Positions 1 through 64,000 of a stretch of 64,000 nucleotides of DNA are shown piece by piece. Each line of letters opens with the position of its first letter. The stretch's first letter is position 1. The stretch lies in assembly GCA_945862235.1 (NCBI GenBank), contig CAMAYU010000001.1, positions 1 through 64,000 on the forward strand, read 5' to 3'. The stretch is from Schlesneria paludicola DSM 18645 (lineage in GTDB: Bacteria; Planctomycetota; Planctomycetia; Planctomycetales; Planctomycetaceae). The translations under genes and the position numbers were made by a program. The notes under the pieces were generated by a model. That model was not told where the DNA came from and did not search any database. It saw nothing but the letters and a program-made list of their open reading frames with translations.

Positions 1-206
1 CCCGAAAAGCCGAGGTTGCGAAAGACGAGTTCATGCTCGGGGAACCGGGCATGGACGAGCGTTTCGAGCCACCCATAGTGCTGCATCCGCTCGGCCAGCG
101 TGTTGCCAACGATGCAGATGTGGTCTCCCTTTTCGAGCTTGAATTGCTGGGCGGAAGCCAGCGTCGGGACGAGCAGCGCGAGGACAACAGCCAGCTTGAA
201 CTTCAT
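1..206 (-). CDS. Secreted protein, N-terminal fragment (truncated by window edge); planctomycete-type GDSL/heme-binding-associated domain
   Basis: Reverse strand from ATG at 206 reads MKFKLAVVLALLVPTLASAQQFKLEKGDHICIVGNTLAERMQHYGWLETLVHARFPEHELVFRNLGFSG and stays open to position 1; signal peptide visible. The listed 31..213 ORF is a different frame. Confidence 0.7.
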   Translation of the reverse strand, partial: MKFKLAVVLALLVPTLASAQQFKLEKGDHICIVGNTLAERMQHYGWLETLVHARFPEHELVFRNLGFS

Positions 207-324
207 CGGTCAAATCCTTGAGTTAGCGACTTCAGGGCGGTCAATTTTGGTGTTTGCGAATACGGCAGAGACACCAGCACCCCGACGGTTTTGAAGCAGT
301 CGGGGTGCTGAGTTGGAGTCGAGT

Positions 325-1524
325 TCAACGACGGGCGGCTGGATGCTTGAGCGGCAGCCATGCGCCGTTGTTATCGCTGCTCGCGACGCATTGTTGGATG
401 AAGTACATCCCTTCGACGCCGTCATAGACGTTCGGATAGACCGTGTTGAGTCGCTCGAACGATTGGCCAGCGGCTCGTTTCACCATGTCGTCGTAAGCGA
501 AGCGGTAGACGTTGGCGAACGCCTCGAAGAACGCTTCGGGATGTCCGCTCGGCAGGCGACAAGCCGCCTTGCCCGAGGCGTTCATGAAGCTCGCGTTCGG
601 GTCGCGGGTGTAGATCGAGTGAGGCTGCCCGTTACGACGAACGATCATTTCGTTTGGGTTCTCTTGTCGCCAAGCCAACGCTCCCTTGGTGCCATCGACT
701 TCGATGAACAGATCGTTCTCGCGACCGTGCGAAATTTGCGAGGCCGTCACCGACCCGAGGCCACCATTCTCGAAGCGGACCACGGCGTGACCGTAATCGT
801 CGAGTGCTCGGCCTGGCTCGAACGTCTTTAAGTGACACGAGACTGCATCGGGCAACAGCCCCGTCATGTAACGAGCGAGGTTGTAGGCGTGAGTGCCGAT
901 GTCGCCGAAGCAACCTGCCGCGCCCGACTTCGTCGGATCGGTGCGCCAGGCCGCTTGCTTCTGGTCGGACGATTCGAGCCGCGTGCGCAACCAGCCCTGA
1001 ATGTAGTTCGAGCGGATCGCCTGAATCTCACCCAACTCGCCGCCAAGGATCATCTCACGCGCCTGTCGAACGAGCGGATAGCCGGTGTAGTTGTGAGTCA
1101 CCGCGAAGACGGCCCCCGACTTTTCGACGAGCTTCACCAACTCTTCAGCCTGAGCCAGATCGAACGTCATCGGCTTGTCGCAGACGACGTTGAAGCCCGC
1201 CGCCAACGCAGCCTTGGCAATCGGGAAGTGCGTGTGGTTGGGAGTCGCCACCGTGACGAAGTCGATCCGCTTGTCGGCAGGAAGCGCGGCCTCTTTCGCA
1301 CAGAGTTCCTCGACCGATCCGTAAGCCCGATCCGCCGCAATGTCGTAGGCGGGGGCCGACGCCTTCGCCTTCACTGGGTCAGACGACAACGCACCGGCCA
1401 CCAACGCGGCCCGATTGTCCAACACCGCCGCCGTCGCGTGAACGCGGCCGATAAACGCCCCCTGTCCTCCGCCAACAAGTGCCATGCGCAGCTTGCGATT
1501 CAGTGATCCGTTGGTCGTCTCCAC
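325..1524 (-). CDS. Gfo/Idh/MocA family oxidoreductase
   Basis: 399 aa; MALVGGGQGAFIGRVHATAAVLD Rossmann start, CDKPMTFDLAQAEELV motif. Confidence 0.92.
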   Translation of the reverse strand: METTNGSLNRKLRMALVGGGQGAFIGRVHATAAVLDNRAALVAGALSSDPVKAKASAPAYDIAADRAYGSVEELCAKEAALPADKRIDFVTVATPNHTHFPIAKAALAAGFNVVCDKPMTFDLAQAEELVKLVEKSGAVFAVTHNYTGYPLVRQAREMILGGELGEIQAIRSNYIQGWLRTRLESSDQKQAAWRTDPTKSGAAGCFGDIGTHAYNLARYMTGLLPDAVSCHLKTFEPGRALDDYGHAVVRFENGGLGSVTASQISHGRENDLFIEVDGTKGALAWRQENPNEMIVRRNGQPHSIYTRDPNASFMNASGKAACRLPSGHPEAFFEAFANVYRFAYDDMVKRAAGQSFERLNTVYPNVYDGVEGMYFIQQCVASSDNNGAWLPLKHPAARR

Positions 1525-1687
1525 GTGATGCTCCTCATGAAAAAGGGACGAACGTTTTCAGTCTGTTTCCAATGGGTTTTGACCATTTTTCCAAAGGGGC
1601 GGGCAGCATATCGGCGGAGTTTCTGGTTTGCCATCAACCGCTTGGTGGCCTCGTTGGAGGGCGTGACATGGTCGCCCCCCGTTCGAG

Positions 1688-1794
1688 CTAAGGATCAGCG
1701 CAGCAATCACTGTCGTGGCCGACGCTGCCAGCGTCTGCTCGGATGCTGGCAGCATCCGCCACGAGGGGACAGTGATTGTTGCGCCGGTCCTTAG
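1688..1794. repeat. Palindromic intergenic repeat, family 2 (copy 1)
   Basis: CAGCAATCACTGTCGTGGCCGACGCTGCCAGCGTC..GGATGCTGGCAGCATCCGCCACGAGGGGACAGTGATTGTTGCG; near-identical inverted copy at 57479-57572. Confidence 0.9.
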
Positions 1795-2011
1795 TCGCCT
1801 ACTTACCCGTTTAAAATCGTGGAGTACGATTTCATCGTGCTGACTCCCCAGCGGATTCCGAGAAGAAATCGGGCACGTTGGAAACGTGCCCCACGTTTTT
1901 CAACAGGCTGCTACGTCCGAGAAAATTCCTGTTGCACACGGACGGACGAGGGCGTCCGTTCCCAACAGGCTGTTCCGGCGCCGACATCAGCCACCGCGTG
2001 ATTGATAGGCG

Positions 2012-4084
2012 TCAATGGACCCGGTGCCCCGGCTTGGCTCCCGTGTCGGGGTTGAGCAGGAAGATTTCCTTGCCTCCTGCACCGGCCGCGAGAACCATCC
2101 CTTCGCTGATCCCGAACTTCATCTTGCGCGGGGCGAGGTTCGCACACAGGATGACCAACCGTCCGACGAGGTCTTCCGGCTTGTAGGCGCTCTTGATCCC
2201 CGCGAAGACGTTGCGAGTCCCCTCGCCACCGAGGCTCAGTGTCAGTTGGAGCAGCTTGTCCGCACCAACGACTTCGTTGGCCGCGACGACGCGAGCGACG
2301 CGCAGATCGACCTTGACGAAGTCGTCGATCGTGCAGTGCTCGGCGACGAGCGGCTCGGCAGCGAGTGCCTCGGGGCCGTCGTTCCATTGATTGAGCGCGG
2401 CCGCAGCTACGGGAGTGGTTTCGGGGGCGGCTTGAATTCCGTCTTCGATCATGGCTTGAACCTGTGCGAGTTCAACTCGCTGCATGAGGTGTTCGAACTT
2501 GGCGACGCCCGTACCAACGAGCGGCGTTTGTGAGTCATTCCAGTTTTGAATCGGCTGCTGGAGCAACCGTTCCGTCTGCTGAACCAGCTTTGGCAAGACG
2601 GGGGCGAGATAGACGACGATCTGTCGAAACAGATTGAGTGTCACGGAGCAAACGTCTTGAACTTCACTGGCCTTTGCCGGGTCCTTCCGCAACGTCCACG
2701 GCGCCTTCTCGTCAACGTACCTGTTCGCGCGATCGGCCAATCCCATGATGAGCCTCATCGCGCCGTTGTAGTCGCAGCCGTCGTAAGCCGCCGCGATGGT
2801 CTCAGCCTGAGCAGCGGCCTCCGCAAACATACCTCCGTCGTCGGGATAGACGCTCGACAACCCAACGGCTTCGACAAACCGAGCCGTTCGACTCGCGAGG
2901 TTCACGACCTTCCCGACGAGGTCCGAATTGACCTTCGTCGCGAACTCTTCGAGGTTCAGATCGAGGTCATCGAGCCGCGCACCGAGCTTCGAGGCGTAGT
3001 AGTACCGCAGGTAAGCCGGTTCGAGATGCTTGGCATACGTAGCCGCCTGAATGAACGTCCCCTTCGTCTTCGACATCTTCTCACCATCGACGGTGAGGAA
3101 CCCGTGAATGTGGACGCGATCCGGCTGACGAAAGTCGGCCTTCTTGAGCATCGCGGGCCAGAAGAGCGTGTGGAAGTACGTGATGTCCTTACCGATGAAG
3201 TGATGAATCTCGGCTCCGCGTGACTCGGCCTCTGGACCGCAAGCCCACCAATCGTCGAGCGTCTCGCCGTGCTTCTCACACCACTCGGCCGTTGAACCGA
3301 TGTAGCCGATCGGCGCGTCGAACCAGACGTACCAATAATTGCCGGGACTGTCGGGAATCTCGAAGCCGAAGTACGGCGCGGGTCGCGAGACATCCCAGTC
3401 GCGCAGTGGATCGCACAGGAAATGTCCTTTCAGATAGTTGGCCACTTCATCCTGCAGGTGCTGGCCGGATTGAGTCCACTCGTTCAGCCAGTCGTGAAGC
3501 TTTTCGATCTGCACGAAGAGATGCTTGGCCGTCCGTAACTCGGGCGTCGCGCCCGAGAGCGCGCTGACCGGGTTGATGAGATCGGCGGGCGTGTACGTCG
3601 CGCCGCACTTGTCGCAGTTGTCACCGTACTGGTCGGAAGCCTGACACTTCGGGCACGTCCCTTTGACGAAGCGATCGGCGAGGAACGTCTCGGCCTTGGG
3701 ATCGTAAAGCTGCGTGACATCCTTCTCCGCAATGAGGTCCGCGTCGCGCAGCTTGGACCAAATTTGATGGCACAGCCGCCGGTTGTGTTCGCTGTTCGTA
3801 CTACCGTAGTTGTCGAACTCGACCCCGAACGCGGCGAAGTCGCCTAGATGCGATTCGCGCATGTCAGCGATCAGGGCTTCTTCGCTCCGACCTTCCTGAC
3901 GGGCACGAATCATGATCGCCGTGCCGTGCGTGTCGTCCGCGCAGATGTAGATGCAACGGTTGCCGCGCAGCTTTTGAAAGCGGACCCAGATGTCGGTCTG
4001 GATGTACTCGACCAGATGGCCGAGATGAATGTGGCCGTTGGCGTAGGGCAGAGCCGAAGTGACAAGGATGCGTCGTGCGGTCAT
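2012..4084 (-). CDS. metG: Methionyl-tRNA synthetase with C-terminal tRNA-binding domain
   Basis: 690 aa; [28 protein letters not shown], four-Cys zinc knuckle, [10 protein letters not shown]-terminal [14 protein letters not shown]. Confidence 0.98.
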
Positions 4085-4286
4085 GCGTCGTCCGTGGAAA
4101 AGGCTCGGTCAATCGAGGCAGCGTTGGGGCGGGATTTTAGAGACGACAGAGCCACGCCGCCACAGACGGCAATGTGGTCTGAAAAGCGGATCACGCACAC
4201 GTCTCAAGCAGTCGGTTGCCGGTCAAATAGGGAGACGCTACCCTCCGGCTCGGTTCGCGTTTCTCTCATTTTGAAGGAGTTTTTTG

Positions 4287-5276
4287 ATGACCGCCCCCAT
4301 CCATGTTGCCGTCACCGGAGCCGCCGGTCAGATCGGTTATGCCACGTTGTTCCGCCTCGCGTCGGGAGAAATCTTCGGCCAGCATCGGCCCGTCGTGCTG
4401 CACCTGATCGAAGTTCCCCCCGTCATGGCGGCGCTCGACGGCATCCACATGGAACTCGATGACTGCGCGTTCCCGACCCTCGCCGGAGTCGTCAAGCACG
4501 ACAGCGATCACATGGAAGAGGGCTTCCGCGACTGCAACTTCATCGTCCTCGTTGGCAGCATCCCGCGCAAGCAGGGGATGGAGCGAGCCGACTTGATCCG
4601 CATCAACGGCCCGATCTTCACGAGTACCGGCAAGGCGATCCAAGCGGCCGCAGCCAAGGACGTGCGCGTCGTCGTCGTCGGCAACCCGTGTAACACGAAC
4701 TGCCTGATCGCGATGTCACACGCGCCGGATGTTCCTCGCAACCAGTGGTTCGCCATGACGCGACTCGACCAGAACCGCGCTGCGGCTCAGTTGGCACAGA
4801 AGTCGGGACGGCCGGTCGGCTCGGTCTCGAACGTCGCCATTTGGGGCAACCACTCGGCCACGCAGTACCCCGACTTCGTGAACGCGAAGATCGACGGCAA
4901 GCCCGCCACGGAAGTCATCACCGATCATGCCTGGTTGAAAGGCGACTTCATCAGCACGGTGCAACAGCGCGGTGCGGCGGTCATCAAGGCCCGCGGCGCA
5001 TCGAGTGCCGCCAGCGCCGCCAACGCCGCGCTCGACACGATCAAGAGCATCATCACGCCGACCCCCGCTGACTCGTGCTTCAGCGCCGCCGTCTGCTCGG
5101 ACGGCAGCTACGGAATTGATTCGGGGCTCGTTGTCGGACTCCCTCTGTCGAGCGACGGTCGCAACTGGCGAGTCCTCCCCGGCTTCCAAGTCGATGACTT
5201 CAGCCGCAGCCAGATCGACAAGACGGTCGCCGAATTGAAGCAGGAACGAGACACGGTCAAGGATTTGCTCCCCTAA
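4287..5276 (+). CDS. mdh: Malate dehydrogenase
   Basis: MTAPIHVAVTGAAGQIGYATLFRLASGEIFG...VVVVGNPCNTNCLIA...MTRLDQNRA...GNHSATQYPD. Confidence 0.96.
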   Translation: MTAPIHVAVTGAAGQIGYATLFRLASGEIFGQHRPVVLHLIEVPPVMAALDGIHMELDDCAFPTLAGVVKHDSDHMEEGFRDCNFIVLVGSIPRKQGMERADLIRINGPIFTSTGKAIQAAAAKDVRVVVVGNPCNTNCLIAMSHAPDVPRNQWFAMTRLDQNRAAAQLAQKSGRPVGSVSNVAIWGNHSATQYPDFVNAKIDGKPATEVITDHAWLKGDFISTVQQRGAAVIKARGASSAASAANAALDTIKSIITPTPADSCFSAAVCSDGSYGIDSGLVVGLPLSSDGRNWRVLPGFQVDDFSRSQIDKTVAELKQERDTVKDLLP

Positions 5277-5324
5277 GTCCGTCGTGTTCTGCACAGCGAG
5301 ACGAACTTCGAGGAGTCGAACATC

Positions 5325-5346
5325 GAGCGGGAGGAGTCTCCCGCTC
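5325..5346 (+). terminator. Putative terminator hairpin after mdh
   Basis: GAGCGGGAGgagtCTCCCGCTC followed by TTTTCATTT. Confidence 0.6.
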
Positions 5347-5363
5347 TTTTCATTTCATCCGCC

Positions 5364-6833
<1,470 letters not shown>

Positions 6834-7069
6834 GATCGCTGTCCTCTGAGGATCATGTTTCGCGCATCGGGCGACAGCAGTGGTGCCTGCAAGCGGCGCG
6901 GAGGTCCGATGCCGCGGATGCGACTTGCCGCTGACCGCGTCGCCATGAATCAGAATTGCGGGCATGTTTGCGCCCATGGCGCTGGCTCCCGTCCCGAACG
7001 CCTGTTTGCCAACAGGCAGATCACGGGCGGACGAGGCGTCCGTCCTACGTGACACGCGGGGCCGTGGGA

Positions 7070-9400
7070 CTACTGTCCCCGCTGAACATTCACCAGCACA
7101 GTCGTCTCGGCGATGACGGGCCAGCGACCGTCTTTGAGTCCCTTCGCGCGGAACGTGAGCGACTGTTCACCAATCAGTCGGGCGTCGCTGCCGAGTCGTA
7201 CGGTCAACACGCCCTCGCGCTGTTCCGTCACGGTGATCGGTGTGGCGGAGAGCAGTCCGACCTGAGATTCGTTCGACACGAGTTCGATCTGCACCGGAGC
7301 GCGGAACTCGGGAGCGCGGACCAGCGCGAGTGGGACTTGAATCTCTTGACCGAGCATCGCGGAGAACTCGCCGCTGGTGGCACTGAGTTTCATCAACGCC
7401 CCTTCCGGGAGGATGCCGATGCGCAGCTCTTGTCGTTGCAGCAGCGTTCGCACGGTCCCTTTCGGGTCGGCGACTTGCACCGAGCCATTCAGAATCATGC
7501 GGCTCGTTTTGGTCGTCTCCATCCACTCGGGGACGAAGATCGGGTACTCGACCCGCAGGGCATCGGGCGCGACGACGAACTCGTCACTGGCCAAGCCTTG
7601 GCGGTGGCGTTGCTGTTTGGAAGTCATCTCCAAGGTGATCGGTCCCGTGTAACCTTCGAGCCGTTCGATCAGGATCGGCGCGAGAAACGTGCTGCCGCGA
7701 TGCACCTTGCGCACATCATCGAGTCCTTCCGGCGTGAGCTTGATTCGCGGCTTCATCGTCGTGGCCAGCAAGATAGTTCCAGCCGGTCGAGTTACCGTTT
7801 GTTCGCCGATCTTCGGCGTGGCCGTCAGACGGCACAATGCGGCATTCGTCGGCGCATCGGCGGCACACGTCAAGTCGATGGTCAGGTCAGTCTTGTTCTC
7901 GGGAATGACCAGATCAGCGGGAGCCGTCACGCCCTCGGGGAGTCTGTCGAACGCCAATGGGATCGGGCCCTTGAAGCCTCCCGTTCTCACGGCGTTTACG
8001 ACCAGCTTGCCCGCCGTCCCGAGTGGAATTCCGAGCTGGGTCGGCATCGTCAGCGTGACATCCTCGCGCTGCGGTTCGACGCTCAGTCGATAGTTCGCCG
8101 CGCGCGAGCCGCTCTTGCCGGAGCGGTCTGTCACGACGATGCGATACGTGCCGTCGGCCGGGACCGCAAACGTCAACTCGGGATCGGTGGTGCCGGGCAC
8201 ATCGTCCGTCGTCGCGAGCTGTTTGCCGTCGGCACCGAAGAGCGTCAGTTCCAGATCGAGCGGCGAACCGATCGCACGCGCCTGCGCGGCGACTCGCCAC
8301 GTCTCGCCCTTCTTCAACGCGACCAGGTGCTGGTCGGAACCGAAGCGCAGGTCGATGAAGCCGGTTCGTCCGCCAGGGACGGCGAGCGGCGATTCCTTCG
8401 ACGGCGGCTGCACGTCCTCATGCAGATCGGTGACTCCGAGCATGTACGGCAGGGCGTTGCCCCAAGGTGTTTCGAGAACGTAAGCGAAGGAGTTCACATC
8501 CGGTGCCGCGGGAAATGTCACGTCGCGCAAGACCGATTCGAGTGTGTTGCCCCCCGTTGCCAGGCCGATGCCGACGAACTCGACGGGATGCGTCTTGCCG
8601 CGCGTCCCCGCAGCCACGTAGGACGCGCGAACATGCGGTCCCGCAGTCAGCGCCAAGCGGTAGACGTAAGAGCGATCGCCCGCGAAGTCGAGATCGTGCA
8701 GACTGAGTTCGTAGGGCCGATCCGCCTGCGCGATCATTGTGAGCGTGAGATCGCGGCCCTCGGAATCGGCGGCGTCGAGAATGACGCGCCCGTCTACATC
8801 GCGCACCTGCACCATCGCGTGCAGTGGCGAACCAAGCTGCCGCGCGAGCAGTTGAATCGTGACCGGACCAGCCTTGGGAACTTGAAACTGGTAGCGGTCG
8901 ATCTCCTCAATGCGCCGGATTTGTCCCGAGACCAGCACGGGCAGCGTGGGGAGAACTTGAGCCGACTTTCTGTTCGAGTCCTCCCTGATTTCGGGCTGAT
9001 GTCCGACGTGGATCGTCCCCGGTGGCGACGCGCCGTTCGCATTGGCCACCTGCCAGCGCACCAAGCCGGGAGGCACATCGGCGGGGATCGTCAATCGCGC
9101 CGCGAACTCGCGCGGCAACGGCCACGCCAGACCACGTGCTTTGAATCCGAACCAATACGGAGGTTCGGGGACCAGCACCGACGAAGCCGTGTTGATCAGC
9201 TCCAACTTGATACGCGGATCATGCACGAAGAATTGCATGTCAGGCGTCCAGTCGTACCCACCGAGGACAACGTCCACCGTCGTCCCCGCTCGAACACCGG
9301 CGGGTGAGACGTAGCCAATCTCGGGCACCAACTGCGCCCAAGCCGTGCCCGCCCAAAGCCCCATCAAACAAAACGCCATTCGCATTCGATTGATCCTCAT
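7070..9400 (-). CDS. Exported protein with pre-peptidase C-terminal-like domains
   Basis: 776 aa; signal peptide MRMAFCLMGLWAGTAWAQ; repeated PPC-like segments (RYQFQVPKAGPVTIQLLARQLGSPL; GTYRIVVTDRSGKSGSRAANYRLSV). Confidence 0.8.
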   Translation of the reverse strand: MRINRMRMAFCLMGLWAGTAWAQLVPEIGYVSPAGVRAGTTVDVVLGGYDWTPDMQFFVHDPRIKLELINTASSVLVPEPPYWFGFKARGLAWPLPREFAARLTIPADVPPGLVRWQVANANGASPPGTIHVGHQPEIREDSNRKSAQVLPTLPVLVSGQIRRIEEIDRYQFQVPKAGPVTIQLLARQLGSPLHAMVQVRDVDGRVILDAADSEGRDLTLTMIAQADRPYELSLHDLDFAGDRSYVYRLALTAGPHVRASYVAAGTRGKTHPVEFVGIGLATGGNTLESVLRDVTFPAAPDVNSFAYVLETPWGNALPYMLGVTDLHEDVQPPSKESPLAVPGGRTGFIDLRFGSDQHLVALKKGETWRVAAQARAIGSPLDLELTLFGADGKQLATTDDVPGTTDPELTFAVPADGTYRIVVTDRSGKSGSRAANYRLSVEPQREDVTLTMPTQLGIPLGTAGKLVVNAVRTGGFKGPIPLAFDRLPEGVTAPADLVIPENKTDLTIDLTCAADAPTNAALCRLTATPKIGEQTVTRPAGTILLATTMKPRIKLTPEGLDDVRKVHRGSTFLAPILIERLEGYTGPITLEMTSKQQRHRQGLASDEFVVAPDALRVEYPIFVPEWMETTKTSRMILNGSVQVADPKGTVRTLLQRQELRIGILPEGALMKLSATSGEFSAMLGQEIQVPLALVRAPEFRAPVQIELVSNESQVGLLSATPITVTEQREGVLTVRLGSDARLIGEQSLTFRAKGLKDGRWPVIAETTVLVNVQRGQ

Positions 9401-9481
9401 TGAATTGACGGGAAGTTCGCAGAGAAACGTAGAGCAGGCTGCTCGTCATTCCAATGGGAGAACACAGGCGAGCCGCCCGTG

Positions 9482-10330
9482 CTACGGCTTCATCCAGCCG
9501 AGTGCCTGCGCACAGGCGTCGTGGTTGAACATTTTCTCGTGGTCGTGTTCGACGTCCTGCGCGATGACCAGCTTCCAGCGGAACGGCCAGCTTCGTTCCT
9601 TGGCCAGTTTTTGAGCGGCAGCAAACGCATTCTTTCCTCGCTCGAATCGGACGCTTCCTTGAGCGTCAGCGGCAGGCTTCGTGTCGAGGTACTCGTCGCG
9701 TTCGGTGTCTTTTGTTCCGACGTAGATCGTCAGCGGTTGAGCCAAGTACGCCTTCAGCACGGCATCCGTCTGCAACTCGTCGGGAAGTCCGCCGAAGCCG
9801 TAAGGGAAATTCGCAGTTCGCGTCGGGAACGTGTGCGTGCCCGGATTGGCGGCGACGATGCGCGTCGCGTCGGTCGGCACGAACGCGGCGAGTCTCACCA
9901 GAAACTGCCCGCCACCCGAGTGGCCGATCAACGAGTACGGCATGTTCTCGCGGCCTTCGCGCCGGCGAAGTTCCTTCGCGATCCGGTTCACGTACTCGCC
10001 GGTTCGTTCGGCGGGTAGAGTCACACGACCATCGGCCACAATCCCACCCAGTTGATACTTCGCGAGTGGAAACGTCACCTCATCAAACAGGGGCGCGACG
10101 ATGAGTGCCCCGAAACGGTCGCCCATGGGAACGGCATGATCGCGGTATTCCTCCGCGTTTCGCAGCACACCGTGGAAGACCATCAGCAGGGGCCCATCGC
10201 GAAAGGCGGCGGGCTTGTAGACGAACAGCTTGAGCGGCACTTCGCCGAACCGGATCTCGATCATCGACTTGCCCGTCGGCAGTGGTTCGACCTGACTGAA
10301 CAACAGGCTCGCCAGCAAGATCGCATTCAT
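9482..10330 (-). CDS. Alpha/beta hydrolase (esterase-like)
   Basis: 282 aa; LLMVFHGVLRNAEEYRDHA and nucleophile elbow YSLIGHSGGGQFLVRLA. Confidence 0.85.
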   Translation of the reverse strand: MNAILLASLLFSQVEPLPTGKSMIEIRFGEVPLKLFVYKPAAFRDGPLLMVFHGVLRNAEEYRDHAVPMGDRFGALIVAPLFDEVTFPLAKYQLGGIVADGRVTLPAERTGEYVNRIAKELRRREGRENMPYSLIGHSGGGQFLVRLAAFVPTDATRIVAANPGTHTFPTRTANFPYGFGGLPDELQTDAVLKAYLAQPLTIYVGTKDTERDEYLDTKPAADAQGSVRFERGKNAFAAAQKLAKERSWPFRWKLVIAQDVEHDHEKMFNHDACAQALGWMKP

Positions 10331-10491
10331 GATGGAAGAGGTTCTCTCTCAGGTGAGCATCAAACAGAGGTCACACCAACGCGATGCGTGAACGCGGACA
10401 TGAATCCATCCCATGTGAATTGCTCGAACCTCGCCATCGTTCTCGCTCACGCTTCGGGTTGGTGTGCGGTAGCGACACGAACCGCATCCCG

Positions 10492-11097
10492 TCAGAGCTT
10501 CTTTTCAACGCCGAGTTGGTGAAAGTAGTGCGTGACGTTGGCTTGGTTCTTCAGTAGCCAGTCGATCCCCGGTTCGTTGTGCATCGCCTTGTGGATGGCC
10601 TTCGCGGTCGCGGCGCGATTGGTCTCGAATAGGATGTTGTGATCGACTTCGACTTCCGTCACGCTCGGGTCGAGCCAGACCGAGACGATGATCCCGAGAT
10701 CGTTGGCCTTCTCTTTAGGGATGTCACCCGCTCGCACGGCATCCAGCACGCCGTTGGCGATCCCGGCCTGAACCGACCCCATCAGGATGTTGGTGTACTT
10801 GGTGTTGGTCACAGTCACCTTGCTCACCATCACCGTGACCGGTCGGACTTGAACGTCGCAGTTCAGGATCGCGAAGACCTTGGAGTGGCCTCGGGATTGA
10901 TCGCCGATCATGTTCGCGATCGCGTACCCGACGGGTCCGTCGAGTTCCCCGATGACAACCTCTGGCTCGGCCGCCGAGTAGGCCGGAGCCGCCTCGACCA
11001 GAGCCTCGCCAGTCCGCATCACAATGCGAGGCAGAGCGGCGGCTGAAGCGGCAGCCTTCTTGACGGTCTTCTTACTGGCAGCTTTCTTCTTCGGCAT
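10492..11097 (-). CDS. Formaldehyde-activating enzyme (Fae) family homolog with Lys/Ala-rich N-terminal extension
   Basis: 201 aa; GEALV...PVGYAIANMIGDQSRGHSKVFAILNCDVQVRPVTVMVSKVTV..GSVQAGIANGVLDAVRAGDIPKEKANDLGIIVSVWL. Confidence 0.82.
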   Translation of the reverse strand: MPKKKAASKKTVKKAAASAAALPRIVMRTGEALVEAAPAYSAAEPEVVIGELDGPVGYAIANMIGDQSRGHSKVFAILNCDVQVRPVTVMVSKVTVTNTKYTNILMGSVQAGIANGVLDAVRAGDIPKEKANDLGIIVSVWLDPSVTEVEVDHNILFETNRAATAKAIHKAMHNEPGIDWLLKNQANVTHYFHQLGVEKKL

Positions 11098-11159
11098 GAC
11101 GACGTGGTCCTTGGGAATCGTGTTGAAAGTGGAAGGATCGCGAGATTAAGTGCGGCTCG

Positions 11160-11241
11160 TTTAACCGCGTGGGCAACGCCCCACGCGTCGATGAGCGAAA
11201 CAGTCTTCAACGTCGCACGGGGCGTTGCCCGCGCGGTTAAA
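11160..11241. repeat. Intergenic inverted repeat, family 3
   Basis: TTTAACCGCGTGGGCAACGCCCC ... GGGGCGTTGCCCGCGCGGTTAAAG; half copy at 12047-12104. Confidence 0.85.
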
Positions 11242-11263
11242 GCAAGACAGCCAGACATCAACG

Positions 11264-12001
11264 TTACGGCAGTTCGCGGAGGCGGAGGTTCTTGAACTCG
11301 ACGGGCGCGCCTTCCGATTCGAGGCAAAGATACCCGGTCTTCGGTTCGCAGTTGGTGCCGCCCGAGACTTCCTCGCCGTTCACCCACAGGCGGACTTCAC
11401 CGTTGATGGCTCGCACGTAGTAGTGGTTCCATTCGCCAACCCCCTTGCTCAGGTTCTTGCGTGGAAAACTGCGAGAGCCACCGGGAGCCACCGGCGGGAA
11501 CGGTGTCATCTTGGCTTTGCCGACGGGAAAGACATCGCCGTTGGTGGTGAACCAGTCGGGTTTCTTGCCGGAAGATTTTTCGTACTGCTCGGCGTAGCCG
11601 TGGTCGAGGACCTGCACCTCAATGCCGCCGGGAGGAAGCTGGCCGGGTTTGAGGTTCGTGAGAGCCTCTTCACTGGTCCACACGAAAATCCCTGAGTTGC
11701 CGCCCGCCTTGAGGTGTCGCCACTGCGCGACGAGTTCAAAATTGGTGATCTGCTTGGTGGAGCGCGTCACACCCACGGGAGTCCCCTTGCACGAGACCGC
11801 GCCCTCTTTCCACGTCCAAGTATCAGGATCCCCGTTCACCATGACAAAATCGGCTTCGCCCAGCGACCGCCATCCCAAGCCCGTCCCGTCGATCACCGCC
11901 TTCGGCAAACCAACCGGCTCCTCCTGAGCTTGAAGCCAACCTGCGGTGAATAGCAGGACTGTGAGTCCGCGACAGACCTGACCGACGAGACGATTGTTCA
12001 C
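11264..12001 (-). CDS. DUF1080 (3-keto-disaccharide hydrolase-like) domain protein
   Basis: 245 aa; signal peptide, FELVAQWRHLKAGGNSGIFVWT, GIEVQVLDHG, GEWNHYYVRAINGEVRLWVNGEEVSGG. Confidence 0.88.
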   Translation of the reverse strand: MNNRLVGQVCRGLTVLLFTAGWLQAQEEPVGLPKAVIDGTGLGWRSLGEADFVMVNGDPDTWTWKEGAVSCKGTPVGVTRSTKQITNFELVAQWRHLKAGGNSGIFVWTSEEALTNLKPGQLPPGGIEVQVLDHGYAEQYEKSSGKKPDWFTTNGDVFPVGKAKMTPFPPVAPGGSRSFPRKNLSKGVGEWNHYYVRAINGEVRLWVNGEEVSGGTNCEPKTGYLCLESEGAPVEFKNLRLRELP

Positions 12002-12046
12002 GCCAGAGCCTTTGAAAGAGGTAAAGGTTTAATTCGTCAACACGTG

Positions 12047-12104
12047 GCTTAACCGCGTGGGCAACGCCCCGCGCGTCGATGGAGAGTCGATCCTCAACAT
12101 CCAC
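12047..12104. repeat. Half copy of inverted repeat family 3
   Basis: TTAACCGCGTGGGCAACGCCCCGCGCGTCGATG, shared with 11160-11195. Confidence 0.75.
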
Positions 12105-12140
12105 ACCACGCTTAGGAACTTGTTCGCGGGCTGAACAATG

Positions 12141-13235
12141 TCAGTAGACGCCGACCGTGGTGGTCTTGGCAAAGACGTGGAAGGGGCGTGTGCCGCTGAT
12201 GCCGTCCCACGGATATTTTTCGTGGGGCTGTTCGCGTTCACCTTCGTCGCGCTCCATGAAGCCGGGGATGAAGAGTTCTTTCGTCAGCGTGTAAAGCTTC
12301 ACACGACCCGTCTTGCCGTAGCCGACGACTTGGTTGTAGTCCTCGAACTCGACGGTTTCGATGACGGCGCGGGGCTGAGGCGCGTGGTAGGTGATCTTAA
12401 AGTTGTCGGCCGGATCGAACGGCTTGCCACAGGCGAGGCCCATCAGCGTGTTGCCGTAGGTCGGCGTGATGTACACATCGGGGCCGAGCAACTCTTCACG
12501 ACAGGTGCGATACCACTGCGGCGTGAACTCGGTCCCGCCCGCAAAAATCCCCTTGATGCCGGTCTCGGCGATGCTCGTGCCGTCGTCGAGCAACCGCATG
12601 GCGAGGGCTTCGAGCAACTTCGGCGTCATGAAGGCGCACTTGATGTCGTGGTTGGCCGAGAGAATCGTCACTGCTTGTTCGATGACGTGGTCTTTGTAGT
12701 CCTCGGCCTCCTTGATCTTTCCCTTCTTGATGAGCTTCACGACCCAACGCGGATCGAGGTCCACACAGAAGCAGATGCCGCCGCGATACTGGGCCAGATG
12801 TTCGACCGCCAACCGTAGCCGCCTCGGCCCGGATGGGCCGAGCATCAGCCAGTTTGAGCCTCGGGGAAAGAATTCGTCGGGGAGCGTGTCGCTGAAGTTT
12901 TCGTAGTCGATCCAATGGTCTTCGATGACCATGCGACTCTTGGGCACGCCCGTCGTACCGCCAGTCTCAAACACGTAGACCGGCTTCCCCGCCAGCCCTT
13001 TCGGCACCCAGCGGTTGATCGGCCCGCCGCGCAGCCACTCGTCTTCGAAGTGCGGAAACTTCTTCAGGTCGTCGAAGCATTTGACTTCGGTGAGCGGATT
13101 GAAGTTATAAGTCTTGGCCTTCTCCAGCCAGAACGGACTGCCGGTCGATTCGTGGAAATGCCACTGCACCGTTTCCACGGTGTGAGCATCCAGTTGAGAC
13201 TTGGCTTGAGAAACGAGTGTGTCGATCTGACTCAC
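12141..13235 (-). CDS. AMP-binding / acyl-CoA ligase-like enzyme (phenylacetate-CoA ligase-like)
   Basis: YVFETGGTTGVPKSRMVIEDHW adenylation motif, ITPTYGNTLMGLACG. GTG at 13235 (VSQIDTLVSQAKSQL) preferred because the upstream ORF extension is repeat sequence. Confidence 0.75.
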   Translation of the reverse strand: MSQIDTLVSQAKSQLDAHTVETVQWHFHESTGSPFWLEKAKTYNFNPLTEVKCFDDLKKFPHFEDEWLRGGPINRWVPKGLAGKPVYVFETGGTTGVPKSRMVIEDHWIDYENFSDTLPDEFFPRGSNWLMLGPSGPRRLRLAVEHLAQYRGGICFCVDLDPRWVVKLIKKGKIKEAEDYKDHVIEQAVTILSANHDIKCAFMTPKLLEALAMRLLDDGTSIAETGIKGIFAGGTEFTPQWYRTCREELLGPDVYITPTYGNTLMGLACGKPFDPADNFKITYHAPQPRAVIETVEFEDYNQVVGYGKTGRVKLYTLTKELFIPGFMERDEGEREQPHEKYPWDGISGTRPFHVFAKTTTVGVY

Positions 13236-13258
13236 GGCGTGGCTTTCTGTAGCGAGTG

Positions 13259-13371
13259 TGTAAGCCGAAGTCCGGCCTTTGAGAAAGCCAGACTTACGAC
13301 GGAATGGAAATCCCAAAAGTCGTAGCAAAGAGGCGGAGTGAAATCCGGCTTTCAGAGAAGCCGGATTTCCA
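13259..13371. repeat. Two tandem inverted repeats, family 4
   Basis: GTAAGCCGAAGTCCGGCctttgagaaaGCCAGACTTAC and GAAATCCGGCTTtcagagAAGCCGGATTTCC. Confidence 0.8.
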
Positions 13372-13377
13372 ATTCGG

Positions 13378-14835
13378 TCACAGGTCCGCGGTCTGCGGAA
13401 CGATGTACGGTGCGCGGTATTCGCGCGTCGTGAGCTTGTTCGCTTCGGCGGCTCGTTCACCGCTGAACTCTTCCTTGCCGGCGAGAGTCAGCTTGGGGCC
13501 GAGCGTGATCTTGGTCGTGGCGGGATCGACCTTGTTGTCCAACAAGTGCTGCTGGAAGCGATCGAATGTTTCCAAGGCTTCGTCATCACCTTGCAACTTT
13601 GCGGTGATGTCCTTGGCCGCGACTGGCGTCCCGAGTCGGTACGAGATGTTGCCGACGTGGCAGAGAGCACTCGACAGATGGCCCTGCAAAATATCGGCGT
13701 TCAGGTCTTCGATGTTGCGGCTGCGAACGGCCTTCACGAAGTTGCCGAAGTGATTGTCATCGCCTCCGCCACCGAAGTCCTTCACCTTGTTACCGTCCTT
13801 GTCGAACTGCGTCCCACCGTTATAGCTCGGCATTACTGCGTAGCCGTTGCTGCCAGAGAAGATCACGCCGACACCCGCGTCTTTGTACTTCTCGGTCTTC
13901 AGTCCACGCACTTCAAACACCAGCCGCCTGCCACCCGCGTATTGGTGGATACAGACCTGCGTGTTCGCGGTCTCACCGGCGTCTTCGTAACCAAACCGAC
14001 CACCATAACTGAGGACCGTCTCACCGAGGCTCATCTCGTTCAGACCCCAGCGGGCGATGTCCATCTGATGGATGCCTTGGTTGCCGAGATCGCCGTTGCC
14101 GGTCTCCCACTGCCAGTGCCAGTCGTAGTGAAACTTGGGACGGGTGAGCGTGGTCATCTGAGCCGGGCCGCTCCACATGTCGTAGTTCACACTGGCGGGA
14201 ACATCGTAGTTGCCGCGTGGACCGATCGATCCACGCTGCTTGTAGCACAGGCCGCGCGCTAACTTCACTTCGCCAATGCCGCCATCGTGAATGATTTGAA
14301 TCAGTTCCCTCATGCCGGGGTTCGAGCGGCTTTGCGTTCCTGTCTGCACGATCTTCTTGTGCTTGCGAGCCGCTTCGACGAGTTGCCGTCCTTCAAACAC
14401 GTTGTGACTGACTGGCTTTTCGACGTACACGTCCTTGCCTGCTTGAACAGCCCAGATCGCGGCCAGCGCGTGCCAGTGATTCGGAGTGGCAATGCTGGCG
14501 ATATGAATCGACTTGTCGTCGAAGCACTTTCGCATGTCGGTGTAGACGGTTGGCCGCTTCCCGAATCTTTTCTCGATCGCGTCGGCCTGCCTGTTCCCCA
14601 CGACCTCATCGACATCGACGATCGCCGCGATTTGGCAGTCTTTGCGTTTGCCGAACCCGTCAATGTGCGAGCCACCGCGTCCGTTCACACCGACCACCGC
14701 GACGCGCAGAATATCGGCCGATCCCGGAACGGCTTCTTCGGCCGCGAAGGACAATCCGGAGCGACTGGCGAGTGCCGCAGTGGCTGCGGCGAACATCGAG
14801 CTTTCGAGAAAGTCGCGACGAGAGAACTGTGACAT
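13378..14835 (-). CDS. Gfo/Idh/MocA family oxidoreductase with Tat signal
   Basis: MSQFSRRDFLESSMFAAATAALASRSGLSFA; LRVAVVGVNGRGGSHIDGF; VEKPVSHNVFEGRQLVEAARK. Confidence 0.92.
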   Translation of the reverse strand: MSQFSRRDFLESSMFAAATAALASRSGLSFAAEEAVPGSADILRVAVVGVNGRGGSHIDGFGKRKDCQIAAIVDVDEVVGNRQADAIEKRFGKRPTVYTDMRKCFDDKSIHIASIATPNHWHALAAIWAVQAGKDVYVEKPVSHNVFEGRQLVEAARKHKKIVQTGTQSRSNPGMRELIQIIHDGGIGEVKLARGLCYKQRGSIGPRGNYDVPASVNYDMWSGPAQMTTLTRPKFHYDWHWQWETGNGDLGNQGIHQMDIARWGLNEMSLGETVLSYGGRFGYEDAGETANTQVCIHQYAGGRRLVFEVRGLKTEKYKDAGVGVIFSGSNGYAVMPSYNGGTQFDKDGNKVKDFGGGGDDNHFGNFVKAVRSRNIEDLNADILQGHLSSALCHVGNISYRLGTPVAAKDITAKLQGDDEALETFDRFQQHLLDNKVDPATTKITLGPKLTLAGKEEFSGERAAEANKLTTREYRAPYIVPQTADL

Positions 14836-15012
14836 CGGTGCGATCCTTGAGTGCGGGCGGGACACGAAACTGGACGGCCTGACGCAGAAGCGAGTGACGC
14901 AACCGGGTCTCGGGCGGCGTCAAGGGGCGGTAGTGTAGGCGTGTCCCTCGCGGCCTCGCAACCATCGGTGAAGACTCCCGCGAGGACATCGCCTCAGACC
15001 GACGAAGGAAGG

Positions 15013-15146
15013 CGATTGCAAATTGATAATTGCTAATTTCTAAATGCAAATTGAGAATCAAACGCGCGCTGTGGGCCGCCCGTGAGTCTTTCATTGGTCA
15101 ATTTGCAATTACCAATTTGCAATTACCAATTTGCAATTTGCAATCT
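15013..15146. repeat. AT-rich repeat array (CAATTTGCAATTAC units) with an inverted partner
   Basis: CAATTTGCAATTAC x2 plus CAATTTGCAATTTGCAATC at 15099-15146; opposite-oriented TGCAAATTGATAATTGCTAATTTC upstream. Confidence 0.8.
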
Positions 15147-15219
15147 CTTTCCAATCGTGACTTCGCGAGTCGTCCGTTGGCCCAGAGCGAAGTCTTCACT
15201 GCGAAAGTTTTCGAGACTC

Positions 15220-15882
15220 ATGAACTACTTCACTCACGCCTTGAATCATCTCGACCGTCCGTACTTCGTCGCTGGGACAGCAGTGCCCGACTGGTTGTCG
15301 GTCGCAGATCGGAAAGTGCGGTTTCGGCCGCAGCATCTCGAACCGTGGGCCGACGGTGGCGAGACGCTTCAGGCGGAAGTGGCCGCCGGAACGTTGCGGC
15401 ATCTGCACGACGACGGCTGGTTTCACGCGACGCGCGGGTTTGTCGAAGTGACGGGCGAACTGACGCAACTCTTCCGTGAACAGCTCGGTGCCGACGACCA
15501 GTACCACTGCGGATTTCTCGGCCATGTCGGGATGGAACTGCTGCTCGACGCGGTGTTGATCGAGCGGTATCCCGCACGGTTCGACGAATATTGGCGAGTC
15601 CTCAATGCGGTCGATCCGCTCGCCATCGAAGCGGCCATCAATCGCATGGCCCGTCAACCGTCCGATCGTCTCGCGTGGTTCATCACGCTGTTTCGACGCG
15701 AACAGTTTCTGCGTTGCTACACGAATGATCAGCGCTTGTTGACTCGCTTGAATCAAGTGTTGACCCGAGTCAAACTCTGCCCGCTCCCGCCGCAAGCCAC
15801 GTTCGTTCTCGCCGAATCGCGCAAGATTGTCGGTGAGCGATTGAATGACCTACTGCCCACCGAACATTTTGAACTGCCGTGA
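15220..15882 (+). CDS. Conserved hypothetical protein, possibly ACP phosphodiesterase-like
   Basis: MNYFTHALNHLDRPYFVAGTAVPDWLSVADRKVR...CGFLGHVGMELLLDAVLI; fold assignment tentative. Confidence 0.7.
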   Translation: MNYFTHALNHLDRPYFVAGTAVPDWLSVADRKVRFRPQHLEPWADGGETLQAEVAAGTLRHLHDDGWFHATRGFVEVTGELTQLFREQLGADDQYHCGFLGHVGMELLLDAVLIERYPARFDEYWRVLNAVDPLAIEAAINRMARQPSDRLAWFITLFRREQFLRCYTNDQRLLTRLNQVLTRVKLCPLPPQATFVLAESRKIVGERLNDLLPTEHFELP

Positions 15883-15910
15883 GTGAAGTGAACACGCGGT
15901 CGTGAAGCAA

Positions 15911-16046
15911 ACCCCACCGGGCTTGTCCCGGTGGAAACAGGTTTTTGCACTACTTGCTCAGTCACTCCCTTGCTCAGTCACTCGAAACGGCGAGGCAACA
16001 AGTAGTGCAAAAACTCGCGAGCCACCGGGGCAAGCCCGGTGGGGTC
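15911..16046. repeat. 136-bp nested inverted repeat
   Basis: ACCCCACCGGGCTTGTCCCGGTGG..GTTTTTGCACTACTTG..CAAGTAGTGCAAAAACTC..CCACCGGGGCAAGCCCGGTGGGGT; internal direct repeat TTGCTCAGTCACTC x2. Confidence 0.9.
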
Positions 16047-16114
16047 GCTACTTTGAAGACTCTTTCAACAGACTCCTGATGCTGATCCACGTCCATAACT
16101 GAGGAACTCCTGCG

Positions 16115-16957
16115 ATGAAGTACGGCATGAACATGTTGCTCTGGACCTCCGATGTCACCGAAGAGCACTACCCGATTTTGGAGAGTCTCAAGCAGTGGGG
16201 CTTCGATGGTGTCGAGCTACCAATTTTCGATATGGAAGTGGCGAAGTTTCAGAAGCTGGGAGCGAAGCTCGACCAGATCGGACTGGGACGAACGGCCGTC
16301 ACGGTTTGCACTGATGCCGACAACCCGATCTCACCCGACGCGAGCATTCGCGCGGCGGGGTTGGCTCGTCTGAAGAAGGCGATCGACATGTGCGCGGCCA
16401 GCGGCGCGACGCACCTCTGCGGCCCGATTCACTCGGCGCTCGGCTCGTTCAGCGGATCGGGAGCGACCGCCGACGAATGGAAGTGGGGGAAGGAGACGCT
16501 GTCAAAGGCCGCCGACCACGCGCAGGCCAACAACGTCACGCTGGTTGTCGAATACCTCAATCGTTTCGAGTGCTACTTTCTGACGAACGCGGCGGACGAC
16601 GCTCGTTTCTGTCGCGAGGTCAATCATCCGAATCTCAAGATGATGTACGACACGTTCCACGCGAACATCGAGGAGAAGAACCTCGCCGCAGCGATGCAGT
16701 CGTGCTGGGATCAGGTCGTTCATGTTCACATCTCGGAGAATGATCGCTCGACGCCCGGCGAAGGGCATGTCGATTGGGAGACCACATTCCAGATGTTGAA
16801 GACGCTGAAGTACGACGGCTGGTTGATGGTCGAAGCCTTCGGCCTTGCTCTTCCCGCGTTGGCGGCCGCCACCAAGGTCTGGCGACGGATGTTTCCGAAC
16901 GAAGAGTATTTGTCGCAGCACGCGCTCGCGTTCATGAAGCGGATGATGGCGGGCTGA
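16115..16957 (+). CDS. Sugar phosphate isomerase/epimerase (TIM barrel)
   Basis: 280 aa; MKYGMNMLLWTSDVTEEHYPILESLKQWGFDGVELPIFD; VEYLNRFECYFLTNAADDARFCREVNHPNLKMMYDTFHANIEE. Confidence 0.9.
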   Translation: MKYGMNMLLWTSDVTEEHYPILESLKQWGFDGVELPIFDMEVAKFQKLGAKLDQIGLGRTAVTVCTDADNPISPDASIRAAGLARLKKAIDMCAASGATHLCGPIHSALGSFSGSGATADEWKWGKETLSKAADHAQANNVTLVVEYLNRFECYFLTNAADDARFCREVNHPNLKMMYDTFHANIEEKNLAAAMQSCWDQVVHVHISENDRSTPGEGHVDWETTFQMLKTLKYDGWLMVEAFGLALPALAAATKVWRRMFPNEEYLSQHALAFMKRMMAG

Positions 16958-16973
16958 ACGCGGGTTCCGATCC

Positions 16974-17010
16974 CTGAAGTCCGGCTGAGCTTTGTTAGCC
17001 GGACTTCGTC
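16974..17010. repeat. Inverted repeat, family 4-like
   Basis: GAAGTCCGGCTgagctttgttAGCCGGACTTC. Confidence 0.7.
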
Positions 17011-17079
17011 TGCGAGTGCAAACTCTGACATCTTACGACCCCACTTTCATCTGACCGACACTCTTCCGAAGTCGCCTTC

Positions 17080-19863
17080 ATGCCAATCACCGGCCGGTCT
17101 CTCGTCGAGTGTGCCAATGACCTTTCTGCCTGGCGTGTACGAACTCGCTTGCCAGTACCACTTCACAGCCAATACCTGACGCGGCACAAAGTGAGAGGTT
17201 TCCGAGCGGGGTGGCGTAAGCCCCCTGGCTCTTCTCAAGCGGGCTTACGCCCAAAAACCGGGGGGCTTACGCCACCCCGCTCAGATGTCTCATCACTGAC
17301 CGCGCGAGGTCTGCTGGTGCCGTTGATCGCGGCGCTGGCAATGATCTGCGCGAGCGATGTTCTCGCGCAGGATGAGCCGCCTGCGGTGAAGCTGTCCGTC
17401 GTGCGCGCGACAACCGGAGGTGTCCATGCCTACGCTCCCAATCGATGGGGGCTGCTCCATGTGAATCTGATCAACACGCAGGAGACGCCACGCGACTTGC
17501 TGACCGCGACGTACTTTGACGGTGCCCCCACGATGCAGTTCGGTCAGCGGCTGCGCTTACCCGCGAAGTCGCTGCTACGAGTTGTCCAGCCCGTCTTGAT
17601 TCCGCCGCTGAATCCCGATCAGGGACGGGCACTGAACTTTCAAACGCTCGTGTTGGATGCGGGACATTCCGGTGACGAAGGAGCAGCCCACGAAGTGCTG
17701 CTGCGTGACGAAGCCGGTTTGCTCCGCCACGACGGCGCGATCTTGGTGACGCACAACCCACGCATCACGGGACTCATCAACGAGTCGTTGCCGGAACAGG
17801 AACATCTGGCGGTTGAAGTGACGGAACTGGTTTCTGCGAGTCGCGTCAGCCAGGACTTGGGACGCCAGATCGCTCTTCCCTCGGGCGAGCAACTCGCGCA
17901 CGAAGAGTTCAGTCTGCACGCGCTCGACCATTTGGTTCTGGCGGGGAATCATCTGGTCGAGGACGCGGCCGCATTGGCTTCGATCCGGCGTTGGTTGTTC
18001 GGCGGAGGACATCTGTGGATGATGCTCGACCGCACCGATCCTCGTCTGTTGGAAATGCTGGTGGGAGATCGGTTCAACGGCCACGTCGTTGATCGCGTGG
18101 GATTAAATTCGGTCCAGCTCTTTGAGGTGCATCCGACCGGCACGAAGTCGCTGGGTGAGCCGGTCGAATACGAAACGCCGGTCGATCTGGTCCGCGTCGT
18201 CGTGCAGGATGTCGAAGTCGAGAACGAAGTGAACGGCTGGCCCGCCGCGTTTTGGGTTCCGTGCGGCGACGGTCGCTTGTTGGTGACGACACTCGGGGCG
18301 CGCGGATGGATGGTTTCTCGCCATGATGAGCCGAAGCCACCGCCGCGACGCGGTCTCGCTCGCGAGACGAATGCGGACGCATTGAGTGCCGATTCTGCGG
18401 AGACTGCATTTCGAGCGAACAGGGCGATGTCCAGTTTGGCATCCGATCTCTTCTTGTCGGGCCGACCTGACGAGTTGATCTCCACGGCGGCGCTCGAAAC
18501 GCAGGTCGGGGAATACATCGGGTACTCGGTGCCGTCGCGCGGCGTCGTGCTGGGGGCGTTGGCGGTACTGGTGATGCTGATGCTGGGTATCGGTACGTGT
18601 CTGTATGCCCGGAGTGCGGTCGAACACATGGGCTGGATTGGTCCGTTGCTAGCCGTCCTGTTCGGCGCGGCGTTGCTGCAATTGGGCCGGTCGAATCGAC
18701 ACGCAATCGCCGACGCTGTTGCGGCCATGCAGTTCGTACAGCCGATCCCTGGCACGGACGATGTCCGCCGTCGCGGAGTCGTGGCGACGTACTACCGTGA
18801 AGGAAGTCAACAACCGATTCGAGCCACCGCCGGTGGACGACTGATGCCCGACATGACCGGTCTCGACGGAACCGTCCGTCGCATGGTTTGGACAGACATC
18901 GAATCGTGGCAGTGGGAGAACGTGCCGCAGGCGGCTGGACAGCACAGCGCGGCGTTCCAAGTGTCGGCAAGTGTGGTCCCGCGCATTGAGGCACGCGCGA
19001 CGTTCGACCACACCGGGCTGGTCGGTCGTGTCGTCGGAGTCACGCAACTTGAGGACGGAGTGTTGGCCACACGCTCGGGGCGCATGGGCGTCGATTTTCA
19101 AGACGAGGGATCGTTTGTCGTTCGCACCGAGAATGTCTTCGGGCGAGAACAGTTTCTCGCGGCAGACATGCTGGCCGACGAACAGGATCGCCGCCGCCGC
19201 ACACTCGAAAAACTCCTCTCCAACAAACTGCGGCGCGACTATCCCGAGCAGCCGACGTTGCTAGCGTGGAGCGACCGGCCGAACACGAACTTCCAATTTG
19301 GTGAGGGCCTGCAATCGCGCGGCTCCACGCTGATGGCCATTCCGCTGGTTTTGGAACGATCACAGATCGGTCGCGAGATCGCCATTCCATCCCCGTGGCT
19401 ACCGTATCTCAACACGCTTGCCCCCGATGGGACGCAGCCGTCCGCCATGTGGAACAACCAACTCAAGGAATGGCAGGAGCGGGCCGCGCCGAGTTCCGCT
19501 TGGCTGCGTTTCCAAGTCCCGCGCGAGTTGCTGCCGCTGAAGGCGACACACGCCCGGATGGTCATCCAAGTCACCGGTCCCGTCGGGCGGTTGGAGTTAC
19601 TTGGCCAGCGCGACGGTGCGGCGCACTCGATCCAGACCGTGATTGATCCTGTCGGACTTTTGACGCTGGAAATCACCGACCCCGCGCTCCTAACCGTTGC
19701 GAGCGATGGCAGCCTTGTCCTCGGCATCAACGCGGGCGACACGGATCAGGCCGAGATCGCGTTGGGAAAGAAGGACGCCAGTGCGAAGATCAACTACTGG
19801 CGTCTCGAATCACTCGGACTTCAATTGTGGGCGACTCCCACCGCACCACCCACCAAGGAATGA
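17080..19863 (+). CDS. Large exported/membrane protein adjoining an ABC transporter; 5' end overlaps repeat family 1
   Basis: ORF open to 19863; hydrophobic signal GLLVPLIAALAMICASDVLAQ directly after the palindromic repeat; TM region VVLGALAVLVMLMLGIGTCLYA. True start uncertain, probably within or after the repeat. Confidence 0.75.
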   Translation: MPITGRSLVECANDLSAWRVRTRLPVPLHSQYLTRHKVRGFRAGWRKPPGSSQAGLRPKTGGLTPPRSDVSSLTARGLLVPLIAALAMICASDVLAQDEPPAVKLSVVRATTGGVHAYAPNRWGLLHVNLINTQETPRDLLTATYFDGAPTMQFGQRLRLPAKSLLRVVQPVLIPPLNPDQGRALNFQTLVLDAGHSGDEGAAHEVLLRDEAGLLRHDGAILVTHNPRITGLINESLPEQEHLAVEVTELVSASRVSQDLGRQIALPSGEQLAHEEFSLHALDHLVLAGNHLVEDAAALASIRRWLFGGGHLWMMLDRTDPRLLEMLVGDRFNGHVVDRVGLNSVQLFEVHPTGTKSLGEPVEYETPVDLVRVVVQDVEVENEVNGWPAAFWVPCGDGRLLVTTLGARGWMVSRHDEPKPPPRRGLARETNADALSADSAETAFRANRAMSSLASDLFLSGRPDELISTAALETQVGEYIGYSVPSRGVVLGALAVLVMLMLGIGTCLYARSAVEHMGWIGPLLAVLFGAALLQLGRSNRHAIADAVAAMQFVQPIPGTDDVRRRGVVATYYREGSQQPIRATAGGRLMPDMTGLDGTVRRMVWTDIESWQWENVPQAAGQHSAAFQVSASVVPRIEARATFDHTGLVGRVVGVTQLEDGVLATRSGRMGVDFQDEGSFVVRTENVFGREQFLAADMLADEQDRRRRTLEKLLSNKLRRDYPEQPTLLAWSDRPNTNFQFGEGLQSRGSTLMAIPLVLERSQIGREIAIPSPWLPYLNTLAPDGTQPSAMWNNQLKEWQERAAPSSAWLRFQVPRELLPLKATHARMVIQVTGPVGRLELLGQRDGAAHSIQTVIDPVGLLTLEITDPALLTVASDGSLVLGINAGDTDQAEIALGKKDASAKINYWRLESLGLQLWATPTAPPTKE
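17191..17310. repeat. Palindromic repeat family 1 (copy B)
   Basis: TTTCCGAGCGGGGTGGCGTAAGCCCCCTGGCTCTTCTCAAGCGGGCTTACGCCCAAAAACCGGGGGGCTTACGCCACCCCGCTCAGATGTCTCATCA. Confidence 0.93.
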
Positions 19864-19866
19864 CGA

Positions 19867-20913
19867 ATGGCAGCCCCTCCACCGGTCTCTCGCGAACCGG
19901 CGTCGAACAGTTCCGCCTCCGATCAGCCGGTCGTTGTGTTGGAGCAGCTCTCTAAAAAGTACGGCACTTTCACGGCGCTGGAAGACCTGTCGCTGAAGCT
20001 CTATCCCGGCCAGATTCTCGGTCTGATCGGGCCGAACGGCGCGGGGAAGACCACGGCGATCAAGATTCTCGTCGGGCTGATTCGGCCGACCTCCGGGACC
20101 GCTCAGATCGCAGGAGCAGACTGCGTGCGCGACTCGCACCAGATCAAGCGGCTCGTCGGTTACATGCCTGATCGCTTCGGTGCGTACGACAACATGCGCG
20201 TGCGTGAGTACCTCGATTTCTTCGGAGCGGCGTTCGGCATCCGTTGCAAGACTCGGATCGCCCGCATCGCGGAGGTCATGGAGATCACCGGCACCGAGTA
20301 CATGAAGGACCGCTTCGTCGAAAGCCTCAGTCACGGGATGCAGCAGCGCGTCGGACTGGCTCGCACGCTGCTCCACGACCCGCGTGTACTGATCCTCGAC
20401 GAACCCGTGAACGGACTCGATCCACAGGCGCGGATTGAGATGCGTGATCTGCTGATCCGACTGGCCGGTCTGGGCAAGACCCTGATCGTGACGAGTCACA
20501 TTCTGCCCGAGCTGTCTCGCATCTGCGATCGCGTCGCGATCCTTACGCACGGCCGGATGCGGGCCTTTGGAACCGTCGAAGAGATCGGACGGCAAGTGAG
20601 TCAACGGCGCACGATGGAAGCTCATCTCGCATCTTCCGAACAGGTCGCAGCGGCGGCTCAAACCATTCGCAGACACCTCGAAGCGGACGCGGAAGTGACC
20701 GAGGTTCCGTTGGAAGCGACCGTCCGATTTCGGAGTGCCAGGCCAGAACAAGAACTGGGCGAAGTGCTGGCGCAGCTCGTCAAAGCCAACATCCGCGTGA
20801 CGCAGTTCCGCGAAGTTCAAACGGACTTGGAAGAGGCGTTCATGACGTTCACTCGCCCGGCGGAACCGACTCCCGCAGCAAGTTCCTCGCCGGGAGGTGT
20901 GACACATGTTTAA
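19867..20913 (+). CDS. ABC transporter ATP-binding protein
   Basis: LIGPNGAGKTTAIKILVGL, LSHGMQQRVGLARTLLHDPRVLILDEPVNGLDPQAR. Confidence 0.97.
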   Translation: MAAPPPVSREPASNSSASDQPVVVLEQLSKKYGTFTALEDLSLKLYPGQILGLIGPNGAGKTTAIKILVGLIRPTSGTAQIAGADCVRDSHQIKRLVGYMPDRFGAYDNMRVREYLDFFGAAFGIRCKTRIARIAEVMEITGTEYMKDRFVESLSHGMQQRVGLARTLLHDPRVLILDEPVNGLDPQARIEMRDLLIRLAGLGKTLIVTSHILPELSRICDRVAILTHGRMRAFGTVEEIGRQVSQRRTMEAHLASSEQVAAAAQTIRRHLEADAEVTEVPLEATVRFRSARPEQELGEVLAQLVKANIRVTQFREVQTDLEEAFMTFTRPAEPTPAASSSPGGVTHV

Positions 20914-22561
20914 GGCACTCGTGCTGCGTGAGTTGATGACCGTACTGCGACAGCCGCGAATGCTCGCGCTGCAATGCGGGCTGGTGACGTTGTTCACGTT
21001 GCTCGTCGCCGTGCGGTGGCCGACCGATGCGCGCGTGGCGTTGTCGGGTGTGCGGTCTCAAGAAGTCTTCCAACTGTTTGCCTTGGGGCTGTTGGCCATC
21101 GTGCTGTTGCTGTTGCCGGTTTTTCCCGCGACGAACATCGTGCGTGAGAAACAGCAGGGGACACTCGCGCTGCTGCTCAACACGCCGCTCGGCCCGTGGC
21201 GGATCTTGTTTGGAAAACTGCTGGCGCTGTCGGCCCTCGCGGCAATCATTTTTGCGACGAGTCTTCCCGCCGCGAGTGCCTGTTACGCGATGGGCGGCCT
21301 GTCGTGGTCCATGCTCTGCTCCGTGTACGGTTTGCTCGTCTTGGCGGCACTGGAATATCTGACGTTAGGGTTGCTCATCAGCAGCCACGCGAACTCCACC
21401 GACGCCGCTGTTCGCGGAACGTACGGAACGATGCTTGGGCTGAGCGTCCTGTCGCTTGGGCCGCACTACTTCTTTCAAGGGACGAAGGGCGCGTTGGCCG
21501 ACGGCGGCGAATACCTCCGTTCGCTGTCGCCGTTCGCGGCGATGATGTCGCTGCTCTCGGCCGGCGACATGGGGGGAAACGGTCTGATTTCGACGACCGA
21601 TGTCGCGAGGCGGTTCATGATCGGAGCGCTCGTGATCTCGACAATCGCGGCGCTGTGGACGGTCTCGCGATTGAATCACACGATTTTTGATCAGGCGCGT
21701 GCGGCAGGCAAAATCAGCGACGATCAGTCGTGGCAGGTGCAGACGGCTCGGCGACTTTTCTTCCTCGTTGATCCGCAGCGCCGTTCGCAGGGAATCGGTT
21801 CCTTCACGAATCCGGTGATGGTGAAGGAGTTTCGCTGCCGCCGCTTTGGCCGGCTGCATTGGTTGCTGCGATTGGTCGCGGTCTGTGCGGTGCTCTCGCT
21901 GGGGCTGACGTATGCCGCGACAGCGGGGACACTCGATTGGGGCGTCGAAACCATCGGCAGCATTCTCGTTGTGATGCAGGTCGCGCTGGTTGTGCTCATC
22001 ACGCCGAGTCTCTCGTCGGGCCTGCTCAGCCAAGAGATCGAAAGTGGCGGCTGGCAGTTGCTCCAGATGACGCCCCTCTCCACTTGGCAGATCGTCTGGG
22101 GCAAGCTGCTCAGCGTGATCGTGCCGCTGGCCTTGATCCTCTGTGCGACACTGCCCGGCTACGTCGTGATGGTTTACATCGAACCGGGAATGAAGCTGCA
22201 AGTGCAGCGCGTGGTCATCTGTCTCGTCGCGACAGCAGTCTTCGCGATGCTGCTGAGTGCGGCGGTCGGCAGTCTGTTCTCGCGCACGGCCACGGCCACG
22301 GCGGCGGCGTACACGGTCCTGCTGACCATCTGCGCGGTCCCGCTGTTGATCTGGCTGGGACGCGATGCTCCGTTCGGTCACGACGTGGTGGAGACGGCCC
22401 TGCAATTCAATCCGATTGCCGCCGCTCTGTCGGTGATTCGGCTGCCCGGTTTCCGTGACTACACCTTGATCCCCGCCAACTGGTGGTTCCTCGGTATTGT
22501 CTCGGTGATCTCACTGATCGTGCTGCTGGTTCGTACCAGAAGAGTCTCTCGCGCCCGGTGA
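20906..22561 (+). CDS. ABC transporter permease (ABC-2 type)
   Basis: 551 aa, many hydrophobic helices, overlaps the ATPase gene by 8 nt. Confidence 0.92.
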   Translation: MFKALVLRELMTVLRQPRMLALQCGLVTLFTLLVAVRWPTDARVALSGVRSQEVFQLFALGLLAIVLLLLPVFPATNIVREKQQGTLALLLNTPLGPWRILFGKLLALSALAAIIFATSLPAASACYAMGGLSWSMLCSVYGLLVLAALEYLTLGLLISSHANSTDAAVRGTYGTMLGLSVLSLGPHYFFQGTKGALADGGEYLRSLSPFAAMMSLLSAGDMGGNGLISTTDVARRFMIGALVISTIAALWTVSRLNHTIFDQARAAGKISDDQSWQVQTARRLFFLVDPQRRSQGIGSFTNPVMVKEFRCRRFGRLHWLLRLVAVCAVLSLGLTYAATAGTLDWGVETIGSILVVMQVALVVLITPSLSSGLLSQEIESGGWQLLQMTPLSTWQIVWGKLLSVIVPLALILCATLPGYVVMVYIEPGMKLQVQRVVICLVATAVFAMLLSAAVGSLFSRTATATAAAYTVLLTICAVPLLIWLGRDAPFGHDVVETALQFNPIAAALSVIRLPGFRDYTLIPANWWFLGIVSVISLIVLLVRTRRVSRAR

Positions 22562-22586
22562 CTCTGGGGCGTCAGCCCTCGTGTCC

Positions 22587-22700
22587 TCCGAGCGGGGTGG
22601 CGTCAGCCCCCTGGTTCTTGGGCGTCCGCCCGTTTTCAATGAACCAGGGGGCTGACGCCACCCCGCTTAGAAATGCCTCACGCTTGGCCGCGTGAGGTTT
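22587..22700. repeat. Palindromic repeat family 1 (copy C)
   Basis: CCGAGCGGGGTGGCGTCAGCCCCCTGGTTCTTGGGCG...GAACCAGGGGGCTGACGCCACCCCGCTTAGAAATGCCTCACGC. Confidence 0.93.
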
Positions 22701-22728
22701 CATTCCCGTTTTTTTGTTACTGCGACGA

Positions 22729-22780
22729 CCGGGCTTACGCCCCAGAACGAGGGGGCTGACGCCGCCCCGCTCGGAAGCCC
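22729..22780. repeat. Palindromic repeat family 1 (partial copy D)
   Basis: GGGCTTACGCCCCAGAACGAGGGGGCTGACGCCGCCCCGCTCGGAAGCCC, adjacent to copy C. Confidence 0.85.
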
Positions 22781-22808
22781 TTTTTGCCTCGCTCGGAAAC
22801 CTCTGGTC

Positions 22809-24608
22809 ATGCGACGCCATCTCAGTGATTTACTTCTCTCTCCGCTGCTGTTCGCGGCGTGTCTCGTGCTGAGTCTGCTCGCCTCCGAGCCTGCTTGCGC
22901 CGAGATTCGTCCCGAGTTTCTCATGTACTCCGACCCGGAAGTTCAGCTTCCCGGAACGGTCAAATCGTACACGCCGCGATTGAAGGCGCTTTGGTTGGAT
23001 GCGTTGGCTCGTCCCGAACACGACATGCAACGACAAGCGGCAGAGACGATCGGCAAGGCGCATCAGATGGGTGTGTCCGATCTCGAAGAGGCGATTCCTC
23101 AATTGGAGAAGTTGTTGGTTGCGGACGGCTCACATCCGGCGACGCGGTTCGCTGCCGCCCGCGCGTTGATCGCGTTGAAGTCGCAACAGTCCGCGCCGAG
23201 ATTGTTCGACGCGGCGCAGCGGCATGAGTCCGAGTTGCGACAGCTCATCGAACCCGTTCTGGCCGAATGGGACTTCGCACCGGCACGAGCCGCCTGGTTG
23301 GCTCGACTCCATGATCGTTCGAGTCGCCAGCGGGACACGGTGTTGGCGCTGCGCGGATTGGCTCACGTCCGTGAAGTGAAAGCGTTCGACATGGTGCGGC
23401 AGATGACGCTCGACCGGCAGCTTCGCCCGGACCTCCGGCTGGAAGCGGCCGTCACGGCGGGCGTGCTGGTCGAACGCGATTTGGAACCCGATGCGGCGCG
23501 ATTGGCCAAGTCGGCGGTCGCGCGAACGGCGAATGCGGCGCAGAGCCTGTTGATCGTCGATCGTCTCTGCGCCGTCCGTCTGCTTGCGCGGCACGCGAGC
23601 GAGCAGGCGCGAACGCTGCTGGTCGAACTGGCTCAAGATGCCGAGCCATCCATCGCCGCCGCCGCATTGGCGCGACTCAATGAGATCGATCCCAGCCTCG
23701 TCCTGCCGTTGGCGGAAGTCGCGATGAGTCGTCCCGATCCGCATGTGCGCCGCCACGCCGCCGAGTCCTACATCCAACGTCCGACTCCCGAACGAATGTC
23801 GTCGCTAGGGCGATTGCTCGACGATGTACACCCCACGGTGCGCGGTGAAATTCGCGAGGCTCTCTTCCGGCTTGCCGCTGTGCCGGAGTTGGGCAATCCG
23901 ATTCGAGTGGCTGCGTCGCACGAGTTGTCTCGCGACAGTTGGCGAGGCCAAGAACAGGCGGCTCTCTTGCTCGCGGCTCTCGATCACAAGCCCGCAGCGG
24001 GACGCTTGGCCGAGTTGCTCGAATCGCCTCGCCCCGAAGTCATGATCGCGACGGCATGGGGACTGCGACGGCTGGAAGTTGCGGAGACGTTGCCCGCCAT
24101 GCTGGACAAGGCCCGCCGCCAGACTGAGATCCGAAAGAAGGCGAATCCTGCGGGACTCGATGAACAGGTCGCCCATCTCTGCGAAGGATTTGGCCGCATG
24201 AAGTACCACGCCGCCGAGCCGCTGCTGCGCGATTACATCCCGCTCAACCTGGCGATGGGAATCCATTCGCGCGGGGCGGCCATTTGGGCACTCGGGTGGC
24301 TGCACGAAGGGAATCCGGAAGGAGACCTGCCGGAACTGTTCATCGGCCGTGTTCTCGACCCCTCCACGTTCCCGCCAGAATTGGACCTCGTGCGTGAATT
24401 CTCTGCCGTCTCAATCGCCCGTATGAAGGCGGTCGCCCAGGTCAAAGCACTGCAAGATTTTGCCAAGCCGCGCGACGGGTACGAACGAACCAGCTTGGTC
24501 GTGCGCTGGGCGTTGACTCAACTGACCGGAGAACAGTTCCCGATCTCGCCACCACGAGCCATCAGCCCCGGGCTATGGTTTCTCGAACCGGTAGGAGCTG
24601 AGAAGTGA
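22809..24608 (+). CDS. Exported HEAT-repeat protein
   Basis: MRRHLSDLLLSPLLFAACLVLSLLASEPACAEIRPEF signal; repeated alpha-helical pairs (RFAAARALIALKSQQSAPRLFDAA, IAAAALARLNEIDPS). Start at 22809 preferred over 22692, which lies in repeat sequence. Confidence 0.82.
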   Translation: MRRHLSDLLLSPLLFAACLVLSLLASEPACAEIRPEFLMYSDPEVQLPGTVKSYTPRLKALWLDALARPEHDMQRQAAETIGKAHQMGVSDLEEAIPQLEKLLVADGSHPATRFAAARALIALKSQQSAPRLFDAAQRHESELRQLIEPVLAEWDFAPARAAWLARLHDRSSRQRDTVLALRGLAHVREVKAFDMVRQMTLDRQLRPDLRLEAAVTAGVLVERDLEPDAARLAKSAVARTANAAQSLLIVDRLCAVRLLARHASEQARTLLVELAQDAEPSIAAAALARLNEIDPSLVLPLAEVAMSRPDPHVRRHAAESYIQRPTPERMSSLGRLLDDVHPTVRGEIREALFRLAAVPELGNPIRVAASHELSRDSWRGQEQAALLLAALDHKPAAGRLAELLESPRPEVMIATAWGLRRLEVAETLPAMLDKARRQTEIRKKANPAGLDEQVAHLCEGFGRMKYHAAEPLLRDYIPLNLAMGIHSRGAAIWALGWLHEGNPEGDLPELFIGRVLDPSTFPPELDLVREFSAVSIARMKAVAQVKALQDFAKPRDGYERTSLVVRWALTQLTGEQFPISPPRAISPGLWFLEPVGAEK

Positions 24609-24614
24609 CGAAGT

Positions 24615-26060
24615 TCATGCGGTCTCCAACGACCGTACGAATTCCGTGAACTGCTGACCGCGATCAGCGAAGTTGCGGAACCAGTCGTAGCTGGCACAGC
24701 CGGGCGAGAGCAGCACAACATCGCCCGGTGCGGACTGAGCCACCGCCCATTCGCAGGCCGCTTGAAATGAAGTGAGTTCTCCTGAGAGCAGGCAGCGATT
24801 ATCCGGCGACTGCGTGATGAGTTCCCGCAAGCGAGCAGCGGTCTGTCCCATCAGTGCGACCGCTTTCCCTCGCCGCGCGATCGCCGAGGCCATCTGTGAC
24901 AGATCGACCTGTTTGTCATAGCCACCCGCCAGCAGCACGATCGGCGACGTGAAAGCTTCGAGCGCGACCTCGGCGGACTCGGGCGTGGTGGCGAGCGAAT
25001 CGTTGAAGAACTTTCGTCCGGCGACCTCACCGACGAACTGCAATCGGTGCGGCAAAGGCTGATAGTTTTCGAGACCCAGCCGTACGGCATCGAGGTCCGC
25101 ACCGAGCGTCATCGCCGCACACGTCGCCGCCAGCGCGTTGGCCAAGTTGTGACGGCCGGGAAGCTTGAGCCAGCGTCTCAGCGGGACTCGTTCCTCGAAC
25201 TGCTTCAAACGCACACAAACCTGCTCGTCATCGCCAGTGATCGCGAACAGACCCGGCTCGCCGCGATCAGACAAGCCAAACGCCAGCCGTTCACCGCACG
25301 TTGGCCAGCTCGCCACATCGGCATCGTCCGCGTTGAGGACCGCCGCATCGGACGGCTCCTGCCACCGCAGCAGCGTTTGCTTCGACCAGCGGTAGTGCGC
25401 GACCTCATCGTGCCAGTCGAGATGATTCGGGCTGAAGTTCGTCACGATGGAGACAGCCGGGCTGACGTGCAGTCGATCCAGATCGGCCAACTGGAAACTG
25501 CTCAGTTCCAGCACGACGACATCGTTCGGAGCGATCTCATCGACGAGCGGCAACAAGCTGATGCCGATGTTTCCGCCAAGCCAACAGCGTCGCCCCGAGC
25601 CTTCTCGCTGGACGTGATGACTGAGGATCGAATGCGTCAACGCCGTCGTGGTGGACTTCCCGTTGCTCCCGGTGACCGCGACGACCGGTGCGCGGTTCCA
25701 CTGCCAGAACAGATTCATCTCACTCGTCAGCGGCACACCCGCCGCGCGGGCGATCTGCAAACAAGCGTGGTCGCGCCGGATGCCGGGATTGACCACGATC
25801 AATTCGGCGCGACGAAAGTCTTCGTCGTCGTGCCCTCCCAGTTTGAACTCGACCGCCGCAAGATCGCGTTCACTGAGAGAGCCTCTCAGTTCCGCTAGCG
25901 ACTCGGCCAACTTCTCGGCCGGGCGCGTATCGGTCACGGTGACGATGGCTCCTCGCCCCACGAAGAACTTCACGGCTCCCAGTCCGCCGCCAAACGAACC
26001 GAGTCCCATGACCAACACGCGCACACCGCGATAGTCGCGTTGAGGATGATCCGGAATCAT
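24615..26060 (-). CDS. murD: UDP-N-acetylmuramoylalanine--D-glutamate ligase
   Basis: VAVTGSNGKSTTTALTHSIL, ELSSFQLADLDRLHVSPAVSIVTNFSPNHLDWH, FFNDSLATTPESAEVALEAF, LLAGGYDKQVDLSQ. Confidence 0.96.
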   Translation of the reverse strand: MIPDHPQRDYRGVRVLVMGLGSFGGGLGAVKFFVGRGAIVTVTDTRPAEKLAESLAELRGSLSERDLAAVEFKLGGHDDEDFRRAELIVVNPGIRRDHACLQIARAAGVPLTSEMNLFWQWNRAPVVAVTGSNGKSTTTALTHSILSHHVQREGSGRRCWLGGNIGISLLPLVDEIAPNDVVVLELSSFQLADLDRLHVSPAVSIVTNFSPNHLDWHDEVAHYRWSKQTLLRWQEPSDAAVLNADDADVASWPTCGERLAFGLSDRGEPGLFAITGDDEQVCVRLKQFEERVPLRRWLKLPGRHNLANALAATCAAMTLGADLDAVRLGLENYQPLPHRLQFVGEVAGRKFFNDSLATTPESAEVALEAFTSPIVLLAGGYDKQVDLSQMASAIARRGKAVALMGQTAARLRELITQSPDNRCLLSGELTSFQAACEWAVAQSAPGDVVLLSPGCASYDWFRNFADRGQQFTEFVRSLETA

Positions 26061-26202
26061 GTTGGTACCTCAGAGTAAAAGGCGAAGCAGAAGTTGGACC
26101 ACGGATAACTCGGAAGGCCCGGATCAGGCAAAGGCCAGTCAGTCGAAGAGCGAGATGACTTGTGCTTCGCAGACCACGAAAAATCGACACGTTGAGTTTG
26201 GC

Positions 26203-26295
26203 AAAATGATGAGGAACAAAATCATCAAGTCAGGCAGTCGGTGTGCTTGCGAACCTCTTCCATCATTTTTTGCTTCATCATTTTGTCATTCTGGT
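26203..26295. repeat. Imperfect AT-rich inverted repeat
   Basis: AAAATGATGAGGAACAAAATCATC ... CCATCATTTTTTGCTTCATCATTTTGTC. Confidence 0.65.
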
Positions 26296-26385
26296 TTGGG
26301 GTTCCTTGAGTAGCGGGTGGCCCGTGCCGGGTTATCCGTGGTTTCATCTCAAGCCGTGGTCTTCTCGATTTGAATCAAGATGGTT

Positions 26386-27009
26386 TCAGTTGGCTTGTCC
26401 GATCTGGAAATGCCGGTCGAACCAAGTCACTCCATCGCGAAAGCTCTTCAAAATCGTGTCGGCCTGAGTCGCGAAGTCTGGCAACTCGACCGGTGCGAAC
26501 AGCGCCGTCACCATTTTTGCCCGCGAACCTGCTTCGAGATCAAAGAGGTAGTCGCCACAAAACAACAGTTCGGCGGGCGGAATGTTCCAAGCCGTGCTAA
26601 TGAGTAACAAGCCCGCCGGATCGGGTTTGGGGGGAGCGTCTTCGCGGGTCAGAACCATGTCGAACTGAAGCCCCAGCCGCGCGAGCACGATCTCCGTCGA
26701 AGCGCGCGAGTTGCGTGTCAGCACCGCGCGCGGCAGGCCGCGCGTTTCGAGCCATTTCAAAAACTCGGGCACGCCATCAAACAGCGTCGCTTGCTCCGCA
26801 CCAGCCAACTCGTGCCGATGGAGGATCGCCTGCAAGCGCTCTCGCTCAGCCGCCGATTCGGTCTGCTCGACCGCTTCCAAAATCGGCACTCCCGGCGGCA
26901 AGCTCATGTCGCGGCGAATTGCGTCAAAATCCAACCGCGAATCGACGAGCGTCCCATCGAGATCGAAGATCACTCCGCGCAGTATGCGTTTGTCGCTCAA
27001 GGGACTCAT
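26386..27009 (-). CDS. HAD family hydrolase
   Basis: GVIFDLDGTLVDSRLDFDAIRRDM; AVLTRNSRASTEIVLARLGL; CGDYLFDLEAGSRA. Confidence 0.92.
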   Translation of the reverse strand: MSPLSDKRILRGVIFDLDGTLVDSRLDFDAIRRDMSLPPGVPILEAVEQTESAAERERLQAILHRHELAGAEQATLFDGVPEFLKWLETRGLPRAVLTRNSRASTEIVLARLGLQFDMVLTREDAPPKPDPAGLLLISTAWNIPPAELLFCGDYLFDLEAGSRAKMVTALFAPVELPDFATQADTILKSFRDGVTWFDRHFQIGQAN

Positions 27010-27092
27010 CCTTAGATGAAGGGAGAAGTGCAAAGTGATCACCTTGCACTTTGCACTGCTTCTCCGGGCGATCTCCAATTCCCGACGCGCAC

Positions 27093-27770
27093 TCACGACT
27101 CGGTGAGGTGCCAGATCGAATTGACCGAGACGACATCGGTCAGTTCGGCGCTGCGATGGATGATGTTCACGCAGCAGTTCGTCTGGCGGACTCGTCGAGC
27201 CAGCGTGAGGTCGATGCCGAGCAGATGCGAGAGGTACGCGCGGTTCACCATGTTGTGAGCCACGACCAACACATTCTGTCCGGAATGAGCTGCCAAGATG
27301 TCGTTCAGTGCCGGAGCGACGCGAGCCAGTACGTCTTCGTAGGACTCGCCCCCCGGATGTCGTTCTCGCGCGGGATTGGCAAGGAACCGCGCGACCTCAT
27401 CGGGGTCGCGGGCGCGAATCTCATCCCACGACAGGCCCTGCCACCGACCGACGCTGCATTCCTTCAAGGCGTCAACGGGACGAATCGAGATCCCGCGTGG
27501 GTCGGCATTCAGCGAAGCGGTCTGCTGGGCGCGGATCATCGGACTGGCATAGACCGCCGAGAACTCGACCTCACGTAGAAAGGCCGCCACTTCACGAGCC
27601 TGTTGCCAACCCTTGGTCGTCAGCGGCGTGTCGATCTCGCTACCTTGTAAGACAAACGGCTTCCGCTCGTTCGCCTCGGTCGATCCATGTCGCACGAGAA
27701 ACATCCGTGTCACCCGCGAGTCGGGCGGTCGGCATAGTTCGGCAGTCGCGGTCGGTGTCATGCGGTGCAA
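27093..27770 (-). CDS. Histidine phosphatase family protein
   Basis: MFLVRHGSTEANERKPFVLQG; ALKECSVGRWQGLSWDEI; NVLVVAHNMVNRAYL. Confidence 0.92.
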   Translation of the reverse strand: MHRMTPTATAELCRPPDSRVTRMFLVRHGSTEANERKPFVLQGSEIDTPLTTKGWQQAREVAAFLREVEFSAVYASPMIRAQQTASLNADPRGISIRPVDALKECSVGRWQGLSWDEIRARDPDEVARFLANPARERHPGGESYEDVLARVAPALNDILAAHSGQNVLVVAHNMVNRAYLSHLLGIDLTLARRVRQTNCCVNIIHRSAELTDVVSVNSIWHLTES

Positions 27771-27860
27771 TCCGTTGCGGGTTGGTATTGGTCGCTGCTG
27801 TTCCCAGAAGTCCGGCTTTGCTGATACCTCGCACAGTCAGTGGTGAAACATCTGACAGTG

Positions 27861-27979
27861 ATGAAACATCTGAGCGGGGCGGCGTCAGCCCCCCGGTTCT
27901 TCCGAAGAGGGCTGACGCCCAGGAACCGGGGGGCTGACGCCACCCCGCTCAGAAATCGCTCACGCTGTGCCGCATGAGG
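27861..27979. repeat. Palindromic repeat family 1 (copy E)
   Basis: GAAACATCTGAGCGGGGCGGCGTCAGCCCCCCGGTTCTT...GAACCGGGGGGCTGACGCCACCCCGCTCAGAAATCGCTCACGC. Confidence 0.93.
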
Positions 27980-28023
27980 AATAACGCTGGACCTCGATGT
28001 TCTTGTTCTTCACCATCGTTCAA

Positions 28024-29232
28024 TCACGCGCCGTACTTTTCCAACCGACCGGCGTGAGCCAGTGTGAGGAGCATCAGGTGCTTGGCCTCGAACTGCCCGA
28101 GACCGCCGCGCAGGCATTGGGCTTCACCGAACGAAGTCGATCCATCGAAGCGGCAGGTGTCGGCGGCGAGGAGTGTCGGGACCGGGTGCCAACTGTGCGA
28201 CTTCATCTTGCTCGGCGTGCTGTGATCGCCGGTGACGACGATCACTTCCGGATTGAGTGCCGTGATGCGCGGGATGAACTGGTCGAGTTCTTCCGTCCGC
28301 TGGACCTTCAACGCGAAGTTGCCGTCCTCACCCGACGAGTCGGTGTACTTCCAGTGAATGAAGAAGAAGTCGTAGTCGTTCCACGAGGCTTCGAGTCGCG
28401 CCAACTGGTCTTCGAGCGTGTGGCCCGCGTCGAGAATGTCCATCCCGACGAGTCGCGCCAATCCGCGATACATCGGGTAGACGGCGATCGCTGCGGCCCG
28501 CAGTCCGTAGACCTCTTTCACCGGCGGAATGAGCGGCAGCTTGTCGATGCCGCGCAGCGTGAGGAAGTTGGCGGGAGCATCGCCCTTCAAAACCTCTTTG
28601 GCTTGGCGGAGGAACTCCTTCGCGATGGCGGCGGTCTTCTCGCTACCGGCCGATCGCGCGACGGGATCGAGTGCTGGAACGCCAGTCTTCTGCGGATCGG
28701 TATCTCCCACGTCACCGCCGAGTCCTTCGCCTCGGAAAATGAGGACCGTGCGATAGCCTTCGCCCGCCCGCACGAAGACCTCAACGCCGGGAATCTTGAT
28801 CTCGTTGAGCTTGGCGCTCAGCTTGGAACCGATCTCCGTCCCGATGCGCCCCGCGCGGCGATCCGTGATGCGTCCGGCATCATCGATCGTGCAAAAATTG
28901 CCTCGAATGGCGACATCGTTGGGGCCGAGAGCGAAGTCGATCCCGAGGGCTTCCAACACTCCGCGACCGATCTGGTACTTGACTGGGTCGTAGCCAAACA
29001 GGCCGAGATGTCCGGGACCGCTCCCCGGTGCGATCCCCGGCAGAACCGGCGTGCTGAGTCCAAGCGTGCCACGTCGCGCCAGCGCGTCGAGGTTCGGCGT
29101 GTGAGCCGTCTCCAATTCCGTCTTGCCACCCGGCGTGAGCGGCAACCCGCCCAACCCGTCTCCCACAAGGAACACAATTTTGGAGCCATTGTCTTTCTGC
29201 AACCGGCGGGTGAAATCATGCGGGTCGGTCAT
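28024..29232 (-). CDS. apgM: Cofactor-independent phosphoglycerate mutase (archaeal-type)
   Basis: KIVFLVGDGLGGLPL, HTPNLDALARRGTLG, GIAPGSGPGHLGLFGYDP, NPEVIVVTGDHSTPSKMKSHSWHPVPTLL. Confidence 0.93.
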   Translation of the reverse strand: MTDPHDFTRRLQKDNGSKIVFLVGDGLGGLPLTPGGKTELETAHTPNLDALARRGTLGLSTPVLPGIAPGSGPGHLGLFGYDPVKYQIGRGVLEALGIDFALGPNDVAIRGNFCTIDDAGRITDRRAGRIGTEIGSKLSAKLNEIKIPGVEVFVRAGEGYRTVLIFRGEGLGGDVGDTDPQKTGVPALDPVARSAGSEKTAAIAKEFLRQAKEVLKGDAPANFLTLRGIDKLPLIPPVKEVYGLRAAAIAVYPMYRGLARLVGMDILDAGHTLEDQLARLEASWNDYDFFFIHWKYTDSSGEDGNFALKVQRTEELDQFIPRITALNPEVIVVTGDHSTPSKMKSHSWHPVPTLLAADTCRFDGSTSFGEAQCLRGGLGQFEAKHLMLLTLAHAGRLEKYGA

Positions 29233-29505
29233 CGAAGGCGATCACTTTCAAGAAGCAGTTGTGGGGAGAAACTCGCGGCCAACTCCAACAGGAGCAGCCA
29301 GCGGGGCGGGATTGTCGGTGAGACTCGGATACCATGCAAGCGAAGCCATGCGGCTTGCGCTGGCCGTTGCCGATTGATCGCATCCCCGTCGTAAGATGTA
29401 TGCCCCGTCCGTCCGAGTCACTCCCGGTTGAGACGGACGAGGAGTCCAACCTACGGGGAAGTTGTTTCGCGTCGTTCGCCCTGCATTCTCAAACTGAACT
29501 CACAT

Positions 29506-30837
29506 ATGCTCGCCGATACACCTTCATCAACAATATCACGCTCAGACTGGTCAATTCCGAGCGGCGTGACGTATCTCAACCACGGTTCGTTCGGGCCATC
29601 TCCGCGCGTGGTGCAGGAGGTGCGTGAGGAGTGGTCTCGCCGGTTGAATGCCAATCCGATGGAGTTCTTTCTGCGGACGATGGAGCCGGCGCTGGATGAG
29701 GCTGCGGCGCGGTTGGGACAGTTCATCGGAGCCGATGCGCGGGACCTTGTGTTCGTGGAGAACGCGACTGTCGCGATGAATGTCGTCGCGGAATCGTTGC
29801 CACTCGCGCCGGGCGACGAAATCCTGCTGAACGATCACGAGTACGGTGCCGTCTTCCGCATCTGGCGGAGTGTGTGCGAACGGACGGGGGCGAAGATTGT
29901 GTCGCCGACGTTGGGGCGAGCTGAGGTGACGCAGTCGGCGAAGAACGAAGAGCGAAGAATCTCTCACCCTGGCCCTCTCCCCGCAGAGCCGGGGCGAGGG
30001 GACAAGGCGGAGGAACTGAGGCGGTTCACGGATGCGGTGGCCGACATCATCGAGCCGATCCTCGCGGCAATCACTCCGCGCACGAAGTTGATCGTCATCA
30101 GTCATGTCACCTCGCCAACAGGGATCGTGTTTCCGGTGGCCGAGATTTGTCGAGCGGCTCGGGCGCGAGGCATTCCGGTTTGCATCGACGGGCCACACGC
30201 GATTGCCATGTGTGAGGTCGATCTCCGGAAGATCGACTGCGACTTTTATTGTGCCAGCCTGCACAAGTGGCTCAGCGCGCCATTCGGGTCGGGGTTCTTA
30301 TTCGTGCGCCGCAAATGGCAGTCAGCGTTGAAGCCGCATCTCGTCAGTTGGGGCCGCAGTTTGGGAGGTCGCCCCGCACGCTGGCAGGACGATTTGAATT
30401 GGCTCGGCACCCGCGACCCCGCGCCGTTCTTGGCTGTTCCGGCAGCGATTGAGTTCTTGGAACGAGTCGGCCTCGCCACGTTTCGTCAGCAGACGCATGA
30501 CCTCGCACAGTACGCCCGCACACAGTTGGAGCAGACGCTCGGACAAGTCGCAACGATCACCGATTCGATCGACTGGTACGGCTCGATGATCGCAGTGCCG
30601 TTGGTGGAGAACAGGAAGCAGGAGGCGGGGAACGGGAGTCAGGAGTCAGGAAAGAAGACGAAGAAGTCGCCGCCGAATGCTATTCATCCGATCCAGCAAC
30701 AGTTGGCTGAGCAGCATCGCATTGAAATCTTGATCACGGAGTGCCACGGCCAGAAGTATCTGCGCGTCTCGTGTCACCTCTACAACACGCAGGCTGACAT
30801 CGACACGCTGATGGCTGCGCTGAAGACGCTAGTTTGA
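29506..30837 (+). CDS. Class V aminotransferase (isopenicillin-N epimerase-like), with repeat-encoded insertion
   Basis: VTYLNHGSFGPSPRVVQEV, LVFVENATVAMNVV, ISHVTSPTGIVFPV, DFYCASLHKWLSAPFGSGFLF. Confidence 0.93.
   Translation: MLADTPSSTISRSDWSIPSGVTYLNHGSFGPSPRVVQEVREEWSRRLNANPMEFFLRTMEPALDEAAARLGQFIGADARDLVFVENATVAMNVVAESLPLAPGDEILLNDHEYGAVFRIWRSVCERTGAKIVSPTLGRAEVTQSAKNEERRISHPGPLPAEPGRGDKAEELRRFTDAVADIIEPILAAITPRTKLIVISHVTSPTGIVFPVAEICRAARARGIPVCIDGPHAIAMCEVDLRKIDCDFYCASLHKWLSAPFGSGFLFVRRKWQSALKPHLVSWGRSLGGRPARWQDDLNWLGTRDPAPFLAVPAAIEFLERVGLATFRQQTHDLAQYARTQLEQTLGQVATITDSIDWYGSMIAVPLVENRKQEAGNGSQESGKKTKKSPPNAIHPIQQQLAEQHRIEILITECHGQKYLRVSCHLYNTQADIDTLMAALKTLV
29962..30005. repeat. Palindromic repeat family 7 in frame within aminotransferase gene
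   Basis: CTCACCCTGGCCCTCTCCCCGCAGAGCCGGGGCGAGGGGACAA; second copy at 63620-63666. Confidence 0.92.
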
Positions 30838-30917
30838 AACGTGTCACGCAAAAAGGTGCGGCGAACGGAATGAAAGGTCTTGCCGTTCCTACCTCTTCAT
30901 CAGCGAAACGAGCGGTC

Positions 30918-32141
30918 TCAGAACAGCGTCAGTTGTCCTGAGACCGGTCTCGGGGGCGTGAAGTGTTCTGAGCTGAGCGGCGGCAGTTGTTGGTCGAGGC
31001 CGTGCTTGCGGGCGAAGACGCGAAACGTCTGCCGGATTTGATCGGCCATTTCACCGGTGCCGCGCATCCGTTCGCCGTAGTTCGTGCTGTTGAGTTTGCC
31101 GTCACGCACCGATTCGATCAGCCCGACGACGCGGTCTCGTTTGAGTGGCTCTTCCCGTTCGAGCCATTCGAGGAAGACCGACTTCACCGCGTGTGGCAAC
31201 CGCAGCATCGTATAGGCCGCGTGTTTGGCTCCCGCTTGAGCGGCGGCTTCGAGCAGCGCGGGGACTTCGCTGTCGTTCAGGCCGGGGATGATCGGGGCCG
31301 TCATCACGCGGACGGGAATTCCCGCGTCGGTCAGTTCGCGGATCGCACGCAGCCGCGCGGTGGGCGAACTCGTGCGCGGTTCGAGCCGTCGCGCCAGTTT
31401 CGCGTCGAGTGTCGTGAGGCTGATGTTGACCTGAGTGCCGTTCCATTCGGCCATCTGTCGCAGCAGGTCGATGTCGCGCACGACGAGCGCGTTCTTCGTG
31501 ATGAGCGACACGGGCTGACGAGCTTCCGCACAGACTTCGAGGCACTGGCGCGTCAGCTCGAACTTCCGTTCGCACGGCTGATAGCAGTCGGTGACGCCCG
31601 AGAAAATGATCCGCTCGCCCCGCCACGCATCGCGCGACAACCACTCGCGCAGCAGTCGCGGTGCGGCGAGCTTCACGAAAATCTTCGCTTCAAAGTCGAT
31701 CCCCGCATTCAGCCCGAGGTACTCGTGATACGGCCTTGCGTAGCAGTACGAGCAGCCGTGTTCGCAGCCTCGATATGCATTGATGCTGTAGCGAAACGGG
31801 ATGTCGGGGCTGTCGTTCTCACTGATGATGCTCTGCGAGTCATCGAGGAAGAACTCGGTGCGGACTCGCTGCAACTCGCCGAGGAACTCGGGATCGTGCT
31901 CGAAGTCGGCGTAGTCGGGGATCGAGTGCGTCGCGGCAAACCGATTCGGTGGCTCGATGGCGGTACCGCGACCATGCAAGACGGGGTGGAGACTGAGAGT
32001 ACTTTCTTTCTCTGCCACGTGATCCTCCGTGAATGGGCAAGAGCCTTCCGCCGGGGCACGAATGAAGACGAACGCGAGAGGAAGCGATTTGTTCACTTCG
32101 CCGCCTTCTGACCAACAGTGCCTACGCCCGTCCTCGCTCAC
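30918..32141 (-). CDS. Radical SAM protein (PA0069/SplB-like family); true start probably internal
   Basis: SINAYRGCEHGCSYCYARPYHEYLG; GVTDCYQPCERKFELTRQCLEV; APIIPGLND. Confidence 0.9.
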   Translation of the reverse strand: MSEDGRRHCWSEGGEVNKSLPLAFVFIRAPAEGSCPFTEDHVAEKESTLSLHPVLHGRGTAIEPPNRFAATHSIPDYADFEHDPEFLGELQRVRTEFFLDDSQSIISENDSPDIPFRYSINAYRGCEHGCSYCYARPYHEYLGLNAGIDFEAKIFVKLAAPRLLREWLSRDAWRGERIIFSGVTDCYQPCERKFELTRQCLEVCAEARQPVSLITKNALVVRDIDLLRQMAEWNGTQVNISLTTLDAKLARRLEPRTSSPTARLRAIRELTDAGIPVRVMTAPIIPGLNDSEVPALLEAAAQAGAKHAAYTMLRLPHAVKSVFLEWLEREEPLKRDRVVGLIESVRDGKLNSTNYGERMRGTGEMADQIRQTFRVFARKHGLDQQLPPLSSEHFTPPRPVSGQLTLF

Positions 32142-32166
32142 GCTTCGGTGTTGAGAGACGACCGCA

Positions 32167-33651
32167 TCAGTACGCGCGGCGTTGGCGCGACGACGGGATG
32201 TCGAGTGCCTGGCGGTACTTCGTCACCGTGCGGCGGGCGAGGTTGTAGCCGTGCTTGGCCAGCTCTAACACGAGTGCGTCGTCGCTCATCGGATCGTTTT
32301 TGTCTTCTTGGCCGACGATCTCTTTGAGCTTGATGCGGATGATGTCCCACGCCACGTCTTCGCCGGTTTCAGTCTTGGTTCCGCCGCCGAAGAATCGTTT
32401 GAGCGGATAGAGACCGCGTGGCGTCTGAATCCATTTGTCATCGACCGCACGCGAAACTGTGGTGACGTGGACTTTGACCACGTCGGCGATCTCCTGCATC
32501 TTCAGCGGGGTGATCGCATTGGGGCCGTCCTCAAGGAATCCGTTCTGACGATCGACGATGGCCTGTGCCACTCGCTTCACCGTGCCGTGTCGCTGTTCGA
32601 TGCTCTCGATCAGCCATTTGGCCGAGTCGATCTTGCGCTTGATGTACTCCTTCGTCTTGGCATCAACGCCGTTGCGGAGCATCTCTTGGTAGCGTTTGCT
32701 GATTCGCAGACGAGGCGTGTACTCATCTTCCAACCGTACCACCCACGCTCCCTTCGCGTCCCGTTCAACGAAGACATCCGGCTTCACGGCTTGAGCCGGC
32801 CGGGCCTCGAAGCCCTTTCCCGGAAACGGATTCAAATGCTTCAATTCTTCGTGAGCTTCCTTGATCAGCGCGATCGAATATCCGGTCTTGCGCTCGATCA
32901 GCGGCAGGCGGTTTTGGGCCAGGTCTTCCAGATGCGACGTGATCAGCGTCACGACGACATCGCGGTGAGGCATCTCGTCCGTGACTTGGAGCAACAGGCA
33001 TTCGCGGAAATCTTTCGCGGCACATCCGACGGGATCGAGCCGCTGAATCAGACGCAGCGCCATTTGGGCGTCCATCTCAGAAATCTGTTTCCCGTAGAAC
33101 TGCATCAATTCCGGCAACGGGGACGGTAGCCGACTGTCCAACGTGAGGTTTTGAATCACGTACTCGCCGAACTCTCGCACTTCATGCGGCACGCTATAGA
33201 AGCCGAACTGGTCTAGCAGATATTCGTGAAGCGATTGAGGTCGTTCGGTGATGCTCGAAATCAGATCGTTCTGCCGATCAGCATCGTCCTCCATCCGGTT
33301 TGACGACGGCTTGCTGCCGGAGGTGTAGTTGTCCTCGGGCCAGTCCTGCGACATCTCCAACAGCCGCTCGAAATCGGCTTCGTTGTTGTGTTCGGAGTCC
33401 ACTTGCAAGGTTTGTTCACCGAGACTCTTCTCGGCCGCAGTCTCTTTGGCTTCGTCGCGATTGTGCTGGGTCTCCGGAGCGTCGGGGTCGGCCTGTCGCA
33501 TGATTAGGCAGACGTTTTCGGCCAACTCTTGCTCGATCCGCTCTTCCAACTCCATGACCGGCAGTTGAAGAATCTCCATCGACATGATCATGCGCGGAGC
33601 CAGCTTCATCTGCTGGCTCATGCGCATCTGTTGAGAAAAATTCATCTGCAT
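32167..33651 (-). CDS. rpoN: RNA polymerase sigma-54 factor
   Basis: [92 protein letters not shown]. Confidence 0.97.
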
Positions 33652-33820
33652 TTTGGATTGCCGCGATCCGTCACCGAGGGGTGTTGGGTCGATTCAAAGT
33701 CGGACAGTCAGTAAATCAATTACTCAGCCTGTAGCAGGCCAGCCAGAACGTAGGGCGCGCGTCTCACTTACCCGTTTTCTAATTGCAAACGCGGGCAAGC
33801 GAGACACTTACCCTGCGAGT

Positions 33821-34444
33821 TTAAAAGGCTTGTCGCCCTCGGAGGGCATCGGCCAGCATTTCTCGGTTGGCGAACTCTAGCACACTTCCCGACGCGATCC
33901 CGCGAGCGAGTCGCGTGATTTTCACATTGTCGTTGGCCAGCAGATTAGAAATGTAAAGCGCGGTGCCATCTCCTTCCAAGGTCGGATTCGTGGCCATGAC
34001 AATTTCTCGCACTCCTTGGGAACGCACGCGGCGGACGAGCGCGTCGATGGTGAGATCGTCTGGGCCGACTCCGTTCAGCGGTGAGATGCGTCCTCCCAAA
34101 ACGTGATACAGGCCGGAAAATATGCCTGCGGCTTCGAGTGCCAACAGGTCACGAGGTTGTTCGACCACGCAGACCGATTGCGGTTCACGGCGCGAGTCTC
34201 GGCAGATGTCACAGCGGTCTTGTTCGGTCAAATTGAAACAGACCGAGCAGGGGCGGACTCGAGTCTTCACCACGCGAATGGCATCGGCCAGTGAGTTCGC
34301 TTCTTCAATCGGGCACGCGAGCAAATGGTTCGCAAGTCGTTCCGCCGATTTGCGGCCGATTCCCGGTAGAGTTGCCAGCCGGTCAATCAAATTACCGACC
34401 GCACTCCCGAAAGGGTGGCGAGTCGTTTCCTCAAAGCGTGGCAT
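33821..34444 (-). CDS. recR: Recombination mediator protein RecR
   Basis: [80 protein letters not shown]. Upstream ORF extension to 34534 is tandem repeat. Confidence 0.95.
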
Positions 34445-34469
34445 CCGTGTGTTCCTCTCTCGTGGCCGC

Positions 34470-34545
34470 AGTTCCATCCGCTTCCGACAGTTCCATCCGC
34501 TTCCGACGGTTCCATCCGCTTCCGACGGTTCCATCCGCTTCCGAA
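34470..34545. repeat. 19-bp tandem repeat x4 between ybaB and recR
   Basis: GTTCCATCCGCTTCCGACR repeated at 34471, 34490, 34509, 34528. Confidence 0.93.
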
Positions 34546-34552
34546 TTGTCCG

Positions 34553-34909
34553 TCAGGTTCGCCCCAACCCCATTCCCGCCAGCGCATCTCCCAAACCGGG
34601 GATGTTGATTCCACCTGTCAGTTGCTGCATTGCATTCATCTGTGTTTCGCGAATCTTTTCGAGGGCTTGGTTTGTCGCGGAGCAGATGAGTTCTTCGAGC
34701 AGCGCACGGTCTCCCGACTGCATCAGTGCCGAGTCGATCCGACAACTCAGGACTTTCATCTGGCCGTTCACTTCGACTGTAACCATCCCGCCGCCCGCCT
34801 GGCCCTCGCTGCGGAGGTTCGCCATGCGGTCTTTCATTTCCTGAACCTTGCCGCTCATTCCCTGAGCTTGCTTCATCAGTGAAGCCATTGCCGACAGTTC
34901 TTTGAACAT
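34553..34909 (-). CDS. YbaB/EbfC family nucleoid-associated protein
   Basis: MASLMKQAQGMSGKVQEMKDRMANLRSEGQAGGGMVTVEVNGQMKVLSCRID. Confidence 0.95.
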   Translation of the reverse strand: MFKELSAMASLMKQAQGMSGKVQEMKDRMANLRSEGQAGGGMVTVEVNGQMKVLSCRIDSALMQSGDRALLEELICSATNQALEKIRETQMNAMQQLTGGINIPGLGDALAGMGLGRT

Positions 34910-34914
34910 GTTCG

Positions 34915-36801
34915 TCAGTCCTCTCGCGTCGGTTCCACTTCGCCATCAGAGATCGGTTCAGCCGCCATCTGTTGAACCCGCCAGCCCTTCACGCCGAACA
35001 GTGCCATGACCGATTGAACATAGACATCGTCGGGAGCCTCGACGAATCCATTGCGAGGCCGATTGGCCCCCGCTTCGTGGGCGACTTTTGGATTGAGATT
35101 GGTGGCTCCCTGTTTCGCAACTGCAACCGCCGGAGCCTCCAGCGCGACAGCCTCCGTTTTGAACCGAACTACCGTCGGCTGGCCGACCAGTTCCGAGACG
35201 ATTCGCTCCAATTGAGCGGTCACTTCAGGACGGTCGCAGCCCCTTCGGTCGAGATCATAGTTTGCGGCGAACGAAAACTCCAAGATGTTTGGCTCGGCGA
35301 TTGCAGTCGCGGCCACTCGACGCAGGGATGCACTGGTCGTGTCGGTCGTTCTGGCGATGACGGCGGAGTGCAACTCTTGCTCACAGCCCGGTTTCCACTC
35401 GATGAACGGTGGCTGGGAGACGCTCTCCGCTGTCGGTTCTGCGACGGGACTTAGTGGCGGGGTCGGCTCGGGCAGAGGCTCACCCACGACCTCTACGTCA
35501 TTTTTTTTTTCGGAGCCGACTGCGGAACGGGAATCAACTGTTGGCTCTGAACTGAGTGTCCTCGATCCCGGATTGGTGGAAGGTGCAGGCGACCGGGCTG
35601 GAGCCGCCAGTCTCGCGGGAACCGATGAACTCGTTGTTGCTACGCCTGAAATTGACACCGGCTGCCCAGACTTCAACGCCGCGATTAAATGGTCGAGTTG
35701 ATCGAGATCCTCCAGAAGCGAGACTCGCACGAGAGCCAGCTCGGCCAACGCTCGACCGTATGTCACACGCTGCATCCGAGCCTTGGTCTCCGCCAGAATC
35801 TGCATCGCGGCGACGATCGTCTGCAATCCCCAACGGCCCGCCTGTTCTTGCAGCTTGCCACGCTGATCGGTTCCGACGCTGAGCAGCGAAGCTTCAGTGG
35901 CACCGCACGCCGTAACCATCAGATCGCGGAAGTAGCTAATTAGCTGATCGGTGAACGCTTCCAACTGCACGCCCTCGCGCAACGCCGCGTCGAGCAACTC
36001 CAACGCGGTCGAGCGGTCTCGCGCGATGAGGGCTTCGACTAAGTCAATCAGCCGGTCATCAGGAGCCGTTCCCAACAAGCGATGCACGTCGGCGTCAGTG
36101 ATGTGCTCAGAACCGAATGCCAGCAGTTGGTCGAACAACGACTGGCTGTCTCGCATCGAACCGGCCGCACGTCGCGCGACCAATTCCACAGCAGCGGGAT
36201 CGACCTGGAAGCCTTCCGCCAATGCCAACTGACTCAGCCGCAGCGAGATGTTGTCGATTGAAATCGTGCCGAAATCGAATCGCTGGCAGCGCGAGAGGAT
36301 TGTGTCGGGAACCTTGTTCGGCTCGGTCGTGCAGAACACGAACTTCACCAGCGGCGGCGGCTCTTCCAGCGTCTTCAGGAGCGCGTTGAACGCCTCCTTC
36401 GTGAGCATGTGAACTTCGTCGATGATGTAGACTTTGTACTTCGATCGCATCGACTTCACGCCGACGTTGGCACGTAGCGATCGGATGTCGTCGATCCCTC
36501 GGTTGGACGCACCGTCGATCTCGGAGACATCAACATCGTTCCCGGCGGCGATCCCGAGGCACTGCTCGCACCCGTTGCACGGCACGCCCTCTTTGAGATT
36601 CGGGCAGTTCAATGCCTTGGCGAAGATGCGTGCCATCGAGGTCTTGCCGACACCGCGTGCCCCGGTGAAGAGGTACGCATGAGCAACGCGGCCCTCTTGA
36701 ATCGCGTTCCGCAGCGTCTGAGAAATCCGATCCTGCCCGACGACCTCAGTAAACGTTTGAGGTCGAAACCGTCGAGCCAGCACGGTGTACTGAGCATCCA
36801 T
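34915..36801 (-). CDS. dnaX: DNA polymerase III subunit gamma/tau
   Basis: [79 protein letters not shown]. Confidence 0.97.
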
Positions 36802-36874
36802 CGTTGTCGCCTTGTTTGCCTAGTGATTCGTTCGCCCGTGAAGGCGAATGGCAGAAATGGTCTGGCTGCCGATC

Positions 36875-36935
36875 GAAGCCTGACGCGCAAGTGAAGGACC
36901 GTTATCAAGAGTTCTTCGCTTGCGCGTCAGGCTTC
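36875..36935. repeat. Inverted repeat family 5 (copy 1)
   Basis: GAAGCCTGACGCGCAAGTGAAG...CTTCGCTTGCGCGTCAGGCTTC; second copy at 61614-61673. Confidence 0.88.
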
Positions 36936-36952
36936 AGTGCGAGGCAGATATG

Positions 36953-36994
36953 AAAACAGGCTGGTTGCCCCGAAGTGCAACCAGCCTGTTTTAT
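36953..36994 (-). terminator. Rho-independent terminator downstream of SRP RNA (palindromic, usable on both strands)
   Basis: AAAACAGGCTGGTTGCcccgaaGTGCAACCAGCCTGTTTTA. Confidence 0.85.
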
Positions 36995-37009
36995 TGCCCA
37001 AGGAACGGA

Positions 37010-37104
37010 ATGCCACCCCTTCCACACCCGAAATCTGATGCTTAGGGCTGCTCCGATTAAGGCCTGACCCGGTTCACACGACCCCGCCGCAGAAGGGGCA
37101 GCTT
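37010..37104 (-). ncRNA. ffs: Signal recognition particle RNA (small bacterial type)
   Basis: Reverse strand GCUGCCCCUU..GUGUGAACCGGGUCAGGCCUUAAUCGGAGCAGCCCUAAGC...AAGGGGUGGC: domain IV signature plus terminal helix GCUGCCCCUU/AAGGGGUGGC. Confidence 0.88.
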
Positions 37105-37429
37105 TTCATCCCCCGAGCAAGTCGCGGCCAGTATGAGTATCGACTGCCAGAAGTCAAGCTAACGGAGAGATGTGTTGATGACGGCCAACTCAATAGCCAA
37201 GTCCAATGGCAGGTCCGAAATGTCCTTCAATCACTTTCCATCGACCATGATGGCAAAGCCTGTCGAAGGCGTCTTGAAGCCCCAACTCATCCAACGTGGC
37301 TTGCAACTCGTACAACGCGACGTGGTACACGCAATCAATGTCGCAGGTCCTCTGAGGTGCTTTCGATTTCACGGACAGTCCAACAGCGTATTCTGGACGA
37401 TCCAGAAAGGGGCCTAGGGGGGGCACGGA

Positions 37430-37560
37430 AAGCGGTTCAGAAAACGAAGCCGTTAGGTCTGTCGTTCACGGAGGAGTTCCAGCGCGAGGCCGTCGCGATG
37501 TTGTTGGATGGGCACTCGGCACCTGCGGTGGCGGAGCGGTTTGGGGTTGTCCAACCCCGG
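37430..37560 (+). pseudogene. Remnant of an IS3-type OrfA transposase HTH domain
   Basis: ORF 37357-37743 contains LSFTEEFQREAVAMLLDGHSAPAVAERFGV, then loses similarity. Confidence 0.65.
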
Positions 37561-37902
37561 TCTAGTGTACGCTGCGGACCAAACAGGGCCGTAAGAGGCA
37601 CCAGAAACGAAAGGGACAAGTCGAGCCAGCCTTGTCTTCGGTCAACAAATCCAGCGATCAAATCAAGCAAGCGGACGGTTTCCGCCAATTCGCCATGGCA
37701 GGCATCCATAAAATGCAACCCGAATGGCAACTCGCCTGCCTGACTGACTGACTCACAACCTGCTCAAACTCTGGTGAGCCGCCCCTGCCTGACCGGCTAC
37801 TGTCCCTTATCCAACGGGCTACCGCCTCACCGAAACGCCAGTCAACACTCGCCTGCCGCAGTTATCAAGAAAGCCTGCTAGACGTTGGCGTGAATTGAAA
37901 AG

Positions 37903-37923
37903 TGCCCCCGGCAGGAGTCGAAC
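37903..37923. other. attL candidate of integrated element (21-bp direct repeat)
   Basis: TGCCCCCGGCAGGAGTCGAAC identical to 45103-45123, the 3' end of tRNA-Arg. Confidence 0.9.
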
Positions 37924-38111
37924 AGCCTGCGATTTCCAACTCGGAATCAGGTTTCGACGTGGCAGGCGGCACAGATTCCGGCACAGTTGGCGCACGGGAT
38001 GCCGGTTTGGACCGGCTCGCCGAACTCTGGCCGATGCTGTCCGAACTGGACAGGGCGGCGTTTCTGGCACATGCCGAGCGTCTGGCCGTGCTTCGTTGCA
38101 ATTCGTTGTGA
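37905..38111 (+). other. Stranded 3' coding fragment of the element's integrase
   Basis: Reads PPAGVEQPAISNSESGFDVAGGTDSGTVGARDAGLDRLAELWPMLSELDRAAFLAHAERLAVLRCNSL*; in frame with integrase across the shared att core. Confidence 0.75.
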
Positions 38112-38369
38112 ACGGTGATCCGAAGAGTCATCGGACCTGACGCCGACGCCCGAGACGCGAAGCCAAGTGGGGCCGCTCGCATTTGGCTTTCGGACAATGG
38201 GCCGGAGCCAGTCACCAAATACCACGAACGGCTGGTCGATTGATTGACTCCCCGATCCCGAGATCAACGTCGCGGCATCGGCTGCGATGTTGGGCCGCTC
38301 GTCGTGCGCTGTCTCTCTTGAGCATCAGAGAAGCCGCGTGCAACAACAGGCGACTTCGTCGTCTTCAAG

Positions 38370-39551
38370 TCATTGCGAAAACGCATCAACCGGGATCGTC
38401 AACGCAGGAATCTCGGTTGTTTTGTCCGCTTCAACGGTCACTCGCAACGGATTATCACCGGTCCGAATCTTTTTGCTCGATTCGTGCCACACCAAGAATT
38501 CATGGTCGCCGACGGGAAGCATTGGAATCTCAAACGAACCGTCTTCCTTTGTGATTGCAACGTAGGGATTGTCGGTAATGACCCAATACGCTGACATCCG
38601 TTGTCTAAGCGACTCACCTTCACCGTGGAATCCCAAGTCTTTGCATCTCACATTCACAATTTCTGGTTCGTATGCATGCATTCGAAGGCCCTTCCGACCT
38701 TTCTCTACAATTTCTCTCACCAGATTGTTTTTCGGACCGTACTTTGTCACCTCGTGGGCCACGTCATCAGACGAGACCACTGTGAGAAATTGGCTCGTAT
38801 TCCAAACAAGAATGTGAGGATGAAATCGGTATTCCTTTAGTTCGCAGGTCACTTGCTCTGGAAGATTGTCGATCAAATCTTTGTGGATCTTGGATGGTTT
38901 GATCGGCAAGTAAATGACGACATTTGCAATTCCACCGGTCGACGGGTCCACCAACAACGATTCATCAGGGAGGCCATTGATGACGCGATTGTTTCTGCCC
39001 TTTTCGATGAGTGGCTTTCGCGGGGGAGGGATTTCGGAAATCAATATCTTTCCACTCACTGACCCCCACCGGTTGGAAGTTCGCCGTTCCCGAGAGGCAT
39101 CCAAGGCTGCACTGAGCGTTTTGTCAATCGCGTCAAGCTGGGCGGTCAGATCATCGTGATCAAGTTCATCGTGGCGAATCTCATTGATCTTTGGATTTGT
39201 GAATTCCGAATGTTCGTAAATACTCTGTCGAAGTTTCTTGACATCCGCGCGCCCCGTTTTCACTGCCTTGAGATACGCATTCCGGAGAGGATCATTGTCC
39301 TTTGAAAGCTCCGCAATTTGCTCTAGGTGGAGAGTGTTTTCTGCACACGCCAATTCGATTTTCATTATCTTCGCCAGAATTGCTGCGGTTTGGGTCGCCT
39401 TCAATTCTGGCGACGGAACTTCAACCGAAGGCGCGGATTCGGGTGCAGTCTGTACGGATGGCTTTGGCTGTGGTTTTGATTGCGAGCCACATCCTACTGG
39501 GATAGCCGTGCATGACATGACCAGCAGAATGAGCAACGTACGTTCGATCAT
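38370..39551 (-). CDS. Lipoprotein cargo of the element, with C-terminal carboxypeptidase-regulatory/cupredoxin-like region
   Basis: MIERTLLILLVMSCTAIPVGCGSQ lipobox; SGKILISEIPPPRKPL; GSFEIPMLPVGDHEFLVWHESS. Confidence 0.75.
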   Translation of the reverse strand: MIERTLLILLVMSCTAIPVGCGSQSKPQPKPSVQTAPESAPSVEVPSPELKATQTAAILAKIMKIELACAENTLHLEQIAELSKDNDPLRNAYLKAVKTGRADVKKLRQSIYEHSEFTNPKINEIRHDELDHDDLTAQLDAIDKTLSAALDASRERRTSNRWGSVSGKILISEIPPPRKPLIEKGRNNRVINGLPDESLLVDPSTGGIANVVIYLPIKPSKIHKDLIDNLPEQVTCELKEYRFHPHILVWNTSQFLTVVSSDDVAHEVTKYGPKNNLVREIVEKGRKGLRMHAYEPEIVNVRCKDLGFHGEGESLRQRMSAYWVITDNPYVAITKEDGSFEIPMLPVGDHEFLVWHESSKKIRTGDNPLRVTVEADKTTEIPALTIPVDAFSQ

Positions 39552-39794
39552 CACAACTCCGGAAAAAATGAAAAAGAGCGCCGACCAAGGCCGCTCCCGA
39601 ATCCCGCCATAGCCCACTAGAGCAACACCCAGCCGACGCCCCTTGCGGATCGAGGTAGGACGCTGCTTCTAGTGATAAAAGAGCCTTGCGGCTACGGTTC
39701 TAACGCACTGAGAAGAGAGCAGTCAAACTGGCGGAAACGATTTGCCGAAATCTTGACCTCTCCAAAGGCATCACTACCTGAAAGGACAACTGCG

Positions 39795-40289
39795 ATGTCT
39801 GTAACAACTCCCGCGACTGATGAGACCGTTGCTGGTGAATCGCTGTCACCGGAACAACAGTCCGCGCTGGAACGGTTATTGATTGGCGACACCGTGACGG
39901 CTTCCGCAAAGGTGGCTGGAGTTCATCGGGCGACACTACACCGCTGGTTGCAAAACGACTTTGTGTTTCAGGCGGCGTGGAATCGCGGCCGGGCCGAAGT
40001 TCGGGATTCGAGTGAGGCTGCACTGCTGCGACTCGCTCCGAAGGCTCTTGCTGCGATTGAGAAGGCTCTCGACGGTGGCGACGTGCAAACTGCCATCGCC
40101 TTGCTGAAGGGCTGCGGGCTGTTGAGTGGGAAGTCGCCCAAGATTGGCCCCGTCGATGAGGGCATCTTGCGAGCTTACGCAGAGACGACGATTGACCAAG
40201 AGTTGGCGATCCGACTGGCGGGAACTTGTCCGGTTCCCTCAAACCCCGCGACATCAAGTCCGAAACGTGCGGCGCGTCGCAGGTCATGA
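39795..40289 (+). CDS. Helix-turn-helix protein, terminase-small-subunit-like
   Basis: ALERLLIGDTVTASAKVAGVHRATLHRWLQNDFVFQAAWNRGRAEV. Confidence 0.65.
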   Translation: MSVTTPATDETVAGESLSPEQQSALERLLIGDTVTASAKVAGVHRATLHRWLQNDFVFQAAWNRGRAEVRDSSEAALLRLAPKALAAIEKALDGGDVQTAIALLKGCGLLSGKSPKIGPVDEGILRAYAETTIDQELAIRLAGTCPVPSNPATSSPKRAARRRS

Positions 40290-40466
40290 GCGTGGTTGGA
40301 GCAGGTTTTCATCGAAAACCGCGCAACCTCATGGACAAAGGAGTGTCGATTCTGCTGGTGCGACACTGCGACGAATTTCGCGGGCTTCTCTGGCGACTGA
40401 ATCGGCGGCAGAATTGAGGCCACGGGTGCGGTCCAGTGTTGCAACGCTGGCCCGCTGAAATCGCCG

Positions 40467-40504
40467 CGGGAGAGTGAGCGTTCCAAGTTCCGCTCGCTCT
40501 CCCG
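40467..40504. promoter_or_regulatory. Perfect-stem hairpin upstream of the 40538 gene
   Basis: CGGGAGAGTGAGCGttccaagttcCGCTCGCTCTCCCG. Confidence 0.7.
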
Positions 40505-40537
40505 TGCGGCCCGCTTCACGAACTTGGAGTCTCTGAC

Positions 40538-41449
40538 ATGGCCGACGAATCTGTCGATGAGTGGCTCAGCACAGAACGCGACAAACGGGACTGCTTCATC
40601 AAGGCGAGAGACGAACTCGACGAACACCGCAAGGCCGACAGGGTACGGGATGAGGCTTACCGTTTGGCATTCGCCCGAGTGTGGGATATTCCCAAGCCCC
40701 TCGACGACGAAGCGTTTCGCCAGTGGGGCGAACGGTTCGCTGAACTCGGCAAGATCATTGCGGGCCACGAAGGGCTGGCCAACCGTTTGCACGGCGCGAA
40801 TCTGGACGGGCAGAACGTCGCTTTGGCGGGTGCGGTGAAACTTCTGCAAGAGGCCACGAAGGGTCAGACAATTGCAGCCCATCTGCGGACGTTTAGCCTG
40901 ACACCCGAACTACAGCGATTTGTCGAATGGCTGCCGTTCATTTGTGATGAGCTTTGCCCACCGCCGTCAGATGAGTCGACTCTGATCTCCCAGTACTACG
41001 AACCCCCCGGCGGGTGTTCTCGGGATGACTACAAGGCGACACCATGGCTGTTCAACAAGCGACCGGTGGACATACCCGAAACGCCGGACGATGGCAGAAC
41101 CAAAGGGGACGAACCGGCCTCGACTTCGCCTGCCGCTCCGTCGAGTGATGCGAAGCCGGTCGATGAGGTGAACGACGCCCGACATTCCATCGACTTTGCT
41201 TCGGTCAACTGGTTTGGAACGCCGTATACCTTCACCACGAACCAAGCCGCCTGCGTTCGCGTGCTGTGGGAGGCATGGAAGAACAAGACGCCCGTCTTGG
41301 GTGGTCTCACGATTATCGACGCCGCTGGAGTTGACCGGTCGGACGAACGGTTTGACCTTGTGTTTCGAGACAACCCCGCTTGGGGGACGATGATCGTCTC
41401 GCCATCGAAGGGGCGGTATTGCTTGAAGGCTCCCGACGCTGCAACGTGA
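40538..41449 (+). CDS. Hypothetical element protein with a winged-helix-like C-terminal region
   Basis: 303 aa; C-terminus FASVNWFGTPYTFTTNQAACVRVLWEAWKNKTPVLGG...AWGTMIVSPSKGRYCL. Confidence 0.7.
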   Translation: MADESVDEWLSTERDKRDCFIKARDELDEHRKADRVRDEAYRLAFARVWDIPKPLDDEAFRQWGERFAELGKIIAGHEGLANRLHGANLDGQNVALAGAVKLLQEATKGQTIAAHLRTFSLTPELQRFVEWLPFICDELCPPPSDESTLISQYYEPPGGCSRDDYKATPWLFNKRPVDIPETPDDGRTKGDEPASTSPAAPSSDAKPVDEVNDARHSIDFASVNWFGTPYTFTTNQAACVRVLWEAWKNKTPVLGGLTIIDAAGVDRSDERFDLVFRDNPAWGTMIVSPSKGRYCLKAPDAAT

Positions 41450-41574
41450 ACCGATTCCGTTGCGCCGGGAAAAGGCACGGCAAATGAACGAGTGACGAAC
41501 AGGCCCGTTTCTACCCTTGCTCGCGACGCTGGCCGCTGTGGCTGGCTCTCAATTCTCTCTCTGGAGATGAGACC

Positions 41575-41784
41575 GTGAGCGAACTCTTGTCACTGCCGCG
41601 AGCGGCGCGGCGGCTGGGTCTTTCGGCCCGCTGGTTGAAGGCGGAAGCGGTTGCTGGCCGCGTGCCATGTCTGCGGGCCGACTCCCGCTATCTGTTCGAC
41701 ATCGACGCTGTGGTGCAAGCCCTGCGTCCTCGCGCTGTCCGTGGCGAAGGACCGGAAGAATGCGAGGCCGATGATGCCGAATGA
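41575..41784 (+). CDS. Excisionase-like HTH protein
   Basis: 69 aa; LLSLPRAARRLGLSARWLKAEAVAGRVPCLRADSRYLFDIDAVVQAL. Confidence 0.75.
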   Translation: MSELLSLPRAARRLGLSARWLKAEAVAGRVPCLRADSRYLFDIDAVVQALRPRAVRGEGPEECEADDAE

Positions 41785-41977
41785 TTGGCTCTCGAACACG
41801 GAAGAACTCTGGCTGGCCCGCGAAGTGGCCAAGTTCACGAAGTTGTCAGAGCGGACGGTGTTCACGCTCACACAAGACGGAGTGATCCCCTGCATTCGTC
41901 TTGGTCGCTCCGTGCGGTATCGACCGGCGGCCGTGCTGGAAGCTCTGCAAAAACTGGAAAGGGGGGCGGCTGAATGA
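41771..41977 (+). CDS. Excisionase/MerR-like HTH protein
   Basis: MMPNDWLSNTEELWLAREVAKFTKLSERTVFTLTQDGVIPCIRLGRSVRYRPAAVLEALQKL; overlaps neighbours at both ends. Confidence 0.8.
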   Translation: MMPNDWLSNTEELWLAREVAKFTKLSERTVFTLTQDGVIPCIRLGRSVRYRPAAVLEALQKLERGAAE

Positions 41978-43545
41978 GCGACCCCTCACTGAGTGAGCAG
42001 TTTGAGAAATGGCTCGTCGGCTCGCTGCTGGCTAATCCGAAATTTATTGTTGAAGCCCGTGGCCTTGAACCGCTCGCCTTCAATCGTGATGACCTGCGGG
42101 CGATCTTTCGAGCGATGCTGGCGATCGACTCGGAAGGTAAGCCGCTCGATTTGGTGTCCGTGGCTGTGCGGCTGGAAGAGGATGGCACGCTCGGCGAAGT
42201 GGGCGGCCCGCTGGTCCTCAAGTCGTTGGCCGATGACGCGCCCTACGTGATTCACGTCGGCGAGTGGTGCGAGAAGATTCGGGACACGGCAGAGCGGCGG
42301 CGGTTGGCTTGTGATGCTCTGGCCGTCAGCCGCATGGCCGGTGACGCGGGTGTCTCAACGGAGTCACTACGAGATCGTCTGTTGGCTTCTGCCAACAATC
42401 TCTCACACAACGGCAAGCCGCGCACACACGCTACGGCTGAAGCCATCGTCGTGAGGCTATGTGACGTTGAAGAACAAGAGGTCGAATGGCTCTGGCCGAA
42501 CCGCATCCCGCTAGGAAAGCTGACGCTGCTTGCAGGGGATCCCGGATTGGGGAAGTCGTTCGTCACGGTGGACATGGCGGCGAGGGTCTCGACGGGAGCG
42601 GGGTGGCCCGACTGCTACAGCCAGAATCAGCCTATTGGCTCGGTCATCATGTTCAACTGCGAAGACGACATCGCCGACACTGTGCTACCACGGCTCAAGC
42701 GTGCTGGTGGCGATCCGAGCAAAGTGATCGCTCTGCAAGGCGTCACAATGATCGACGCCGAGACGGGCCATCGTCGTCAACGCGGATTCTCACTGGACGC
42801 GGACCTGCCCAAGCTGATCGAAGTTTTGGAAGAGAACCGAGACGTGCGGCTCGTCGTGATAGACCCGGTGAGCGCGTACTGCGGCGCGACTGACAGTCAC
42901 AAGAACGCGGACATTCGCGCAATGCTGGCTCCGATGGCCGACATGGCGAGCAAGTATCGGGTTGCCATCGTCATGGTGACGCATCTCTCCAAGGGGAGCG
43001 GCGGCAAGGCCGTCTATCGGGCAATGGGATCACTCGCGTTTGCGGCGGCGGCTCGCGCTGTGTGGCATGTCGCGAAAGACCACGACGATGACAAGCGACG
43101 CCTGATCCTGTTGGCGAAGATCAACATTTCCGAGGAATCGACCGGCTTAGCCTATCGCTTGCAGGACGGGGCGGTCTGCTGGGAAGAGACTCCCATTGTG
43201 ATGACCGCCGACGAACATTTGGAAAAAGAGACTCAACCCGAACGGAAGCCGCGCGGCAACGGCGAACAGGGTCAGGCCGTGCAACAGGTAAAAGAATGGC
43301 TGGTCGAGAAACTGACGGGATGTTCCATGCTGGCCAAGACGGTCAAGCAATTGGCCGACGATGCCGACATCGCTCCGGCGACACTCAAGCGGGCTAAACG
43401 GTTGGCGGCTGTGAAGTCCGAACGGATCGGATTCGGCCAAGCATCCGTTGTCTGGTGGACGCTGCCATCGGATGACACTGAGTCGGTTCCCGCAGACGTG
43501 GATGAGGCCGAAGCCGCTCGTCTGTTCCCAAGCGGCTCACCATAG
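41974..43545 (+). CDS. DnaB-N domain plus RepA-like AAA ATPase (element replication/helicase protein)
   Basis: EQFEKWLVGSLLANPKFIVEARGLEPLAFNRDDLRAIFRAM; LTLLAGDPGLGKSFVTVDMAARV; VRLVVIDPVSAYCG; VAIVMVTHLSKG. Confidence 0.88.
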   Translation: MSDPSLSEQFEKWLVGSLLANPKFIVEARGLEPLAFNRDDLRAIFRAMLAIDSEGKPLDLVSVAVRLEEDGTLGEVGGPLVLKSLADDAPYVIHVGEWCEKIRDTAERRRLACDALAVSRMAGDAGVSTESLRDRLLASANNLSHNGKPRTHATAEAIVVRLCDVEEQEVEWLWPNRIPLGKLTLLAGDPGLGKSFVTVDMAARVSTGAGWPDCYSQNQPIGSVIMFNCEDDIADTVLPRLKRAGGDPSKVIALQGVTMIDAETGHRRQRGFSLDADLPKLIEVLEENRDVRLVVIDPVSAYCGATDSHKNADIRAMLAPMADMASKYRVAIVMVTHLSKGSGGKAVYRAMGSLAFAAAARAVWHVAKDHDDDKRRLILLAKINISEESTGLAYRLQDGAVCWEETPIVMTADEHLEKETQPERKPRGNGEQGQAVQQVKEWLVEKLTGCSMLAKTVKQLADDADIAPATLKRAKRLAAVKSERIGFGQASVVWWTLPSDDTESVPADVDEAEAARLFPSGSP

Positions 43546-43654
43546 AGGATCACCAGCCCGTCTCTCTCTCGGACCTGATCCCCTATGAGAAAGCCAGCTT
43601 GTTTTGCCATAGGGGATCAACTGTGAGGGAGAGACGGGAACTTGATCCCCTATG
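43541..43654. promoter_or_regulatory. Iteron-like inverted repeat region between rep-like gene and integrase
   Basis: CATAGAGGATC, GATCCCCTATG, CATAGGGGATC, GATCCCCTATG plus CCCGTCTCTCTCTC / GGAGAGACGGG. Confidence 0.85.
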
Positions 43655-43838
43655 GGAGCGACTGCTCTCCGCACGATCAACACGACGCAAGATCGACTGC
43701 GATGCCTTGCGACTCATTGCGGCTGGCGCGCCGCTCCGGCCGATGGTAGCATCTGTTCACCTTTGACCGGCGGCGGTGTGGCGGGAACTGAGAAGCTCGC
43801 CCGCTGCCGTCCGGTCTCTTCTCGGAAAGGTTCTTACG

Positions 43839-45182
43839 ATGGCAAGCATTGGACGCGACGCGAACGGCTTCAAGCGGGTTCTGTTTGTGGCGAAGGACGG
43901 TTCACGCAAGACGGTACGGTTGGGCAAGTGTTCCCAACGGGACGCGGAAGCTTTCAAGATCAAGTTGGAGTCGCTCCACTCGGCAAGACTGCTGGGCGGC
44001 ACGCTCGACCGTGAAACGTCGCTCTGGCTCTCGACGGTGGGGGATGAGCTTCACGCCAAGCTGGTGGCAGTGGGGCTGGTCGAGCCTCGCGCGAAGATCA
44101 TGGACGTGGCGAATGACGAGCGATTGCTTGGCCCGTTCCTGCGAAACTATGTCGCCGGTCGAACGGACGTGAAGCCGTGGACAACCAGCAACTTCGCCCA
44201 AGCGCAAGGCTACCTCAACCGCTACTTTGGCGAGGACAAGCCGCTGGCCGACATCACTCCCGCCGATGCCGAAGATTACCGCCGGTCGCTGCTCAAGACG
44301 CTCTCTCCGAACACGGCTCGCCGTCACTGTGGACGTGCCCGACAGTTCCTCACCTACGCGGTGAAGAAACGCCTGCTCGTCGTGAATCCGTTCTCGGAAC
44401 TGAAGGGCATCACAGTACGCGGCAACACGGCGCGAATGCAGTTCATCTCCCGCGATGTCGCGGCTCAAGTTCTCGACGCCTGCCCTGATGCTCAGTGGCG
44501 GCTGATCTTCGCACTGTCGCGGTTTGGCGGGCTGCGGTGTCCGTCCGAACATCTCGCCTTGAAGTGGTCCGACGTGGATTGGGCGCGAAACCGAATGCGC
44601 GTCCCGTCACCAAAGACCGAGCATCACGAAGAGAAATTCGAACGAATCATCCCGCTGTTCCCCGAACTTCGTCCCCACTTGGAAGCCGCGTTCGATGCAG
44701 CCCCCGAAGGAACCGAGTACGTCGTCTCGCGCTACCGCAACGTCGGCAAGGCGGGGACGAACCTCAGAACTCAGTTCCTGCGAATCCTCAATCGGGCTGG
44801 GCTGACTCCGTGGCCGAAACTGTTCCACAACCTCAGAGCATCCCGCGAAACAGAATTGGCAGGAGAGCATCCCCTTCACGTCGTCTGCCAGTGGATCGGC
44901 AACAGCCAGTTGATCGCCGCCAAGCACTACCTCACAGTCGGAGAAAACGACTTCGCCAAGGCGGCACAGATTCCGGCACAGCAACCCGCCGCAATGCCTG
45001 AAACTGGTCGCATCGCCTGCCAAGTGAGTCTCGCCAGAAACGAAAAAACCCCTGTTTTGCAGGGGTCTGCCGCAACGTGCGAGACGTTGCGAGATCGTCG
45101 GATGCCCCCGGCAGGAGTCGAACCTGCGACCTACGGTTTAGGAAACCGTCGCTCTATCCAGCTGAGCTACGGGAGCAAATGA
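43839..45182 (+). CDS. int: Tyrosine recombinase/integrase; C-terminus encoded antisense to tRNA-Arg in the integrated state
   Basis: MASIGRDANGFKRVLFVAKDGSRKTVRLGKCSQRDAEAF; ALSRFGGLRCPSEHLALKWSDVDW; FHNLRASRETELAGEHPLHVVCQWIGNSQLIAAKHYLTVGENDF. Confidence 0.93.
   Translation: MASIGRDANGFKRVLFVAKDGSRKTVRLGKCSQRDAEAFKIKLESLHSARLLGGTLDRETSLWLSTVGDELHAKLVAVGLVEPRAKIMDVANDERLLGPFLRNYVAGRTDVKPWTTSNFAQAQGYLNRYFGEDKPLADITPADAEDYRRSLLKTLSPNTARRHCGRARQFLTYAVKKRLLVVNPFSELKGITVRGNTARMQFISRDVAAQVLDACPDAQWRLIFALSRFGGLRCPSEHLALKWSDVDWARNRMRVPSPKTEHHEEKFERIIPLFPELRPHLEAAFDAAPEGTEYVVSRYRNVGKAGTNLRTQFLRILNRAGLTPWPKLFHNLRASRETELAGEHPLHVVCQWIGNSQLIAAKHYLTVGENDFAKAAQIPAQQPAAMPETGRIACQVSLARNEKTPVLQGSAATCETLRDRRMPPAGVEPATYGLGNRRSIQLSYGSK
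45043..45066 (-). terminator. Rho-independent terminator for tRNA-Arg, located inside the integrase ORF
   Basis: Reverse strand ACCCCTGcaaaaCAGGGGTTTTTT. Confidence 0.8.
45103..45123. other. attR candidate (21-bp direct repeat within tRNA 3' end)
   Basis: TGCCCCCGGCAGGAGTCGAAC. Confidence 0.9.
45103..45176 (-). tRNA. tRNA-Arg (anticodon CCT)
   Basis: GCTCCCGTAGCTCAGCTGGATAGAGCGACGGTTTCCTAAACCGTAGGTCGCAGGTTCGACTCCTGCCGGGGGC; full cloverleaf, loop TTCCTAA. Confidence 0.96.
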
Positions 45183-45375
45183 ACCAAAGTGGGAAGCATT
45201 TTCGGGCGGCACCGTTCAGAAGGCTTCCCTCAGTCTCAAGGCATGTAATCCACGTCGGGGGGCGGGTTGGGGGGGGAGTATCTCGTGGAACGCCCCCACC
45301 TGCAAGCGGCACGATTCTCACTGAGACTTTGGGCACGCTGTGGTTGGTAAAAACGCCAGTCGCGACGATCGCGTG

Positions 45376-45423
45376 CCTCCGCTCTTCCGTTGACCAATGA
45401 CCCTCCGCTCTTCCGTTGACCAA
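45376..45423. repeat. 22-bp direct repeat x2
   Basis: CCTCCGCTCTTCCGTTGACCAA at 45376 and 45402. Confidence 0.9.
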
Positions 45424-45444
45424 GACATCGTCACCGTGCGGCCA

Positions 45445-45696
45445 TCAGTGGCCATGTCCACAACTCGAGGGGTGGCCGCAACAGCTAGCCATTGGTAATG
45501 CGGGGGAGGCACTGGCAATCGGGAGTGCGATGCCTCCCGAGATGATCCGTTCGACGGGAGTGTTGATCGGAGTGTTACTCGGTTCGATCCCCGCTCGTTC
45601 GCAGAGTTCGCCCCACGTTCGGATCGCGTCTTTCATGCCATGCTGAACGGTGACGGTGCGTGAGTTCTGTTCACAGTGATAGTCGTAGGTGGGCAT
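45445..45696 (-). CDS. FmdB-like zinc ribbon protein with Cys/His-rich tail
   Basis: 83 aa; MPTYDYHCEQNSRTVTVQHGM... tail CCGHPSSCGHGH. Confidence 0.6.
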   Translation of the reverse strand: MPTYDYHCEQNSRTVTVQHGMKDAIRTWGELCERAGIEPSNTPINTPVERIISGGIALPIASASPALPMASCCGHPSSCGHGH

Positions 45697-45768
45697 CCGT
45701 GTCTCCTCATGATGTGGGCGGTTGGAACAGTGGGCGAGAATAGCTTTCCTCGCGGCGAGCCGACAAGG

Positions 45769-46899
45769 CTACCGAACCAACACGCATGACGTGTGGTGTG
45801 ACAGGATGCCGCCGACACAATTGGCCGACGTGGAGACGACTCGTGTGAAGCTGCTCTCAACGGGACTGATTGCACCGCGTGACGTGTGTTGCCAGCAACC
45901 GTGGGTTTCACCTAGGGCCAATTGCCGCCGCCAACCGAGGCTGAGCCGCCCCATCGTCCAACGGGCGTTGACATCCTGCAGCGGCCGCAGTCGTATCGTT
46001 CCATCGGTCTCGCGATAGCGCATCGCATCAATGCCGAGCGGCCCGAAATATCCCAACTCTTGCAGGCGCTGAGCTGCATCGAGAGCAACTTCAACCGCAC
46101 GCTTCCAGCTTGAAGCATCTAGGTTAGGATAGGCGAACCAACTTCCTGCGTATTGACCTCGTTCATCCACGAGCATCGGCACGAGACCAATGAGTTGCGG
46201 CCGTCCTGTTTGCGGAACTTCTATCTGGAGGCCCACTTCATCGAGGCGTTCGACCCACGGTTCGAAAAAAACCACGCCATCCGCTGCGATTCGTTTGGCG
46301 ACCCAATTCGAGTCCGCTGGCGTCGGTTCGCCGCAACCAAGAATTCTCTCGCGCCCGGACATTCCGAACTCGGCCTTCACCACCCAGCGGGTGGCAGGTC
46401 CAAGAGTTTTGAGCCTCTCCGCAAACTCAGTCACGTTGGCGATCTCGCTCGCGCCATCGAGTCCGACGTTCCACTCACGTTCAAGACTGGCTGAGAACCG
46501 GCGTGAGTTCCCCGCACGAACGGCAGCGTGAGGGGAATCGTTGCGCCGCCAGCCCCGTATGTCGCAGAGTCGTCTCAGATCGTCGGTCCAACCCCACGGA
46601 AGGCACTCGACGCCGCGCGGTACATCGTCGAATGAGACGACAGGATTTACACGCGGCAAGCCGTTCAAAATGGATTGGTCGAAGAAGCTCGATTCTATTG
46701 GCTGAGGCGTCCAGAGGAAGTCGCCATCCTCCGCGATCGCCAACCACGACGTGGCCAACTCGGCATTGATTCGCTGCAACTTCGACGAGATCTGCCGCGC
46801 GGGCTGAGCCAGTCGATGCTCGAAATCGAAGTTGCCAATGAACAGTCGCGCCATCGTGAGAACATCCGCCGCGGTGTGACCAGCCCGCTCATCGCTCAC
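45769..46899 (-). CDS. ATP-grasp-like hypothetical protein
   Basis: 376 aa; RWVVKAEFGMSGRERILGCG, VVFFEPWVERLDEVGLQIEV, LGYFGPLGIDAMRYRETDGTIRLRPLQDVNARWTMG. Confidence 0.72.
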   Translation of the reverse strand: MSDERAGHTAADVLTMARLFIGNFDFEHRLAQPARQISSKLQRINAELATSWLAIAEDGDFLWTPQPIESSFFDQSILNGLPRVNPVVSFDDVPRGVECLPWGWTDDLRRLCDIRGWRRNDSPHAAVRAGNSRRFSASLEREWNVGLDGASEIANVTEFAERLKTLGPATRWVVKAEFGMSGRERILGCGEPTPADSNWVAKRIAADGVVFFEPWVERLDEVGLQIEVPQTGRPQLIGLVPMLVDERGQYAGSWFAYPNLDASSWKRAVEVALDAAQRLQELGYFGPLGIDAMRYRETDGTIRLRPLQDVNARWTMGRLSLGWRRQLALGETHGCWQHTSRGAISPVESSFTRVVSTSANCVGGILSHHTSCVLVR

Positions 46900-47318
46900 G
46901 CTTCGAGCTGCTTCCCGGCGTTTTGGGGAGATTCGGAAACGGGTTCCGCGACGAGCATCGCGACGGCTTCATCAACCGTGGTCGTCAGCCTGAAGTACTC
47001 ATCGAGCTTCGTCGCGCTCAACACGTCAGCCATCATGTCGGTCACACCACACAACGCCAGTCGTCCTTCGCGGCGATGGAGGTTGCGGTGCAGGGCGATG
47101 AACTTGCCCAATGCGGCGCTGGTGATCAGCGAGACCACTTCAAAGTTGACGACCAACAGGCGACAACCGAACTGATCGACGATCATCGTCAGTTCCTGAC
47201 CGAGATGTTCGATATTGTCCTCTTCGGACAAGCTCGCCCGAATGATGTGAAGCACGACAACGGCACCGCGCTCGTCAATCTTGAAGTACACCGGCTTGAA
47301 TTCACTGAGTGCAGCCAT
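46896..47318 (-). CDS. STAS domain protein (anti-sigma factor antagonist-like)
   Basis: AVVVLHIIRASLSEEDNIEHLGQELTMIVDQFGCRLLVVNFEVVSLITSAALGKFIALHRNLHRREGRLALCGV. Confidence 0.88.
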   Translation of the reverse strand: MAALSEFKPVYFKIDERGAVVVLHIIRASLSEEDNIEHLGQELTMIVDQFGCRLLVVNFEVVSLITSAALGKFIALHRNLHRREGRLALCGVTDMMADVLSATKLDEYFRLTTTVDEAVAMLVAEPVSESPQNAGKQLEA

Positions 47319-48705
47319 GGCCCGTCTCCCGCTCGGCTTCAAGAAAGTGTTGGGTGGCTCGAGTGGCACGCCCCGAGATCATCTGCCCGACGTCGGCGGG
47401 TCCACCGGGAATCTCAATCGGAACGTACCGTCGATCTGTTCCGTGAACCCAACCGGCGCGTGCGGGGCACTCACCCTCCACCATCACTTCCAACTCGCGA
47501 CCCAACAGCGAGGCATGGTACTGGTGGGCGAGATCGCGTTCCAGTCGTTCCAATATTCGGATTCGTTCGGCACGCACTGTTCCGTGAACCTGATCGGGTA
47601 GTGTTGCCGCAGGCGTTTCGCGCCGGGCGCTGAACGGGAAGATGTGGATTTTCAGGAACGCCGCTTGGCGACAGGCCTCCAATGTTTGTTGGAAGTCCTC
47701 GTCGGTTTCGCCCGGAAACCCAACGATCACGTCCGTTGTAAACCCGGGGTTGTCGAGGCGTTCTCGCAGACGGTTGAGCTTGCCGAGAAACTGCTCGACC
47801 GTGTATCGCCTCCGCATCCGCTGCAACACGCTGTTAGAACCACTTTGCAGAGCGGGGTGAAACTGCGGACAAAGATGCTCGCAATCCCCGGCGGCTGAAA
47901 TGAAATCATCGTCGATCTCAGCCGCTTCGATACTCGACAGTCTCATCCGCCAAGCCCCTGGAATACGGTCGAGCTTGCGGAAGAGATGCCACAGTCGAAA
48001 GGGTGGCAACCCCGATCGGCCGCGCGTTGTATCCACGCCGTAATGCCCGACGTGGATGCCCGTGAGAATGATCTCGCGATAGCCGTTGTCGATCAGCCGA
48101 CGCATTTCCGCTTCAATGTCCTCGGGAGAACGGCTTCGCAGGCCAGGGCGAACTTGCGGGATGATGCAGTACGAACATTTCAAGATGCAGCCGTCCTGCA
48201 CTTTGACGTACGCTCGTTTCCGCCCTTCAAACCGGCTGATTCCGGTTGGCATATCGACGATGCCGTGCCGAGCGAGGATATCTGGCAACTCGCGCTTGTC
48301 GGTGACGACTTCAAACACGGACGGGAGATCACTGACGGCGCGCGGGTCGCGCGTGGCGTAACAGCCCATGACAAGTGTGCGAGTGCCGGGGTTGTGCTTC
48401 GCCAATTGGCGAATCACTTGCCGCGATCGCGAGTCACCATTTGACGTGACCGTACAAGTGTTGACGACGCAGAGATCGGCCGCCTCATCCTCCGTCGCTT
48501 CGCGAAATCCATTCCGCTCCAAGGCTTCCAAGACGAGCTGCGTTTCGTATTGGTTGACCTTGCATCCGAGCGTCACGAGTCGACACGTTCGGTCCCCGTG
48601 ACGCGAAGACAACGCGCCGAGTATGGGCGGAGTCCCCACTCCAATGTGAATATCGGACACAGACTCAGGGCCGAGTACCGATGGAAACGGAACGAGGCCC
48701 GTCAT
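47302..48705 (-). CDS. mtaB: tRNA t6A37 methylthiotransferase
   Basis: RLVTLGCKVNQYETQLVLEAL; VKVQDGCILKCSYCIIPQVRPGLRSRSPEDI; FTTDVIVGFPGETDEDF. Confidence 0.94.
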   Translation of the reverse strand: MTGLVPFPSVLGPESVSDIHIGVGTPPILGALSSRHGDRTCRLVTLGCKVNQYETQLVLEALERNGFREATEDEAADLCVVNTCTVTSNGDSRSRQVIRQLAKHNPGTRTLVMGCYATRDPRAVSDLPSVFEVVTDKRELPDILARHGIVDMPTGISRFEGRKRAYVKVQDGCILKCSYCIIPQVRPGLRSRSPEDIEAEMRRLIDNGYREIILTGIHVGHYGVDTTRGRSGLPPFRLWHLFRKLDRIPGAWRMRLSSIEAAEIDDDFISAAGDCEHLCPQFHPALQSGSNSVLQRMRRRYTVEQFLGKLNRLRERLDNPGFTTDVIVGFPGETDEDFQQTLEACRQAAFLKIHIFPFSARRETPAATLPDQVHGTVRAERIRILERLERDLAHQYHASLLGRELEVMVEGECPARAGWVHGTDRRYVPIEIPGGPADVGQMISGRATRATQHFLEAERETGHGCTQ

Positions 48706-48709
48706 TGAA

Positions 48710-50485
48710 CTACCGCCGTTGATGAGCACCACCGCGTCCTCGAGAGCCACTATTTCCACGGCCGCGCGGCTCGGGACCGTGAGAACGAACGAGGTACGAA
48801 ATGGCCTCTTCCCATGTGGGAATCCCCTCGTAGTTCACGGGAGCGAGCGGCTCTTCATCGACAGGAGCGACCGCAGGTCGAACGGCCCGACCGCCGCCAC
48901 TGTGACCGGCAACAGCGTCTTCGCCATCGTCGTCATCATCCTGTTCATCGTCTTCATGGTCGTCTTCGCCTGCCTTCTCACCACTTACCAACGCAGCGAC
49001 CGGTGAAGGTTGCTCATCAGATCGCTTGCGACCGCGACGACGGCGGCGACGTGGGCGACGCTTTTCACCGTCCTCGTTGTTCTCGTCGTCCTCCTCTTCA
49101 GTGCTGGCGGAACGCGAGTCAGCGGTCTCCTCCTCGTCAGACTGAGTTTCATCAGACTGAGAGTCGTCATCGCTTCCGAAGCCGAGCATGTCTTCGCTGT
49201 CGTTGTCGTCATCGTCCGAATCACTCAATTCCGCGCCGCCATCGGCGGCGATTTCGGCTTCCGTGCGACGACCGCGTCCACCACGTCGTCGCCGGCGGCG
49301 ACGGCGTGGGCGACGATCTTCGTCGCTCGGCTCATCAGACGAACTCGTCTCCCCGTCAGCGGCCTCTTCGCCGTCGTCCTCTTCCGCGAACTCTTGGAAC
49401 AAGTCGGACGCGAACACATCGTCGTCATCGACAGGTTCCGTCTGCCGCGCGACGGGGGCCGGCTTGCGTGCGGGAACCTCGGACCTCACGGAAGGTGCGG
49501 GGCTGCGACGTGGTTTGGGTTCGTCATCCAAGCCTGCTGCGAACCCCTCGTCAGAACCAGCCGAAGTTGCTTGAGGAGGCAATGATCGTGGCGGGCGAGT
49601 TTCATCTCCAGAAGCCTTTTGAGGAGGTCGCCGATCCGATCGTGGTGCCTCACTTCGCTCGCGCGGGGCATCACTACGCTCCGCACGCGGGGCATCACTA
49701 CGCTCCGCACGCGGGGCATCACCACGCGATTCGCTTCGGCGTCGCGGACCTCGGTCCGACCTTCCTGGAGCAGGAACGCCATCGGCCGGAGCGACTTCTT
49801 CACGCAGAACGGGGGCCGGGCGTGCGTCCACTTCATCACGATTGGCTCGTTCGCGCCGAGGCTGTTCGGCACGCGGTGCCTGTTCACGAGGAGGAGCCTC
49901 GCGACGCGCGCCCCCTCGGTCACGATCGCGTGGCCGTTGTTCACGTCCTGCATCACGATCGCGTGGTGGTCCGTCGTTGTCTCGGCGAGCGGGGCGACCT
50001 CCGCCTCGCGAAGCAGCCACATCGGACTGAGGGCGTGCAACCGGAGCCTTATTCGGCTCGTCGAAATTCCAGCTTTCGAGGGCGTCCCAAATGTCGCGGT
50101 CACTGTCCTCGCGTGCGCGTTTCGATGGCTCACGTTCGCGAGCTGGCGCGTCGTCCGCATCCCGTTCGGCAGCGACTTCTCGTCGTTCAGGAGCAACGGC
50201 CTTCTTCTCTGTGACGGGCGTGTCCTCAGGAAACGAAAGGTCTTCCTCGGGGAAAGACAGGTCCGGCTCGGAAGCCTGTTCGGCAACGCGGGCCTTCGAC
50301 CCCGAAACGGCCTCGGGGGAAGGTGACACTTCGGCCGGGATCGACTTGGCTGTGGGCGGCTCATCGTCGGGGAGGTCGAAGTCGTCGTCGGCTCCTCCGA
50401 ATTGAATGCCCAGCAGATCGGAGGCAAGCTTGCCCCACGAATCGTCGTCTTTGGTTTTAGAAGCGGAAGGAGGTTGTTTGGCCAT
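48710..50485 (-). CDS. Long, highly charged, low-complexity (probably disordered) protein
   Basis: MAKQPPSASKTKDDDSWGKLASDLLGIQFGGADDDFDLPDDEPP; Arg/Asp/Glu-rich repeats; folded-looking tail NYEGIPTWEEAISYLVRSH. Confidence 0.8.
   Translation of the reverse strand: MAKQPPSASKTKDDDSWGKLASDLLGIQFGGADDDFDLPDDEPPTAKSIPAEVSPSPEAVSGSKARVAEQASEPDLSFPEEDLSFPEDTPVTEKKAVAPERREVAAERDADDAPAREREPSKRAREDSDRDIWDALESWNFDEPNKAPVARPQSDVAASRGGGRPARRDNDGPPRDRDAGREQRPRDRDRGGARREAPPREQAPRAEQPRRERANRDEVDARPAPVLREEVAPADGVPAPGRSDRGPRRRSESRGDAPRAERSDAPRAERSDAPRERSEAPRSDRRPPQKASGDETRPPRSLPPQATSAGSDEGFAAGLDDEPKPRRSPAPSVRSEVPARKPAPVARQTEPVDDDDVFASDLFQEFAEEDDGEEAADGETSSSDEPSDEDRRPRRRRRRRRGGRGRRTEAEIAADGGAELSDSDDDDNDSEDMLGFGSDDDSQSDETQSDEEETADSRSASTEEEDDENNEDGEKRRPRRRRRRGRKRSDEQPSPVAALVSGEKAGEDDHEDDEQDDDDDGEDAVAGHSGGGRAVRPAVAPVDEEPLAPVNYEGIPTWEEAISYLVRSHGPEPRGRGNSGSRGRGGAHQRR
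49650..49730. repeat. 24-bp tandem repeat inside the charged ORF
   Basis: TCACTACGCTCCGCACGCGGGGCA units, encoding (SDAPRAER)n. Confidence 0.88.
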
Positions 50486-50685
50486 GAACGTTCTGGGGTC
50501 CACGAGGTATCGGCTTGGATGCGAACCGACCGCGTGAAACCACGCCCAGTCAGCCGCCAGATTGCGGGCGAACTATGGCGTTTGAACGGGCTTTCTGCAA
50601 CACACGTCCTCAAAGCACTGCCGTCACTCAGGCGGGGAGATTGAGGATCACGGAGCTGGGTGGATCTCCTCAAACTTGAGCCAAG

Positions 50686-51174
50686 TCACCGGGAGACTTC
50701 CGTGGCTTGAACCTGTTGAATCTCCGCCTGCTTCTCCAACGCGGTCTGCAAGGACTGGTTGTACTCCGCAAACTTGGCATAGCCTTCGTGCTTCACCAGC
50801 AGATCGGCTTGAGGACTGAGAATGACCGTGCAGGGGAGCCGCTCCACTTCCAAAATCTTCGCGATCTTGGCGTCGCGGTCGAAGTCGAGGTGAACGGGGA
50901 TGAAGTTTCGCTCGACGAGCGCCGTGATCCGTTTGTCGCCCAAGGTCTCCCGTTCCAGCTTGTGGCAGAACGTACACCAACTCGCGCCGAAGACGATCAG
51001 CAGCGGCTTGTCCTGCTCGATCGCGATCTTGTGCGCCGCCTTCAAACTATAGTTCCAGCGAATCTTCTGTGTGGGAGCCGCGGCAAAGGGCGGAGCCGCT
51101 TCGGCTGATTTCGCCGCACGGTTCAGGGCAACACCCGACCCCAACAATCCCAAACAGAAGTGGCGACGATCCAT
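50686..51174 (-). CDS. Thioredoxin-family protein with signal peptide
   Basis: PLLIVFGASWCTFCHKLERETLGDKRITALVERNFIPVHLDFDRDAKIAKILEVERLPCTVILSPQADLL. Confidence 0.93.
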   Translation of the reverse strand: MDRRHFCLGLLGSGVALNRAAKSAEAAPPFAAAPTQKIRWNYSLKAAHKIAIEQDKPLLIVFGASWCTFCHKLERETLGDKRITALVERNFIPVHLDFDRDAKIAKILEVERLPCTVILSPQADLLVKHEGYAKFAEYNQSLQTALEKQAEIQQVQATEVSR

Positions 51175-51403
51175 GGCGACATCCTTTTCGCAGTGAGTGG
51201 CGGCGAGCGACTCGGCGATGTCTTATCGGCCAGCAGCACGGAAGATTGGCGTTTCTGTTCGAGTTCTCCCAACCGGCCGGTTCGATTCGCAGGACTTCCT
51301 CGGCACAACCTGCCCCCCTTACCACGGCGGAGGGGTGGCAGTGCCGCACTGTACTACTTGGTCTAGAAATGTTGTCGGGCTGCACGCATTTGGGTCGCCT
51401 GAA

Positions 51404-51513
51404 AGTAGCCTTCATCGCTCCGCGTGAAGGAAGTCGAACGCGAGTTGGGAGTGGATCGGCATCGGCATTGATCCACTCCCAATCGGCTACCTTTACGCGG
51501 AGCGATGAACGCT
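51404..51513. repeat. ~110-bp nested inverted repeat
   Basis: GTAGCCTTCATCGCTCCGCGTGAAGG..TTGGGAGTGGATCggcatcggcattGATCCACTCCCAA..GGCTACCTTTACGCGGAGCGATGAACGCTAC. Confidence 0.9.
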
Positions 51514-53158
51514 ACGCTCCCGCCAGAGCCTGCGTGACGGCATTGCGGGCTTCGGTGACGAGGCTGCTCAGATGGGCAGGGTCTCGGAAGCTTTCGGCGT
51601 ACAGTTTGTAGATCGCTTCGGTTCCCGAAGGTCTCGCCGCGAACCAGCCGTTCGCCGTTGTGACCTTCACTCCTCCGATCGCTTTGTGATTGCCGGGGGC
51701 TTCGCTGAGTTTAGCTGTGATCGCGTCACCGGCCAGCGTGGTGGAAGTAATTGCGACGGGAGTCAGATGTTTGAACGCCGCTTTCTCGGCGAGTGAGATC
51801 GGCTGGTCGATCCGAACGTAATGTCGCTCACCGAACTGCTCGACGAGCGACTGATAGTGTTCGCCGGGATCGCGTCCTGTCTTCGCGGTGATCTCGGCCG
51901 CAAGCAGTGCGAGGATGATGCCGTCCTTGTCGGTGGACCAGACTTGGCCATCACGGCGGAGGAAGCTCGCGCCGGCACTCTCTTCACCCCCGAAGCCAAG
52001 TGTTCCCGAATAGAGTCCCTCGACGAACCACTTGAACCCGACCGGCACTTCGTAGAGCGTGCGGCCGAGCGATGCGGCGACCGCGTCGATCATGCTGCTG
52101 CTGACGCACGTCTTGCCGACGGCTGCGGTTGCGGACCAATTCGGTCGGTTCGAGAATAAGTACTGAATGGCGACGGCCAGGTAATGGTTCGGGTTCATCA
52201 GTCCAGACGACTTCGTGACGATGCCGTGTCGGTCGGTATCGGGGTCGTTGCCGAACGACAGGTCGTACTGATCCTTCAGTTGGACGAGACTCGCCATCGC
52301 GAACGGGCTGGAGCAGTCCATCCGGATCTTGCCGTCGTGGTCGAGAGTCATGAAGCCGAACTGCGGATCGACCTTGTCGTTCACGACGGTGATGTTCAGG
52401 CCATACGTCTCCGCGATTGGTTGCCAGTACCCAACACCGGCTCCGCCGAGCGGATCGACTCCCAGCCTCAGCCCTGCTGATTTGATCGCGTCCAGATCGA
52501 TCACCGACTTCAGGTCGTCGATGTAGGCGCGGGCGAAGTCGCGTTGAAAGGTCGTCGGCGCGCGAAGCGCGGTCTCGAAAGGTAGGCGACGCACACCGGA
52601 GTTGCGGCCTCGCAGCAGTTCGTTCGCGCGGTTCTGGACCCAGCCGGTGATGTCCGTATCGGCGGGGCCGCCGTTCGTTGAGTTGTATTTGAAGCCGCCA
52701 TCGGCAGGCGGATTGTGTGACGGCGTGATGACGATGCCATCGGCCAGTTGATCGCGTCGTCCCTTGTTGTAGTTGAGGATCGCGTGCGAGATCGTTGGCG
52801 TCGGCGTGAACCCGTTGCCGTTCTGCACGACGGTCTCGACACCGTTCGCCGCGAGGACTTCGAGAGCCGTCCGTTCAGCCGGAGCCGACAGCGCGTGCGT
52901 GTCCTTTCCCAAGAACAGCGGCCCCGTGATCTGGTGAGCCTGACGGTACTCGACCAACGCTTGTGTGATCGCGCCGATATGAGCTTCTGTGAACGTCGCA
53001 TTCGTGGACGTACCTCGATGCCCGCTCGTCCCAAAGCTGACTTGCTGAGTCACATTGTCCGGATCGGGTTGCTGCGTGAAGTACTGCTCGATCAACCGAT
53101 TGGTGTCGATCAACATTTCGGTCGGAGCCAACTTCCCAGCCAACGGATGCGTCGCCAT
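51512..53158 (-). CDS. pgm: Phosphoglucomutase (alpha-D-glucose phosphate-specific)
   Basis: [65 protein letters not shown]. Confidence 0.97.
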
Positions 53159-53425
53159 GTTTGTTCCTCAAGGTTGTGGGGGGATGAGTCGTAGGGTGGA
53201 CGCCTCGTCCGTCCGTCCATTCATTCTTTCTCGGATGTTTCACCGTTCTGGTTCGGGGACGGGCGTCCCGACTCGACACTCATCGGTTGTTGAAAGTCGG
53301 CTGGGCCGAGCCGCCAGCCGACGCTACCATCGAAGCGGCGGTACTGTACCGGCAGCTCTCACGGATGGGCAGGTTCCCTCGCGTGACGGGTTGGTGCTGA
53401 GTCCGTCTATGCCGCTCGCGGCCCG

Positions 53426-53550
53426 TTGTGAGATGCTTCCGAGCGGGGCGCCGTCAGCCCCCCGGTTCTTTACAAGAGGGCTTACGCCCAAGAACCGGGA
53501 GGCTGACGCCACCCCGCTCTGATGTCTCATCAACTGCCGTTTGAGGTCTA
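53426..53550. repeat. Palindromic repeat family 1 (copy F)
   Basis: TTCCGAGCGGGGCGCCGTCAGCCCCCCGGTTCTTTACAAGAGGGCTTACGCCCAAGAACCGGGAGGCTGACGCCACCCCGCTCTGATGTCTCATCA. Confidence 0.93.
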
Positions 53551-53571
53551 GAAAACACGCAAAGGAACGCC

Positions 53572-56010
53572 ATGACTCGATGCACGCGGATCGTTCTCTC
53601 GGGCTTGTTTGTTGTGGCGTTGGTGCTGGGAGAGATGCCGCGTCACGCAAGTGCGGCTGATTTGTCCGGAGTGGCCGTCAAAGAGGCGATTGAACGAGGC
53701 AAGAAATTTCTCGCCAGCCAGCAAGAGGCGAGCGGCGCTTGGTCAAACGGCACTGAAGGTCAGACGGTCGGTACGACGGCGATCGCTTTGCTGGCGCTGA
53801 TTAACTCGGGAATGACTCCTCAGGACGGGCCGGTGAAACGCGGTCTGAAGTTCCTGCGTGAGAGCGATCCGAGCGTCCATCCGGAAACTTATCAAGTCGC
53901 GCTATCGATCATGGCACTGGCCGCAGCGAAAGATGGCGCGACCGATCGCGTGCGGATCAGCCATCTCGCCCAACGCTTGGAAGCGGGCCAAGTCACCCAG
54001 ACGAACCCTGGCGCATGGGGCTATGAACTGAGCGGTGGCGGCGGCTTCATTGGAGGTGACAGCAGCAACACTCAGTTCGCGATCCTTGGTCTGCGCGAGG
54101 CAGTCGAAGCGGGGGCCGTCGTGAGCCGCGAAACTTGGACGAGGAACCGTGACTACTGGGTGCGTGGCCAGAACGGTGACGGAGGCTGGGCCTATACCAG
54201 TCAGAAAGGCGCGGGCGGCAGTTACGGCAGCATGACCGTGGCGGGGGTCTCCTCGTTGGCGATCTGCGAACAGATGCTGCGTTCCGATCAAGGAGTCGCG
54301 CCGGATGGAACGCCTCCCTGCTGCAATCAAGCCGAGCCAAACCCCGAACTTGAGAAGGGGCTGGAGTGGCTCGCGCGTCACTTCAATCCCGGCAACAACA
54401 ACGGCAGTCCTCACGGCAACGTCTTGTACTTTCTCTACGGCATCGAGCGAGCCGGACGACTCAGCGGCCAGCGGTTCTTTGGCGAACACGATTGGTACCG
54501 CGAGGGGGCCGCGTACCTCGTCAAGATGCAGAACGCGGTGATTGGTCGCTGGGATGGAGCGGGCCACGGTGAGTCTCACCCCGTCATCGCGACGAGTTAC
54601 GCATTGCTGTACTTGTCGAAAGGCCTCGCCCCGGTTCTCGTCAACAAATTGAAGTACGGGCCGCGCGATCCGCAGCGACCGCTTGAAGTCGTGGGTGACG
54701 ATTGGAACCGCCATCGTCGTGACATTCGCAACCTGACCGAACACATCAGCGGACGACCGAAGTGGCCGAAACTCCTCACGTCACAGGAAGTGGACCTCGC
54801 CCGCGCCGTGAAGTCCGACGGCGTGAACTCGCTGCTGCAAGCTCCCGTCCTGTTCATCACCGGCAAGGACCGACCGAAATTCGCGCCGGAAGAACTCAAG
54901 CTGCTCAAAGAGTATCTCCAAGAAGGGGGTTTCATCTTCGCAATGCCGACCTGCCAGTCGGCCGAGTTTGAAGCCGGTCTGCGCGAAGTGCTGACTCACA
55001 TCCTGCCGCCGGGCGAGGGAGAACTGAAACCGCTGACGCCCGACCATCCGGTCTATCGCAGCGAACACTTGCTGCACTCTGACGGCGTGCCGCTCCTCGG
55101 AGTGGACTTCGGTTGCCGCACAACGGTGATCTATTCCCCCGAAGACCTCGGTTGCCTGTGGGATTACTGGGCGAAACAAGACCCGCCGAAACGCAACGTG
55201 CAGCTCACAGCCAAGATTCTCCGCGCGACGCAGATTGGCGTGAACGTGATGGCCTACGCCACCGGACGAGAGCCGCCCGACAAGACCGACGCCCCGAAGA
55301 AAGTGGCCGAAGCAGCGGACCTCGACAACGTCGAGCGAGGGCTGCTCCAGATCGCGCAGATCAAGCACGACGGAGCTTGGAACGCCGCCCCGCGCGCGTT
55401 GCGCAACCTGCTCGTCGCGCTGAACGAAACAGCGGGCATGGCCGCCTCAACCAAATCGCGTGAGCTGACCTTCGCCGATCCCAACGTCTTCCAACACCCG
55501 ATCCTCTACATGCACGGACGCAATCGTTTCGCCATGAACAACGATGAGAAAAAGCAACTGCGCGAGTACCTCGACCGTGGCGGAGTGTTGTTTGCAGACT
55601 CCTGCTGCGGCGCGAAGCCGTTCGACAAATCGTTCCGTGAGTTCATGCAGGCGGTCTTCCCCGACAAGAAGTTCGAGCGGATCGCCGTCAACCACGAGTT
55701 GTTCACGGAAAAGTACGGCCACGACATCCGCAAACTACGCCGCCGGATGCAGGAGGCCGTGGGTGAGACCGCCGCGTCGTCGATGAACGTGCGCGAAGTC
55801 GATCCGCTGCTGGAAGGGATCGAAATCGATGGCCGACTCGCCGTGATCTACAGCAAGTACGACATCAGCTGTGCTCTCGAACGACAATCGGCGGGGAACT
55901 GCGAAGGCTACCTCCCCGAAGACGCAGTGAAGCTCGCCACGAACATCGTGTTGTACGCGTCGCTGCAAGACCTGCGACTGAAGCCTGCCGAAGTGAGCGA
56001 ACCGAAGTGA
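53572..56010 (+). CDS. Exported DUF4159 protein with N-terminal prenyltransferase/squalene-cyclase-type repeats
   Basis: 812 aa; EAIERGKKFLASQQEASGAWSNGTEGQTVGTTAIALLALINSG; two similar C-terminal regions (LLQAPVLFITGKDRPKFAPEELKLLKEYLQEGGFIF; FQHPILYMHGRNRFAMNNDEKKQLREYLDRGGVLFADSCCG). Confidence 0.88.
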   Translation: MTRCTRIVLSGLFVVALVLGEMPRHASAADLSGVAVKEAIERGKKFLASQQEASGAWSNGTEGQTVGTTAIALLALINSGMTPQDGPVKRGLKFLRESDPSVHPETYQVALSIMALAAAKDGATDRVRISHLAQRLEAGQVTQTNPGAWGYELSGGGGFIGGDSSNTQFAILGLREAVEAGAVVSRETWTRNRDYWVRGQNGDGGWAYTSQKGAGGSYGSMTVAGVSSLAICEQMLRSDQGVAPDGTPPCCNQAEPNPELEKGLEWLARHFNPGNNNGSPHGNVLYFLYGIERAGRLSGQRFFGEHDWYREGAAYLVKMQNAVIGRWDGAGHGESHPVIATSYALLYLSKGLAPVLVNKLKYGPRDPQRPLEVVGDDWNRHRRDIRNLTEHISGRPKWPKLLTSQEVDLARAVKSDGVNSLLQAPVLFITGKDRPKFAPEELKLLKEYLQEGGFIFAMPTCQSAEFEAGLREVLTHILPPGEGELKPLTPDHPVYRSEHLLHSDGVPLLGVDFGCRTTVIYSPEDLGCLWDYWAKQDPPKRNVQLTAKILRATQIGVNVMAYATGREPPDKTDAPKKVAEAADLDNVERGLLQIAQIKHDGAWNAAPRALRNLLVALNETAGMAASTKSRELTFADPNVFQHPILYMHGRNRFAMNNDEKKQLREYLDRGGVLFADSCCGAKPFDKSFREFMQAVFPDKKFERIAVNHELFTEKYGHDIRKLRRRMQEAVGETAASSMNVREVDPLLEGIEIDGRLAVIYSKYDISCALERQSAGNCEGYLPEDAVKLATNIVLYASLQDLRLKPAEVSEPK

Positions 56011-56040
56011 CCGCCCAACGCTCGGCGTGAATCATCGAGG

Positions 56041-56433
56041 TCAATCGGCGCTCAAAACTTCGTCACGGCAGCGCTCGGGGAAAACCGCGATCAGTTCGTG
56101 AGCTTGGTTTGGTCCCCAAGCGGCGACGGCTTCTTTGAGGATGCTCAAGTACGTTGCCCGGTTGTCCCAGTCCGGTTGAAACGGCAGAGCCTCGTGGATC
56201 AACACGATCCGGCGCGGATGCTCGATCCACGCGAGATCGCGGAGACATTCTTCGAGAGCATCCCAGTTCCAGCCGAAGTAACCGGGAAAATCCAAGCCGC
56301 GTGCAAGAACCGTCAACAGATCTCGCTTACGCAGCAGACCGGCCGGAACTCGGACGACGCGTGCTTCGGCGGCTGAATACAGAGCCGGGGCGTCAACAAA
56401 TTGGAAGCCGACGGGACAAGGTGAATCGGACAT
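56041..56433 (-). CDS. Barstar-family protein
   Basis: RKRDLLTVLARGLDFPGYFGWNWDALEECLRDLAWIEHPRRIVLIHEALPF. Confidence 0.88.
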   Translation of the reverse strand: MSDSPCPVGFQFVDAPALYSAAEARVVRVPAGLLRKRDLLTVLARGLDFPGYFGWNWDALEECLRDLAWIEHPRRIVLIHEALPFQPDWDNRATYLSILKEAVAAWGPNQAHELIAVFPERCRDEVLSAD

Positions 56434-56505
56434 GACGGAAGAATTCTCGGGGATGTCGTTGCGTGGGAAGCGCCGTTCATGGACGAGGCGTCTGATCGAG
56501 GCCGG

Positions 56506-57363
56506 TCATTTGATCTTCTTAAACGTCTCGTAATGGTCGGGCGTGTACCAGATGTCGCCGCTCTTGCCGAAGATGACTCGTTGCGGTCCGGGACCGTTGA
56601 TGTCCTTCGTCGGATGAACGTACTCGGTGTAATAGCCCTGCGGTTTTTGAGGGAGTCGGCGTTCGCGATTGCCGAACGTCGAGCCGTCATTGCGATGCGT
56701 GTTCCGCTCGCCCCGCGCGATCCGGTCGAGCGTCGGTTGCAGGTCGATCGTCCCTTTGAAAACGACACGACCGAAGTCACGAATCGTCTGGTTTTCAAGC
56801 TGAGCCGTCGTCGCTGACTTCTTCTCGACAGTGTCCGGTTTCGGAGTATCACGTCGTGGATCGTTCGTCGGTTGCGTGGGCGACTTCGGACTCATCCGCG
56901 GATCGGGCGCGGTGCGGTCTGAAGTCGATCGATCATTCGCCGTGGGGGCGCGACCAGCCGTCGTTGGACTCGGACCAGCTCGCGTCGGAGCGGGGGTTCG
57001 ATCGGTCGTCGCGAGCGGCTTGCCGGGCACTGCGGTCTTGGACGATGTGCTTCCCGCGGTGGATGGCAGAGCCTCACGCGACGGAACTGTTCCCGGTTCT
57101 GGCATTACCTCCGGTACGACCGGAGCATCGTGAAAGTCGTCGTTGGAAGCGACTTCGCTGGACGATGCCCGTGTTGTCGTCGCAGCAGGCTTCGCACCGT
57201 TCTCTTGTTGCGCGAGAACACGCTCCCGTTCGGTAGCATCCCGCCGCTGTGTGTTCTGATACCAAGCGAACCCGAGGAATCCCAAGATCAATACGATGAC
57301 GAGCCACGGCGAGAGCTTCTGCACCCCCATTCGTGGAGTGGATGGAGTGGAACCGCTGGACAT
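56506..57363 (-). CDS. Membrane-anchored barnase-like ribonuclease
   Basis: TM segment LSPWLVIVLILGFLGFAWYQ, long Pro/Thr/Ala linker, C-terminus GSTFGNRERRLPQKPQGYYTEYVHPTKDINGPGPQRVIFGKSGDIWYTPDHYETFKKI. Confidence 0.88.
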   Translation of the reverse strand: MSSGSTPSTPRMGVQKLSPWLVIVLILGFLGFAWYQNTQRRDATERERVLAQQENGAKPAATTTRASSSEVASNDDFHDAPVVPEVMPEPGTVPSREALPSTAGSTSSKTAVPGKPLATTDRTPAPTRAGPSPTTAGRAPTANDRSTSDRTAPDPRMSPKSPTQPTNDPRRDTPKPDTVEKKSATTAQLENQTIRDFGRVVFKGTIDLQPTLDRIARGERNTHRNDGSTFGNRERRLPQKPQGYYTEYVHPTKDINGPGPQRVIFGKSGDIWYTPDHYETFKKIK

Positions 57364-57478
57364 GGCGAACTCAAAAAAGTTAGTTGACCGGTTAGGCTCC
57401 AACCGAAACGGCGGCATGAGGCTCCACTCGACACTATATCCGAACCTCACGCGGCCATAAGTGAGGCGCTTACAAGTT

Positions 57479-57572
57479 TAGGACCGGCGCAACAATCACT
57501 GTCCCCTCGTGGCGGATGCTGCCAGCATCCGAGCCGACGCTGGCAGCGTCGGCCACGACAGTGATTGCTGCG
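57479..57572. repeat. Palindromic intergenic repeat, family 2 (copy 2, inverted relative to copy 1)
   Basis: GGACCGGCGCAACAATCACTGTCCCCTCGTGGCGGATGCTGCCAGCATCCGAGCCGACGCTGGCAGCGTCGGCCACGACAGTGATTGCTGCG. Confidence 0.92.
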
Positions 57573-57670
57573 ACTCGAATTGTGACTCAGCACGTGTTTC
57601 TCTGATGAATCCCTTTTCTTTGTTGCAACAGATTTCAACCCTTCGCCCACTTCCACCACTCAACATCCTG

Positions 57671-59551
57671 TCAGGGCAGCAGTGTCAGTGTGATGCGGCG
57701 CACGTCCATGACCGACTTGCCGGGGATCTCCAGCGCACGCAAGGTGAGCGGTCCTTGGCCCCGTTCCAACCTGATCTCACCGAGCTTCAGCGGGCGGAAC
57801 TCTTTCATCTGCGATTCGCCGTGGGGGCGAGGCAGCGTGTCTTGGTTCGTGTAGAGCGGCGGGTTCCAGCCGGGAGTGACTTGGCCCGTGAGCCGGCTGT
57901 TGCGGAAGGCCAGTTCCACTTGTGAACCAACGTCCGGCTCGGGGCAGGTGTAGTCGATGACCACTTCGTAGCGACCGGTGGTGTGGACATCGAGCAGCCA
58001 GACCAAGCTGTCCTCTTTTGAGGTCCAGTTCACGAAGTATGAGCAGTTCGGCGCGGGGCTGCTGCGCTTCACGGTGCCGCGCGGTTCGCCATCGCGGGCG
58101 GGGAGCATCGTGATGGGGAATTCGCGATAACCGACGGGGATCGGACGGGGATCCACGGCGTTGCCCGTCACGGCTTTCTTCAACGTCACAAGGTTCGGAG
58201 CGGTGTTCGAGTCCAGGCCGCGACCTCCATTCAACACGTCCTGCCGCCAAGCCAGCACCGCCGCTTTCAATCGCGCGGCGATCTGAGGTTCGCGATCCGT
58301 GATCGGCGTCGTTTGCCCCGGATCGGTCCCCATGTCGAAGAGCTGTCCTTGATCGTCGAGCCGGTGCTGTTGAGTTCTCACGCTGACCTTCCCCGCCCAT
58401 GTGGAGAAGATCATCCGGTCGGACCAGTTGACCTGTTGCTTGAGCAGCAACGGCGAGAGGTCTCGCCCGTCGAGCGACTTGTCACCGACGCGAGGCACGT
58501 CGGCCAGCGCGAGCAGCGTGGGGAGCAGGTCAATCGCACCGGCGATCTGCGTGACGGTCTGATTGGCGGGCAATCGTGCGGGCCAGCGAAGGAAGCATGT
58601 CGAGCGCACGCCCCCTTCATCGGTCGTGCCTTTACGTCCCTTCATGCCGCCATTCCAACGCGCACTGTTCGGGCCGTTGTCCGAAAAGTAGAGGACGATC
58701 GTGTTGTCGGTCAGCTTCCACTCCTCAAGCTTTGCCAGCACACGTCCGACGTTCGCGTCCTGGTTCTCGACCATCGCGAGGGCGCAGCGCGTCTCGTCGA
58801 GAACCTCTTTGTCTGGATCGGTCGCACGCTGCGTGATCGGCTTCGATTTGAACCGCTCCCAATCCCGTTCGGGCGCGGCCCACGGTGAATGGGGCGTGGT
58901 GAACGGGACGTAACAGAGGAACGGCTTCGTCGCGTTGCGGTCGATGAAGTCGAGCGCCTGGTTCGTGCAGAGGTCCACGATGTAGCCCGGCTCGCGCACC
59001 ATCCGACCGTTTCGTTCGAGGGGTGGATCGAAGTACTCGCCCCAATGTCCCGAGCTGTGTCCGTAGTACTCATCGAACCCGCGTGCCATCGGGTGGTACG
59101 GCCACTGGCTGCCGTTGTGCCACTTGCCGAACGCTCCCGTCGCATAGCCCGCCGCCTGGAACGCATCCGCGACGGTCCGTTCATCCAGATCGAGCCGCTC
59201 CTGTCCAGTCGAGACCCCGCGCACCCCGCCGCGCGGGTGATAGCGCCCGGTCAGAAGCTCACCCCGCGTCGGAGCGCAGACGGGACAGACGAAGAACCGG
59301 TCGAGCGTCACGCCACCGCGCGCGATCGAGTCGATGTTTGGTGTGCTGACCTGCGTGTTGCCGTTGCGACTGTAGTCACCCCACCCGGCGTCATCGGCCA
59401 GAAAGATCACGACATTCGGCCGCGAGGCCGCAACGCCGAGTTGGCACTGAAGCGCCGACACGACGATGGCTAACACCGGCCACATGTGGCGAGACAACTC
59501 CCGCGAGATGCGATGAGTCCACGAACTGTGATGCGGGGGGATCGGCTTCAT
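57671..59551 (-). CDS. Sulfatase (arylsulfatase family)
   Basis: RPNVVIFLADDAGWGDYSRNGN; FFVCPVCAPTRGELLTGRYHPR (C-x-x-x-R); ALDFIDRNATKPFLCYVPFTTPHSPW. Confidence 0.95.
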   Translation of the reverse strand: MKPIPPHHSSWTHRISRELSRHMWPVLAIVVSALQCQLGVAASRPNVVIFLADDAGWGDYSRNGNTQVSTPNIDSIARGGVTLDRFFVCPVCAPTRGELLTGRYHPRGGVRGVSTGQERLDLDERTVADAFQAAGYATGAFGKWHNGSQWPYHPMARGFDEYYGHSSGHWGEYFDPPLERNGRMVREPGYIVDLCTNQALDFIDRNATKPFLCYVPFTTPHSPWAAPERDWERFKSKPITQRATDPDKEVLDETRCALAMVENQDANVGRVLAKLEEWKLTDNTIVLYFSDNGPNSARWNGGMKGRKGTTDEGGVRSTCFLRWPARLPANQTVTQIAGAIDLLPTLLALADVPRVGDKSLDGRDLSPLLLKQQVNWSDRMIFSTWAGKVSVRTQQHRLDDQGQLFDMGTDPGQTTPITDREPQIAARLKAAVLAWRQDVLNGGRGLDSNTAPNLVTLKKAVTGNAVDPRPIPVGYREFPITMLPARDGEPRGTVKRSSPAPNCSYFVNWTSKEDSLVWLLDVHTTGRYEVVIDYTCPEPDVGSQVELAFRNSRLTGQVTPGWNPPLYTNQDTLPRPHGESQMKEFRPLKLGEIRLERGQGPLTLRALEIPGKSVMDVRRITLTLLP

Positions 59552-59610
59552 GCTCGGTCTACTCCTTCTGTGTGGTGCAGGGCCAATGCCTTTTTGAGGC
59601 TGGGCAAGAC

Positions 59611-59711
59611 GTAGGGTGGGACCAGCCGCGCTTCGCCGCGCCGGCCCACCATGATTTCCAGCGACTGCATGAGGGTGGGCCGGCGCTCGAAGCGAGCTTG
59701 TTCTACCCTAC
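59611..59711. repeat. Intergenic inverted repeat, family 6
   Basis: GTAGGGTGGGACCAGCCGCGCTTCGCCGCGCCGGCCCACC ... GGGTGGGCCGGCGCTCGAAGCGAGCTTGTTCTACCCTAC. Confidence 0.85.
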
Positions 59712-59744
59712 TTTAAAGAGGCAATGACCAGATAATTGGGTGGC

Positions 59745-61316
59745 CTACTTGGTCGCATTCTTGTTGGGATTGTCAGCAGGTCGATTGGCGGCGCGGCCGT
59801 TTGGCTGGAGCGGATCGTGGCTCTCATTGCGAGTCGGCAGCACCGCACCGACCTCTTTCTGCCAGACGTGCAACTCGTCCGTCAGTTGGCGAACTCGTTC
59901 AGGTTGCTGGGCGGCAAGATTGGTCTGTTCTCCCAGATCATGGCCGAGGTGAAACAGTTCGACGCGCGAATCTTCAAACCACTCGATCAGTTTCCACTCG
60001 CCACGACGAATAGCCGCTCCGGGAGCTCCTCCCTGATTGCCGTAGTGCGGGTAGTGCCAGCACAACGCGCGATCGGAAAGCGATTCGCCTCGCAACAGCG
60101 GCAGCAGGCTGAGGCCGTCGAGCTTCTGATCGGCGGCGGGCTTCGCACCGGCCGCATCGAGCAGTGTCGGAAAGAAATCGGGACTGCTGACGGGAGTGTC
60201 GATCACACGCTCGGCCTTCAGAACGGCGGGCCAACGCACGATAAGCGGTTCGCGAATCCCGCCTTCGTAGAGCCAGCCTTTGCCGCCACGCAGCGGCAAG
60301 TTGGACGTAGGCCAACCCTCACTCGTCGAGAGGCCGCCGTTATCACTCGTAAAGATGACGAGCGTGTTGTCGCGCAGCTTTAATTCGTCGAGCTTCGCCA
60401 AGACCTTGCCGACCGCGAGATCCATCGCTTCGACCATCCCCGCATAGACGGTGTGTTCTTGAACGAGTCTCACATCGCGCGGTTCCTCGCGGCCCCACTT
60501 GGCCTCCAACCCGAGCCGCTGCCGTTTCTCTTCGTACTTCTGTTTCAAGTCGTCACGCGCCATCAGAGGCGTGTGGACTGAGTAGAACGAGAAGTACGCG
60601 AAGAACGGCCGGTCCTTGTTCGCTTCGATGAACTTCGCCGTCTCGTTCGCGAGTCGATCAGGAAGATGCTCGCCCGGTGGCCCGTCCTCCAAACGCGGGT
60701 TGCCGTACTGCGAGAAGTACTGGTTTCCGCCGTACGGGCCGCCGCGATCGTGTCCGCCGCGATTGATGTCGAAGCCTTGGTTCTCGGGCCAGAAGCCCTC
60801 CGGTCCCAGATGCCACTTCCCCGCGAAGAACGTCGCGTAGCCCGCTCCCTTCATCGCTTTGGCCAACGTCGGTGAGTCGAGTTTGAGGCGATCGCGATAG
60901 GGCGCTGGACGCAGCGCCGTGTTGCGGTTCCATTGTGCGGGAGCCGCCGCGCCGATGTAGTCGGTGATGCCGGTTCGCTGCGGCCACTGACCGGACATGA
61001 TGCTGGCCCGCGTCGGTGAACAGACGGGACAGGCGGCGTAGGCGTTCGTGAACCTCGCCCCTTCCCGCGCGAGGCGGTCGAGGTTGGGCGTCTCATAAAA
61101 CGTACTGCCATAGCAACCGAGATCGCGTTGCCCGAGATCATCCGCCAAAAAGAAGACGACGTTGGGCCGAGCCGGATCGTTGGCGGAGAGACCCGCACTC
61201 GGAACGGTCGTGACGGCCTGCAACAGCAGCGCGACGGTGGTGACAAGCATCAGTCGAAATCTTTCTGGAGGTTGGATGGGACGCTGCGACGGAACGATTG
61301 CGGGGAACTCGAACAT
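59745..61316 (-). CDS. Sulfatase
   Basis: RPNVVFFLADDLGQRDLGCYGSTFYETPNLDRLAREGARFTNAYAACPVCSPTRASIMSGQWPQRTGI; GKWHLGPEGFWPENQGFD. Confidence 0.96.
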   Translation of the reverse strand: MFEFPAIVPSQRPIQPPERFRLMLVTTVALLLQAVTTVPSAGLSANDPARPNVVFFLADDLGQRDLGCYGSTFYETPNLDRLAREGARFTNAYAACPVCSPTRASIMSGQWPQRTGITDYIGAAAPAQWNRNTALRPAPYRDRLKLDSPTLAKAMKGAGYATFFAGKWHLGPEGFWPENQGFDINRGGHDRGGPYGGNQYFSQYGNPRLEDGPPGEHLPDRLANETAKFIEANKDRPFFAYFSFYSVHTPLMARDDLKQKYEEKRQRLGLEAKWGREEPRDVRLVQEHTVYAGMVEAMDLAVGKVLAKLDELKLRDNTLVIFTSDNGGLSTSEGWPTSNLPLRGGKGWLYEGGIREPLIVRWPAVLKAERVIDTPVSSPDFFPTLLDAAGAKPAADQKLDGLSLLPLLRGESLSDRALCWHYPHYGNQGGAPGAAIRRGEWKLIEWFEDSRVELFHLGHDLGEQTNLAAQQPERVRQLTDELHVWQKEVGAVLPTRNESHDPLQPNGRAANRPADNPNKNATK

Positions 61317-61562
61317 ATCGAGGCGATGAGATGTTTTACTTCACGTGCTGAGGGAAGAGGTCTTGGAGCGGCGTTGATTTTGGAAGATGATCGCGTTTGG
61401 TGGCGGACGGAGAACGGGCCGGAAGAGTGAGGAGTCAGCGATGACTCGACCGGCATTTTCTGAGGAACAGCGGCGGGTGTTTTCGACACGACCGTTGATC
61501 GGTATGTCGTGATTTGTCCCGAACGGGGCTCGACTGGCTGAAGCAATTCGACTGGCTAGCGA

Positions 61563-61673
61563 CTTGCCGCTCACAGAAAGTTAGGCGAGCGGCAAGAAAA
61601 AGCTTACTCATCAAAGCCTGACGCGCAAGCGAAGGGTGCTCGATGTCCTAGGTTTCGCTTGCGCGTCAGGCTT
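61563..61673. repeat. Two adjacent inverted repeats, the second being family 5 copy 2
   Basis: CTTGCCGCTC..GAGCGGCAAG (61563-61596), then AAGCCTGACGCGCAAGCGAAG..TTCGCTTGCGCGTCAGGCTT (61614-61673). Confidence 0.85.
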
Positions 61674-62113
61674 CAATTGCCGGTACGACAACTTCTGCCG
61701 CTCGCCTTATTGCGTGCCTGTTCCTTATCAGACATCTTCAGAAAAGGAGTTCCGAATCAGTCCGCCGCACACCGCCGCCGAAGTCTGCCGTCACTGCAAT
61801 AACTTCGCCGAATTCTGCGCTGCCATCGCACGACGGCCTCGACCACATTCCGACAAAACACGGCCCCCCATTCGCCACCCTCATGACGCACAACTTCCAA
61901 CACTTCAGCCCGGCATCATTCTTCACCGCGCGAAGTATGACTCTGGCACCTTGCACGCGGCTAAACTTACGTTGAATTATGGTTGTTGAAGGCATGAGAC
62001 TTCAGCAACGTTTCAAACTCTCGCGAGATTCGTCGATCCCCCAACCCTGTTCTGACATTGCTTGGCATTCCCAGCAAGCTGTCGCAATCACTATTTCTGG
62101 ACTCACGCCCACC

Positions 62114-64000
62114 ATGACCTCTTCTCTCGACTCGCTCCTCGATTCTTCCGACTCCACGTTGTGGGAGGTCATCTCCAAAGGGGACGGGCCGCCGGGGGAG
62201 TTGCCTTTGACGGAGGAGATGTTGCTCAACGCTCCTTCTGGCGATTTGTTTGGACTGACGCAGAATGCCGGGATGGGGTGGAAGCCTTCGCAACTGCTGC
62301 GAAAACAGTTTTTGATTCTCAGCACGCAGGGAGGGATTCGGGGCGAGGACGGTAAGCCGATTGCGCTGGGATATCACACCGGGCATTACGAGGTCGGGCT
62401 GCTGATGCGGGCGGCGGCCGAGGAGTTGGATCGGCTGGAGACGTTGCCGTTTGCCGGGTACGTCAGCGATCCGTGCGATGGGAGGACACAGGGGACGGTC
62501 GGGATGATGGACAGTCTGGCCTTTCGCAACGATGCGGCGGTCGTGCTGAAGCGGCTGATCCGGTCGTTGCCGACTCGGCGCGGAGTGATCGGTGTGGCGA
62601 CGTGCGACAAGGGGCTGCCCGCGATGATGATGGCCCTCGCCGCGCAGCATGACTTGCCGTGCGTGATCGTGCCGGGTGGAGTCACGCTGCCGCCCGCGAC
62701 GGGTGAGGATGCGGGGAAGGTGCAGACGATCGGTGCCCGCTTTGCGCACGGAGAGATCACGCTGGAAGAGGCCGCCGAGGCGGGCTGCCGCGCGTGTGGC
62801 TCGCCGGGTGGAGGTTGTCAGTTCCTCGGGACGGCCGCGACATCACAGGTTGTGGCCGAAGCGTTGGGGATGGCGTTGCCGCACTCGGCCCTCGCGCCGT
62901 CGGGCCAGCCGATCTGGCTCGACGCCGCGCGCCGCTCCGCGCGAGCGGTGGTCGAGATGGAACGACTCGGCAAGTCGATGCGTGACGTGTTGAATGCCGA
63001 CGCGATCCACAACGCGATGGTCGTCTTCGCGGCCTGCGGAGGCTCGACGAATCTGCTGCTGCACATTCCGGCCATCGCGTTCGAAGCGAAGCTGACTCGT
63101 CCCACGGTCGAAGACTGGAGCCGTATCAACCGGCAGGTGCCGAGGCTCGTCGATTGCCTGCCCAACGGCCCGGTCGGACATCCGACGGTGAGGTTCTTCC
63201 TTGCGGGAGGCGTTCCCGAACTGATGCTCCATCTGCGGACGCTCGGTCTGCTGAAGCTGGACGCCTTCACGGTCGCGGGCCGGCGACTTGGGGATGTCCT
63301 CGAATGGTGGGAGCGGTCGGAACGGCGAACACGTCTGCGCGAGTTGCTCGTGGAACGCGATGGCGTGGACCCCGACACCGTCGTCATGTCGCCCGCCGCC
63401 GCGCGAGAGAGGGGTCTCACGAGCACCGTCACGTTCCCGCTCGGCAACATCGCGCCGGAAGGCTCGGTCATCAAGAGCACGGCGATCGACAAGAGCGTGA
63501 TCGACGCGGATGGTGTCTACCGCAAGACGGGACCGGCGCGTGTGTTCACTTCGGAGCGTGATGCCATCGCGGCGGTGAAGGGAAAGGGAAAACCAGTAGA
63601 GAAGACGAAAGGCAAAGAGCCCCTCACCCTCGCCCTCTCCCCGCAAGGCCGGGGCGAGGGGACAAAGCAAAACCCGCAATCCGCCAATACTGACCCTCCA
63701 TCCTCTGGCTCTCACCCTTCAGCCTTCGATCATCAACCCAACTTCACACCGATCAAGGAAGGGGACATCATCGTTCTGATGTGTCGCGGTCCGCTTGGCT
63801 GCGGGATGGAAGAGACGTATCAGATCACGTCGGCGTTGCGCTACTTGCCGTTTGGAAAGCATGTGGCGCTGATCACGGATGCGCGGTTCTCGGGAGTCTC
63901 GACCGGCGCGTGCATCGGCCACGTTGGCCCCGAGGCTCTCGACGGCGGGCCGATCGGGAAACTACGAGATGGCGATTTCATCCGGATCGAAATCGACACC
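62114..64000 (+). CDS. IlvD/Edd family dehydratase, YjhG/YagF (D-xylonate dehydratase)-type; truncated by window edge
   Basis: Own translation from ATG 62114: [105 protein letters not shown]...; open to the window end, hence absent from the ORF list. Confidence 0.92.
63620..63666. repeat. Palindromic repeat family 7 in frame within the dehydratase gene
   Basis: CCCTCACCCTCGCCCTCTCCCCGCAAGGCCGGGGCGAGGGGACAAA. Confidence 0.92.

Follow-up and report, generated by a model that had tools for sequence, protein, structure and literature searches.

The palindromic repeats described here are best understood as REPINs, that is, inverted doublets of REP sequences, whose REP type is tied to a subfamily of Y1 HUH transposases (subfamily B) carried by members of the same planctomycete family; we put the probability of this reading at roughly 0.8. 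It is built on direct observation of the anatomy and copy number of the repeats, of empty sites in relatives, of the conservation of doublets, of the association between hairpin and enzyme, and of conserved catalytic residues in the enzyme.

The initial annotation described a repeat family of six full or partial copies in the window, the whole stretch of 64,000 nucleotides that was analysed, and the family itself is borne out. The arm pattern GAGCGGGGTGGCGTNAGC, at three or fewer mismatches, finds nine arms in the window, whereas dinucleotide shuffles averaged 0.33 and never gave nine; an order-3 Markov simulation of the window gave 0.05 arms and 0 pairs, against the nine arms and four pairs observed. 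The count of six needs amendment: four copies are full and one is a half copy (22730-22775), but the copy at 5924 is a variant, and there is an extra, probable half copy at 6501-6540. The copies and associated features in the window are as follows.

5364-6833, + strand: bioA-like aminotransferase gene (PF00202, E 3.8e-95; BioA structures, E 4e-116)
5924-6007: variant REPIN, in frame inside bioA; arms 94% complementary, hairpin z -9.5
6501-6540: probable degenerate half copy, in bioA; 85% identity to 5978-6017
17173-17203, + strand: outer hairpin A (flanks compared over 50 copies)
17201-17285: full P1 REPIN core, 85 bp with TCY/RGA ends; fold z -8.7 with flanks
17283-17310, - strand: outer hairpin B (flanks compared over 50 copies)
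22587-22671: full P1 REPIN core, 85 bp; fold z -12.3; 14 relatives without a copy at the syntenic site
22669-22701, - strand: outer hairpin, A-like by its sequence
22730-22775: half copy, consisting of the mini-hairpin and one inverted REP arm
27869-27953: full P1 REPIN core, 85 bp; intergenic
53438-53522: full P1 REPIN core, 85 bp; in a divergent intergenic region

The arms of the variant at 5924-6007 read CGGGGGAC-GTGA-GTCCCCCG (CGGGG-GAC-GTGA-GTC-CCCCG), not GGCGTCAGCC. The likeness at 6501-6540 may be coincidental, as G009 and G010 have a loop of similar length there. Other repeats share the window. A different palindromic repeat (CTAAGGATCAGCGCAGCAATCACTGTCGTGGCCGACGCTGCCAGCGTC...) lies at 1688-1794 and 57507-57558, and also adjoins a P2 arm elsewhere (L057, near position 800). 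A GCCTGACGCGCAAGCGAAG hairpin family at 36872-36935 and 61610-61673 resembles the repeat that flanks the Y1 gene at C52, discussed below. An abutting inverted repeat of 58 nt, 76% complementary, occupies 43540-43655 at the end of an ORF stopping at 43545, and tandem repeats are found at 34452-34565 (19 bp unit GTTCCATCCGCTTCCGACG) and 49662-49733 (24 bp unit CGCGGGGCATCACTACGCTCCGCA).

The copy at 17201-17285 illustrates the plan of the element: a REP arm, the mini-hairpin GGGCTTACGCCC and an inverted REP arm. The commonest core is 79 bp long, running from GAGC to GCTC, to which the TCY/RGA ends are added. The arm of this family, P1, is GAGCGGGG; that of a sister family, P2, is GAGCCGGG, and P2 pairs mostly measure 65-72 bp. 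Folded singly, an arm is a REP-type hairpin: its 5' foot is YGAG, its stem has about 5 + 3 bp and frequently carries a bulge of one base, and its loop is GTNA (P1, TCYGAG-CGGGG-(t/c)-GGC-GTMA-GCC-CCCCG; P2, GGTGAG-CCGGG-(t)-GGC-GTMA-GCC-CCCGG). The motif of the arms recurs in the central GGGCTTACGCCC, a small hairpin in itself, and the complete element folds into one long hairpin (DNA fold z -8 to -12). Two further hairpins, A (TACCTCACGCGGCACAAAGTGAGAGGTTTCC) and B (TACCTCGCGCGGTCAGTGATGAGACATCT), related to each other yet distinct, occur outside the core; their inner parts are the extended flanks that the initial annotation had correctly noticed. Among 50 P1 cores, 20 had A at one end and B at the other, AA and BB did not occur, and 19 had neither A nor B, so that the full order of outer A, REP, mini-hairpin, inverted REP and outer B, as in a BIME, is present in 20 of 50 copies. 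The unit is thus a REPIN/BIME mosaic with a direction. In a 1.60 Mb sample of the 6.8 Mb host genome, from which the pair and context statistics are drawn, 253 arms form 89 inverted pairs (about 80-90), establishing the inverted REP doublet as the unit. The earlier description of the family as REP/BIME-like is therefore upheld, the arm being a short hairpin, of high copy number and mostly extragenic. The canonical GTAG/GTGG foot is absent, its place being taken by YGAG (TCTGAG or TCCGAG; GGTGAG in P2). Of 268 P1/P2 arms, 22 are joined to a third palindromic family, P3 (CAATGGCACTCACTTTG ... GAGCGGCACGGCGCTAGCCGCC), always at one position, after GGCGTNAGCCC (e.g., L067:9292-9453 and L050:12355-12580), which suggests site-specific nesting of one REPIN-like element inside another; in two relatives (L253, L288), class-3-A Y1 genes are flanked by P3-type arms.

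The family extends well beyond this locus, and confinement to it, one of the conditions by which the initial annotation would have been refuted, is excluded. In the host assembly (6.83 Mb, 377 contigs, 97% complete), 348 + 309 = 657 arms were found at three or fewer mismatches, compared with 1 + 2 = 3 for a reversed control pattern. At two or fewer mismatches the host has 501 arms, 14 genomes of the same genus have 0-31, and seven other planctomycete genomes have 18-695; the arm pattern was also found in further Planctomycetes genomes. This distribution is one of patchy, lineage-specific expansion. Searches of plasmid and phage collections gave no match. Because the second batch of sampled host stretches was partly picked for contigs with listed copies, the copy density in the sample is biased upwards.

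Arms in pairs are far better conserved than single arms, with 1.18 and 3.22 mismatches to the consensus, respectively (p = 5e-17), just as REPIN doublets are better conserved than singlets (Bertels and Rainey, 2011; PMC3116915). The initial annotation had also taken compensatory variation as a sign of selection on secondary structure, and this was not supported. Over 30 aligned cores, 90.9% of the cells of the long stem are paired and the covariation score exceeds that of all shuffles (0/500); pairs changed on both sides, however, number five, against 5.4 in shuffles. Most of the covariation signal is due to columns 12/74, 18/68 and 26/60, and two of the covarying sites are the bulge and loop of the single-arm hairpin and so cannot reflect selection on that hairpin. 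Within single-arm hairpins there were three two-sided pairs versus 0.6 in shuffles, but these amount to only three cells, and the compensatory swaps between subfamilies (8-26 for P1 versus P2, 14-21 within P2) are few events. Copying of both arms together as a unit explains joint variation at a few subfamily sites equally well.

This bears on the suggestion that the repeats are kept as functional RNA or DNA structures, such as bidirectional terminators, mRNA stabilisers or protein-binding sites, with compensatory changes being selected. Terminator, stabiliser and binding roles are known for the REPs of other bacteria as secondary functions. Such a role would suit the very stable predicted hairpins and the joint variation of the arms, along with the intergenic location of 51 of 60 P1 pairs (27% of the sequence being intergenic by a simple codon-based gene finder). 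Within that space, however, the copies follow the intergenic sequence rather than convergent gene ends (37 codirectional, 8 convergent and 6 divergent gaps), and a terminator role was rejected for want of clear enrichment at convergent ends. Two-sided changes no more frequent than in shuffles, copy numbers that differ hundreds-fold within the genus, copies inside coding genes and an Rfam search that returned no match all add to the case against, and we consider maintenance for such functions improbable.

Empty sites are evident in relatives. The copy at 22587 lies between an upstream ABC-2 gene and a downstream HEAT-repeat gene that are adjacent in 14 relatives; the junction is 253 bp in the host and -13 to 184 bp, with no arms, in the relatives, some of which carry other palindromes there. 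Likewise, the segment of about 26 residues encoded at 5924-6007 in the host is missing from bioA homologues (G010, G012 and others), and part of it falls outside the alignment with the best-matching BioA structure. Elsewhere in the host, in-frame copies within predicted genes number at least five for P1 and one for P2, as found by a search that detects stop-free frames only. The P1 copies include the following.

L070:9839-9950: in-frame P1 copy, pyridine-nucleotide-disulphide oxidoreductase (dehydrogenase) gene
L385:8028-8106: in-frame P1 copy, kdtA-like gene
L400:6253-6355: in-frame P1 copy, alpha/beta hydrolase gene
L402:7479-7557: in-frame P1 copy, O-antigen ligase gene
L409:3894-3981: in-frame P1 copy, sulfatase gene

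In the L070 dehydrogenase, L409 sulfatase, L400 alpha/beta hydrolase and L043 PSD1 proteins, the domains run on beyond the element, and five P1 copies in unrelated genes share a common peptide frame, SERGG...E(P/L)GGL. The Ldh_2 gene at L397 appears to be truncated by a copy. The Rickettsia palindromic elements (RPE) are palindromes inserted in protein genes. Likened by description only, P1 resembles them in being palindromic and in having copies in protein genes, and differs in that its copies are mostly intergenic.

The connection with a transposase comes from relatives of the host. A first survey covered 96 Y1 loci from the host and ten other genomes, with subfamily B defined by alignment. 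Genes of this subfamily are present in several relatives, and palindromes of the P1/P2 plan adjoin them. A signature was formulated (foot [CT]GA[GA], a 5 bp stem with at least four pairs, an optional bulge, 3 bp, and loop GTNA), which has a density of 8.8 per 10 kb over 18 B loci (16/18 positive) and of 0.20-0.27 per 10 kb at class-3-A, other Y1 and unrelated loci of the same genomes. As the signature had been made after viewing the first B loci, it was then frozen for an out-of-sample test on 19 new B loci; it was found at 16 of these, in 13 cases on both sides of the gene, compared with 4 of 68 control Y1 loci (p = 3.4e-11). In related genomes, then, the cognate Y1 gene is flanked by this REP type. 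Searches for B were positive in 35 of 170 genomes family-wide and, with only part of the candidates scored, in 1 of 246 phylum-wide; the family-wide search was the source of the 19 new loci.

Individual loci show how close the match to the host families can be. At L415, a subfamily-B gene lies between two exact P2 arms, and in G065 a B gene is surrounded by three arms that differ from P1 at no more than two positions, in a genome with a total of 18 such arms in 9.7 Mb. Among the loci examined, no exact P1 arm was found beside a Y1 gene, only P2 and P1-like arms. Copy number does not track the gene, as two related genomes with 314 and 176 arms have no B gene. One B clade (support 88/95) has GAGCC-type REPs, like P2, in 9 of 9 members; the tree does not settle whether all B genes form one clade. 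Across B loci the foot and loop are constant and the stems widely different, a view of covariation that is biased by the pairing the signature demands. In G012 (C24; L236/L297), a subfamily-B gene, flanked by P1-like arms and apparently without its N-terminus, lies directly upstream of bioA; bioA is the neighbour of the B gene in G012 and the carrier of the P1 variant in the window.

The B proteins retain an invariant HxH motif, Y159 and K118. They score 27-39 bits against PF01797, and 38-39 bits against the NCBIfam REP transposase model, for which the cut-off is 80. The predicted structure of a B protein (pLDDT 89) matches ISDra2, IS608 and the REP-bound TnpA 4er8, so that the class 3 hallmark of an HUH and Y1 fold with catalytic HxH and tyrosine is present, the fold being predicted.

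That these elements are instead MITEs of a DDE-type insertion sequence, their arms being long terminal inverted repeats, is very unlikely. Near-perfect inverted arms of about 33 bp, a total length of about 80 bp, interspersion and empty orthologous sites would all be expected of MITEs, but no target-site duplication was found at the REPINs at any tested offset or length, and inspection of 838 kb revealed no inverted arms around a transposase-sized insert. Moreover, single arms fold as REP hairpins, and it is Y1 HUH genes that the same hairpin type flanks.

Within the host genome, the search for a partner gave a different result from that in relatives. The initial annotation had proposed looking for a matching RAYT. 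In the host, none of the six Y1_Tnp (PF01797) hits has a P1 repeat within 1.5 kb; the matching enzyme found in relatives is not a canonical RAYT but a member of a divergent, class-3-like Y1 subfamily. Neither a subfamily-B gene nor a cognate Y1 gene with P1 at its sides was found in the host's 97%-complete assembly, in which a locus could have been missed. A canonical RAYT next to the repeat was rejected for the host, where the Y1 genes have other repeat families beside them. Those at C10, C195 and C52 (L032, L033 and L034) are flanked by GGGGTCAGGTGGTTCAAAGTTCATTTTTCGCC, GTAGGGTGCGTTGAGTCTTCGAAACGCACC and AGCCCGACGCGCAAGCGAGGGCT, respectively, each a repeat family abundant in the host, and the method is therefore able to detect links between repeats and genes. 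The protein at C10 is extended by a long additional region at its C-terminus. Subfamily A was likewise rejected as the P1 partner, the sole A gene in the host being flanked by the AGCCCGACGCGCAAGCG family instead. Spread or homogenisation without a transposase of their own, through recombination or through slippage of replication at the palindromes, would agree with the lack of a cognate enzyme in the host and with the agreement of the arms of one element at variable loop and bulge positions, but is scarcely credible given dispersal, with defined ends, to hundreds of unrelated sites, the sites left empty in relatives and a hairpin type tightly tied to one enzyme subfamily.

With the repeats taken as REPINs tied to subfamily B, their relation to known systems can be considered. 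Like the published REPINs (PMC3116915), they are inverted REP doublets, extragenic and dispersed, better conserved as doublets, and linked to a Y1 gene by proximity. They differ in having a YGAG foot and GTNA loop in place of a GTAG-type foot, in a third, central mini-hairpin and two distinct outer hairpins, and in that the cognate enzyme was not found in the P1 host genome. The class 3 TnpA_Y1 proteins are rare Y1 HUH proteins, mainly of Planctomycetes, that are flanked by non-GTAG hairpins, which can be of high copy number (about 600 in Solibacter usitatus); their published motifs are NHVH and YV[VI][AENY]EQ, with a CnGA foot (Quentin et al., 2018; PMC6006769). Subfamily B shares with class 3 a W[TA]-like motif and a Y...Q motif, and differs in having T/DHVH, Y[VI]xxQ, a YGAR foot and a GTNA loop. 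As compared by published motifs, the class 3 motifs and foot fit the sister subfamily A (G000:C52) better than B, and the P1 foot (CTGA or CCGA, then G) agrees with both the class 3 and the subfamily-B descriptions. The GTAG/CGTC-tagged REPs and TIRtrons (Di Nocera et al., 2013; PMC3733652) similarly include Planctomycetes families, copies within genes, and some RAYT-like genes flanked by other repeats, but the foot of the P1 hairpin has neither GTAG nor CGTC tags. In the open full-text literature on REPIN/RAYT and Planctomycetes, no relevant work on such repeats or enzymes was found beyond that cited here.

A mechanism can be proposed by analogy with the TnpA of IS200/IS605. At a single-stranded DNA stage, for example on the lagging strand, the subfamily-B TnpA would bind the REP hairpins, its tyrosine would cut near the foot and excise the inverted pair, and the pair would be rejoined elsewhere with no target duplication. 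Copies that disrupt genes would be lost, leaving intergenic copies and some in-frame genic ones. We infer binding, cleavage and transposition by the B TnpA, as well as enzyme loss in the host, where the P1 family is apparently orphaned. The host enzyme may have been lost, its locus may be unassembled, or P1 may be driven in trans by another enzyme; an unassembled locus is possible because repeats break assemblies, and many arms in related genomes lie at contig ends.

More tentatively, and with the odds somewhat against so broad a statement, subfamily B and its REPs of YGAR foot and GTNA loop may constitute an undescribed coevolving system centred on one planctomycete family, unlike both the GTAG RAYTs and the published class 3, in which orphan REPINs of several hundred copies outlast their enzyme and donate in-frame peptides to many genes. 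Most known REP/RAYT systems have a GTAG foot; another foot and loop are here tied to a divergent Y1 subfamily. The many diverged hairpin-enzyme pairs in one bacterial family are a natural data set for the joint change of HUH enzymes and hairpins, and, in a genome that has hundreds of REPINs but no enzyme that can be recognised, the persistence of REPINs after transposase loss becomes directly testable. The in-frame copies, finally, illustrate how proteins acquire additional peptide segments from elements of this kind.

Follow-up and report, generated by a model that had tools for sequence, protein, structure and literature searches.

Ribonucleases Sa2, Sa and Sa3 of Streptomyces are small secreted enzymes. 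They belong to the PF00545 family (PDB 1py3, 1gmp and 1mgr) and share a common fold, a catalytic Glu-Arg-His set and a guanine-site Arg-Glu pair. Simple barnase-barstar pairs (Tox-Barnase / Imm-Barstar), in which the RNase gene is followed by a barstar gene on the same strand and polymorphic delivery parts are lacking, have already been described as widely distributed, with planctomycetes listed, in Zhang et al. 2012 (PMC3482391). A related exported N1/T1 RNase, balifase of Bacillus licheniformis, shares an operon with a barstar orthologue, is fully extracellular and is induced by phosphate starvation (PMC5021464).

The genome of Schlesneria paludicola DSM 18645 encodes a locus of this kind in the window, which is the whole 64,000-nt stretch of DNA that was analysed. 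The encoded RNase has the fold and the catalytic and guanine-site residues of the Streptomyces enzymes, to which it adds an anchor, a linker and an N-terminal beta-hairpin, and carries Pro in place of Sa Arg65. Like balifase, it is an N1/T1 RNase accompanied by a barstar, and the gene order and strand are those of the simple pairs. However, unlike the enzymes of the simple pairs as presented in the available portion of PMC3482391, the RNase is predicted to be uncleaved and held at the membrane on a stalk of about 150 aa, whereas balifase is released from the cell.

Organisation of the RNase-barstar locus

On the minus strand of the window the RNase gene precedes the barstar gene (Table 1). The open reading frames and their features are as delimited in the first-pass annotation, and its description of a membrane-anchored RNase of the barnase/N1-T1 superfamily with an adjoining barstar was borne out by the Pfam matches (PF00545 and PF01337) and the N-terminal helix. 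A chance open reading frame was ruled out for the RNase because its whole architecture is conserved across the genus, where the gene is found in 15/15 genomes. No terminator-like site was found on the minus strand inside the intergenic gap, and a promoter scan of the RNase-barstar region gave no match.

Table 1. Coordinates of the RNase-barstar locus and surrounding features in the window
Feature	Coordinates	Strand	Properties	Basis
RNase Sa-like ribonuclease gene, predicted membrane-tethered	56506..57363	minus	285 aa, ATG	profile and structure-database matches, genus conservation
N-terminal hydrophobic membrane helix, aa 17-35, LSPWLVIVLILGFLGFAWY	57259..57315	minus	hydropathy 2.34	model helix
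Disordered Pro/Thr/Ser/Ala-rich linker, about aa 36-187	56803..57258	minus	60% PTSAGQ	pLDDT about 50
RNase domain, about aa 188-285	56509..56802	minus	N-terminal beta-hairpin	profile, alignment, model
RNase active-site residues			E247, R262, H277, Y278 catalytic; R233/E234 guanine site	
RNase-barstar gap	56434..56505	minus (both genes same strand)	72 nt	
Barstar-family inhibitor gene	56041..56433	minus	130 aa	PF01337 E=8.7e-19
Gene of 812-aa protein	53572..56010			
Sulfatase genes	57671..59551 and 59745..61316	minus		
93-bp element, first copy	57480..57572			
93-bp element, second copy	1699..1791		inverted	

The product of the gene convergent with that of the barstar is 812 aa long; it shows weak squalene-cyclase-like matches and carries DUF4159 as its C-terminal domain. 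Two consecutive sulfatase genes are located upstream of the RNase on the same strand. The 93-bp element upstream of the RNase, in which nested palindromes (GGATGCTGCCAGCATCC, CCGACGCTGGCAGCGTCGG) lie within 16-bp inverted arms, is REP- or MITE-like; the two copies in the window share 99% identity.

The ribonuclease and barstar domains

The catalytic domain had been named barnase-like in the first-pass annotation. A Pfam profile search assigned residues 213-284 to PF00545 (E=1.6e-12; 48.3 bits versus a curated cut-off of 24), and the nearest solved structures were Streptomyces RNase Sa2 (PDB 1py3, E=1.9e-13) and then Sa3 (2.7e-9), with barnase reaching an E-value of only about 0.02-0.04 in the same structure-database comparison. 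In the AlphaFold2 model, built with 35 relatives, the domain (residues 188-285) is predicted confidently, with pLDDT mostly >90, and begins with the beta-hairpin. Foldseek matched this model to RNase Sa2 (E=9.5e-8, TM 0.75 by target, rmsd 1.2), a microbial RNase fold, the structural alignment giving 43% identity. Membership of the barnase/N1-T1 superfamily therefore stands, the closer relative being RNase Sa2 rather than barnase. Barnase in the strict sense, a free secreted enzyme of ~110 aa with Arg83, is ruled out by the anchor and linker, by the closer RNase Sa2 match and by Pro258, which occupies the position of barnase Arg83 / Sa Arg65.

The catalytic Glu, Arg and His that had been named by eye proved to be real: E247, R262 and H277 align with Glu54, Arg69 and His85 of RNase Sa, positions that are invariant in 48/48 aligned planctomycete homologues. 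The guanine-site Glu (Sa E41) corresponds to E234 and is kept in 43/48 of them. By profile, residues and fold the domain is an N1/T1 microbial ribonuclease, and guanyl-specific RNA cleavage is its predicted activity. The great variation in length and sequence of the linker might suggest an inert or relic pair that has lost its function and persists by drift; this is highly improbable given the invariance of the catalytic residues in all 48 homologues and the 63-73% identity that the domain, in contrast to the divergent linker, retains across the genus.

The barstar of the window scores 67.7 bits against the curated PF01337 cut-off of 23.4. In its RNase-binding helix (DxxxD) the Asp35 equivalent is kept as D58, and the position of Asp39 is occupied by E62, a conservative substitution. 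Its family and pairing suggest that it acts as the inhibitor of the neighbouring RNase.

Membrane anchor and topology

AlphaFold2 predicts a single N-terminal helix at residues 19-56 (pLDDT about 73-95) of the window RNase, followed by the linker, for which pLDDT is about 45-55 over residues ~60-180 and confidence stays low up to about residue 185. The linker, ~150 aa in the window protein, ranges from 25 to 149 aa across the genus. The N-terminal side of the helix is more net positive than the C-terminal side in 21/26 homologues; the bias is weak in the window protein, with net +2 (N) versus +1 (C), and reversed in four of its close relatives. The homologue of G350 has a cleavable-looking signal peptide in place of the anchor. 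A C-out topology, with the RNase domain in the periplasm, is moderately likely on this comparison of sequences.

If the anchor were inverted, the protein would instead be a cytoplasm-facing stress or phage-response RNase, silenced by the barstar until loss or displacement of the inhibitor triggers RNA destruction. Such an enzyme would be consistent with the weak flank-charge bias of some members and with the tight coupling to barstar domains in the genus, which holds even after loss of the adjacent gene. It is nevertheless quite improbable, as both close and distant relatives carry export-type signal peptides, lipoboxes or anchors, some genomes encode the RNase with no barstar detected, and no defence neighbourhood was seen beside the pair.

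Distribution of RNase-barstar pairs

The same pair occurs in other planctomycetes. In a broad sample of 394 Planctomycetota genomes, 18 had the RNase domain, and 16 of these 18 encode a barstar directly beside it, while any barstar was present in 25/376 RNase-negative genomes (Fisher p about 1e-15, kinship ignored). In the family, a barstar is present in 34/37 RNase-positive versus 19/134 RNase-negative genomes. The RNase-positive genomes G520 (one contig, 98% complete) and G357 had no detectable barstar, so that either the inhibitor is not strictly needed everywhere or another or diverged one was missed.

A scan at one genome per species recovered at least 573 related stretches, of which the best 80, from Planctomycetota, Proteobacteria, Actinobacteria, Chloroflexota and others, were examined. 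Among these best 80, a barstar-like frame is close to the RNase in 76, and 74 start with a hydrophobic segment of lipoprotein, signal-peptide, anchor or unclear type, as sorted by a crude classifier that placed several likely lipoproteins in the anchor/unclear class. Lipoprotein, signal-peptide and anchor N-termini are usual for the pair in the Actinobacteria and Proteobacteria of this set, and Pro/Ser/Thr/Ala-rich linkers are frequent. Export or tethering with an adjoining barstar is thus ordinary among these best matches, and the earlier view of tethering as exceptional with respect to secreted barnase has to be abandoned.

Larger proteins with related domains were also observed. In G463 a 1447-aa frame with a C-terminal RNase-like end is followed by a barstar (L133:2-4342 and 4342-4845), and in G269 (L307) the same arrangement involves a 957-aa frame; these giant frames represent relatives of polymorphic-toxin type within the same family and are distinct from the tethered RNase. 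In G365 (L069:7135-8961) and G410 (L122) the gene directly behind the RNase encodes a barstar domain fused N-terminally to a protein that matches glycosyltransferase-4 weakly, and a protein of this kind without the barstar domain is encoded by G520.

Conservation of the RNase in the genus Schlesneria

All 15 Schlesneria genomes, several of which have short contigs, encode one copy of the RNase, and all copies that are complete share one architecture. The RNase-domain tree recovers the main species clades of a tree of three markers (the window-encoded phosphohexomutase-like protein, HisN and HisG), support being modest owing to the short length of the domain. Taken together, distribution and tree are the pattern that a vertically inherited core gene would leave.

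This pattern bears on the possibility that the RNase is an antibacterial toxin, displayed or shed at the surface to enter competitors and destroy their RNA, with the barstar as immunity protein. Zhang et al. 2012 (PMC3482391) treats barnase-barstar as toxin-immunity and the simple pairs as possibly of incipient toxin-immunity order, and the giant frame of G463 represents a polymorphic-type version in the same family. For the tethered RNase such a role is unlikely: no delivery module, variable C-terminus or immunity cassettes accompany it, a single-copy, genus-universal and clade-congruent gene is unlike patchy toxins, and an anchor in the inner membrane of the producer offers no obvious path into other cells. 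On these grounds the contact-dependent toxin was the least supported of the three roles offered in the first-pass annotation, and a housekeeping periplasm-facing RNase is favoured over it. A polymorphic toxin or contact-dependent inhibition system was rejected for a 285-aa protein that has no large N-terminal delivery module and a domain conserved, not exchanged, in 15/15 genomes.

Loss and possible replacement of the adjacent barstar

The adjacent barstar is found only in the window genome, G396, G397 and G406 (4/15 genomes of the genus); none is present in the stretches around the RNase of the other 11. The catalytic residues are intact in these 11 genomes, which speaks against inactivation of their RNases. 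Another type of barstar is encoded elsewhere in exactly the same 11 genomes and in none of the four with the adjacent gene, and a barstar domain is present in 15/15 genomes. In nine (G394, G395, G398, G400, G402, G403, G404, G405 and G407) it forms the C-terminal domain of a HisN-like phosphatase, as in the G395 fusion (PF00459 1.4e-44 and PF01337 1.1e-11); two fusions tested scored 272-274 bits with the NCBIfam HisN profile, just below the cut-off of 275. In G399 and G401 the alternative barstar is a standalone gene. In the other six genomes the open frame of HisN, at 272-302 aa, leaves no room for a barstar extension.

Most members of the alternative type keep the equivalents of Gly31, Asn33, Asp35 and Asp39 (WGRNLDAFND). 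Among the unpaired barstars read outside the genus, one of this type was seen in the family, as a standalone gene in the RNase-negative G431. G452 and G467 encode an unlinked barstar and an RNase without an adjoining one.

In the species tree the nine fusion genomes form one clade (100%), while G399 and G401 form a clade (100%) nested with G397 and G406, where the adjacent barstar is retained. Since the adjacent state also occurs in other genera, the simplest interpretation of this tree is that the adjacent barstar was lost at least twice. The genes flanking the G399/G401 locus match those of G397, the barstar alone being missing, and no remnants of it were found behind the RNase at this syntenic site. 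In the nine-genome clade the RNase gene lies behind hisI and hisG (assignments read from the sequences) and shares their strand. Its distance from hisG is 43-65 nt in the eight genomes where this could be measured; in G395 the frame that comes after hisG is truncated by the contig end, and its beginning resembles the RNase anchor.

The complementarity of the two barstar types has a formal p of 0.0007, which overstates it because only two evolutionary events underlie the pattern; the alternative barstar may have been gained once, with reciprocal losses afterwards, or gained twice. The presence pattern suggests an exchange of inhibitor function. Tentatively, a barstar at another locus, fused to HisN in nine genomes, may have replaced the lost adjacent one, and the position of the RNase behind hisI-hisG may place the unlinked enzyme and inhibitor under shared histidine-synthesis regulation, a scenario that we consider plausible but short of probable. 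Such an exchange is not described in the available portion of Zhang et al. 2012 (PMC3482391), and a literature search found neither a barstar together with histidinol phosphatase nor a description of a metabolic enzyme with such an inhibitor domain.

Proposed function

With moderate confidence, the RNase is best explained as an exported, membrane-anchored guanyl-specific endoribonuclease with a periplasmic domain on a stalk, serving RNA or phosphate salvage and safeguarded by a cytoplasmic barstar. The anchor, the export signals of the relatives and the conserved catalytic site together suggest this periplasm-facing arrangement with a safety inhibitor. An uncleaved N-terminal signal anchor would hold the RNase at the outer face of the cytoplasmic membrane, and the disordered stalk would extend the catalytic domain into the periplasm, where it would most likely cut the RNA that reaches this compartment, the cleavage products feeding nucleotide or phosphate salvage. 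The barstar would remain in the cytoplasm and plug the active site of any RNase molecule whose export fails. The RNase is presumably active and presumably inhibited by the barstar.

RNA or phosphate scavenging may be the most natural role for such a core gene. It is favoured by the phosphate regulation of the Bacillus relative, balifase, and by the macromolecule-collecting periplasm of Planctomycetes, which gather macromolecules in this enlarged compartment (PMC5394234). None of the window neighbours of the RNase indicates nucleotide salvage or a phosphate response.

With this pair, the known and widespread combination of an exported RNase and a cytoplasmic inhibitor gains a planctomycete version that is predicted here to be stalked and membrane-anchored. 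The genus comparison represents a natural experiment on the interchangeability of barstars, in which the adjacent gene was apparently lost at least twice, the RNase stayed intact and another barstar was present each time. Should the HisN-fused barstar prove to inhibit the RNase, a metabolic enzyme would be carrying the inhibitor as one of its domains.
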